A DNA stretch of 36,774 nucleotides from Clostridia bacterium (GTDB lineage: Bacteria > Bacillota > Clostridia > UBA1212 > UBA1255): assembly GCA_017620915.1 (NCBI GenBank), contig JAFZSK010000017.1:1-36774 (forward strand), in the 5' to 3' direction. Of the stretch, positions 1 through 36,774 are shown in pieces. The position numbers were made by a program, and so were the translations under genes. Positions within the stretch are counted from its first letter, which is position 1. Each line of letters opens with the position of its first letter. The notes beneath the pieces are model-generated. The model was not told the origin of the DNA. It did no database searches and saw only the letters and a program-made list of their open reading frames with translations.

Positions 1-348
1 AGGCGTCTCCAGAAAGTAATACCGCCGGATGAACAGTTTAGCCTCGTTCTCGCCGATGCTCCTTAGAAAGGTTTCGATTGCGGCCGTCAATTCAGCATCC
101 CCGACAGTCACGCCGTCCGGTATACAGTCGGCAAGTTCTTCAAACACCAGATCGTTCTTGTCGACAATTGCATCCGGTGACACTTCCAGCACCTGCGCGA
201 GCCTTTCGATCATATCATAATCCGGCCGGCGGGTCCCGTTTTCCCATTTGGAAACGAGTTCCCGGGAAACATACAGCAGATCGGCAAATGCCTGCTGCGT
301 CAGGCCTCGTGCTGTTCTAAGTTCGGTGATCGTGCTCCCGATGTTCAC
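1..348 (-). CDS. Xre-family HTH transcriptional regulator (3' end outside window)
   Basis: My own reading of the minus strand gives 116 codons open to the window edge. It starts with GTG at 348-346, behind AGGAG about 9 nt upstream. Residues 3-60 have the pattern of a Cro/C1 helix-turn-helix: TELRTARGLTQQAFADLL, then VSRELVSKWENGTRRPD, typical of an HTH_3 recognition helix. After an acidic linker, the last visible residues (LFIRRYYFLET) resemble the start of a sigma-70 region-4-like segment found in some Clostridia regulators, but the window ends there. It probably binds DNA as a dimer; its target cannot be read from the sequence. The HTH call is confident, the C-terminal domain is only a guess. 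Confidence 0.85.
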   Translation of the reverse strand, partial: MNIGSTITELRTARGLTQQAFADLLYVSRELVSKWENGTRRPDYDMIERLAQVLEVSPDAIVDKNDLVFEELADCIPDGVTVGDAELTAAIETFLRSIGENEAKLFIRRYYFLETP

Positions 349-436
349 GGGCAAACTCTCCTCTCTGCGGTTCCGGTGATATTATAATCGAGATCCGCAT
401 CCGGCGAAGGTACAAAACGCACCCGCACTTCATGAT

Positions 437-486
437 AAAAGGGCCGTGAACCGACCCGGAGCAGTGCTCCGTTTTTTCACGACCCC
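437..486. terminator. Hairpin, possible terminator between the surface-protein gene and the Xre gene
   Basis: The core stem is CGGAGC (457-462) with GCTCCG (466-471) and an AGT loop. On the plus strand it is followed by six T. An outer stem GTGAA (446-450)/TTCAC (476-480) closes it, and on the minus strand that is followed by GGCCCTTTT. It may therefore end the minus-strand transcript of the 528-1457 gene; no plus-strand gene lies upstream of it in the window. Confidence 0.5.
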
Positions 487-527
487 GTCTTGTATCATTG
501 ACCTTGGTCCGTCAGGACCGCGTCAAA

Positions 528-1457
528 TTATTTTTTCTTCTTTTTGGAAGCGCCAATTACTATAGCAGCGATTGCGGCAACCAGTACCACACCGCCGATG
601 ATCGCCGGTATGAGCCACTTGTTGTCCTTCTTGTCAGTCTCGTTGGACTTATTGCCCTCTTCCGTGGGTTTCGGCGCATCAGTAGGCTTCGGCGCATCGG
701 TAGGTTTCGGGGCTTCCGTCGGGGCCTCGGTGGGTGCCTCGGTAGGAGCCTCGGTGGGTGCTTCCGTCGGAGGCACTTCGGTGGGTTCGCCGGGGACCTC
801 GGTCGGGGTCTCGGGATTGTCGCCGCCCTCGTCGTAATACACAGTCAGCGCGATACCTTCCTGGCCGGTGGTGTTCTGACGGCAGTTCTCATAGTCGAAT
901 TCGATATCGTCATCCACCGGTTCGCCCTGGGCAATAACGATGTAGCCGCCCTCTTCGGTCAACTGCGTAAAGCGGATGCAGTAGCGGCCCGCGGGCAGCT
1001 GCGGGATCTCCCAGACGTAATCAGGTATGTCGTGATCCAGCGTCTTGACTTCGCGGACAACGGCATCCTCGGAATTGTAATCGGAACCCCAGTTGTTCTC
1101 CACGGCCTTGAAGATCGCGAACTCGACGTCGACCGGCGTGATCCCGTTAAAGTTATCGGGGTTGCCCGCCCAGTACGGCACTTTGATGGCGCTGAAAGGC
1201 TTCGCCGCGGTGAAAGTGGCGGAAACGTAGTTCTCTTCCGAATACGTTTCCCAGGTATCACCAACCAGTGAAACGGTAGCCAGCCAGAAGCCGATGGCTT
1301 CGCCTTCGCAAAACTCGTAGCATTCTCTGGTGCTGTAATCGACAGCTCCCTCCTCCGGAGTTTCTTCGCCCGGCGCCTCTTCGGCGGCAAACGCGGGCAT
1401 CGCGGTAAGCACGATCAGCATAAGCGCTGCAAGCAGTATAGATACTATCTTTTTCAT
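528..1457 (-). CDS. Secreted, C-terminally membrane-anchored protein with a PTEA-rich stalk
   Basis: The product is 309 aa, starting at ATG 1457, which is preceded by GAGAGGAG; an ATG 21 nt further upstream has no better site. Residues 1-24 form a signal peptide (MKK, hydrophobic stretch, then AMPAFA cut before AEE). Residues about 35-190 are an acidic extracellular region I do not recognise. A stalk of EVP/TEAP/KPTDAP repeats follows, then a transmembrane helix (WLIPAIIGGVVLVAAIAAIV) and a KKKKK tail. The layout is that of a cell-surface protein held by a C-terminal helix rather than by sortase; there is no LPxTG. The repeated stalk codons make a low-complexity DNA tract at about 660-800. 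Function unknown. Confidence 0.85.
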   Translation of the reverse strand: MKKIVSILLAALMLIVLTAMPAFAAEEAPGEETPEEGAVDYSTRECYEFCEGEAIGFWLATVSLVGDTWETYSEENYVSATFTAAKPFSAIKVPYWAGNPDNFNGITPVDVEFAIFKAVENNWGSDYNSEDAVVREVKTLDHDIPDYVWEIPQLPAGRYCIRFTQLTEEGGYIVIAQGEPVDDDIEFDYENCRQNTTGQEGIALTVYYDEGGDNPETPTEVPGEPTEVPPTEAPTEAPTEAPTEAPTEAPKPTDAPKPTDAPKPTEEGNKSNETDKKDNKWLIPAIIGGVVLVAAIAAIVIGASKKKKK

Positions 1458-1498
1458 GTTGTCTCCTCTCCCGGTCAAAAACCGAAAAAACTGCAGTT

Positions 1499-1527
1499 AT
1501 TATACCTCTTCACAATATCAATTTCAA
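1499..1527 (-). promoter_or_regulatory. Sigma-A-type promoter for the 528-1457 gene
   Basis: TTGAAA (1527-1522), a 17-nt spacer and TATAAT (1504-1499), read on the minus strand, lie about 40 nt upstream of the start codon. This is close to consensus. Confidence 0.75.
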
Positions 1528-1656
1528 GTTATAAGTGAAAAGTTTTAAGTTGTGGAAAGTTTTAAGTTGCGGAAAGTTTTAAGTTGCGGAGCGTGATAAT
1601 CCCACCATAACTTAAAACATAAAACTTATAACTTATAACTTATAACTTACAACTTG
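1528..1656. repeat. Heptamer-type AAGTT/AACTT repeats in inverted arms (R1)
   Basis: The left part (1526-1589) carries AAGTT-type repeats, including three copies of GTTTTAAGTTGYGGAAA at a 17-nt pitch. The right part (1607-1656) carries the opposite orientation (ACTTATA, 7-nt pitch). The two arms could fold into a long imperfect hairpin around a roughly 18-nt centre. The right arm runs into the 3' end of the ABC transporter gene and supplies its TAA stop (1649-1647). Confidence 0.8.
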
Positions 1657-3500
1657 TTGTTCGCCATCTGCCAGTACGCTCCCCGCGCGGCCATCAGTTC
1701 GTCGTGGGAGCCCTGCTCCAGCACCGCACCCCGGCTCAGCACGATGATGCGCGAAGCGCCGCGGATCGTGGAGAGCCGGTGGGCAACAATCAGCATCGTG
1801 CCGATATTCTTCATACGCTCCAGCGACTCCTGGATAAGAACTTCGGTCTCGGTGTCGATGTTGGCCGTAGCTTCGTCCAGGATCATTATCTCCGGCTTGC
1901 GGAGGACGGTGCGGGCAAAAGAGAGCAATTGACGCTGGCCGGCGGAGAAGTTGTTGCCCCGCTCGCGCACTTCTTCGTCCAGCCCGTTCTTCAGGCGGGA
2001 AATGAAGCGGTCGGCGTTGACGTACCGGCACGCGGTCAATACATCCTCCTCGCTGTATTCCTCGTTGCCCAGCGTGATGTTGCTGCGCACCGTGCCCGAG
2101 AACAGGAACACGTCCTGCAGCATCTGGCCGAAGTGGCGGCGGAGGGAGGACAACGTGTAGCGCCGGATATTGACGCCGTCGATCAGTATCTCGCCCTTCT
2201 GAATATCGTAGTTGCGGCAGATCAGGCTCAGGATCGTGGTCTTGCCCGCTCCGGTGGCGCCCACGAACGCCGCGGTCTCCCCCGCCTCCACGGTGAAGGA
2301 CAATCCCCTCAGCACCCACTCGTCTTCCACGTATCGGAACCAGACGTCGCGGAACTCGATCTTGCCTTTAACTTCGGTGAGCTCGATCGCTCCCTCGTCA
2401 TCCGTCAGATCCGGCTGGAGATCCAGCAGGTTGAACACTTTCTCCGCCGACGCCAGCGACGACTGCAGCCGGTTGAACTGCTCCGCCAGGTTCTGGATCG
2501 GAGTGTAAAACCGGAAAATGTACATGTAGAATGACACCACCACCGCGCCGGTCACCGTGGAGCCCAGGAAGCCGGTGGGATTAATGTAACCCTTGGCGGC
2601 TACGTAGAACAGCGTCATCACCGAACCCAGGTACAGCATGTGGACCACGGGCCGGAAAATGCTGAACACGAACATCTGCTCGCGCTTGGCCTTGTACAGG
2701 CGGTCGTTGTGGCCGTCGAATTCGGTCTTTTTGCGCTTCTGGCAGTTGAAGGACTGGATGATCTTCATGCCGGACAGGTTTTCCGACAGGAAGGTGTTGA
2801 GTTCGGTGTTGTTGTTCTTCACATGGCGGTACGCGCGGCGGGCAAACTTGCGGAAGATCACCGTGAACAGCACCACGAAGGGCGTGAACATCATCACCAC
2901 CGCGGTGAGACGCCAGTTCAGGATGAGCATAGCCGCCAGCACGCCTACGATGATGACCGCGTTTTTGAACAGATTGACAACGATATCCGTGAACAGCTGC
3001 GAGATCGCGCCGACATCGCCGGAAACGCGGGTCACCAGTTTGCCCACGGGGATCGAGTTCAGCTGTCCCTGGGACAGGCTCAGGGTGTGGGAGAACACGT
3101 CCTCGCGAATCGAGGTGATTATGCGCTGGCCGGTGCGCTGCAGCACCACCGCCTGGTAGTACATCGCCAGCATGGACAGCGTCAGCAGCCCCGCGCTCAG
3201 CGCCACGATCAGCAGCATATCCTTCATTTCGAAGCCTTCGGTGATCATCTGTTCCGCGCGGCCCAGGATCAGCGGAGAGATGATCTCGTACGCCACGGAC
3301 AACAGCAGCAGCACCAGCACCAGCACGAAATACTTAACGTACGGGCGCGCGTAGCGCAAAAGCCGCTTTATGATGTCCCGGTCTTTCAGATTGCGTTCGA
3401 AGCCCATGGAGGCTTTCTTGTCTTTCGCCAGCAGGTACGCCAGCGAGAACGCCACGGCCAGTACGCCGCAGACTATCAGTAAGATCGCTATCGGTGACAT
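1647..3500 (-). CDS. ABC exporter half-transporter, catalytically competent half (BmrD/YheH-like)
   Basis: A 617-aa fused permease-ATPase. It starts at ATG 3500, which shares one base with the stop of the upstream half (TGATG), behind an AAGGGGGGAG site; a GTG one codon earlier is less likely. The N-terminal half has about six membrane helices (ABC_membrane). The ATPase domain has Walker A GATGAGKTT (about 414-422), Walker B IMILDE with the catalytic Glu, and the H-loop VAHR. The signature is FSAGQ instead of LSGGQ, as in the BmrD/LmrD side of heterodimeric exporters. It probably pairs with the 3500-5302 product to export a drug, lipid or peptide; the substrate is not readable. Confidence 0.93.
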   Translation of the reverse strand: MSPIAILLIVCGVLAVAFSLAYLLAKDKKASMGFERNLKDRDIIKRLLRYARPYVKYFVLVLVLLLLSVAYEIISPLILGRAEQMITEGFEMKDMLLIVALSAGLLTLSMLAMYYQAVVLQRTGQRIITSIREDVFSHTLSLSQGQLNSIPVGKLVTRVSGDVGAISQLFTDIVVNLFKNAVIIVGVLAAMLILNWRLTAVVMMFTPFVVLFTVIFRKFARRAYRHVKNNNTELNTFLSENLSGMKIIQSFNCQKRKKTEFDGHNDRLYKAKREQMFVFSIFRPVVHMLYLGSVMTLFYVAAKGYINPTGFLGSTVTGAVVVSFYMYIFRFYTPIQNLAEQFNRLQSSLASAEKVFNLLDLQPDLTDDEGAIELTEVKGKIEFRDVWFRYVEDEWVLRGLSFTVEAGETAAFVGATGAGKTTILSLICRNYDIQKGEILIDGVNIRRYTLSSLRRHFGQMLQDVFLFSGTVRSNITLGNEEYSEEDVLTACRYVNADRFISRLKNGLDEEVRERGNNFSAGQRQLLSFARTVLRKPEIMILDEATANIDTETEVLIQESLERMKNIGTMLIVAHRLSTIRGASRIIVLSRGAVLEQGSHDELMAARGAYWQMANNKL

Positions 3501-5302
3501 CACAGTCTCTCCCCCCTTTCCTTTTCGGCCTCGATCTGCTGAAGTTCGGCCATGTGTCTGTACTTCTCGTTGCCCGCGAGCAGTTCCGCGTGGGTACCCG
3601 CGCCGGCGATCCGCCCGTCGTCAATGAATATTATCCGGTCCATGTACGCCATCGTTGACATCCGGTGGCCGATGATCAGCGTGGTCATGCCGCTGCGGTT
3701 GTCCCGCAGGTTGGTGAGGATGCGCTCCTCGGTCTCCACGTCCACCGCCGACAGTGAATCGTCCAGCACCAGCATCGGGGCGTTGCGTATGAGCGCGCGG
3801 GCAATAGATATCCGCTGCTTCTGACCGCCCGACACTGTGACGCCGCGTTCGCCCAGCAATGTGGCGTAACCGGCGGCAAAGCTCTTCACATTGTCGTGCA
3901 CGTCCGCCAGCCGCGCGTTCTCCTCCACGAGGGCGTGGGTCAATTCCTCCTCCGCCGGCTCCTCGAAAAACGCGATGTTGTTCTCGATGGTGTCGCTGAA
4001 CAGGAAGTTGTCCTGGGGCACGTAGGCAATGTTGGCGCGCACCGCGTAGATCGGGATCGTGTTGACGTCTTTGCCGTCCAGAAAAAGCGTGCCGTCGGGC
4101 ACATTGTACGTGCGCAGCAGCAGGTCCGCTACGGTGGATTTACCCGAACCGGTGCGGCCGATAATACCCACGTTCTCGCCCGCTTTAATAGTGAACGACA
4201 CGTCCTCCAGTACGTTGAGGTCGGTCCCCGGGTACGCGAAGGTCATGTGCCGGAACTCTATCTCGCCTTTGAGCTTCAGATCGGCGGGTTCGGTCACGTT
4301 GGGGCCGTCCTTGACGTCGATCTCCGCGTCGATCAGCGCGCCGATGCGCTTCATTGACGCTTTGCCCTGGGATGTCATCTTGATCAGTTCCGCCACGGCG
4401 ATCACCGGCCAGATCAGGGTGTCGAAATAGCCGAAAAACTCGATGAGCTGGCCTGCGTTGAACACGCCCGTGTGGGCCAGATAGCCGCCGTAGCCCAGAA
4501 TGATGCAGATGACAGACTCGATCAGCAGTTCGGTGTAAATGTCCAGCTTCATTGACAGCTTGACGAATTCCACGTTGACGTTTTCGTTGTTTTTATTGTG
4601 CTTGCGGAACGTGAGCAGTTCGCGGTATTCGTTGACGAACGCCTTGATCACCGCCACGCCCGAGTAGCTCTCCTGCGCGTAGTCGGACAGCTTCGAGAAC
4701 GCCGCCTGCCGCTCCTCCCACTTGGCTTCCATGTACTTCCCCAGTATCACGCCGATGACCGCCATCAGCGCCATAGGGATCATCGACAGCAGCGTGAGCA
4801 GCCAGTTCATGCGGATCATTTTGATGAACGCCAGCCCGCCCAGCATGATCACGTCCGTCACCATCAGAATGCCCCAGGCGAAGCAGTCCTGCACGGTCTC
4901 CAGGTCGTTGGTGTAGTAGGACATCAGGTCGCCGACTTTATTGACCTGGTAGTACTGCTGCGACAGGTCCTTGCAGCGGTCGAACATGCTGCGGCGCAGG
5001 CCGTGCTCCACTTTGAGCGAAGTGCCGATGAAGCACAGGCGCCAGGCGAAGCGGCCGACCACCATGGCGAGGACAATAAACAGCATCGGCAGGCAGATCT
5101 TGTCCAGCGCAAACTGCATGTCGAACGGCACTTTTACGCCGTCAATGACGTTGTACCCGTCGTTCAGCCCGTTGATGACCTGGCGGTACAGCGCGGGTAT
5201 GAGCAGCTCCATGTAGTCTATGAAGAACAGCATCGCTATGCCGATCAGCAGCGCCCAGCTGTAGCGCAGATAGTATTTATTTATGTGTTTTCCGAATATC
5301 AT
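3500..5302 (-). CDS. ABC exporter half-transporter with degenerate ATP site (BmrC/YheI-like)
   Basis: A 600-aa fused permease-ATPase. I chose ATG 5302 (MIFGKHINKYY), with GGAG about 7 nt upstream; the longer open frame only reads through the rhomboid gene, whose end it overlaps by 26 nt. Six membrane helices are followed by the ATPase domain: Walker A GRTGSGKST (382-390) and a canonical VSGGQ signature (490-494). Walker B reads MLVLDD, with Asp where the catalytic Glu should be. That Asp together with the partner's altered signature is what is expected of one degenerate site in a BmrCD/TM287-288-type heterodimer. The 1-nt overlap supports translational coupling and equal expression of the two halves. 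Confidence 0.93.
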   Translation of the reverse strand: MIFGKHINKYYLRYSWALLIGIAMLFFIDYMELLIPALYRQVINGLNDGYNVIDGVKVPFDMQFALDKICLPMLFIVLAMVVGRFAWRLCFIGTSLKVEHGLRRSMFDRCKDLSQQYYQVNKVGDLMSYYTNDLETVQDCFAWGILMVTDVIMLGGLAFIKMIRMNWLLTLLSMIPMALMAVIGVILGKYMEAKWEERQAAFSKLSDYAQESYSGVAVIKAFVNEYRELLTFRKHNKNNENVNVEFVKLSMKLDIYTELLIESVICIILGYGGYLAHTGVFNAGQLIEFFGYFDTLIWPVIAVAELIKMTSQGKASMKRIGALIDAEIDVKDGPNVTEPADLKLKGEIEFRHMTFAYPGTDLNVLEDVSFTIKAGENVGIIGRTGSGKSTVADLLLRTYNVPDGTLFLDGKDVNTIPIYAVRANIAYVPQDNFLFSDTIENNIAFFEEPAEEELTHALVEENARLADVHDNVKSFAAGYATLLGERGVTVSGGQKQRISIARALIRNAPMLVLDDSLSAVDVETEERILTNLRDNRSGMTTLIIGHRMSTMAYMDRIIFIDDGRIAGAGTHAELLAGNEKYRHMAELQQIEAEKERGERL

Positions 5303-6428
5303 AATAAACTCCGATGAGCAGGGCGGCAACGAAGCCGCCGATGAAGCCGCCGAAGTGGCCGTAGTTGTCAATGCCGGGCGTCACCAGCCCATACACCAGG
5401 TTGAACAGCACGGTGAGCGCGAGCCAGGTGAAATTGCCCGCCGCCCGGAACGCCCGCGCGTCCTTGCCCAGCGTCATGCGGTAGAGCAGCGCGCCGCCCA
5501 GGCCGAGTATTGCCCCCGACGCGCCCAGCGAGCGGAACGACGAGAACGCGAGGCCCAGCAGGTTGCCCGCAATGCCCCCGGCGAAGTATATGATCCAGAG
5601 CTGCAGGTTGGTGTAGTAGCGTATCAGCGCGCCGCCCAGCATGTACAGAAACAGCATGTTGCTGGCCAGGTGCATCCAGTCCGCGTGAAGGAACATCGAC
5701 GTGATCAGCCGCCACCATTCGCCCTGCATGATCAGCTGGTTGTCCTGCACGCCCCACTCCACCAGCGGATCGGTGCCGGTGCGCAGTTCCATCAGCCAGC
5801 CAACTGCGAATATCAGCACGTTGGCCACGATCAGGAATATCAGCAGACTCGGGCCGCGCGCCGCGGTTTTGGGTTCTACTTTCAGCGACTTTTCGCGGCG
5901 GCCGATCTCGTCCAGGTTCTCGCGCACCAGCGATTCCCGCGCTTCGCCGCTCATTCCCGCCGTGGCAAGCACTTTATCCAGCGCCTGGCGTATGTATTTA
6001 TTGTCGAGTTTACGCCCGGAGACAACGCTGTAATGTCCGGCGTCGGTATACGCCATGACCGTCTCCGCGATGTAGCCGCCCTGTTCCAGCCGCCGCTGCA
6101 GGCCTTCGAGAAGTTCAAGCAGTCTGCGCTCTCCGTCGCCGCGCCGGCACGCGGGGGCAACGAAAAACACCAGATACAGCGACACCGCGGTCTTGCGGAC
6201 AACGAGCCCCGTCATGCTCTCCTCCAGCCGCCGGAGATAATTCTCCCAGCGGGCAAAGTCCTGCTCCCCCGGAAACGCCGGATCCGCCGTGAGTTCCGCG
6301 GGCGGGTCAAAAACCGCGAGCTCCGCGTAGCACGCCGAATTCATCTCGCTCCGGGCATAACCGCCCGGTGTCACGCCTTTCCGGAAATAATGATCCGAGC
6401 ACAGCACGCTGGCCAGCATCGAAGCCAT
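5277..6428 (-). CDS. Rhomboid-family intramembrane serine protease
   Basis: About 383 aa from the ATG at 6428 (MASMLASVL); a GTG at 6449 is possible, and earlier Met codons lie inside the preceding gene. The N-terminal ~190 residues are a soluble domain of the type found on some Clostridia rhomboids. About six membrane helices follow. The oxyanion motif HADWMHLASN (His and Asn) precedes the nucleophile in LGASGA (Ser about 304), and the catalytic His is in NYGHFGGFIGG (about 358). It should cleave membrane proteins within the bilayer; the substrate is unknown. The gene sits between a division-protein gene and an ABC exporter on one strand and overlaps the exporter by 26 nt. Confidence 0.92.
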   Translation of the reverse strand: MASMLASVLCSDHYFRKGVTPGGYARSEMNSACYAELAVFDPPAELTADPAFPGEQDFARWENYLRRLEESMTGLVVRKTAVSLYLVFFVAPACRRGDGERRLLELLEGLQRRLEQGGYIAETVMAYTDAGHYSVVSGRKLDNKYIRQALDKVLATAGMSGEARESLVRENLDEIGRREKSLKVEPKTAARGPSLLIFLIVANVLIFAVGWLMELRTGTDPLVEWGVQDNQLIMQGEWWRLITSMFLHADWMHLASNMLFLYMLGGALIRYYTNLQLWIIYFAGGIAGNLLGLAFSSFRSLGASGAILGLGGALLYRMTLGKDARAFRAAGNFTWLALTVLFNLVYGLVTPGIDNYGHFGGFIGGFVAALLIGVYYDIRKTHK

Positions 6429-6501
6429 TCCGGCGGCCGCGCTGCGCACATTACCGGTCCGTGCCCCGGCATTTGTATTTGTATTCTGTTGAGGGTCTGT
6501 A

Positions 6502-6768
6502 CTATTGTCTGATGTAGACGGTCTCGTAATCATAAACATATCCCAGATCTTCCCTTGCGCGCCGCTCGATGTATTCATCCGTGTCAACGGCAGCTTCTTC
6601 CGCCTTGATATCCTCCAGGTCCTGCTCCGCTGCCGCCAGTTCCGCGCGGATCTCCCGGCCGCGGTTCACGTTGTCGTCAAGGGTCTTCTATTGATTTACG
6701 AGCATAAACACGAGGTAAACGGCGATCGCCACAAAGACAATGTTTCTGAAATTGAATATTTTCTTCAT
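6502..6768 (-). pseudogene. FtsB/DivIC-like septum formation protein interrupted by an in-frame TAG
   Basis: I read this frame by hand. ATG 6768 lies behind GAGGTGAGAG. Codons 1-26 encode MKKIFNF and a single membrane helix ending LVNQ. Codon 27 is TAG (6690-6688). The frame then continues KTLDDNVNRGREIRAEL with a coiled coil (AAAEQDLEDIKAEE) and the family-typical ending DEYIERRAREDLGYVYDYE up to IRQ and a second TAG (6504-6502). Length, helix-coil order and ending match the FtsB/DivIC family, which scaffolds FtsL and FtsQ/DivIB at the septum. The family often has Gln-Gln-Lys here, so TAG looks like a changed CAG. It may be a broken gene, a sequencing error or a read-through codon. If both TAGs were read, the frame would stop at TAA 6453-6451. 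Confidence 0.8.
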
Positions 6769-6858
6769 GTAACTCTCACCTCGTGCCTTTTCTTTAGTCT
6801 GACAATGCGGGACTCACGCGCCGGTACACCGCTCAATGCGCCGAACCCCGTATATAGT

Positions 6859-6887
6859 ATTATAATCTAATTGTTTGCAGTTGTAAA
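6859..6887 (-). promoter_or_regulatory. Sigma-A-type promoter for the division protein-rhomboid-exporter operon
   Basis: Read on the minus strand: TTTACA (6887-6882), a 17-nt spacer and TATAAT (6864-6859). It lies about 90 nt upstream of the FtsB/DivIC-like start and is the only good promoter I see before the four same-strand genes. Confidence 0.75.
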
Positions 6888-7083
6888 GAGTTTTAAGTTT
6901 TAAGTTTTAAGTTGAGGAATCGCCGGCGGCGATGAATTCACGCTCGATGCGGTCACCGCCCTTGCAGCGTGTGAGATTCGCGGCCGATCAGGCTGCACCA
7001 CAACTTATAACTTGTAACTTGTAACTTATCACTTATCACTTATAACTTATAACTTATCACTTATCACTTATCACTTTTAACTT
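6886..7083. repeat. Heptamer repeats in inverted arms (R2/R3)
   Basis: The left arm (about 6888-6914) is TTTTAAG repeated at a 7-nt pitch. The right arm (about 7003-7083) has about eleven 7-nt units of the opposite orientation (ACTTATA, ACTTGTA, ACTTATC). Between them is a roughly 90-nt GC-rich centre with a small hairpin (ATCGCC/GGCGAT). The right arm encodes the last residues (VISDK) and the stop of the 7057-9987 gene. No other gene is visible between 6888 and 7056. Confidence 0.85.
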
Positions 7084-9987
7084 TTTAAGCTTTAAGCCCA
7101 GAATTGTCCCTATCCCCGCCAGCACCACCGCGGCAACAATGATCAGCGTGACCGTCAGGTACGGAAACTCTTCGTTGCGGGTGGTAAAGTGGAAGCAGAA
7201 CCGGCCGCCCGGCGCCGCGTCGCCGTCCGTGTAGAGGGACATGATATCGCCGTCTGCCAAGTTGTTGTCGCACCATTTGAAGTTGAACTCCAGACGTTTG
7301 CCCGGACCCAGGTCCAGCAGATTGCGCGGGATGGTGACCTGGAGCACGTTGTCCGTCACCGAATAATCCATATATCCCACGGTCTCCCAGTTCCAGCCGC
7401 CCGTGCTGCGCTCCAGCACCAGGCCACGGCTGTCCGGCGCCGTACGGTTCAGGATGTATTCAAACTCCTCCCAGTCCTTGGAGTCCGCGGTGGCAACGCG
7501 CGTATCCAAAAGGAGCCGCATCCAATTGCCGCTGTCCGGCGCGGTCAACGCGTCTGTTGTTTCCACGAAGAAATACAGATTCTTGCGGTCGTACGACACT
7601 TTGGCCGTGATGATGTCGTTGCGGACGCCGTCGTTGACGTAGTGCGTCGTGGCCCAGCCGTCGGCATCGCGGTCGTAGCGGCCGCCTGCGTAATGGTTGT
7701 AAGTGACGATCGACGGATCGTTCCACGCGTCCAGCGCGCCGTGGATGTCAATGCTCTTCGACACCGCCTGCACATCGTACGAAGACGCGCCTTTGAAGCG
7801 GCGGATGTTGGCGACCAGCTGATAATAATAGTAATCCTTCAGCGCCCCTTTGGAAGGTTCGCAGTCGCGGGAGTTCTCGTCATCGCACTGGTCCGGGAAG
7901 CCATTGGCCACGCCGCACCATTCTACGTTGCGCCCCATGATCCACTCGTTCCAACCGGTGACGAATATGATCTGCGGATCCACCGACAGCGCGTAGTCCC
8001 ACTGTTCCTGGAAGTTGATGCCGTAGAACTTGGAATTTTCCATATTGGTGCTGCAGACGATCTTCCGACCCCGGTACGTGTACGAATACGAATAATTGCG
8101 GTCCATCGAGAAGCTGCGGCCCATGTTGTGCGCGCCGTTCTGCGCCGAGAGCACCATATTTTCCCAGTCCGCGTTCATACATGTGCCCACGGTGGTCATT
8201 TCCACCGAACCGTCTGCGTTTTTGTACAGCGCCTGCGGATAAACGTGCAGCCAGCCCCAGTACTGGTCGGTATTGTTGCCGCCGAAGTACGACGCGTCGC
8301 CGCCGCGGAACGTGAAGAACTGTGCCATCTCTGCCTGCCGCTCGTCCTCGAGATCCAGTCCGGAATTGTGCGCCATCACCAGCGGCTTGCCTTCCCAGTA
8401 GAACCACAGATCCTGGTACAGGCCGGGTTTGTAGATTTTAGTGTAGACCTGGTACAGCGACGAACGCGTGTTGCCCGACCAGCCGAACTGCATCATAAAA
8501 CCGACCTGCGGCGTTTTGATGCCTTCCGCCCGGGCTTCCGACCAGACTTTCAGCAGGTTCATGTACGCGGGTTCCCAGGTGTAGTCGCCGTTGGTGCAGT
8601 CAAACAGCACGAAGTCAACGCCCGCATCCGCCAGCAGCTCCGCGTGATTGCGCAGCACATAATCATCCAGTTCGGTGTAATAGCCGTACAGCGGTTCATT
8701 CCAGAAATACGCGCCGGCGGGTTTCCAGGCCTCGTGGTAATAGTCATTCTTGGATTCGGGGTACGCTTCGATGGTGTTGTTGACGTTGTACGGCACATTG
8801 CTTGCAAAATTGTAATGCCAGGTCCAGTAAAAGATACCGACTTTTTTGTTGTTCGGTTTGCCTACGTCTTTGCTGGAAGGCAGCGTGCGGCCGAGGCCGT
8901 CCACTGCGGTCCATTTGGTGGGATCCACGCCCATTTGCGCGATCGCGCTGTCCTCCGGCACCGTCCATTCCGGCGGCGCGGTGTGGTACACCATGTCTTC
9001 CTGCTCATTGGCGTGCGCGAACAGCCGCGATACCGGTTCGGCGGCAATTATTTCGCCCGGATACGACCCGTAGACGAAAATGCCGTTGTCAAAGCAGTTG
9101 ATGCCCAGAATGCTGGGCAGGTAGCGGTCAATTCGCACATTGCTGCCTTTCGTGACCGTACAGACCAGCAGGTATTCCCCCGCGGGCAGCGCGCCGCCGG
9201 ACAGGCTCTCGAAATTCAGACCCACCGGCTCTCCGGCGTTCCAGTTTGCGGCAGTGCCGGAAATCAGCACGTCCCCTTCCATACTCAGCCGAAGATTTTT
9301 GTCCCAGCGGTACAATCTGAACTCTGCGGCAACATCGCCGGCGCTGCTGAACTCCAGTCCCGCGAACACCACGGGCGCGACCGTATGGAACTGCATCTGG
9401 ACCGAATCGCCTTCGTTCATGTAGAGCGCTTCGGTCTTCGGGGAAACATCGTACGTCGGAAACACGGTCGCCGGTTCGGCATAGCTTTTGTGCGTGTCCC
9501 CGGGCAATACCGCGGCCAGCACCAGCAGCACCGCCAGCAGCGCGCAGAACAGTTTGCGCAGCTTCCGCACCGCGCCCGCCGCCTTCGCGCGCACGATCCG
9601 GAGCGGCTGCCCCGCCACCGCGAGCCGTGAATACAGTTTATATCCTTTTTCTTCCACCGAATGTTCCCTGCCCTTCCGCACGAAGGATGTCAGCACGCCC
9701 AGCACCCGTTCCTCCGGAACATTCCGTTCGCGGGCGGCGCAGTTGTCCCCCAGAATATCGTAACCCTCCGGCCGCACCTTCACCACGCGGTGAAGCACGT
9801 ACTTGTCCGGAGGGCGTTTAAACAGCACTACATCGTATTTTCTGGCGCGTTCGGCGCCCTTTTTGCGCACGGTGAACAGATCGCGGCCCTGCTTCAGCAT
9901 CGGCATCATGCTCACGCCTACATTGGAGTAAGTCAGGCTGCCGTTTTCAGCGAGATATTCTTCGATCGATCTGCTCTCAGCATCCAT
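7057..9987 (-). CDS. S24/S26 peptidase-like domain fused to a GH99-like, CBM-like, membrane-anchored ectodomain
   Basis: About 976 aa from ATG 9987; an AGGGA lies almost against the ATG, so coupling to the PqqD-like gene 25 nt upstream is likely. Residues 1-135 match Clostridia S24/S26-type proteins: nucleophile in GVSMMPM (Ser26), YVLHRVV (His66) and a GDN motif (80-82). Residues about 140-170 look exactly like a signal peptide (RKLRK, hydrophobic core, then KSYA before EPA). The ectodomain follows: a beta-rich region, a GH99/WbsX-like barrel (GIFYWTWHYNF, EPLYGYYTELDDY, LADAGVDFVLFD) and a CBM9/DOMON-like region. A C-terminal membrane helix and a KLKKLK tail end the protein. Normally the first domain ends where the second begins, so this is an unusual fusion. 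The last residues lie inside the heptamer repeat. Confidence 0.85.
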   Translation of the reverse strand: MDAESRSIEEYLAENGSLTYSNVGVSMMPMLKQGRDLFTVRKKGAERARKYDVVLFKRPPDKYVLHRVVKVRPEGYDILGDNCAARERNVPEERVLGVLTSFVRKGREHSVEEKGYKLYSRLAVAGQPLRIVRAKAAGAVRKLRKLFCALLAVLLVLAAVLPGDTHKSYAEPATVFPTYDVSPKTEALYMNEGDSVQMQFHTVAPVVFAGLEFSSAGDVAAEFRLYRWDKNLRLSMEGDVLISGTAANWNAGEPVGLNFESLSGGALPAGEYLLVCTVTKGSNVRIDRYLPSILGINCFDNGIFVYGSYPGEIIAAEPVSRLFAHANEQEDMVYHTAPPEWTVPEDSAIAQMGVDPTKWTAVDGLGRTLPSSKDVGKPNNKKVGIFYWTWHYNFASNVPYNVNNTIEAYPESKNDYYHEAWKPAGAYFWNEPLYGYYTELDDYVLRNHAELLADAGVDFVLFDCTNGDYTWEPAYMNLLKVWSEARAEGIKTPQVGFMMQFGWSGNTRSSLYQVYTKIYKPGLYQDLWFYWEGKPLVMAHNSGLDLEDERQAEMAQFFTFRGGDASYFGGNNTDQYWGWLHVYPQALYKNADGSVEMTTVGTCMNADWENMVLSAQNGAHNMGRSFSMDRNYSYSYTYRGRKIVCSTNMENSKFYGINFQEQWDYALSVDPQIIFVTGWNEWIMGRNVEWCGVANGFPDQCDDENSRDCEPSKGALKDYYYYQLVANIRRFKGASSYDVQAVSKSIDIHGALDAWNDPSIVTYNHYAGGRYDRDADGWATTHYVNDGVRNDIITAKVSYDRKNLYFFVETTDALTAPDSGNWMRLLLDTRVATADSKDWEEFEYILNRTAPDSRGLVLERSTGGWNWETVGYMDYSVTDNVLQVTIPRNLLDLGPGKRLEFNFKWCDNNLADGDIMSLYTDGDAAPGGRFCFHFTTRNEEFPYLTVTLIIVAAVVLAGIGTILGLKLKKLKVISDK

Positions 9988-10012
9988 TTCCCTGCAAACA
10001 ACCGCGTTCCGC

Positions 10013-10276
10013 TCATTCGCCGTCGATGGCGCCCACACTGCGCAGCTTGGTCAGCACGGTGCTGACGTCGGCGGCGATCCGGTCCCGCGGCGCGTCGTAC
10101 TTTTCGAACAGGGCGTCAACGATCTGCTCCTCGGTCACTTCGTTTTTCAGGAGGTCAATAATATCGCCGGTGGTGCCGTTGCCCCTGATAATGCCTTTGA
10201 AGGCCGTGCTGTCGGTGCTGACAACGTAATATTGCCCGCCGCTCATGTGTGTTATAAAATTCGGATTCAGTTTCAT
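10013..10276 (-). CDS. PqqD-family protein
   Basis: An 87-aa protein, start ATG 10276 behind AAGGAG at 8 nt. The pattern (LNPNF, a VVSTDS-like strand, GTTGDIIDLLKNEVTEEQIVDALFEKY written here as two parts, then DVSTVLTKLRSVGAI) is the winged-helix fold of PqqD and related RiPP recognition elements. Stand-alone members beside an HprK-like kinase and an S24/S26 protein are common in Clostridia; what they bind there is unknown to me. No precursor peptide gene is visible nearby. It lies between the kinase (19 nt upstream) and the S26-fusion gene (25 nt downstream) and is probably cotranscribed with both. Confidence 0.85.
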   Translation of the reverse strand: MKLNPNFITHMSGGQYYVVSTDSTAFKGIIRGNGTTGDIIDLLKNEVTEEQIVDALFEKYDAPRDRIAADVSTVLTKLRSVGAIDGE

Positions 10277-10295
10277 CGGTTACGCTCCTTATATA

Positions 10296-11060
10296 TCAGT
10301 CCCGCATTCCCTCGTATGCCGTTCGCGCGGCGTCGGGATCGAGATTGCAGCTCATCGTATAGAGTTTCACGCCGCGTTCGAACGCGTCCAGCAGATCCAG
10401 CGTCGCGGCCAGCATGCCCGGGTCCGAGGGGCGGTATACCTGCCTCAGCAGGACGGGAAACGCGTCTTCCCGCGAAAGAGGGCGGACAAAGTTCTCTTCG
10501 CCGCGGGTCAATACGCACAGCGCCTTCAGCGGAAACTCCGCGTTGCAGCCCAGCCGGTGCTTGCCGTTCCAGGGGTTGCCGCTCACGAACGCTTTGCCGC
10601 TTTCGGCGTCAATACGGATAAACGGCTTGTCGTCGTTGACCATCACCACGCGCGGCCCGAACGCCTTGCGCCAGAAGGACGCGTGAGTGGATTTGCCCGT
10701 GCCGCTGGGAGCGGTGAACATATAGCCTTCGCCGTCCATTGCCAGCGCGGAGCCATGCATCAGAAACCGGCCGGTGCGCGGAAGAAACTCCGCGATCTTG
10801 CGGAATATCGCCGTGATCTCGTAATAGCCCATGCTAAAAGAGCGTCCGATCGCCTCGGCGCGCCGCCGTTCCGCTTCGAGCTCTTCGTCGGTGACGGAGA
10901 TCACCGCGTCGGGACGTATCGCCGCCGGTCCGGCAGCCGCTTCGGTCTCCGAGGACAACGGCAATTCCACACGGTAACCCTCGCAGAACCGGTTCATCGC
11001 CTTGTATCTGTGCTGTATCTCAAGCGTCAATCCCGACGCGGTCAACCCAAAGCTGTCCAT
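10296..11060 (-). CDS. HprK-like P-loop kinase domain protein
   Basis: 254 aa, start ATG 11060 with AGAGGAA just upstream. The P-loop is APSGTGKST (117-125), followed by VVMVNDDKPFIRI and the SGNPWNGKHRLG loop, as in HPr kinase/PEP carboxykinase-like proteins associated with PqqD-type genes. The HPr kinase N-terminal domain is absent, and the preceding 100 residues are a family-specific cap. Related proteins in lasso-peptide and other RiPP clusters modify peptides, but that function is not shown here. It is first in the kinase-PqqD-S26 unit and has its own promoter. Confidence 0.82.
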   Translation of the reverse strand: MDSFGLTASGLTLEIQHRYKAMNRFCEGYRVELPLSSETEAAAGPAAIRPDAVISVTDEELEAERRRAEAIGRSFSMGYYEITAIFRKIAEFLPRTGRFLMHGSALAMDGEGYMFTAPSGTGKSTHASFWRKAFGPRVVMVNDDKPFIRIDAESGKAFVSGNPWNGKHRLGCNAEFPLKALCVLTRGEENFVRPLSREDAFPVLLRQVYRPSDPGMLAATLDLLDAFERGVKLYTMSCNLDPDAARTAYEGMRD

Positions 11061-11101
11061 TTCCTCTCCCGCCGCTCTCCGCTCTCCGGAAAAGCGGCTT
11101 T

Positions 11102-11130
11102 AGTGTACTATAAGAGGGCGGAAAAGTCAA
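11102..11130 (-). promoter_or_regulatory. Promoter for the kinase-PqqD-S26 cassette, overlapping a stop codon
   Basis: On the minus strand TTGACT (11130-11125), a 17-nt spacer and TACACT (11107-11102). The -35 box contains the TGA stop codon (11129-11127) of the upstream esterase gene. Confidence 0.6.
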
Positions 11131-13121
11131 GATTTGACCAACAGGAACGCGCCGGCGGGAATGCCCGCGGAGTTGCAGAGGTTCAGTTGATCGCCGAAGA
11201 AGTATCTGGTCTTTACGTTGTACGCGATCCCGAACAGCGGCGAAGACGCTTCGATCACCACGGTATCGGGTGAAGCGATCCGGCCGGTGATGTCGCTGGA
11301 CACGCTGCCGTTCATTGACAGCCGCGTAAAGCCGCGGACAACATCGCTGCCGTCAATCGTTTTGAGCCCGTCGCCCACATTCTTGTACTTGATCGTAGCC
11401 ATCGTGCCGTCTTCAGAATATGTCACGGATTCCACGATCGGACCGGAGGCGTTGTCCAGCGTGATCCCGCCTTCCCCGTTGAACGCGCACGCGATCTTGG
11501 CCGCCCGCAGCGCCTGCTCGTACTTGCAGTTCGGGTGGAGGCTGTTCCAGTACGTAGTGTCCGCCCACAGGTCGCTGGATTGGATCTGGAACAGGTTGTC
11601 CGCCATCATCACCATGCTGCCCATTTTGCCGCGGATGTAGCCCACGTCCATATACGCCCAGGTGCTCGTGTAGCCCGCGGGGGCGGTATACATAGTAGGA
11701 AATTCCACAAAGTATACCGGGAAGTCTCTGTTGTTGGTGTTGTGCGTGCCGCGCATATATTCAACGTACGCCGTGAACACTTCGCCGTAGCGGTTCGCTT
11801 CCCGGCCGGAGTAGTCGCTCTCGCCCTGGTACCACAGTATACCGGCAATGGGCATCCGCGCAAAGGGCGCCATGAATTCGTTGTAGAGGAAGCGGCCGTG
11901 GTCGGCGTTGACGCCGGTGGTCACATAGTAGCCTTTGGACGAGTTGTATGTATCGGTCTTGAACCGCTCCGCCACGTCGTTGCAGAGGAACGCGCCGAGG
12001 GGCTGGCCGTTGCCGTCGATCTCGATCATGCCGATGGGCACGGTGCCGCCGGTGAGCTGCACGTAATTGCGCGCGAACAGGTAGCCGATGGCGGAGAAGC
12101 TGGCGATATTGGACTGCGTGGCGATCTTCCAGGTGTTGGTGCGGGTCAGGTCTTTCGCCTCCTCCGCGGTGCCGCGCTTCACGGAGGTGTTCCGTACGTT
12201 CTGCGTGTTGTAGTTGATGCGGATCGGCAGGTTGTAGTCCGAGTTCCGCGGGCAGCGCGCGGTGTCGCTGCTGTCAACGAACGACCAGTGCGCGTTCATA
12301 TCGTACGCGGCGTTGGACTGCCCGATCACCATGTACACGTCGCCCACCAGCACATCGTGCAGCACGACTTCTTTATAATCGCTGAAAATGCGGATATCGT
12401 TGCCGCTCGCCGCGTTGGCGCTGAGCGCATCATTGAACACCAGCATCCACTCGCCGTTCTGTATCGTGGTCTCTGCGGTCTGGCCCATAAACGTGCCCGT
12501 GATCTTGCCGCCGTTGGCCGAGCTGTCGGCAAAACCCCAGATCTTTACGAGCTCGCCGCGCTGCACGACCATATTGTCCGAGAACACGTTGGCAACTCTG
12601 AAATCCACCACTCCGGGCGTCGGCTCCGGCGTAGGTGCCGGGGTCTTCGTCGGTGCGGGCGTCGGGGTCTTCGTGGGCACCGGCGTGGGCGTCTTTGTCG
12701 GTGCCGGCGTTGGAGTCTTCGTGGGCTCCGGTGTGGGCGTCGCAGTGGGTTCCGGCGTCGGCGTCGCGGTGGGTTCCGGCGTGGGCGTCGCAGTGGGTTC
12801 CGGCGTGGGCGTCGCAGTGGGTTCCGGCGTGGCGGGCTCGGCGGTAGCGGGGACGTCCGTGGCGGGTTCATCGGTGTCCGGCGGCAATTCCGTTGCCGGC
12901 ACTTCGGTGGCAGGCTCGGCGGTGGCCGCTTCGGGCGTCGTTTCACCGGGCGTCAACGTCCCTTCCGCCGTCGGCTCGATCACTACCGTATCTGTTGCCG
13001 CCGGCTGCTCCGGCGTTTTATTGCCGCACGATACCGCAAAGGCGCCAACCGCCGCGATCAATATCATCACGACCGCCAATACGGCTGTGGATCTGAAGCG
13101 GGAACGCTCTCGTTTTTTCAT
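11127..13121 (-). CDS. Secreted sialate O-acetylesterase-like (SASA) esterase with a PT-rich linker
   Basis: 664 aa, start ATG 13121 behind GGAAGGGG. Residues 1-31 are a signal sequence followed by Cys32 (FAVSC), a possible but non-canonical lipobox. Residues about 45-170 are low-complexity (EPAT, VPAT, then PTATPTPEP and PTKTPTP repeats). From 172 the SASA/DUF303 pattern is clear: [21 protein letters not shown] with the likely nucleophile Ser269, [10 protein letters not shown], and SLHPN near the end with the probable catalytic His. The family removes acetyl groups from sialic acids or plant glycans. With the GH99-like and DUF4091 proteins in this window it suggests work on acetylated host or plant glycans outside the cell. 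Confidence 0.9.
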
Positions 13122-13275
13122 TTAAAGGACCCCTTCCGCGAAAGAACAGTAGTTCTGCAAATTGACGCATTTTTCGCTGCGCCGACCGCTTTCTGCATGT
13201 ATTTTACAACAAATTGAAAGAATTTTCCACTGGAAATAAGGCGGGCTGCGTGAAAAGGCTGCCCGGCGGGGTTGT

Positions 13276-13583
13276 GTCAGCCACAACTCTGGTTTTTGCG
13301 TTTTGTGGCTGACGGATCGGAGGAGGGTGTCAGCCACAACTAGGGAGCTTGGGGTTTTGTGGCTGACGGATCGGAGGAGGGTGTCAGCCACAACCCGAGA
13401 GTTTGGGGTTTTGTGGCTGACGGATCGGAGGAGGGTGTCAGCCACAACTAGGGGTTCTGGCACTTTGTGGCTGACGGATCGGAGGAAGGTGTCAGCCACA
13501 ACTAGGGGTTCTGGCACTTTGTGGCTGACGGATCGGAGGAAGGTGTCAGCCACAACCCGAGAGTTTGGGGTTTTGTGGCTGAC
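13276..13583. repeat. Family A hairpin array, six units (A1)
   Basis: Six units start at 13276, 13329, 13383, 13437, 13491 and 13545 (pitch 53 then 54). Each has GTCAGCCACAA, a 17-18 nt variable loop and TTTGTGGCTGAC or similar, then a constant linker GGATCGGAGGAGGGT (GGAAGGT in two units). Stems of 9-11 bp are perfect. Loops of units 3 and 6 are identical, as are loops of units 4 and 5. The pitch of 18 codons leaves several frames open, which creates spurious repetitive ORFs on both strands. The array lies between the divergent 11127-13121 and 13918-14526 genes. Confidence 0.95.
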
Positions 13584-13604
13584 GATAATAGAAAAAGAAT
13601 CGGC

Positions 13605-13694
13605 GTAGGCCGAAATCCTTTCTTTCCTTCTTTTCGGCCTCCGCGAAAAGGTTGAGCGTAGGCCGAAACCCTTCCTTTCCGTTCTTTCGGCCTC
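13605..13694. repeat. Family B hairpins, two units next to array A1 (B1)
   Basis: Two units (13605 and 13658) of GTAGGCCGAAA, a pyrimidine-rich loop and TTTCGGCCT follow array A1 after about 20 nt. The linker CCGCGAAAAGGTTGAGC separates them. Stem AGGCCGAAA/TTTCGGCCT is perfect in both. Confidence 0.9.
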
Positions 13695-13753
13695 TGACGA
13701 CCCCTGCAGCAACTCCGAAGCGCCATATAACAAGGCCAAAAACAAAGCTCAGA

Positions 13754-13782
13754 TTGCATTCTTGCGCCGGGTATCGTATAAT
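13754..13782 (+). promoter_or_regulatory. Promoter for the 13918-14526 gene
   Basis: TTGCAT (13754-13759), a 17-nt spacer and TATAAT (13777-13782). It implies a leader of about 130 nt that contains the 28-nt direct repeat. Confidence 0.65.
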
Positions 13783-13816
13783 TGACCGTAGCGCAGGCAG
13801 ATCGCCGAGATATCGG

Positions 13817-13885
13817 CGCCATTGACCGCGGCAGCCATCGGCGCAAGCCGGCGGCACCGCCATTGACCGCGGCAGCCATCGGCGC
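13817..13885. repeat. 28-nt direct repeat, two copies, in a gene leader
   Basis: Two identical 28-nt copies (13817-13844 and 13858-13885; core CATTGACCGCGGCAGCCAT) lie between the promoter and the start codon of the 13918 gene, 41 nt apart start to start. Confidence 0.9.
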
Positions 13886-13917
13886 GCCTCACCGCAAACA
13901 GGAGGAACGACAGCGAC

Positions 13918-14526
13918 ATGAGATCCGACATCATACACGTAAAGAGCGACGGCACAGGGATAGAAGAGGCGTTGACGCAGGCGGAGCGCGTCGCGCGGTA
14001 TAAAGGGCTCGCGAAGAAGCCGACCATCCATCTGCGGCTGCTCACCGAAGAACTGATGGGCATGGTGAAAGGCATGACCGGCGTGCTCGATGCCGAGTTC
14101 TGGATCGAGGACGTTGACAACGCCTTCCAGCTCCACCTCCGCACCGACACCGCGATGAACACCAAATTGCGGCGGGAATTGTTGTCCGTCTCCACCAGCG
14201 GCAGCAACGAAGCCGCCAAAGGTGTCACCGGCAAGATCCGCGAACTGTTCGAGAAGGCGCTGGAGCCCGCGGACAATACATTGACCGCCCCCTACTGCAC
14301 CGGCTGGACTTTCACCGGCGCGGACAACGCCGCCCCCGGCATGATCACCTCCGGCGTCTGGTCCTTTAACAGCTACAAGGAATCCGTCCGGGACAACGCG
14401 GACAACGCCGAAGCCCGGGAAGCCTGGGACGAACTCGAAAAATCCATAATCGCTAACCTCGCGGACGAGGTCAAGATCTGGATCCGCAACGGCCAGGTGG
14501 AACTCACGGTCTTCAAGAAGATCTGA
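13918..14526 (+). CDS. Conserved protein of unknown function, possibly a degenerate HATPase fold
   Basis: 202 aa; ATG 13918 with AGGAGG about 12 nt upstream, a long spacing. I recall similar Clostridia proteins annotated as hypothetical or ATP-binding. The stretch HLRLLTEELMGMVKGM resembles the N-box helix of histidine-kinase-like ATPases, and FWIEDVDNAFQLHLR the following strands. I see no clear G-boxes, so ATP binding is doubtful. The middle (LLSVSTSGSNEAAKGVTGKI) is probably the most conserved part. No signal peptide or membrane helix. It is followed by a terminator and is probably monocistronic. Confidence 0.75.
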   Translation: MRSDIIHVKSDGTGIEEALTQAERVARYKGLAKKPTIHLRLLTEELMGMVKGMTGVLDAEFWIEDVDNAFQLHLRTDTAMNTKLRRELLSVSTSGSNEAAKGVTGKIRELFEKALEPADNTLTAPYCTGWTFTGADNAAPGMITSGVWSFNSYKESVRDNADNAEAREAWDELEKSIIANLADEVKIWIRNGQVELTVFKKI

Positions 14527-14638
14527 AGCTGAGCAGCGCTTGTCGCGGCGCCAGTTCGCTCTAAAAACCGCCGCGCGACCGCTCCCGCACTGCATTTCCG
14601 CCAAAAAAACACGAAAAAATCTGCAAAAAACTTTAAAA

Positions 14639-14670
14639 AACAGCCTGGAAGGGCTGTTTTATTTTATTTT
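14639..14670 (+). terminator. Intrinsic terminator after 13918-14526, overlapping the HU promoter
   Basis: Stem AACAGCC (14639-14645)/GGCTGTT (14652-14658), loop TGGAAG, followed by a T-rich run. Confidence 0.75.
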
Positions 14671-14683
14671 TATATGTTATAAT
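14655..14683 (+). promoter_or_regulatory. Promoter of the HU gene
   Basis: TATAAT at 14678-14683 is perfect; the -35 region (TGTTTT, 14655-14660, 17-nt spacer) is weak and lies inside the preceding terminator stem and T-tract. Confidence 0.55.
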
Positions 14684-14713
14684 AGAAGCACAAAATCCCT
14701 TAGGAGGTATATT

Positions 14714-15013
14714 ATGAACAAAACAGAGTTAATTCAGGCAGTAGCAGCTTCCGCCGGCGTGACCAAGAAAGTCGCCGCTGACGTCGTAAACGCCACTTTC
14801 GATTCCATCAAAGCCGAGCTGGCCAAGAAAGAGAAAGTTCAGCTCATCGGTTTCGGTACTTTCGAAGCTAAAAAGCGCAGCGCCCGCCAGGGTATCAACC
14901 CCCGCACCGGCGAAAAAGTTAAAATTGCCGCTTCTTACGCTCCCACTTTCAAAGCCGGCAAAGCTCTGAAGGTCGAGGTCAACAAGAGAAGACGCACCAC
15001 CAAAAAAGCGTAA
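14714..15013 (+). CDS. hup: HU-family DNA-binding protein
   Basis: 99 aa. ATG 14714 lies 7 nt after TAGGAGG; the longer open frame upstream has no such site. MNKTELIQAVA, GFGTFEAKKR and the DNA-intercalating arm GINPRTGEKVKI with its Pro are diagnostic of HU/IHF. The C-terminal tail is Lys/Arg-rich (NKRRRTTKKA), a little longer than the usual 90 residues. It should act as a homodimer that bends and compacts the nucleoid. It has its own promoter and terminator and is probably strongly expressed; the codon choice is more uniform than in its neighbours. Confidence 0.97.
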   Translation: MNKTELIQAVAASAGVTKKVAADVVNATFDSIKAELAKKEKVQLIGFGTFEAKKRSARQGINPRTGEKVKIAASYAPTFKAGKALKVEVNKRRRTTKKA

Positions 15014-15056
15014 TACTTTTTGATCAATCTACCGCCCTTGTCGGCGGCGGTCATTG

Positions 15057-15083
15057 AAAGCGGAGCTCCGGCTCCGCTTTTTA
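15057..15083 (+). terminator. Intrinsic terminator of the HU gene
   Basis: Perfect 10-bp stem AAAGCGGAGC/GCTCCGCTTT with a TCCG loop, running into TTAATTT. Confidence 0.9.
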
Positions 15084-15085
15084 AT

Positions 15086-15114
15086 TTGCAATTTTATAAA
15101 TTCTGTGGTATTCT
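15086..15114 (+). promoter_or_regulatory. Promoter of the fakA-fakB-plsX-acpP operon
   Basis: TTGCAA (15086-15091), a 17-nt spacer and TATTCT (15109-15114), directly behind the HU terminator and about 90 nt before the fakA start. I see no FapR-like palindrome I would trust. Confidence 0.6.
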
Positions 15115-15202
15115 ATCTATTGTTAAAAATGCTCCCCCGCCCCCAGCGGCGCGCATTTGCATTTTTATTTTATTGATTGAATTGACCGGGGAGGAATACA
15201 GT

Positions 15203-16909
15203 TTGACTGAACAAATTGACGGCGCGATGTTCGTTCATATGTTAGGCGAAGGCACGCGCAACCTCAGTGCAAACAAGCAGCTTGTAAATGACCTGAACGT
15301 GTTTCCGATACCCGACGGAGACACCGGCGATAATATGCTGATGACGATCTCCTCCGGTTTCGAGGCGGTCGCGGACGCGGACAACGAGCCGCTGGAAACG
15401 GTAGTTGACCGCGCGGCGCAGGCCATGCTCTTCGGCGCGAGGGGCAACTCCGGCGTCATCCTTTCAAAAATATTTGCGGGCATTGCCGCCGGTTTCTCCG
15501 GCAGCGGCAGCAAGAGCGCCGGGATCCACGAATTCGGCCGCGCCCTTTCCTGCGGCGTAAAAGAAGCGTACAGTGCGGTGCCCGTGCCCGTCGAAGGCAC
15601 GATGCTCACCGTGTTCCGCGAAGCCGTGGAACGCGCCAACAACGGGCTCAAAGGCGACTGCTCCGCCGACGAATATTTCAACGTATTCATGGACGAGATA
15701 AAAGAATCGCTGGACCGGACGCCGGAGCTGTTGTCCGTGCTGAAAGAAGCGGGCGTCGTTGACAGCGGCGGCGCGGGCATCATGTTCATCGTGGAAGGCA
15801 TGGTCAAAGCGCTGCGCGGCGAGCACAGCGACATTGACAGCCTGCGGAACGCCGGCAGCGGCAACGCTCCCCAGACCGCCGTCACGGACTTCGATAAATT
15901 CAACGAAGACAGCGAACTGGTGTACGGCTACTGCACCGAGTTCCTGCTGCGGCTGCAGCGCAAAAAAGTTGACCTGGGCAACTTCGACCTTTCGGTCATA
16001 ATCGACTATCTCAACGCCGCGGGGGATTCCGTAGTGTGCTTCCGCACCGGCAGCATAGTAAAAGTCCACGTGCACACCTTTAAGCCCGGCGAGATCCTCA
16101 ACAAGATGCAGGAATACGGCGAATTTCTCACGCTGAAGATCGAAAACATGACGCTCCAGCACAACGAGAACACCCCCGGCAGCGCGCAGGCGGAGGCCCG
16201 GAACGGCGGGGCGCCGTTGACCGTGCCCGCCCGCAAAGCGCCGCATAAAAAGTTTGCGACAGTGACCGTTGCCAACGGCAAAGGGCTCAAGGAAACCTTC
16301 ATTTCGCTGGGCGTTGACGCCGTGGTCGACGGAGGCCAGAGCATGAACCCCTCCGCCGCGGATTTCCTCGATACTTTCGCGCAGCTAAACGCGGATCACA
16401 TCCTGGTATTCCCCAACAACGGCAACATCATAATGACCGCCCGTCAGGCCGGCGAGCTGTACAAGGACGCCGCGGTGCACGTGGTCAACACCCGCACCAT
16501 CGGCCAGGGCTACGCGGCAGTGGCAATGCTGGACATTTCCTCCGGCGACCCCGATTCAATAGTGGCCCAGGCGGAAGAAGCCGGAATGGCCGCCGTGACC
16601 GCGTCGATCTCTGTTGCCAGCCGCGACGCCGATATGAACGGCGTATGCGTGCGTAAAGGCGACTTTATCGGCTTCGACGGCGAGCGGGTGTATGTTGACG
16701 ACCCCGACCGCGAAAATGCCGCCTACCGCCTCGCAGAGGCTATGGACGCGAACGGCTTTGACGTCGTGCTGGTGCTCAGCGGCGCCGGCGCGGATCCCGA
16801 AAAAGCGCAGGACCTCACCGCCCGGCTCACCGCCCGCTTCCCCCGCACCGAATTCATCCTCATAGACGGCGGCCAGCCGGTCTACGACTACATACTCATT
16901 CTCGAATAA
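15203..16909 (+). CDS. fakA: Fatty acid kinase catalytic subunit FakA (DAK2/YloV family)
   Basis: 568 aa from a TTG start at 15203, chosen because GGGGAGG lies 8 nt upstream and LTEQIDGAMFVHML is where the family begins; the frame upstream covers the HU terminator. The N-terminal DhaL-type domain binds Mg-ATP through the Asp cluster in PIPDGDTGDNM (38-45), with GARGNSGVILSKI and VDSGGAGIMFIVEG further on. The C-terminal half, after a linker at about 330-345, is the YloV domain. FakA phosphorylates fatty acids held by FakB. The very next gene is a fakB, followed by plsX and acpP, so the whole path from free fatty acid to acyl-ACP is encoded together. Confidence 0.93.
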   Translation: MTEQIDGAMFVHMLGEGTRNLSANKQLVNDLNVFPIPDGDTGDNMLMTISSGFEAVADADNEPLETVVDRAAQAMLFGARGNSGVILSKIFAGIAAGFSGSGSKSAGIHEFGRALSCGVKEAYSAVPVPVEGTMLTVFREAVERANNGLKGDCSADEYFNVFMDEIKESLDRTPELLSVLKEAGVVDSGGAGIMFIVEGMVKALRGEHSDIDSLRNAGSGNAPQTAVTDFDKFNEDSELVYGYCTEFLLRLQRKKVDLGNFDLSVIIDYLNAAGDSVVCFRTGSIVKVHVHTFKPGEILNKMQEYGEFLTLKIENMTLQHNENTPGSAQAEARNGGAPLTVPARKAPHKKFATVTVANGKGLKETFISLGVDAVVDGGQSMNPSAADFLDTFAQLNADHILVFPNNGNIIMTARQAGELYKDAAVHVVNTRTIGQGYAAVAMLDISSGDPDSIVAQAEEAGMAAVTASISVASRDADMNGVCVRKGDFIGFDGERVYVDDPDRENAAYRLAEAMDANGFDVVLVLSGAGADPEKAQDLTARLTARFPRTEFILIDGGQPVYDYILILE

Positions 16910-16935
16910 CAGCTCACCGATTAAGGAGGCACAAC

Positions 16936-17808
16936 ATGCTGGTTCTCTACACCGACACCGATACCGATATCACGCCGAAGCTGGCTGCGGAATACGGGTA
17001 TAAACACCTGATCAGCATGCCGTACAGCGTTGACGGCCAGACGGTATACCCCTACGAAGATTCCGACGAATTCGATTTCCACGCGTTCTACGACATGCTG
17101 CGCGCCGGAGCGCTGCCTACAACCAGCGCCATCAGCGAGCTGAAATACGAAGAGTATTTTGAGCCGGAATTCGCCGCGGGCAACGACATCCTCTACGTGC
17201 ACTTCTCGCGGGCAATGACCGCCACCTTCGACGCCATGGATAAAGCCGTGGAGCGCCTCAAATCGAAGTACCCCGGGCGCAAATTCTATGAAGTCGACAC
17301 CATGGGCATAACCATCTGCAGCTTCAACCTCTGCCTGGAGATCGGCGACCTGTACAAAGCGGGCAAGACTGCCGAAGAGATCGTCGCCTGGGCCAACGAG
17401 GAAGTGCTGCATTTCGGCACGTATTTCATTGCCGACGACCTCAAATTCTTCCGCCGCAGCGGCCGCGTCAGCGGACTCAAAGCCACCATGGGCACGCTGC
17501 TGGGCGTGCGTCCGCTGATCTACATGAGCCCTGAGGGCAAAATGGTCAGTCTCGACTCCGTGCGCGGCCGCCGGAAAGCCATCGAAAAACTGGCGGACCT
17601 GATCACCGAGCGCGGCGAGAAAGTTGAGGAGCACCGCGTGGTCATCGGCAACACCGACGCCCCCGAACTGGTGGCGGAGATGCGCGAAGTCCTCAAAGAG
17701 CGCTTCGGCGATCAATTGAATCTGGTGGAAGTTGTCACCAATCCCACCGCGGGCAGCCATTGCGGCCCCAACGGCCTCGGCCTCTGCTTCCGCGTCAGCA
17801 GCAGATAA
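16936..17808 (+). CDS. fakB: DegV-family fatty-acid-binding protein FakB
   Basis: 290 aa, ATG 16936 behind AAGGAGG. Family marks: the N-terminal TDTDTDITP loop (usually DSTSD), LPTTSAISE (fatty-acid carboxylate Thr-Ser), FFRRSGRVSG, and the C-terminal NPTAGSHCGPNGLG. FakB binds a fatty acid in a closed cavity, presents it to FakA and carries the acyl-phosphate to PlsX. It starts 26 nt after fakA and 13 nt before plsX, so one mRNA is likely. Acyl-chain preference cannot be read from the sequence. Confidence 0.92.
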   Translation: MLVLYTDTDTDITPKLAAEYGYKHLISMPYSVDGQTVYPYEDSDEFDFHAFYDMLRAGALPTTSAISELKYEEYFEPEFAAGNDILYVHFSRAMTATFDAMDKAVERLKSKYPGRKFYEVDTMGITICSFNLCLEIGDLYKAGKTAEEIVAWANEEVLHFGTYFIADDLKFFRRSGRVSGLKATMGTLLGVRPLIYMSPEGKMVSLDSVRGRRKAIEKLADLITERGEKVEEHRVVIGNTDAPELVAEMREVLKERFGDQLNLVEVVTNPTAGSHCGPNGLGLCFRVSSR

Positions 17809-17821
17809 GGATGGTATCATC

Positions 17822-18847
17822 ATGATCAAGCTTATTATCGATACTCTGGGCGGCGACAACAGCCCCCTCGCCAACATCGAAGGCAGTGTCAGCGCACTCC
17901 TCGCCCATCCCGACCTGTACGTCATCTTCTCGGGTGACGAAGCCGCGATCCGCGCGACGCTGGCGGAACTGGACTTCACCGACGAGTCCCGCTACGAGAT
18001 CCTGCACGCGCCCGACGAGATCACCGGCGAGGACAAACCCACCGATGCCATCCGCCTGAAGCGCGAGAGCTCCATGATGAAGGGCATCAAGATGCTGCGG
18101 GAGAACGACGATATTGCCGGCATGGTGTCCACCGGGGCAACGGGCTCGCTGGTCGCCGCCGCCACCGTCCGCATCGGCCGTATCCGCGGCCTGATCCGCC
18201 CCGCGTTCTGCCCGGTGTTCCCCACTATGGCGGGTACGCTGGTGGGCGTGTGCGACAGCGGCGCCAACGTTGACTGCACCCCCGAGCAGATGCTCCAGTT
18301 CTCCGTCATGGGCAGCCTTTATATGAAGTACGCGTTCGGCGTCGAGAACCCGCGCATCGCCATGCTGAACATCGGCACAGAGACGGAAAAGGGCGACGTG
18401 ATGCACAAGGAGGCGTTCAAACTGATCTCCGCCGCGCACGGCGACAATTTCGTGGGCAACATGGAAGGCCGCGACCTGCTCTCGGGCAAATACGACATGG
18501 TGGTGGCGGACGGCTTCTCGGGCAACGTCATGATCAAGACCACCGAAGGCACCGCCCTCCAGCTCCTCAAGAAGATCAAGGAGGACATCTACTCGCGCGG
18601 CATGTACAAGTTCGGCGCGCTGTTCATGAAGAAGATGTTCGAGGAGGAAAAGGAGTTCATGAACTACCAGAACTACGGCGGCAGCGTCCTTCTGGGCACC
18701 GAGAAGATCATCGTCAAAGGCCACGGCAGCAGCAACGCCACCGCGGTACGAAAGTGCATCGAACAGGCGATGACAATGGAAAAGAACAACCTCAACGACA
18801 AGATCGCCGAGCGCATCGCCGACTTGTACAAGGCACAGGATAAATGA
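17822..18847 (+). CDS. plsX: Phosphate acyltransferase PlsX
   Basis: 341 aa. I start at ATG 17822 (MIKLIIDTLGGDNSP); the longer frame overlaps the end of fakB, and AAGGA lies about 10 nt upstream. Family motifs in order: DTLGGDNSP, STGATGSLVAA, NIGTETEKGD, VVADGFSGNVMIKT, and the membrane-associating helices with FMNYQNYGG. PlsX interconverts acyl-ACP and acyl-phosphate, the donor for PlsY, and here can also receive acyl-phosphate from FakA/FakB. It is a peripheral membrane enzyme. Length is normal for the family. Confidence 0.96.
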   Translation: MIKLIIDTLGGDNSPLANIEGSVSALLAHPDLYVIFSGDEAAIRATLAELDFTDESRYEILHAPDEITGEDKPTDAIRLKRESSMMKGIKMLRENDDIAGMVSTGATGSLVAAATVRIGRIRGLIRPAFCPVFPTMAGTLVGVCDSGANVDCTPEQMLQFSVMGSLYMKYAFGVENPRIAMLNIGTETEKGDVMHKEAFKLISAAHGDNFVGNMEGRDLLSGKYDMVVADGFSGNVMIKTTEGTALQLLKKIKEDIYSRGMYKFGALFMKKMFEEEKEFMNYQNYGGSVLLGTEKIIVKGHGSSNATAVRKCIEQAMTMEKNNLNDKIAERIADLYKAQDK

Positions 18848-18875
18848 CACCGATTTTCGAAGGAGGATTTCAAAA

Positions 18876-19103
18876 ATGTTCGAAAAAGTAAAAGATATGC
18901 TCATCAAACAGCTCAGACTCAAAAACGTGGAGATCACGCCTGATTCACGCATCAAAGAAGACCTCGGCGCCGATTCACTGGACGTCCTCCAGATGCTGAT
19001 GACGCTCGAGGAAGACTACGGCATCACGATCCCCGACGAGAAGCTCGCCGAGTTCAAGACCGTTGCCGACATCGTCAATTACTGCGACCGCCACGTGAAA
19101 TAA
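18876..19103 (+). CDS. acpP: Acyl carrier protein
   Basis: 75 aa, ATG 18876 behind GGAGG. The phosphopantetheine site is in DLGADSLDVLQML (Ser in DSL), in an acidic four-helix fold (LEEDYGITIPDEKL). It carries acyl chains for fatty acid synthesis and is the partner of PlsX, whose gene ends 28 nt upstream. A terminator follows directly, which closes the operon. Confidence 0.97.
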   Translation: MFEKVKDMLIKQLRLKNVEITPDSRIKEDLGADSLDVLQMLMTLEEDYGITIPDEKLAEFKTVADIVNYCDRHVK

Positions 19104-19138
19104 ACTCTCCGGATTTCCGGACATCCTAACATCATGAC

Positions 19139-19186
19139 AGATAAGACAAAAAATGCGTCAACGCGCGATTATGTCTTATCTTTTTT
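19139..19186 (+). terminator. Intrinsic terminator of the fak-plsX-acpP operon
   Basis: Stem AGATAAGACA (19139-19148)/TGTCTTATCT (19172-19181), with a smaller GCG/CGC stem in the loop, followed by TTTTT. Confidence 0.85.
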
Positions 19187-19244
19187 ATATTCAATGCAGA
19201 GCGGTCAATATTACCGGCCCTGTCCACTTCCCACTTTCCCGTGC

Positions 19245-19547
19245 GACAGCCACAAAGGCTTTATTATCAAAATGTGGCTGATGATTTCCCGCGCTGCGTC
19301 AGCCACAAAGACAGAATTTTCAGATTGTGGCTGACGATTTCCCGCGCTGCGTCAGCCACAAAGACAGAATTATCAGATTGTGGCTGACGATTATCCGCGT
19401 TGCATCAGCCACAAAAGTCGAATCTGCGAATTGTGGCTGACGATTTCCCACGCCGCATCAGCCACAAAAGCCAAATCCACAAATTGTGGCTGACGTTTTG
19501 CCGCGCTACATCAGCCACAAAGACAAAATCTTCGAATCGTGGCTGAC
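19245..19547. repeat. Family A hairpin array, six units (A2)
   Basis: Units start at 19245, 19298, 19351, 19404, 19457 and 19510, an exact 53-nt pitch. Each has RTCAGCCACAAA (GACAGCC in the first), a variable loop of about 17 nt and GTGGCTGAC, then a linker like GATTTCCCGCGCTGC. The stem equals that of array A1 but the linker is wholly different. Loops differ more from unit to unit than in A1. The array lies between the convergent acpP and NMN adenylyltransferase-like genes; no gene is visible from 19187 to 19683. Confidence 0.95.
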
Positions 19548-19561
19548 GACCAGACTCCCGG

Positions 19562-19595
19562 AGGCCGAAATAATCAATAGAAGGTATTTCGGCCT
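19562..19595. repeat. Single family B hairpin beside array A2
   Basis: AGGCCGAAATA (19562-19572) pairs with TATTTCGGCCT (19585-19595), with a 12-nt loop. It is in reverse orientation to B1 and B2, judged by the flanking TACGC. From 19598 to 19683 there are only a few CTAATT-type short repeats. Confidence 0.85.
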
Positions 19596-19683
19596 ACGCC
19601 CTCCCTAATTCTACTCAGGCACTAAATCTAATTCCCTAATTCCAAAAAGAAAAAGGCCTAATTCTATTCATAGTCTAAAGCCA

Positions 19684-20241
19684 TTACATGCTCGCCGTCT
19701 CGTTATTGCCCGCGGAGCGCAGCACGGCTTCGCGCAGTTCGTCGAAGCGGTGGTAATTGGCCGGATCGGAAAAGATGCGCCACTTTAAAACTTCGCCCGC
19801 GGCCAGAAACTCGCGCAGCTGCGTGGCGGAAATATCCACCGTCTTGGGCACGTAGAGTTCGCTGATGGCGGGGTTGTCGTCGAACCAGCTGATCCGGCGT
19901 TCTTCGCGGCCCGTCACGAACAGTGAAGGCGGCGTACCCAGCACTTCTGAAGCAGAGGAGTAAACATAATTGCCCCAGGCGGGCACGTTGCCCACGCCCA
20001 GATCCGGCAGCGGCGCGATAATCAATCTGCCCCGCTCTGCCTCACGCGGGAAGATCTCCGCGATCACGTCCCGGCGCGTCTCGTAGGACAACGGATTTTT
20101 CGCGGTCCCCGCCTCCTGCGACGAGCCGATCAGCACCAGCACGCGGTCGCACAGCCGGAGCGCCGCCCGCACGATATTGCGGTGGCCGATATGAAAGACC
20201 TGGAAGCGGCCCACGATCAGGCCGGAGGCGTACGCTCTCAT
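19684..20241 (-). CDS. NMN/NaMN adenylyltransferase-like nucleotidyltransferase (NadM/NadR-type)
   Basis: 185 aa. ATG 20241 overlaps the stop of the PncA-NadE gene by four bases (ATGA), with GGAGG 8 nt upstream; the longer frame is a shadow. The N-terminal GRFQVFHIGHRNIV is the nucleotide-binding GxFxxxHxGH motif of adenylyltransferases. VLVLIGSSQEAGTAKNP and the C-terminal DISATQLR (the ISSTxIR motif) fit the NadM/NadR type rather than the classic bacterial NadD. It should form dinucleotide (NAD or NaAD) from mononucleotide and ATP. Coupling to the NadE fusion supports NAD synthesis; NMN versus NaMN preference is unknown. Confidence 0.88.
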   Translation of the reverse strand: MRAYASGLIVGRFQVFHIGHRNIVRAALRLCDRVLVLIGSSQEAGTAKNPLSYETRRDVIAEIFPREAERGRLIIAPLPDLGVGNVPAWGNYVYSSASEVLGTPPSLFVTGREERRISWFDDNPAISELYVPKTVDISATQLREFLAAGEVLKWRIFSDPANYHRFDELREAVLRSAGNNETASM

Positions 20242-21557
20242 CCTTCGATCCTCCAGAGCCCCGGGTCGTACCCCGCGATGGGCTTGCGCTTGAACGCGCT
20301 GCCTTTTATTTTTGCGTCGATCTTGGCTTTGACCTCCGGTTCGGCGGAACCGGTGCGGAGGTAGTTGTCCAGCTCGGCGTAGCGGAAGCCGAACGCGTCC
20401 TCGTCGGTGCGGCCGCAGAGTCCGTCGGACGGCGCTTTGACCACCAGTTGCACAGGGATCTCCGGCATCGTGAGGCCGATCGCCACCACTTCGGAGGCGG
20501 TCAATCCGGCCAGCGGCGAAAAGTCGCCCACCGCGTCGCCCCACTTGGTCTCCCAGCCGATCATGGTCTCGGAGAGGTTGCAGGTATGGGCCACGCGCCC
20601 GTTCAGCGACTGGGACAACGCATACAGCGTACTCATCCGGATCCGCGGCGGCAGGTTGTTGCGGGTCTGGGCGGATATTGTCACCGGCCGCTCCTGCGTT
20701 TCCGGCGCCTCACCGAGGGAGTTCAGCACGCCGGAGGTCGCGGCGTGGATGTTGACCGTGTACCCGCGGATCCCCAGCGCTTTGATCACGTTGCGCGAGT
20801 CGTCAATATCCGGCTGCACGCCGTCCGGCATCATCACGCCGATCACGCGCTCCGGCCCCAGCGCCCGGGCGCACAGGGCGGCAACTACCGTGGAATCCTT
20901 GCCCCCGGATATGCCGATGACCGCGGGAGACTGCGGCCCGTTGACCGCGAACCAGCCGCGGATCCACTCGACGATCGCGTCCCGCTGCGCCGCGGCGTCA
21001 AAAGCCTTCCGCGCGTCGTCAATTACGTCGATCTGGCAGCTCTGCATCGTTGCCAGCGCCGCTTTGTGCAGCTCCGGCGTCACGCCCGCGCAGCACGCCG
21101 CGTCCACTTTTATGACGGAATTCGGGAACGCCGCCCGCAGCAGCAGCGCGTTGGACACCACGCAGATGTCCGTGCAGAGCCCGATCACTTCAAATTCGAT
21201 TTCTTCCGGGTCCGTATCCGCAAGCTCGTTTTTCAGCTCGTTCACCGCGTCCAGCGCGCCGAAAGTGTACTTTTTGACCGCGACGTACCCCTTTTCTTCC
21301 AGCGCCGCGCGGACAACGGCGTTGACCTTGTGCCCGTCGCTCCCGTCAAAACAGTGCGGCACGGGCAGCTTCCGCCCTTCTAGCGTTGCGGCGTAGGTCT
21401 CCGCAAAATGCGTGTCCAGGGTGGCAACGATCCGCTCCCCCTCGAACGCCCTGATCTTCGCGGCCACCGCGGGCAATATCCGCTGCGCCTCCGCGGAGCC
21501 CAGCGACCCGTCAACAAAGTCATTCTGCATATCGATCACAAATAAAAAGCGTTTCAT
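20238..21557 (-). CDS. Nicotinamidase-NAD synthetase fusion (PncA-NadE)
   Basis: 439 aa, ATG 21557 with GGGAGG 8 nt upstream. Residues 1-185 are a cysteine-hydrolase (isochorismatase/nicotinamidase) domain: VIDMQNDFVDGSL with catalytic Asp9, Lys at 95/96 and the nucleophile in GLCTDICVVSN (Cys132). Residues about 190-439 are an ammonia-type NAD synthetase: PP-loop GISGGKDSTVV (Ser217-Ser222), then CNLSETMIGWETKWGDAVGDFSP. There is no glutaminase domain, so ammonia is the donor. The first domain would itself release ammonia when it deamidates nicotinamide, which gives the fusion a possible logic. Phosphoribosyltransferase (PncB) is not in the window. Confidence 0.92.
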   Translation of the reverse strand: MKRFLFVIDMQNDFVDGSLGSAEAQRILPAVAAKIRAFEGERIVATLDTHFAETYAATLEGRKLPVPHCFDGSDGHKVNAVVRAALEEKGYVAVKKYTFGALDAVNELKNELADTDPEEIEFEVIGLCTDICVVSNALLLRAAFPNSVIKVDAACCAGVTPELHKAALATMQSCQIDVIDDARKAFDAAAQRDAIVEWIRGWFAVNGPQSPAVIGISGGKDSTVVAALCARALGPERVIGVMMPDGVQPDIDDSRNVIKALGIRGYTVNIHAATSGVLNSLGEAPETQERPVTISAQTRNNLPPRIRMSTLYALSQSLNGRVAHTCNLSETMIGWETKWGDAVGDFSPLAGLTASEVVAIGLTMPEIPVQLVVKAPSDGLCGRTDEDAFGFRYAELDNYLRTGSAEPEVKAKIDAKIKGSAFKRKPIAGYDPGLWRIEG

Positions 21558-21622
21558 AGGTGGTACCTCCCGGAGTCAAAAACACGGTTCTTGGCGCATG
21601 CGTCAATGCCCGCATCCGTCTA

Positions 21623-21651
21623 CTTATACCACCCGGTGCGGGGGTTGTCAA
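21623..21651 (-). promoter_or_regulatory. Consensus promoter of the PncA-NadE/adenylyltransferase operon
   Basis: TTGACA (21651-21646), a 17-nt spacer and TATAAG (21628-21623), on the minus strand. The start codon is about 65 nt downstream. Confidence 0.8.
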
Positions 21652-21698
21652 TAAAAGGGCCAGCTACAATTCAGCTCCGATTATCCAAGGTAACTCGT

Positions 21699-24600
21699 TT
21701 AATTGTATATGATATCCCCATCTTCGCAATGAACGGTATAGTAATACGACATTCCTCTATCCCAGCCATATTCAAATCTATACCCTTTCCAAGAGTCTAT
21801 TGGTCCCAAATAATAAATATCTGTAATTCCGCATCCTTCAAATGCCGATTCTCCAATATCATAAATCATCCCAGGAATAGTAATACTCCTAAGACCACTA
21901 TATTGGAAAGCATATCTATAGATGTAATTAATCCCAGATGGTAATTCAATGTGTTCAAGTGATGTACAGCAATAGAAAGTATATTCGCTTATTGATGAAA
22001 TATTGTTTGATAAAAATATATCAGCAAGACCGGTGCAATTACTAAAAGCGAATTCCCCTATATTAAGTACGCTGTCAGGAATTGATATTCTAGTTAAACT
22101 GGTACATCCTTGGAATGCATATTTTTTTATTCTTGTAATACTTTCCGGAATTGATACGTTAGCAAGGGAGGAACAATCTGAGAACAACCATTCTTCAATA
22201 ATTGTAATTGAATTTGGTAAAGAAACACTTGTTAAAGAGTGGCAATTTGCGAAAGCATATTTACCAATACTGATCACACTGTTTGGTATTGTAATATTTT
22301 TAAGGCTGTCGCATCCGACGAATGCGTATTGCTTAATATAGCTAACACTATTTGGAATAGCTGTTAATTCTTTACCGTTGATTAAAAGGGAAGCATTACT
22401 TATACACGGATTTGAGTTGATATCGTCAAAAGTAATATCGCACCAGTTTTCTATAGATCCATTATATTTTACTTCTTTAATATTATAACAATTCCGGAAT
22501 GCACCAGTCTGTATATATGTAACACTTTTGGGCATTACCACACTATTAATACAAGCACACCCTTGGAAAGCAAATTGTGATATGGTATTCACCCCATCAG
22601 GAATACATAGTTCCCCATTAAAAACAAGAGATGAGACAACAAAATTGTTGATATTAGAATAGTCGTAAAAAGAAACCCCACACCAGTCTGCAACAGATCC
22701 ATTGTAGGTCACCTCATTGAGACTTTCACATCCAAAAAAAGCATTTTGATATATACCCTCAATGGTTTTAGGCAATGTAATCTTTTTAAGATTAGTACAA
22801 TTCCAAAAAGCGTTTTGATGAATAGTGGTAGCTCCTTCTGGAATAGTTACACTTTCAATACAGGAAAGATTACCAAAGCCTGATACATCTGTTATTGGTT
22901 TTCCATTATATGTATCAGGAATTATTAGATTCTTTTCGTTAAAATTCTCCCCAGGAGATACATAATATCCTTTGGAATCATAATCATATCTAAAAACCAA
23001 GTTGTTGCTATTCGGCGTCGGCGTAGCAGTTACTCTCGGCGTTGGCGTCGCCGTCGGCGTCGGTGTCGGCGTCGGCGTCACTCTCACTGTAGGCGTTGCC
23101 GTCGGCGTCGCGGTCGGCCGCATAGTCGGCGTCGCAGTTACCCTATTCGTCGGCGTCGCGGTTACCCTGCCCGTGGGGGTCGCGGTCACTCTGTTAGTCG
23201 GAGTAGGAGTAGGAGTCGCGGTCGGATTCGATTTGCCCGTAGGCGTTGCCGTCGGCGTCGCGGTCGTTATAATTGTCGGCGTCGCGGTCACCCGGACCGT
23301 AGATACCGCGGTAGATTCGAGCGTGGGAGCGGGAGTGTCCGTTGCCTGCGCGGTGCCGGGAATATCCGAAATCGGGTTCTCAGGCGTGGGCTGTGAGGTG
23401 GCGTTTGCGTCGGGCGTTGACGTTTCCTCAGGCAGGATGGTGTCCTCCGGTATTTCGGTCAACTCCGGGCCGGTCGGTTCGAGAACGGTCGCCGGGGGCG
23501 TGGCCGTTGCGTCGCCGATCAAGACCACGTCTGTTGCCGTCGGCGTGTTCGCATCGCCTTTACCGTTCCGGGCGATCAGTCCCAGCACAACACCCACTAT
23601 GCCGAACAGCAGCACGACCGCCCCGACCGATACGATTATCGGCACGATCCGCTTCTTTTTCTTTGACTCTTTTTCCGGCACTTTTTCGCTGTTCGCCGGT
23701 GCATCTAAACCCGGTTCTTTTCCCGAAGGCGCCGAGGCGTCAGTATTGGCGAACACTGTCTCTTCACCATCGGCTCCGGTACCCGCGAACACGGTTTCTT
23801 CACCGTCGGCACCCGCACCGGAGAATACCGTCTCTTCACCGTTGGCACCCGCACCGGAGAATACTGTCTCTTCACCGTCTACGCTCGCGTTGACGACCGT
23901 GTTGACATCGTGCGCCGCCGGCACAGGCGCGACGGTGAACGTGCGGTCCTTGCCCGTCAGCCCGCGGATGAGCTCCCGGACCGACTTGTACCGACCCTCG
24001 GTGAAAATGCTCATTCCTTTCAGCAGCGCCGCTTCACACGCGGGGTCAATATCGATCCCGTATACCGACGGCGCCTTCATCTCATCGCGGTAGGCGCGTT
24101 CGGTGGCATCGTCGGGCGTTGCCCCCGTGATGCATTTGTATACGGTGGCGGACAACGCATACACGTCTGTCCACGGCCCCTGCTCCCCTTTGCGTCGGTA
24201 TTGTTCCTCCGGCGCGTAGCCGTGCTTCAATATAACGGACATGCTCTTACCGCCGCCGTCGGACGCGCGCGCCGCCCCGAAGTCGAGCAGTTTGACCTTG
24301 CCGTCCACCGTCAACATTATATTGTCCGGCGCGATATCCCGGTGGATCAGCCCCTTGGCGTGCACTTTCTCCAGCGAGTGCATCACCGGCATGAGCAGTT
24401 CCACGGTCTCATTGTACGAGAGCTTGCCCTTCCGCTGGATATACGCCTTGAGCGTCTCGCCCTCGAGGTATTCCATCACGATGTAGGCGGTGTTATTCTC
24501 CTCGAAAAAGTCCAGCACGGTCACGACGCCGTCTTCGTTGTTGAACTTGGCCAGCGTCTGCGCCTCTTCCAGGAACCGAGCGCGGCCTTTCTTGAAGAAG

Positions 24601-24902
24601 GATTCTTCGGTCAAGTCCGACCGTTCCGTGACCGTGGACGACATGGTGGCAACACGCTGCACATAACCGAACGGAAAATACTCTTTGATGGCAACTTTCA
24701 GACCGAGCACGGTATTGACGCCAATGTACGTAATGCCAAATCCGCCCTCTCCCAGCGCCACGCCGACAACGTACTTGCCGGCCAGCACCGTCCCCGCCTG
24801 GAGGCGATGCATAGGCTCAGCGCCGCGGAGGTTTCTGCCGCACAGCGGACAGACCTCGGCGCCTTCCTGGATTATGGACATACAGTACTTGCAATACTTC
24901 AT
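21699..24902 (-). CDS. Membrane Ser/Thr protein kinase with zinc ribbon and BspA-like leucine-rich-repeat ectodomain
   Basis: 1067 aa, ATG 24902. In order: zinc ribbon (Cys4, 7, 18, 21); kinase domain (GEGGFG loop 51-56, Lys73 in [19 protein letters not shown] at 187, DFG at 207); four GEETVF repeats at a 12-residue pitch (343-384); a Lys-rich stop and membrane helix (about 419-444); a Pro/Thr-rich stalk with PTATPT and VTATPT repeats; and from about 640 BspA/LRR_5-type repeats ([16 protein letters not shown] pattern) to the end. It should sense an outside ligand and phosphorylate cytoplasmic proteins. The kinase part is GC-rich while the repeat part (up to about position 23010) is AT-rich, so the ectodomain looks acquired. 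Confidence 0.93.
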
Positions 24903-24949
24903 TTATAGCCTTTTTCGTTACTGCCTTGTAAGTGTTTTCTCTTCATTCG

Positions 24950-24978
24950 GTTCTAACGCCCAATTTTAGTAGGCGCAA
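24950..24978 (-). promoter_or_regulatory. Possible promoter of the kinase gene
   Basis: TTGCGC (24978-24973), 17 nt, TAGAAC (24955-24950) on the minus strand, about 50 nt before the start. Weak match; nothing else is visible between 24903 and 25078. Confidence 0.35.
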
Positions 24979-25078
24979 AAGCGTGACATCTTGTTGCATA
25001 ATTCTCTTTGTGAAATCACTACGGTGTTCCTTATGTTTTTAATAATAGTTTAAAGTAATTAAAAAATGCTTTTTTCTG

Positions 25079-25546
25079 TTATTGACTAGTTGTAGTGTTA
25101 TTCCCAGCTCTCTCAATAAATAATAGAAATGCATTCATCGAAGAATATAAACTGTCTTTTCTTTCTATCACTTCTTTTATATCTTCCTCAGATAGGCTGT
25201 GCACGATACAATCTCTAAGTTTTTTTGCGGATTTTTGCCCTCTTTTTTTTGATCCACCAAAGATAGAGCCGAGAATATGATTATCGATTTCATACCCGAA
25301 CTTATTAAATGCCGCAGGAATAGACTTCATTGTAAGTTTAATATCTTTTTCATCAAATTGGTTTTCTTGTATTTTTTTATAGTACTCTAAAACAGACTTG
25401 CAAGCAATTTCGCACAAGAAAAACTTTGATAGAAATTCATCTTTTATTGACATATATTGCGAATTAGATAAAACAGACTGCGCCATCATATACTTCTTAT
25501 ATGTAACTTGCTTTACATATTGTGATTTTGGTTTTCGTTTTGCCAT
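25079..25546 (-). CDS. HEPN-like protein, function unknown
   Basis: 155 aa from ATG 25546 (MAKRKPKSQ); a TTG three codons earlier is possible, and AAGGTG is about 11 nt upstream. The protein looks all-helical. Residues 111-116 read RDCIVH, which fits the R-x4-H motif of HEPN ribonucleases, followed by SLSEEDI and a final helix. HEPN proteins are RNA-cutting effectors in toxin-antitoxin and anti-phage systems, but the motif is short and the assignment is inferred. The gene is AT-rich unlike most neighbours and follows a 45-aa ORF whose stop is 2 nt before its start, so the two are probably cotranscribed. Confidence 0.65.
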   Translation of the reverse strand: MAKRKPKSQYVKQVTYKKYMMAQSVLSNSQYMSIKDEFLSKFFLCEIACKSVLEYYKKIQENQFDEKDIKLTMKSIPAAFNKFGYEIDNHILGSIFGGSKKRGQKSAKKLRDCIVHSLSEEDIKEVIERKDSLYSSMNAFLLFIERAGNNTTTSQ

Positions 25547-25547
25547 A

Positions 25548-25685
25548 TTAATCAATACACCTTAGTTTGGCATAGAAAGTACACGTGCCGTCTTCCCGCA
25601 CCGAGACCACTTTCCTTTCCAGATGCATAACAGTAAAGCGCTTCCACCCTTTGTGCAGCACACTGTTATTGATAACGGCGTTCAT
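25548..25685 (-). CDS. Small 45-aa ORF upstream of the HEPN-like gene
   Basis: Read by hand. ATG 25685 lies about 11 nt after GGAGAG; the stop TAA (25550-25548) almost touches the next start. The product begins MNAVINNS and ends CTFYAKLRCID, with a basic middle (WKRFTVMHLERK). No domain recognised. Position and spacing suggest it is translated together with the HEPN-like protein, perhaps as its partner; it could also be a remnant of a larger gene. An ORF on the other strand (25623-25877) overlaps it, but I think that is less likely because it has no ribosome binding site. Confidence 0.4.
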   Translation of the reverse strand: MNAVINNSVLHKGWKRFTVMHLERKVVSVREDGTCTFYAKLRCID

Positions 25686-25715
25686 GTTTCATTACTCTCC
25701 AAAGTATTTTCACAT

Positions 25716-25769
25716 GTTGAGTTCTCTCAACTTATTGATTATTTTAGCATAAACGTGACTGAGAGGCAA
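25716..25769 (-). promoter_or_regulatory. Promoter and leader hairpin of the 45-aa/HEPN-like pair
   Basis: TTGCCT (25769-25764), a 17-nt spacer and TAAAAT (25746-25741) on the minus strand. About 10 nt downstream is a perfect hairpin, GTTGAG (25731-25726)/CTCAAC (25721-25716), at the 5' end of the expected transcript. Confidence 0.5.
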
Positions 25770-25897
25770 CTTAAAAAGGTGCGAATGATCCTCAGGAATA
25801 TCTCAAACGCATATATTACGGGGTTATATGCCGGAAACGGCAGACCGTCTATTTGTGGGCGGTTGACGCTCGAATAAAAGTAAAGGAGCACAAAAAC

Positions 25898-26290
25898 ATG
25901 GAACCGGACGAAGATTTTGATGAAAATTTCCTGGAAAAATTAAAGCGAGTGGTGAATGAGATGAGGAACGAGGAACGGGTTGCCATCGTCAACCCGGAGG
26001 AGTACCGCGTTGCCGCCGCGGCCATCGACGAGATCACGGAGACGCTGAACCGGCACACGGACAAGGAATCGCGGCCGTTCTACAAGGTCAGCTACGACAC
26101 GCTCTGGGGCACGTCGATGGCGTTCGATATTCAGTTGCACGAATACGACGTTGACTTCACCGGCCGCGAGCTGAAGCGGATCGCCGAGCTGCTGCCGGAC
26201 GACTGCAACATCCTGATCCTGCCGCAAAAAGATTACAAGGCGATGATTCAAATCACGTTTCACAACGTCCGGAGCGTGTTTCCGCTGTGA
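25898..26290 (+). CDS. Hypothetical protein
   Basis: 130 aa, ATG 25898 with AAGGAG about 9 nt upstream; the in-frame extension to 25853 lacks a site. The N-terminus is acidic (EPDEDFDENFLEKL), followed by a helical region and a mixed alpha/beta part (FYKVSYDTLWGTSMAFDIQL, then CNILILPQKDYKAMIQI). No signal peptide, membrane helix or familiar motif. The GC-rich codon use fits the core genome, unlike the AT-rich DNA just before it. It is convergent with the acidic 67-aa gene, 15 nt apart. Function unknown. Confidence 0.75.
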   Translation: MEPDEDFDENFLEKLKRVVNEMRNEERVAIVNPEEYRVAAAAIDEITETLNRHTDKESRPFYKVSYDTLWGTSMAFDIQLHEYDVDFTGRELKRIAELLPDDCNILILPQKDYKAMIQITFHNVRSVFPL

Positions 26291-26305
26291 AAGTGCGAAG
26301 TCAAT

Positions 26306-26509
26306 TTAGAAATCGTCGTCGTTGCCTTCGTTGTCCCAGTCGTCAATGTCGTCAAAAATGTCGTCGTTGTCATCGTCAATGCCGCAGCCGGCCTCCAGTT
26401 CCTTCTCTTCGTCTTCGAGGATGGAGTCCAGGATGAGGAAATCCAGCAGATTGTGATCGCCGTCGCCGTCAATATCCGGCACAAACCCGAAAAGATCGTC
26501 ATCGAACAT
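26306..26509 (-). CDS. Small acidic protein with an EF-hand-like calcium loop
   Basis: 67 aa from ATG 26509, 8 nt after GGAGG; the longer frame upstream has no such site. Residues 12-23 read DIDGDGDHNLLD, the DxDxDG pattern of EF-hand and dockerin calcium loops, followed by a helix (FLILDSILEDEEKEL). The C-terminus is almost all Asp/Asn (DDDNDDIFDDIDDWD). There is no secretion signal, so a cellulosomal dockerin is unlikely. I recall similar short proteins in gut Clostridia but no function. Confidence 0.7.
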   Translation of the reverse strand: MFDDDLFGFVPDIDGDGDHNLLDFLILDSILEDEEKELEAGCGIDDDNDDIFDDIDDWDNEGNDDDF

Positions 26510-26552
26510 GTTTCGCACCTCCCCTGCGCGCTCAAGCATCAGTCTACTATAT

Positions 26553-26581
26553 AGTCTATGCAAAACGGCGATTGGTTGCAA
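26553..26581 (-). promoter_or_regulatory. Possible promoter of the small acidic protein gene
   Basis: TTGCAA (26581-26576), 17 nt, TAGACT (26558-26553), minus strand, about 45 nt before the start. Confidence 0.4.
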
Positions 26582-26597
26582 GTGAGCGGACGGCAAC

Positions 26598-26622
26598 AAA
26601 AAAAGCACGCCGTAGCGTGCTT
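26598..26622 (-). terminator. Intrinsic terminator of the tRNA-Met/tRNA-Glu transcript
   Basis: On the minus strand AAGCACGC, loop TACG, GCGTGCTT, then seven T. It lies 9 nt after the tRNA-Glu 3' end. Confidence 0.9.
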
Positions 26623-26630
26623 GTGATGTA

Positions 26631-26702
26631 TGACCCCTACGAGAATCGAACTCGTGTCGCCGCCGTGAAAGGGCGATGTCTTAACCTCTTGACCAAGGGG
26701 CC
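26631..26702 (-). tRNA. tRNA-Glu (anticodon UUC)
   Basis: The 72-nt cloverleaf folds by eye: acceptor GGCCCCT/AGGGGTC with one G-T pair, anticodon loop CTTTCAC, T-arm ACGAG/CTCGT with TTCGAAT. CCA is not encoded. It lies 4 nt after tRNA-Met on one transcript. Confidence 0.95.
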
Positions 26703-26706
26703 GAAA

Positions 26707-26780
26707 TAGCGGCGGTGAGATTTGAACTTACGACCTGTCGGGTATGAACCGAATGCTCTGGCCAACTGAGCTACGCCGCC
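26707..26780 (-). tRNA. tRNA-Met (anticodon CAU), probably elongator
   Basis: 74 nt; acceptor GGCGGCG/CGCCGCT, D-arm GCTC/GAGC, anticodon loop TTCATAC, T-loop TTCAAAT. Overall close to Bacillota elongator tRNA-Met, although a CAU anticodon could also be an Ile2 tRNA. Two stem positions mispair by my fold: 27-43 (T-C) and 51-63 (A-C). No encoded CCA. Confidence 0.88.
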
Positions 26781-26812
26781 ATTGCCGACGCTGAATTCAG
26801 CGCAGCTTGCGT

Positions 26813-26841
26813 ATTATACTCTAACGAACCGGCGATGTCAA
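26813..26841 (-). promoter_or_regulatory. Perfect consensus promoter of the tRNA transcript
   Basis: TTGACA (26841-26836), 17 nt and TATAAT (26818-26813) on the minus strand, about 30 nt before tRNA-Met. Confidence 0.9.
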
Positions 26842-26897
26842 TATCCTGTAAAAATTTTTTTGGCTCGGCGGCGGGCGCGCCGGGGACAATGCGGAGC

Positions 26898-27095
26898 GTA
26901 GGCCGAAACACCTTTCTTTCCATCTTTTCGGCCTCCGCGAAGAGGCTGAGCGTAGGCCGAAACTCCTTTCTTTCCATCTTTTCGGCCTCCGCGAAGAGGC
27001 TGAGCGTAGGCCGAAACACCTTTCTTTCCATCCTTTCGGCCTCCGCGAAAAGGATGAGCGTAGGCCGAAATCCTTTCTTTCCATCTTTTCGGCCT
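26898..27095. repeat. Family B hairpin array, four units (B2)
   Basis: Units start at 26898, 26952, 27006 and 27060, an exact 54-nt pitch: GTAGGCCGAAA, a pyrimidine-rich loop with CCTTTCTTTCC, TTTCGGCCT, then linker CCGCGAAGAGGCTGAGC. Stem AGGCCGAAA/TTTCGGCCT is kept in all four. The array lies between the tRNA promoter and the promoter of the 27220 operon. The open frames across it are artefacts of the 18-codon pitch. Confidence 0.95.
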
Positions 27096-27142
27096 CCGAG
27101 AAGAGGCGTCCTCCTCAAAGAAGCCGCCCCGCAAGATGAATA

Positions 27143-27171
27143 TAGACCTTTGCCGAAAAAAGTAGTATACT
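27143..27171 (+). promoter_or_regulatory. Possible promoter of the kinase-isomerase/corrinoid operon
   Basis: TAGACC (27143-27148), 17 nt, TATACT (27166-27171), about 40 nt before the transcript's first start codon. No cobalamin riboswitch is visible in the short leader. Confidence 0.5.
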
Positions 27172-27219
27172 ATCAGTAATACAGGCTAACCTGAGTTTAA
27201 CGAAGGAGCAGAAATCCGG

Positions 27220-29184
27220 ATGAAAGAATGCTTTATCGGGCTGGATATAGGGACCTCGGCGGTCAAAGGGGCGCTGGTCACAACGGAGGGCGAAGTGCTG
27301 GGTGTTGCCGGCGCGCCCTTCGTGTACAGAATTGAGGAGGGGGCGAAGGTCATTGACGCTGAGCCGTTTGTGGACACCTGCCTCGGAGTGATAAAAGAGC
27401 TTGCGGGGAGAACGGAATTGACCGTGAGCGCGTTGTGCTCCTGCTGCGCCAGCGGAAATCCGGTGTTTCTGGGAGAAGAATTGACACCGATCACGCCCAT
27501 AATCGGGTGGCAGACGCAAGTGGCGCAGGAAGACCTGGACCGGGTGTACACGGCCGAAGAGCAGGACGCGTTTTACCGCATTGTCGGCTGGCCGCTGGAG
27601 CACGGCATGCCCGCCGCGAACCTCGCCTGGGTCAAGCTGCACAAACCCGAGATCCTCGAAAAGACGCGGTTTCTCGCCATGAGCGCAGAGTATCTGAATT
27701 ATCAGCTCACCGGGCGCTGGGGCCTCTCCCACTCCATGGCCACGCCGTCGTTCCTGGTGGTGCAGGAGACCGGCGAATATAATCTGCCGCTGCTCGCGAA
27801 GTTCGGGTTGACCAAAGAGCAGGTGCCGCCCGTATACGACAAAGGCACCGTGCTGGGCACGGTCAAGCCCGAAATGGCGCAGAAACTCGGGCTCAGCGCT
27901 CGCACACAGGTCGTGCTGGGGAGTTTTGACCATCCGTCCGGAGCGCTCGGCGCCGGCGTACTGGAAGAAGGCGATCTGCTGCTCTCCTGCGGCACGTCCT
28001 GGGTGGAGTTGTTCCCGGTGGCCACGCGGGAGTTTGGGCTTTCCACCGGCGGGCTCGTTGACCGCTTCATGCTGAACGGACCGCCGTACTGCGTGATGGA
28101 ATCCGTAGCCTCCATCTCCGAAAAGATCGACGCGCGCCGGGAGCATTTCTTCGGCAAAGTGCCGCATAAAGTGTTCGATGCGTACGTGGCGGCCGGCGTG
28201 TCCGGCGCTCACGGGCTGCGCATCGACTTCACGGACCACGACTTCGCGCGCGCCGAAGGGCACAGCAAAGAGGATATTGCCCGCGCCATCATCGAAGGCG
28301 CCGCACTGCTGTTCAAGGACAATCTGGCCAAACTGGAACGCTCCGGCCTGATCGCCCGCAACATCACCGCCATCGGCGGCATCACCAACTCCCCCATCTG
28401 CACTGCCGTGATCTCGGAAGTGCTGGGCCAGGAGATCAAGGTGGTCAACGGTCAATCCGCCGGCGCCGTGGGCTCCGCGCTGCTGGCGGGCATCGGCACA
28501 GGCTGGTTCGCCGGCGAGCGCGAGGCGTTTGCGGCAATGAAGGCGCACCTGGATAAAGCCGCGGAAGAAGCGGCCGCAATTGCCGCCGCTAAAGCCTCCG
28601 CCGAAGCCGCGGCCCGCGAAGCGTTCCGCATCGAGAGCGAGTGCATCCGGGAAATGGCGGAAGTATTTGACCCCGCCGCGTATCAAAAGGCCGTGGAGCT
28701 GTTGATCGCCGCCCCGCGGATCGGCGCCTCCGGCTGCGGGCATTCCGGCATATTGTGCCAGCATTTTGCCCACCTGATGTGCTGCATCGAACAGCCCGCG
28801 AAATTCATCTCCCCCGCCGAAGCAGTGCACGGCGGCACTGGGTTCCTGCAGGCGGGCGACGTATGCGTGCTGGCGTCCCGGGGCGGCAAGACCGCGGAAC
28901 TGCTCCCGATCATGCGCATCTGCCGCGAGAAAGGCGTCAAGATCATCACGATCACTGAAAATCTCGACTCGCCTCTGGCGACCGGCGCGGACGTGGTCCT
29001 GAAGCAGCACGTCAACCGCGAAACGGACCGCTACAACTGCCAGGGCACCACGTCGTCAACGGCGCTCGCCGTGATCTTCCACGTGCTCCAGACGATGCTG
29101 ATCGAGGAGACCGGGTTCCGCAACGAGCAGTTTGCGGTGATACATCCGGGAGGAGCAGTGGGACAAAGGCTAAACAAGAAGTGA
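27220..29184 (+). CDS. FGGY-family carbohydrate kinase fused to a SIS-domain sugar isomerase
   Basis: 654 aa, ATG 27220 behind AAGGAG. Residues 1-435 are an FGGY kinase: GLDIGTSAVKGALV (phosphate loop), SFDHPSGALGAG, SCGTSW, and GGITNSPICTAVISEVLG near the end of the second lobe. An Ala-rich helix (about 447-475) links it to a SIS domain, about 480-654, with GASGCGHSGILCQHFAHL, the GKTAELLPI loop and the KpsF/GutQ-like ending HPGGAVGQRL. It may isomerise and phosphorylate one sugar or polyol. Substrate unknown. It is first in a same-strand run leading into corrinoid genes, and its stop codon begins a short TAAGTG repeat. Confidence 0.9.
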   Translation: MKECFIGLDIGTSAVKGALVTTEGEVLGVAGAPFVYRIEEGAKVIDAEPFVDTCLGVIKELAGRTELTVSALCSCCASGNPVFLGEELTPITPIIGWQTQVAQEDLDRVYTAEEQDAFYRIVGWPLEHGMPAANLAWVKLHKPEILEKTRFLAMSAEYLNYQLTGRWGLSHSMATPSFLVVQETGEYNLPLLAKFGLTKEQVPPVYDKGTVLGTVKPEMAQKLGLSARTQVVLGSFDHPSGALGAGVLEEGDLLLSCGTSWVELFPVATREFGLSTGGLVDRFMLNGPPYCVMESVASISEKIDARREHFFGKVPHKVFDAYVAAGVSGAHGLRIDFTDHDFARAEGHSKEDIARAIIEGAALLFKDNLAKLERSGLIARNITAIGGITNSPICTAVISEVLGQEIKVVNGQSAGAVGSALLAGIGTGWFAGEREAFAAMKAHLDKAAEEAAAIAAAKASAEAAAREAFRIESECIREMAEVFDPAAYQKAVELLIAAPRIGASGCGHSGILCQHFAHLMCCIEQPAKFISPAEAVHGGTGFLQAGDVCVLASRGGKTAELLPIMRICREKGVKIITITENLDSPLATGADVVLKQHVNRETDRYNCQGTTSSTALAVIFHVLQTMLIEETGFRNEQFAVIHPGGAVGQRLNKK

Positions 29185-29199
29185 TAAGTGGTAAGTGAC
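29180..29199. repeat. Short TAAGTG-type repeat at the kinase-isomerase stop codon
   Basis: GTGATAAGTGGTAAGTGA follows AAGAA at the gene end; it includes the TGA stop (29182-29184) and belongs to the same repeat type as R1-R3. Confidence 0.5.
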
Positions 29200-29235
29200 A
29201 AAGAGAAAATGAATATATAAATCGGAGGGAAACAA

Positions 29236-29856
29236 ATGGAATTTAAGGTTTATCAGAAAGAACTGGAACTGCAGTCGCGGGGCTGGGTGCCCACGTTCCA
29301 CGATGTGTCGAAAGAGGTGCTGGAGATCGTCAAGGCGTCGGGTGTGAAGAACGGAACGGTGGCAATTGCCTCCCACCACACCACGTGCTCGGTGATGATA
29401 CAGGAGTGTTCGCACGATATTGACAGCTTTGACCTGGAATATCTGCAGCACGACCTCTTAGACATCATGCGGAAAATGATCCCGGATTTCGCCGAGGAGC
29501 ATCAGTACCGCCATCCCGGACCGATCCACCTGCAGTTCGGGCGCTACGTCAACGAGCCCGGCGACTTCACCAGCATGAACACCGACGGCCACCTGCGCTC
29601 CGTGTTCTTCGGCCGCAGCGAAGTCATGACCATCAAGGACGGCGAGCTGGACGGCGGAGAGTTTGCGCATATTTATTTCGTTGACTGGGACCACGTGCGC
29701 GCGCGCCGCAGACAGCTCAATATCACTGTCATGGGGACCACGGACGACGTGGAAGACCGCAAATGGAACGGCGGCGAAGTGATCAACACGCTGCACAAAT
29801 ACACGGACGAAGAAAAAGCGTACGACGAGCATTATACGCTGCAGCAGAAGCGTTGA
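29236..29856 (+). CDS. YjbQ/UPF0047-family protein
   Basis: 206 aa, ATG 29236 behind GGAGGG. The family core is clear: ASHHTTCSVMIQE, DLLDIMRKM, the HL(H)LQFGR-like stretch LQFGRYVN, VFFGRSEVMTIKDGEL and a closing strand in VDWDHVRARRRQLNITVMG. Members of about 135 aa are annotated as secondary thiamine-phosphate synthase, an activity seen as a side reaction; the true role is uncertain. This one is about 70 residues longer, with an inserted acidic part and a charged tail. It sits between the sugar kinase-isomerase and the methyltransferase gene, so a role in that pathway is more likely than thiamine synthesis. Confidence 0.85.
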   Translation: MEFKVYQKELELQSRGWVPTFHDVSKEVLEIVKASGVKNGTVAIASHHTTCSVMIQECSHDIDSFDLEYLQHDLLDIMRKMIPDFAEEHQYRHPGPIHLQFGRYVNEPGDFTSMNTDGHLRSVFFGRSEVMTIKDGELDGGEFAHIYFVDWDHVRARRRQLNITVMGTTDDVEDRKWNGGEVINTLHKYTDEEKAYDEHYTLQQKR

Positions 29857-29890
29857 CCGCGTGACGCCGGTACGGAAAGGAGGCGCACCG

Positions 29891-31009
29891 TTGACCAACA
29901 GAGAAAGAGGACTGAATATCCTGCATTTTAAGGACGTGGACAGATTGCCCGCGGTCCACTTCGGTTACTGGCCCGAACTCCTCACCGAATGGGCGGCGCA
30001 GGGCAAGATCCCCGCGGAACTGGCCGTGGGCAACTACGACGGCAGCGACAAAGAACGCGAACTCGACAAGCTGATCGGCTGGGATTTCAACTGGTTCCAC
30101 GTGACCGGCTACGTCCAGTCGCTGTACCCCGCGTTTGAGACCAGACTGCTGGAGACGCTGCCGGACGGTTCGCAGCGGGTGCAGAACAGCTTCGGCGTGA
30201 TCGAGCGCGTCAAACCCGGCGTCACCTCGATCCCCTCGGAAGACGATTATCTGCTCAAAGACCGCGAAGCCTTTGAAACACTGTACAAGCCGCGGATGCA
30301 GTACGCGCCCGAGCGTGTGGACACCGCTTACTACAGCAAGTTCAACGATCTCCGCCCCTGGGACGTTCCAGTAGGCCTGCATATGGGCTCTCTCTTGGGC
30401 GATATCCGCAACATCACCACCGTCAAAGGCATGAGCTACCTGCTGTACGACGAGGACGAGGAGCTGTTTGCGGACATCGTGGACACCTACGCCGAAATGC
30501 AGTACAAGTGCACGAAAAAGATCCTGGAGACCGGCGCGAAGTTCGACTACGCCCACTACTGGGAAGATATCTGCTTCAAGAACGGGCCGCTGCTCTCCCC
30601 CGCCAAATTCGACGAATTGTGCGCCAAACACTATCGGAAGCGCAACGAGCTGTGCCACGAGTACGGCATTGACATCATTTCCCTCGACTGCGACGGCGTG
30701 ATCGACAAACTGATCCCCACGTGGGTGCACACCGGCGTCAACACCATGTTCCCGCTGGAAGTCGGCGTATGGGGCGATCAGTTCGAACCCGCGCGGCGGC
30801 AATTCGGCAACGAAGCCCTCGGCATCGGCGGCATGGACAAGACCGCGCTCCGCCGTGACAAAGCGGCCGTGGACGCCGAGATCGAACGCCTCAAACGCCT
30901 GGTGGCGCTGGGGGGCTTCATCCCCTGCCCCGACCACCGGCTGATGCCCGGTACCAAATACGAACTCGTTCAGTATTACGCTGAAGAGATAAAGAAAATC
31001 AGACTGTGA
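29891..31009 (+). CDS. Uroporphyrinogen-decarboxylase-family (MtaA/MtbA-like) methyltransferase
   Basis: 372 aa from TTG 29891, chosen because GGAGG lies 7 nt upstream and TNRERGLNILHFKDVDRLP is the usual family start; a GTG at 29861 has no site. The barrel motifs include HFGYWPEL, GIDIISLDCDGVIDKLI and the ending PCPDHRLMPGTKYELVQYY. True HemE Arg residues at the N-terminus are not evident. The gene for a corrinoid protein follows 13 nt downstream, so it most likely moves a methyl group to or from the corrinoid; whether it acts on the substrate or on the acceptor is not decidable here. Confidence 0.88.
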   Translation: MTNRERGLNILHFKDVDRLPAVHFGYWPELLTEWAAQGKIPAELAVGNYDGSDKERELDKLIGWDFNWFHVTGYVQSLYPAFETRLLETLPDGSQRVQNSFGVIERVKPGVTSIPSEDDYLLKDREAFETLYKPRMQYAPERVDTAYYSKFNDLRPWDVPVGLHMGSLLGDIRNITTVKGMSYLLYDEDEELFADIVDTYAEMQYKCTKKILETGAKFDYAHYWEDICFKNGPLLSPAKFDELCAKHYRKRNELCHEYGIDIISLDCDGVIDKLIPTWVHTGVNTMFPLEVGVWGDQFEPARRQFGNEALGIGGMDKTALRRDKAAVDAEIERLKRLVALGGFIPCPDHRLMPGTKYELVQYYAEEIKKIRL

Positions 31010-31022
31010 CGGAGGAATCGCC

Positions 31023-31673
31023 ATGGACAACGAACTTTTACAGGAAATCTCCCTCAACCTGCAGCGCGGCAAAGCCAAAGTCGTCAAAGAACTGGTGCAG
31101 CAGGCGCTGGACGCGGGCATTGCCCCCGAGACCATTCTGCGCGAAGGCATGCTGGACGGCATGAACATCATCGGCGAGAAATTCAAGAACAACGAAGTGT
31201 ACGTGCCGGAAGTGCTGGTGGCCGCCCGCGCCATGAATATGGGTACGCAGGTCCTGAAACCCGCGCTGGAAGCCTCCGGCGTGAAAGCTACGGGCAAAGC
31301 GTGCATCGGCACCGTGCAGGGCGACCTGCACGACATCGGCAAGAACCTGGTCAAAATGATGCTGGAAGGCAAAGGCCTCGAGGTCATCGACCTGGGCACC
31401 GACGTTTCGCCCGAGACTTTCGTGCAGACGGCGATCGACGAAAACTGCCAGCTGATCTGCCTCTCCGCGCTGCTCACCACCACGATGGACGTGATGGGCG
31501 ATGTGGTCAAAAAGGCAGAGGAAGCGGGCATCCGCGACAAGGTCAAGATCATGATCGGCGGCGCGCCGGTGGATCAGGCGTTCTGCGACAAGATCGGCGC
31601 GGACGTGTATACGCCGGACGCGGCCAGCGCAGCGGACGCGGCGGTGGAACTCTGCCGCGCGATGTGCGAGTGA
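31023..31673 (+). CDS. Corrinoid-binding methyl carrier protein (MtaC/MttC-like)
   Basis: 216 aa, ATG 31023 with GGAGG 7 nt upstream. Residues 1-85 are the helical cap (B12-binding 2: EGMLDGMNIIGEKF and VYVPEVLVAARAM). Residues about 90-210 are the cobalamin domain with GDLHDIGKN, where His103 is the lower cobalt ligand, then LSALLTTTMDVM and IGGAPVDQAFCDKIGAD. It carries a methyl group between two methyltransferases. It lies between the UroD-type gene and the DUF2284 gene, 10-13 nt from each. Confidence 0.95.
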   Translation: MDNELLQEISLNLQRGKAKVVKELVQQALDAGIAPETILREGMLDGMNIIGEKFKNNEVYVPEVLVAARAMNMGTQVLKPALEASGVKATGKACIGTVQGDLHDIGKNLVKMMLEGKGLEVIDLGTDVSPETFVQTAIDENCQLICLSALLTTTMDVMGDVVKKAEEAGIRDKVKIMIGGAPVDQAFCDKIGADVYTPDAASAADAAVELCRAMCE

Positions 31674-31683
31674 GGCGGCGGCA

Positions 31684-32241
31684 ATGGCAATTGACGACGT
31701 ATTTGCCCGCTTAGAAGCGCTGGCGACCGGGCTGGGTGCGTACCGCGCGAAGGTGATCCCCGTTGACCGCGTGGAGACCGACGTGTCGTTCCGCGAGCTG
31801 TGCGCCAAAAACGTCTGCGGCAATTACGGCAAATGCTGGACCTGCCCGCCGGACGTGGGCGAGATCGACGCACTGATCGCGAAACTGCGCTCGTTCGAAT
31901 ATATCCTGGTGTACCAGTACGTGGGCACGCTGGAGGACAGCTTCGATTTCGAAGGCATGATGGACGCCGCGCTGAAGCACAACGAACTCACCGCCGCGGT
32001 CCGCGCCGCCTGCGAAAAAGAGGCGTTCCGTGACCGGCTGTATCTGTGCGCGGGCGGCTGCCGCATCTGCCCCGTCTGCGCTAAAAAGACCGGAGAACCA
32101 TGCCGTCATCCCGGAGAGGCACTGGCCTCTCTGGAGGCGTACGGCGTCAACGTCTCGCGCCTCGCGGCCGCTGCAGACATGAAGTACATCAACGGCCAGA
32201 ATACGGTCACGTACTTCAGCGGCGTGCTGTTCAGTATCTGA
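31684..32241 (+). CDS. DUF2284 metal-binding protein
   Basis: 185 aa, ATG 31684 with GAGG about 8 nt upstream. Cys-rich motifs: CAKNVCGNYGKCWTCPPD near residue 40, then YLCAGGCRICPVCAKKTGEPC (given here as part motifs: CAGGCRIC and CAKKTGEPC) and a conserved CRHPGEA. These are typical of DUF2284 and probably bind an iron-sulfur cluster. The family is often beside corrinoid methyltransferase genes; its exact job is unknown to me. Spacing of 10 and 18 nt to its neighbours supports one operon. Confidence 0.88.
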   Translation: MAIDDVFARLEALATGLGAYRAKVIPVDRVETDVSFRELCAKNVCGNYGKCWTCPPDVGEIDALIAKLRSFEYILVYQYVGTLEDSFDFEGMMDAALKHNELTAAVRAACEKEAFRDRLYLCAGGCRICPVCAKKTGEPCRHPGEALASLEAYGVNVSRLAAAADMKYINGQNTVTYFSGVLFSI

Positions 32242-32259
32242 CTTTTACATCTGTTTAAT

Positions 32260-33816
32260 ATGGACGATACCGGCAATTCCCGCACTTTCACCGCCCGCAT
32301 CGGCGACCGCGCGTTTCCCCTCTCCCACGGCCAGAGCCTGGGGAGTTTACTTCAGTCCGCGGTGCCCGGGGTCGCGTCGGCGGCAATGCCCTGCGGCGGC
32401 CACGGCAAATGCGGCAAGTGCAAGGTGCGTGCGGCGGGAGCGCTGTCCCCGGTAACGGCGGCAGAGCGGCACTTTTTGACGGACGATGAACTGGCCGCGG
32501 GCATGCGGCTGGCGTGTCAGACTTTCGCGGAGGGCAACGTCGAACTGACGCTCCCGGACGCCGAACGCGCCGCGCGGATAATTACCGACGGCGAGCTGCC
32601 GCAATATTCGCTCGCGCCGGGTTTTTCAGCGTACGGCGCCGCGGTGGACATCGGTACTACGACCGTGGCGGCAACGCTCTACGACGCCCGCGGCACCCGG
32701 CTGGCCCGGGCCAGCGCACTGAACCCGCAGCGGCGCTGGGGCGCGGACGTGATCTCTCGCATGGAGGCGGCGCTGGCCGGCGAGGCCGCGGAACTGGCCG
32801 CGGCGATCCGCGCGGAGATCTGCGAATTGCTGACTTCGCTGGCGGCGCAGGCGGGGATCGGCACGGAATGCATTGACGGCGCGGTGATCACGGGCAACAC
32901 TGTAATGCTCCATCTGCTGGCCGGCGTCAACACCGAACCCCTCACCCACGCCCCGTTTATTGCCTCCGAACTGTTCGGCCGCACGCTGCGCGCCGCCGAG
33001 CTGGATCTTTCCCCGCTTTCCCCGGAAACGCCGATTTATCTGCCCCGCTGCATCGCGGCGTTCGTGGGCGCGGACATCACGTCGGCGCTGCTGGCCGCGG
33101 AAGCATATTCAGCCGGGCACACGGAACTGCTTACGGACATCGGTACCAACGGCGAAATGGTGCTCAATATTGACGGCCGCCTGCTGGCCTGCTCCACCGC
33201 CGCAGGGCCCGCGTTTGAAGGCGCCGGCATCAGCATGGGCATGGGCGGCAGCGCGGGGGCGATCGACCGGGTATATCTCGCAGAGGACAACAGCGAAAGC
33301 CCGTTCAAGGTGCACGTCATCGGCGACGTGGCTCCGGTGGGCATCTGCGGCAGCGGCCTGATCGACGCGGTCGCCTGCCTGCTGGAGACCGAAGCCATTG
33401 ACGAGACCGGGTTTATGGAGGACGCGCCGGCAATGTTGACCCCGCCGGTCTGCCTGACGCAAGACGATATCCGCGCGGTGCAGCTGGCCAAAAGCGCCGT
33501 GCACGCGGGCATCCGCACACTGCTGAAGACTGCCGGGCTCAAGCCGGACAATATCGAAACTTTATACATTGCCGGCGGCTTCGGCAATTCGCTGAACGTG
33601 GACAACGCCGGGCGCATCGGCCTGATACCGGCCGAATTGACTTCGCGCGTCAGGTCCGTAGGCAACGCCGCCCTCGCCGGCGCCTCACTCATGCTGCTGT
33701 CATTGACCAAACGCGCCGAGTCCGAAGCGCTGGCAAAAAAAGTCGAGGTCGTGGAATTATCCAACGACCCCGTGTTTGCCAATGAGTTTATGGAACAGAT
33801 GATGTTCCCTGTCTAA
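32260..33816 (+). CDS. RACo-type reductive activator of corrinoid protein (ASKHA ATPase, [2Fe-2S])
   Basis: 518 aa, ATG 32260; no good ribosome binding site is visible, so coupling to the gene 18 nt upstream is likely. Residues 1-95 are a ferredoxin-like domain with Cys45, 51, 54 (PCGGHGKCGKC) and Cys86. From about 125 the ASKHA fold: AVDIGTTTVAATLYD, NPQRRWGADVISRM, TDIGTNGEMVL, GICGSGLIDAV and LYIAGGFGNSLNVDNA. RACo proteins reduce inactive Co(II) corrinoid to Co(I) with ATP. This supports an active methyl-transfer pathway. The stop codon is one base from the stop of the convergent DUF4091 gene. Confidence 0.95.
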   Translation: MDDTGNSRTFTARIGDRAFPLSHGQSLGSLLQSAVPGVASAAMPCGGHGKCGKCKVRAAGALSPVTAAERHFLTDDELAAGMRLACQTFAEGNVELTLPDAERAARIITDGELPQYSLAPGFSAYGAAVDIGTTTVAATLYDARGTRLARASALNPQRRWGADVISRMEAALAGEAAELAAAIRAEICELLTSLAAQAGIGTECIDGAVITGNTVMLHLLAGVNTEPLTHAPFIASELFGRTLRAAELDLSPLSPETPIYLPRCIAAFVGADITSALLAAEAYSAGHTELLTDIGTNGEMVLNIDGRLLACSTAAGPAFEGAGISMGMGGSAGAIDRVYLAEDNSESPFKVHVIGDVAPVGICGSGLIDAVACLLETEAIDETGFMEDAPAMLTPPVCLTQDDIRAVQLAKSAVHAGIRTLLKTAGLKPDNIETLYIAGGFGNSLNVDNAGRIGLIPAELTSRVRSVGNAALAGASLMLLSLTKRAESEALAKKVEVVELSNDPVFANEFMEQMMFPV

Positions 33817-33817
33817 T

Positions 33818-36418
33818 TTACCCGTTCAATGCCCGCTCCAGCGTGTCGCCCAGCAGTATCCGCACCGCGTGGATGTAATTGTCATCCTTCGTGTACGTCA
33901 CGACGCTGGTGGTGATGCGGTGAATTATATCGTCCACCGCCTCGCGGCCCAGTAATTCTTCCAGCATGCACAGCATCTGATAGTCCTCGATACCGTCGCG
34001 GATCGATTCCAAACGCATCGTCGGGATCGGTTCCAGCAGGTCAAACGCGTAGCCGCTGTACACCAGCATGCCGTCGCCGTAGCCACCGCCGCCGGTCCAG
34101 GGGGAAGAGCCCCAGTAATTGACCTTCCAGTAGTCGATCGCCCAGTAAAGCAGGCCCGTGACATCCAGCATCTTCAGCTGCCAGATGCTCGTGATCGCCT
34201 CGGTGCCGTCGGAGGTCAGCTGCCAGTTCACGTAGGGCTGCGTGGGGTTGATGGCAATGTATGCCCACAGCTCGTCGCCCGCCGCTACGCGCGCTTTCAT
34301 GCGCTCTGTGAAGGTGCCGTATCTCAGATCCTGCTGCATGCTCTGCACGGAAGCCGAATTTTTAACGAACATCAGGCTGCGCGGCGTGAAGGCATCCAGT
34401 TTCGGGCACCAGATGTTGACCGCCTGCTGCATGTAACCGATCATGTCGATGTCGGATTTTTCAAAAGTGGTAGGTTGGCCTGCGGAGGTCAGGTCCGGGT
34501 TGCGCTCGAACGGCACGGTCATGCGGAAGTTCGGCGTGTTGGCGCGGACGCGGTTGGCGGCATCCAGCAGTTTGGCCAGGTCATCCGCTACGGGCGTGCG
34601 GCCGCCGGGTTCGTCAACGGCATAATAGAACACTTTGTCCATCCAGTCGGGCCAGACGCCGTTATTGTCATCTTTGATGCTCATGTCGAGGTAGGTCCAG
34701 CGGGTAGTGTTGATGCGCGGATCCTGCATCTTGGCCGCGGCGTAGCCGGAGGTCAGACCGTGCGGCATATCCATGATATTGATGCGGTATTTCAGGAAGA
34801 AATCGTAGTAAATGCCTTCAATATCCATCTCCCGGAGATAATCTTCGGGATATTTGTCGTGGTTGTAGGAGCTGTAAATGTACGACGCCCAGTTGGCGAA
34901 CGCCGTGCGCAGCTCGGTCTCTTCGGTCAACGCGAAGTTCCACACTTTTACGGCCACAGACGCGCGCTTCACTTCTTTGCCCGTGTCATCGTCGAAGATG
35001 TGGACAATGGAGTTGTACGTTCCCGCGGGCGTATCCGGCGAGGTGGTCAGCCGGATCACGAAGCCCTGAGTCTTGCCGGAGGCAACGTCCCGCGCCCCGG
35101 TATACGGCGGCAGCGCGTCCGGTATCATGGAACCGCTGATATTGTGATAGTATTCGAAGCAGAGTTCGAACGGCACGGTGTGGCCTTTGCCGTCGCTGAA
35201 TTCGTCAACTTCCACTCTCACCTTCATATCCCGGCCGGGGGCCACAAAGAACTGCGCGTTCTCCGCCTCGTTCTTGGCCATGCGGACGGTGTAGCCGGTG
35301 CGGGAGGTGTTGCCGGTCTTGTTCTGATAGATCTTTTCCGTGGACTGCTCGAACCAGAGCTTCACGCCGGCTTCCTCGTCGGGCGCGGTGAGCGTCTTAT
35401 TGGCCAGCGGGTCGTTTTCCGTAAGTCCGTTCGCGGGCTTCAGCAGATATTCTTCCAGCCCCGCGGCGCGCATGGCATCTTCGTAATTGTCGTAGAACGC
35501 GATCTCGGAGATCGTGAATTCGGCGCCGTTTTTGGTATTGAGCGAAGACCAGTCGATGCGCATCGTGGAGAGCATGTCCGCCTTGGGCAATTTCGTACCG
35601 GTCATATCTACTAGCATGTAGTACCAGTTGCCGTCGGCGAAATATTTCGCGGTGGCTGAGTCGCCGGCTCTGGGCGAGTGGGTAAATACTTCGAAGTCGC
35701 CGTCGCAATTGCCGTCAGCTTTGAACTTGAATACCAGGTACGAACCGTCGGTACCCTTGAGCGGGTTGCGGCCGGTGAGCCGGCTGTACTGCGCAATGTT
35801 CAGCGTCACGTAGGGATCCGGTCCCGCCGCCGCGGTGCAGGTGAATTTGACGCCGTCATCGGCGAGGCTGACCGTGCAGTGTTTGACGTTGCCCAGCGTC
35901 GAGATCGTAGTGCTGTCCCAGGTGTCAAAAATATTGTCCGGGCCGGAAGGCGTAGGCTTCGGCGTAGCGGTGGCAGTGGGACGGGATGTAGGCGTGGCGG
36001 TGGGCTTCGGCGTAGCGGTCGCGGGCACCGGCGTTACGTTAGCCGTAGGCGTCGGAGGGACTGCCGTGCCGGTCGGGGGCAACGGTGTGCCGCTCGCAGG
36101 CGCTTCCTCAGTCGGCTCGCCGGTGGCGGGTCCGTCTGATGCGGGAATCTCCGTTGCAGGCTCGGCAGTGGCGGGCTCATCCGTCGCAGGTTCGTCCGTC
36201 GCGGGGATGTCCGTTGCGGGCTCGGCGGTGGCCGGTTCGGCGGTGGCGGGCTCGTCCGTCGCAGGCTCGTTGGTAGCCGGTTCGCCGGAATTGATCACGA
36301 CCGGCTCTTCGGTGGCAACGGGTTTTTCCTTGACGCCGCAGCCGTACCCGGCCAGCAATGTCGTTGCCAGCATCAATACGGCCACAATAAGGGCAATAAC
36401 TTTTTTAGTCCTTCTCAT
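33818..36418 (-). CDS. Secreted DUF4091/GH123-like protein with EPAT linker
   Basis: 866 aa, ATG 36418 behind AAAGGGGAAAAG. Signal sequence 1-27 with a Cys (LLAGYGC) that could be lipid-modified, though the lipobox is poor. Residues 30-165 are repeats of EPAT with variants, then PTATPT-type. A CBM-like beta domain (about 170-320) and the catalytic-type region follow: VKLWFEQSTEKIY, FYYAVDEPGGRTP with an acidic pair, then LLYWAIDYWKVNYWG. RLESIRDGIEDYQML near the C-terminus is the DUF4091 hallmark. GH123 enzymes hydrolyse N-acetylgalactosaminides; the activity here is only inferred. Stop codon is 1 nt from the RACo gene. Confidence 0.9.
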   Translation of the reverse strand: MRRTKKVIALIVAVLMLATTLLAGYGCGVKEKPVATEEPVVINSGEPATNEPATDEPATAEPATAEPATDIPATDEPATDEPATAEPATEIPASDGPATGEPTEEAPASGTPLPPTGTAVPPTPTANVTPVPATATPKPTATPTSRPTATATPKPTPSGPDNIFDTWDSTTISTLGNVKHCTVSLADDGVKFTCTAAAGPDPYVTLNIAQYSRLTGRNPLKGTDGSYLVFKFKADGNCDGDFEVFTHSPRAGDSATAKYFADGNWYYMLVDMTGTKLPKADMLSTMRIDWSSLNTKNGAEFTISEIAFYDNYEDAMRAAGLEEYLLKPANGLTENDPLANKTLTAPDEEAGVKLWFEQSTEKIYQNKTGNTSRTGYTVRMAKNEAENAQFFVAPGRDMKVRVEVDEFSDGKGHTVPFELCFEYYHNISGSMIPDALPPYTGARDVASGKTQGFVIRLTTSPDTPAGTYNSIVHIFDDDTGKEVKRASVAVKVWNFALTEETELRTAFANWASYIYSSYNHDKYPEDYLREMDIEGIYYDFFLKYRINIMDMPHGLTSGYAAAKMQDPRINTTRWTYLDMSIKDDNNGVWPDWMDKVFYYAVDEPGGRTPVADDLAKLLDAANRVRANTPNFRMTVPFERNPDLTSAGQPTTFEKSDIDMIGYMQQAVNIWCPKLDAFTPRSLMFVKNSASVQSMQQDLRYGTFTERMKARVAAGDELWAYIAINPTQPYVNWQLTSDGTEAITSIWQLKMLDVTGLLYWAIDYWKVNYWGSSPWTGGGGYGDGMLVYSGYAFDLLEPIPTMRLESIRDGIEDYQMLCMLEELLGREAVDDIIHRITTSVVTYTKDDNYIHAVRILLGDTLERALNG

Positions 36419-36482
36419 TACTCTTTTCCCCTTTTCGCTGATCCGCCGGCCGCCTCCGGCGCCGCGGTGCTCAGATAGGTTG

Positions 36483-36512
36483 ATTATACCACTATATTGG
36501 GCAAATGGTCAA
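36483..36512 (-). promoter_or_regulatory. Promoter of the DUF4091 gene
   Basis: TTGACC (36512-36507), 18 nt and TATAAT (36488-36483) on the minus strand, about 65 nt before the start. Confidence 0.75.
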
Positions 36513-36580
36513 CAGAGCACGCCCGTTTTCAGGTCTTTGGCGCCTTCTCCGTTTCAAGAAGCGGGGCGTGTTTCCACCCG

Positions 36581-36619
36581 CGTCTAGCAAAACCTCTTTT
36601 TTAGGCTGTTTGCTAGACG
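36581..36619. repeat. 11-bp hairpin beside the insertion sequence
   Basis: CGTCTAGCAAA (36581-36591) pairs with TTTGCTAGACG (36609-36619). The loop holds CCTCTTTTTTAGG, itself able to pair at its ends. It lies about 15 nt outside the likely IS end. Confidence 0.8.
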
Positions 36620-36665
36620 AGGGCTCCTTCTCTGGGTTATGTCCGTATAATGGTGTAAATTTAAA

Positions 36666-36694
36666 ATGCGAGCCACTGCTCGATCCTGTATAAT
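36666..36694 (+). promoter_or_regulatory. Possible transposase promoter
   Basis: TATAAT at 36689-36694 with a poor -35 (ATGCGA, 36666-36671). Confidence 0.45.
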
Positions 36695-36730
36695 GAACTT
36701 GCACAACCAAAAGACAGGAGGTAATGAACA

Positions 36731-36774
36731 ATGGCTCAAATCAATTTTACACTATCTGAGGAAGAAATTCTACA
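36731..36774 (+). CDS. IS256-family transposase, N-terminal fragment
   Basis: ATG 36731 with AGGAGG 9 nt upstream; only 14 full codons are visible, reading MAQINFTLSEEEIL, which matches the usual start of Clostridia IS256-type transposases. An ATG 7 nt earlier is in another frame and stops quickly. The family is a DDE transposase with a mutator-like fold. It continues past the window, so completeness is unknown. Confidence 0.75.
   Translation, partial: MAQINFTLSEEEIL

Follow-up and report, generated by a model that had tools for sequence, protein, structure and literature searches.

Title: A corrinoid methyl-transfer operon joined to a sugar-phosphate module in Clostridia, and its probable link to methionine synthesis

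Results

Six plus-strand genes join two conserved modules

The window analysed here is a 36,774-nucleotide stretch of DNA from a Clostridia bacterium (contig JAFZSK010000017.1). Six open reading frames, all on the plus strand, occupy positions 27220-33816 and are separated by gaps of 51, 34, 13, 10 and 18 nt. The first (27220..29184) encodes, in a single 654-aa frame, a fusion of an FGGY sugar kinase with a SIS sugar-phosphate isomerase (Pfam FGGY_N 4e-33, FGGY_C 3e-12, SIS 2.5e-17). It is followed by a YjbQ/UPF0047 protein of the 206-aa type (29236..29856; Pfam UPF0047 2e-24), by UroD1, a UroD-superfamily methyltransferase (MT I; 29891..31009; Pfam URO-D 6e-7), and by a corrinoid protein with a cap, a B12 domain and a DLHDIG motif (31023..31673; B12-binding 3e-27, B12-binding_2 1e-19). 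A DUF2284 predicted metal-binding protein (31684..32241; Pfam 9e-45) and a RACo/RamA-like ATP-dependent corrinoid reductive activase with a 2Fe-2S domain (32260..33816; Fer2, RACo middle 2e-40, RACo_C 1e-67) complete the run. UroD1 may start at TTG 29891, which is preceded by AAGGAGG, or at GTG 29861, from where the frame is open. An earlier note on this DNA had named the same six genes, with gaps of 10-51 nt, and both Pfam and the coordinates confirm it; the domains also support its view that the last four genes form a corrinoid methyl-transfer core and that the leading pair has a place in sugar metabolism.

A promoter-like site (TAGACC-17-TATACT; 27143..27171, plus strand) lies 5' of the genes as a consensus match only, in a region where three such matches were found and 2.0 were expected. 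Consensus matching gave no terminator-like site on the plus strand inside the six-gene run, and neither a cobalamin nor a SAM riboswitch was found, either in the window or at any of 17 related loci. Judged by sequence, the six genes form one presumably co-transcribed operon, which joins two conserved modules that relatives mostly keep apart. Might the contig be chimeric? An independent assembly (G014:C7) has the same YjbQ-UroD junction, and the kinase-SIS-YjbQ junction is found in dozens of loci; because both recur outside the window, a chimera is very unlikely.

Module A is a conserved sugar-phosphate unit

The FGGY kinase-SIS-YjbQ unit, here termed module A, is a conserved sugar-phosphate unit of rumen and gut Clostridia. 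SIS adjoins YjbQ in 35 of 40 FGGY/SIS loci, and YjbQ is 80-98% identical across the order. The kinase (residues 1 to ~435 of the fusion) and SIS (~456-654) are separate genes in most relatives and are fused again in L004/G010, the fusion having originated at least twice. As in FGGY carbohydrate kinases, FGGY_N and FGGY_C are both present, and as in the KpsF/GutQ/KdsD isomerases, the SIS domain keeps AVHG and a C-terminal HPGGAVG. In contrast to both families, the NCBIfam scores fall far under the curated cut-offs (for the KpsF/GutQ arabinose-5-phosphate isomerase model TIGR00393, 104.7 bits under a cut-off of 203.7), and kinase and isomerase are fused in one protein, a fusion that we did not find described. 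Among solved structures, the SIS part best matches 3fxa, another SIS protein without a named function. YjbQ scores 86.5 bits with Pfam UPF0047, above the gathering score of 27, and 65.7 bits with TIGR00149, just below the cut-off of 67.75; a literature search for YjbQ function together with sugar genes gave nothing useful.

Module B resembles UroD-type O-demethylase systems

Module B (UroD1-corrinoid protein-DUF2284-RACo) is present in all seven congeners, usually on a contig other than that of module A. DUF2284 holds the same position in 7/7 genus operons, and the titles and abstracts of the two papers naming it describe no function for it. No gene of the operon is more constant than UroD1, which is often accompanied by UroD2 and is conserved at 46-88% across the order; such conservation would be surprising if its substrate were a niche sugar. 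Its predicted structure adopts the UroD/MtaA fold (AlphaFold pLDDT 92), with the MtaA-type 4ay7 as top Foldseek match (E 4e-13) and VIA Z values of 24 to UroD and 21 to 4ay7. The strong fold match to UroD is as expected within the superfamily. A UroD of heme biosynthesis is rejected on the missing match to the NCBIfam hemE model together with the corrinoid setting.

In all 18 aligned UroD1 sequences (the window and 17 orthologues), SLDCDG and PCPDHR replace the His-Cys-Cys zinc site; the corresponding UroD2 motifs are DSDG and SVDH. These motifs bear on the idea that the locus is a Type 1 mlp cluster, that is, a methyl-sulfur or methyl-selenide system. The architecture matches such clusters, which likewise combine UroD-superfamily protein(s), a corrinoid protein and Ram/RACE without an MT II (PMC10418091). 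However, the Mlps of such clusters almost invariably carry the His-Cys-Cys zinc ligands that mark Mlp2/Mlp3, in place of which UroD1 and UroD2 have Asp-x-Asp and DH motifs, and the neighbours are sugar rather than sulfur or selenium genes. We reject this assignment on the zinc ligands and regard it as very improbable.

Also similar in design are the UroD-type O-demethylase systems MtvABC, OdmABCD and Vdm, which have been compared with CdmABC (PMC13222342). As in these, a UroD-type MT I adjoins a monomeric corrinoid protein and is accompanied by an activating enzyme, here of the RACo/RamA type. Module B differs in that its MT II lies outside the cluster: no pterin-binding MT II was found among the window genes, and a PRK07535-type MeTr is encoded with MTHFR-EtfBA at G000:C70. 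It differs further in UroD1 itself, which has the invariant motifs above and gave no significant hit when solved structures were searched by phmmer (a profile search gave weak heme-UroD matches only), and in its carbohydrate neighbours.

Carbohydrate genes recur beside module B

A GH43 gene lies inside the module B operon of L041 and a cellulase-like PF12876 gene inside that of G015, both encoding proteins without signal peptides as judged by eye. Heparinase II/III and KDPG aldolase-KDG kinase genes precede UroD2 in G012, a PfkB kinase gene of the same cluster precedes it in G013, and a GH5-like gene lies near UroD1 in G030. No aromatic-pathway genes were seen near module B loci. In five genomes of family f5, Corr-UroD1-RACo sits amid housekeeping genes with no adjoining carbohydrate genes. 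Genomes of this kind commonly encode carbohydrate enzymes, which tempers the weight of their recurrence near module B.

These neighbours point to a methylated carbohydrate as the candidate substrate of module B, and the joining of a B12 demethylation system to sugar-phosphate genes in one operon hints at methylated plant sugars as the target. The papers searched describe no corrinoid demethylase for a methylated sugar. Alternatively, UroD1 might be an ordinary aromatic O-demethylase for lignin monomers or their glycosides, like MtvB, OdmB or VdmB, and the sugar genes might be present by chance or because the compounds arrive as glycosides. Methoxyaromatics are plentiful in the rumen and UroD1 lacks the S-type His-Cys-Cys site; moreover, the known UroD-type O-demethylases use methoxyaromatics (PMC13222342). 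Against this, two genomes have a GH43 or a cellulase-like gene within the operon, others have KDG kinase/KDPG aldolase genes beside it, and no aromatic-pathway gene was seen nearby; we consider an aromatic substrate rather unlikely.

The two modules meet more often than expected by chance

YjbQ heads module B in the congener G014, and in all YjbQ or FGGY-SIS-YjbQ meets UroD/corrinoid genes in four genomes besides that of the window (G014, G030, L041 and L015). In L041 and L015, a UroD2-led methyltransferase operon is divergent from FGGY-SIS-YjbQ; the L015 locus, at a contig edge, contains UroD2 only and no UroD1. UroD1 and YjbQ lie less than 10 kb apart in three of the seven order genomes having both (P about 2e-5 to 1e-4; counting the window genome, G000, and G014 as one event raises this to about 1e-3 to 4e-3). 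Modules A and B thus co-locate more often than chance.

As a check, the earlier note had proposed a search for conserved co-occurrence of the FGGY-SIS fusion with corrinoid genes. Of the FGGY/SIS loci, UroD1/Corr occurs in 1 of 40, L041 only, with L015 adding UroD2 at its contig edge. In the congeners G010-G013, FGGY-SIS-YjbQ and UroD1 are on different contigs; in three of these genomes, the neighbours of FGGY-SIS-YjbQ encode an amidohydrolase-like protein, a TPI-like protein and an isomerase resembling AraA. The note had named a lack of such neighbourhood in related genomes as telling against its reading, and for the fusion gene this is largely what we find. Its proposal was a single pathway: demethylation of an O-methylated sugar or cyclitol, after which FGGY-SIS would isomerise and phosphorylate the released polyol itself. 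One strand and short gaps, the YjbQ-UroD1 linkage in G014 and the divergent neighbours in L041 and L015 are consistent with this; the placement of FGGY-SIS-YjbQ away from UroD1 in G010-G013, for the most part in a different conserved cluster, and the single locus in 40 make it improbable. What survives of the note's reading is the methyl-transfer core, the sugar role of the first two genes and a link to carbohydrates, whose enzymes recur beside UroD1 in other genomes, and not the single polyol route through FGGY-SIS.

A probable shared corrinoid protein for methionine synthesis

The corrinoid protein is the only PF02607 match found in the window genome, and six of the seven genus genomes have one such match, with two in G015. 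No PF01717/MetE was found in the seven genus genomes and neither MetE nor MetH in the window genome, these absences resting on family searches of a draft MAG that is 97% complete. A stand-alone PF02574 homocysteine methyltransferase (HcyMT) is encoded once per genus genome (n=7); it lies outside module B in the window genome (G000:C64) and inside it in G012, G015 and L041, with Cys201/266/267 kept. An MTHFR-EtfB-EtfA-MeTr operon is present in six of the seven, and in the window genome both HcyMT and MeTr are on contigs other than that of module B. As in a split synthase, Hcy (PF02574), pterin (PF00809) and B12 (PF02607+PF02310) units are separate proteins in the window genome.

With no second corrinoid protein of this kind found in the genome, this one is probably also the B12 core of a split methionine synthase, a role absent from the earlier note. 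The sole PF02607 match, the failure to find MetE or MetH in the draft, the HcyMT gene inside module B of three relatives and the MTHFR-EtfB-EtfA-MeTr folate step argue that module B probably serves both demethylation and a split methionine synthase, by analogy with MtgBCDE of Ruegeria pomeroyi, in which one corrinoid protein is common to substrate demethylase and split synthase (PMC12478193). A split synthase with a RamA-like activator is also known from Phaeobacter inhibens (PMC5764234). The likeness extends to the separate pterin, B12 and homocysteine proteins. Unlike in those marine systems, the demethylase is UroD-type rather than MtgB, DUF2284 is present in the operon, where DUF1638 was not seen, the host is an anaerobic member of Clostridia in which MeTr sits with MTHFR-EtfBA, and a sugar module shares the operon.

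Conceivably, module B might be mainly a methionine synthase of corrinoid protein, HcyMT and MeTr with reactivation by RACo, into which UroD1 feeds an accessory, perhaps common, methyl donor, module A being an accidental neighbour. The gene content just described and the order-wide conservation of UroD1 fit such an arrangement, as do the known synthases with RamA-like activators. Yet UroD1 is what the operon keeps most constantly, HcyMT mostly lies apart from it, and both module A and carbohydrate genes are repeatedly found next to the operon; we hold this view to be unlikely.

Discussion

How might the two modules work together? In our best explanation, to which we assign a probability of roughly 45%, a corrinoid demethylase would share its corrinoid protein with a split methionine synthase, and a separate sugar module would stand under the same promoter. 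We envision that UroD1 takes its methyl group from an O-methylated donor, of which a carbohydrate is the likeliest, and loads it onto Co(I) of the corrinoid protein; RACo would re-reduce the cobalt once it is oxidised. From there, the methyl group would pass to homocysteine via the stand-alone HcyMT, or to and from tetrahydrofolate via MeTr. Module A, in a sugar pathway of its own in which YjbQ presumably has a part, would phosphorylate and isomerise a ketose, and may have come to share one promoter with module B because both would use plant-derived material of the same class. The f5 loci, the order-wide conservation of UroD1, the placement of HcyMT and MeTr on other contigs and the UroD2-only locus of L015 are points against this explanation.

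Plant cell-wall sugars carry abundant methyl ethers. More specifically, and as a tentative and somewhat doubtful proposal, the pathway might strip methyl ethers from plant sugars such as the 4-O-methyl-glucuronate of xylan, with one shared corrinoid protein feeding tetrahydrofolate and methionine and the sugar entering phosphorylated-sugar or ketodeoxy-acid catabolism. The operon provides named gene partners and two small candidate enzymes, UroD1 and UroD2. It suggests that gut Clostridia, with a UroD-type methyltransferase instead, also let a demethylase and methionine synthase use one corrinoid protein, as has been shown for marine bacteria. If true, anaerobic removal of sugar methyl ethers would close a gap in the flow of carbon and methyl groups through the rumen.

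Operon structure

In the window, a kinase module, composed of an FGGY kinase-SIS fusion (27220-29184) and a 206-aa YjbQ (29236-29856), precedes a methyl-transfer module of UroD1 (a UroD-type methyltransferase, 29891-31009), the corrinoid protein Corr (31023-31673), DUF2284 (31684-32241) and RACo (32260-33816). The earlier note's claim of a six-gene plus-strand set is borne out in this draft genome (2.57 Mb, 97% complete): Pfam matched all six genes, which are spaced by 51, 34, 13, 10 and 18 nt. Purine-rich ribosome-binding sites precede five of them, RACo having no clear one, and a sequence scan found no plus-strand terminator-like site inside the operon. Two minus-strand tRNA genes lie upstream, and a convergent GH123-like gene has its stop two bases past that of RACo.

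Directly upstream is a tandem array of four 53-54-bp units (26894-27107); further arrays of about six such units each, differing in sequence, lie at 13274-13584 and 19242-19549. Elsewhere, a single minus-strand ORF (20238-21557), by eye a nicotinamidase-NAD synthase fusion, adjoins a nucleotidyltransferase-like ORF.

A conserved sugar module, loosely linked to methyl transfer

Among 40 genome loci coding for relatives of the fusion protein, SIS is present in 40, YjbQ in 37 and FGGY in 33, and the 206-aa YjbQ adjoins SIS in 35. Common neighbours are a TPI-like protein (PRK04302), an AraA-like isomerase, a second YjbQ of 164 aa, an FSA-type aldolase, DeoR, and amidohydrolase-like and MFS-like proteins, the last two labels being our reading of the sequences. 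Loci L012, L014, L018, L019 and L022-L043 carry a conserved cluster (amidohydrolase-like, AraA-like isomerase, TPI-like, 164-aa YjbQ, FGGY, SIS, 206-aa YjbQ), some with the aldolase and an MFS-like transporter added; we found no description of such a cluster in the literature searched. Conservation of the 206-aa YjbQ across families is unusually high (80-98%), whereas its partner kinase is only about 55-70% identical.

Kinase and SIS are mostly separate genes, fused in the window and in congener G010 (L004). In the kinase tree the window groups with L020, split by a stop, and L004 with the split L012/L014, leaving the two fusions apart with moderate support (87/95 and 94/90). The fusion thus probably arose twice, which is good evidence that both domains work together.

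Of the order's 31 genomes, 18, counting that of the window, carry a UroD1 orthologue (46-88%). Congeners G010-G013 and G015 share the order UroD2-UroD1-(HcyMT)-Corr-DUF2284-RACo, where UroD2 is a second UroD-type methyltransferase and HcyMT a homocysteine methyltransferase; in G010-G013 this module and FGGY-SIS lie on different contigs. Congener G014 has YjbQ-UroD1-Corr-DUF2284-RACo, its YjbQ and Corr being 98% and 96% identical to the window's, and G030, from a different family, has YjbQ on the UroD1 strand, 7 kb upstream of that gene. In L041, UroD2-UroD1-GH43-HcyMT-Corr diverges from pyruvate kinase-p158-DUF4838/GH67N-p100-FGGY-SIS-YjbQ, a layout that L015, with UroD2 at its contig edge, shares as far as its contig extends. 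A binomial estimate puts the chance of finding UroD1 and YjbQ within 10 kb of each other in three of seven genomes at about 2e-5 to 1e-4, or at about 1e-3 to 4e-3 with the two congeners taken as one. The modules are thus genuinely, though loosely, linked.

What might the methyl-transfer module act upon?

The earlier note envisioned that an O-methylated sugar or cyclitol is demethylated through Corr and the freed polyol isomerised and phosphorylated. That reading is partly supported: the corrinoid core stands, and carbohydrate genes recur near UroD1 in other genomes, but the kinase module is seldom joined, with Corr-type genes in one of the 40 loci (L041).

Carbohydrate genes in or flanking the methyl-transfer module include GH43 (L041), cellulase-like PF12876 (G015), a heparinase II/III lyase and a KDPG aldolase-KDG kinase fusion (G012), a PfkB kinase from the same cluster (G013), GH5-like and two SDR-like genes (G030) and GH36-like (G008), and YjbQ paralogues (85-87%) adjoin KDPG aldolase and PfkB kinase in G010 and G013. 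Such genes suggest a methylated sugar or sugar acid as substrate; 4-O-methyl-glucuronate is, by inference only, the leading candidate. Counting against a methylated sugar, five genomes of family f5 carry UroD1-Corr-RACo amid housekeeping genes.

The UroD1 AlphaFold model (pLDDT 92) best matches, by Foldseek, the Methanosarcina mazei MtaA-type methyltransferase 4ay7 (E 4e-13); VIA matches are heme UroD (Z 24) and 4ay7 (Z 21), and no NCBIfam hemE model matched. Aligned orthologues keep SLDCDG and PCPDH and lack the His-x-Cys...Cys zinc site of S-methyltransferases. Because O-methyltransferases of the superfamily show a Cys-to-carboxylate change or zinc-ligand loss (PMC10418091), this pattern favours, although it does not prove, an oxygen-bound substrate methyl.

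Corr as a probable shared methyl carrier

In the window genome, PF02607 matches Corr alone; of the six remaining congeners, five have a single match and G015 has two. That second G015 protein (L173:2-1135, contig G015:C104), the sole exception, is 33% identical to Corr. PF01717 (MetE) matched in none of the seven genomes, which are drafts and may have missed genes, and each encodes one stand-alone PF02574 protein (about 281 aa), HcyMT, which retains the three expected zinc cysteines in the window genome and whose gene sits between those of UroD1 and Corr in G012, G015 and L041. A PF00809 search found a methyl-THF:corrinoid methyltransferase (MeTr; PRK07535, over cut-off) in an operon MTHFR-EtfB-EtfA-MeTr (L171:7498-10962 on contig G000:C70 of the window genome; also L172 and L177-L180), present by tblastn in six of seven congeners, with the G014 MeTr cut by a contig end. 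Its gene content suggests an Etf-linked methylene-THF reductase tied to that methyltransferase. Taken together, the single Corr, lack of MetE matches, stand-alone HcyMT and MeTr operon indicate that the window genome encodes the components of a split methionine synthase, which would use the same Corr, as far as draft genomes with possibly missed genes allow. Sharing of this kind, read here from genes, has been demonstrated experimentally for MtgC of Ruegeria pomeroyi (PMC12478193), and so has a split synthase served by a RamA-like activator in Phaeobacter inhibens (PMC5764234).

In G008, a minus-strand 895-aa ORF (L115:8686-11373) combines AraC_binding, AraC HTH, B12-binding cap, B12 and URO-D domains, and a 542-aa ORF (L106:12436-14064, minus strand), first in a UroD/RACo operon, joins AraC to a corrinoid protein. 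They look like fusions of a transcription factor with a methyl carrier, one of them including a methyltransferase as well; our literature search found nothing on AraC-corrinoid protein fusions.

The window's operon is best classed as a variation on corrinoid demethylase/split methionine synthase systems already known, combined in this case with a sugar-phosphate module that is conserved but, as far as we could find, undescribed.
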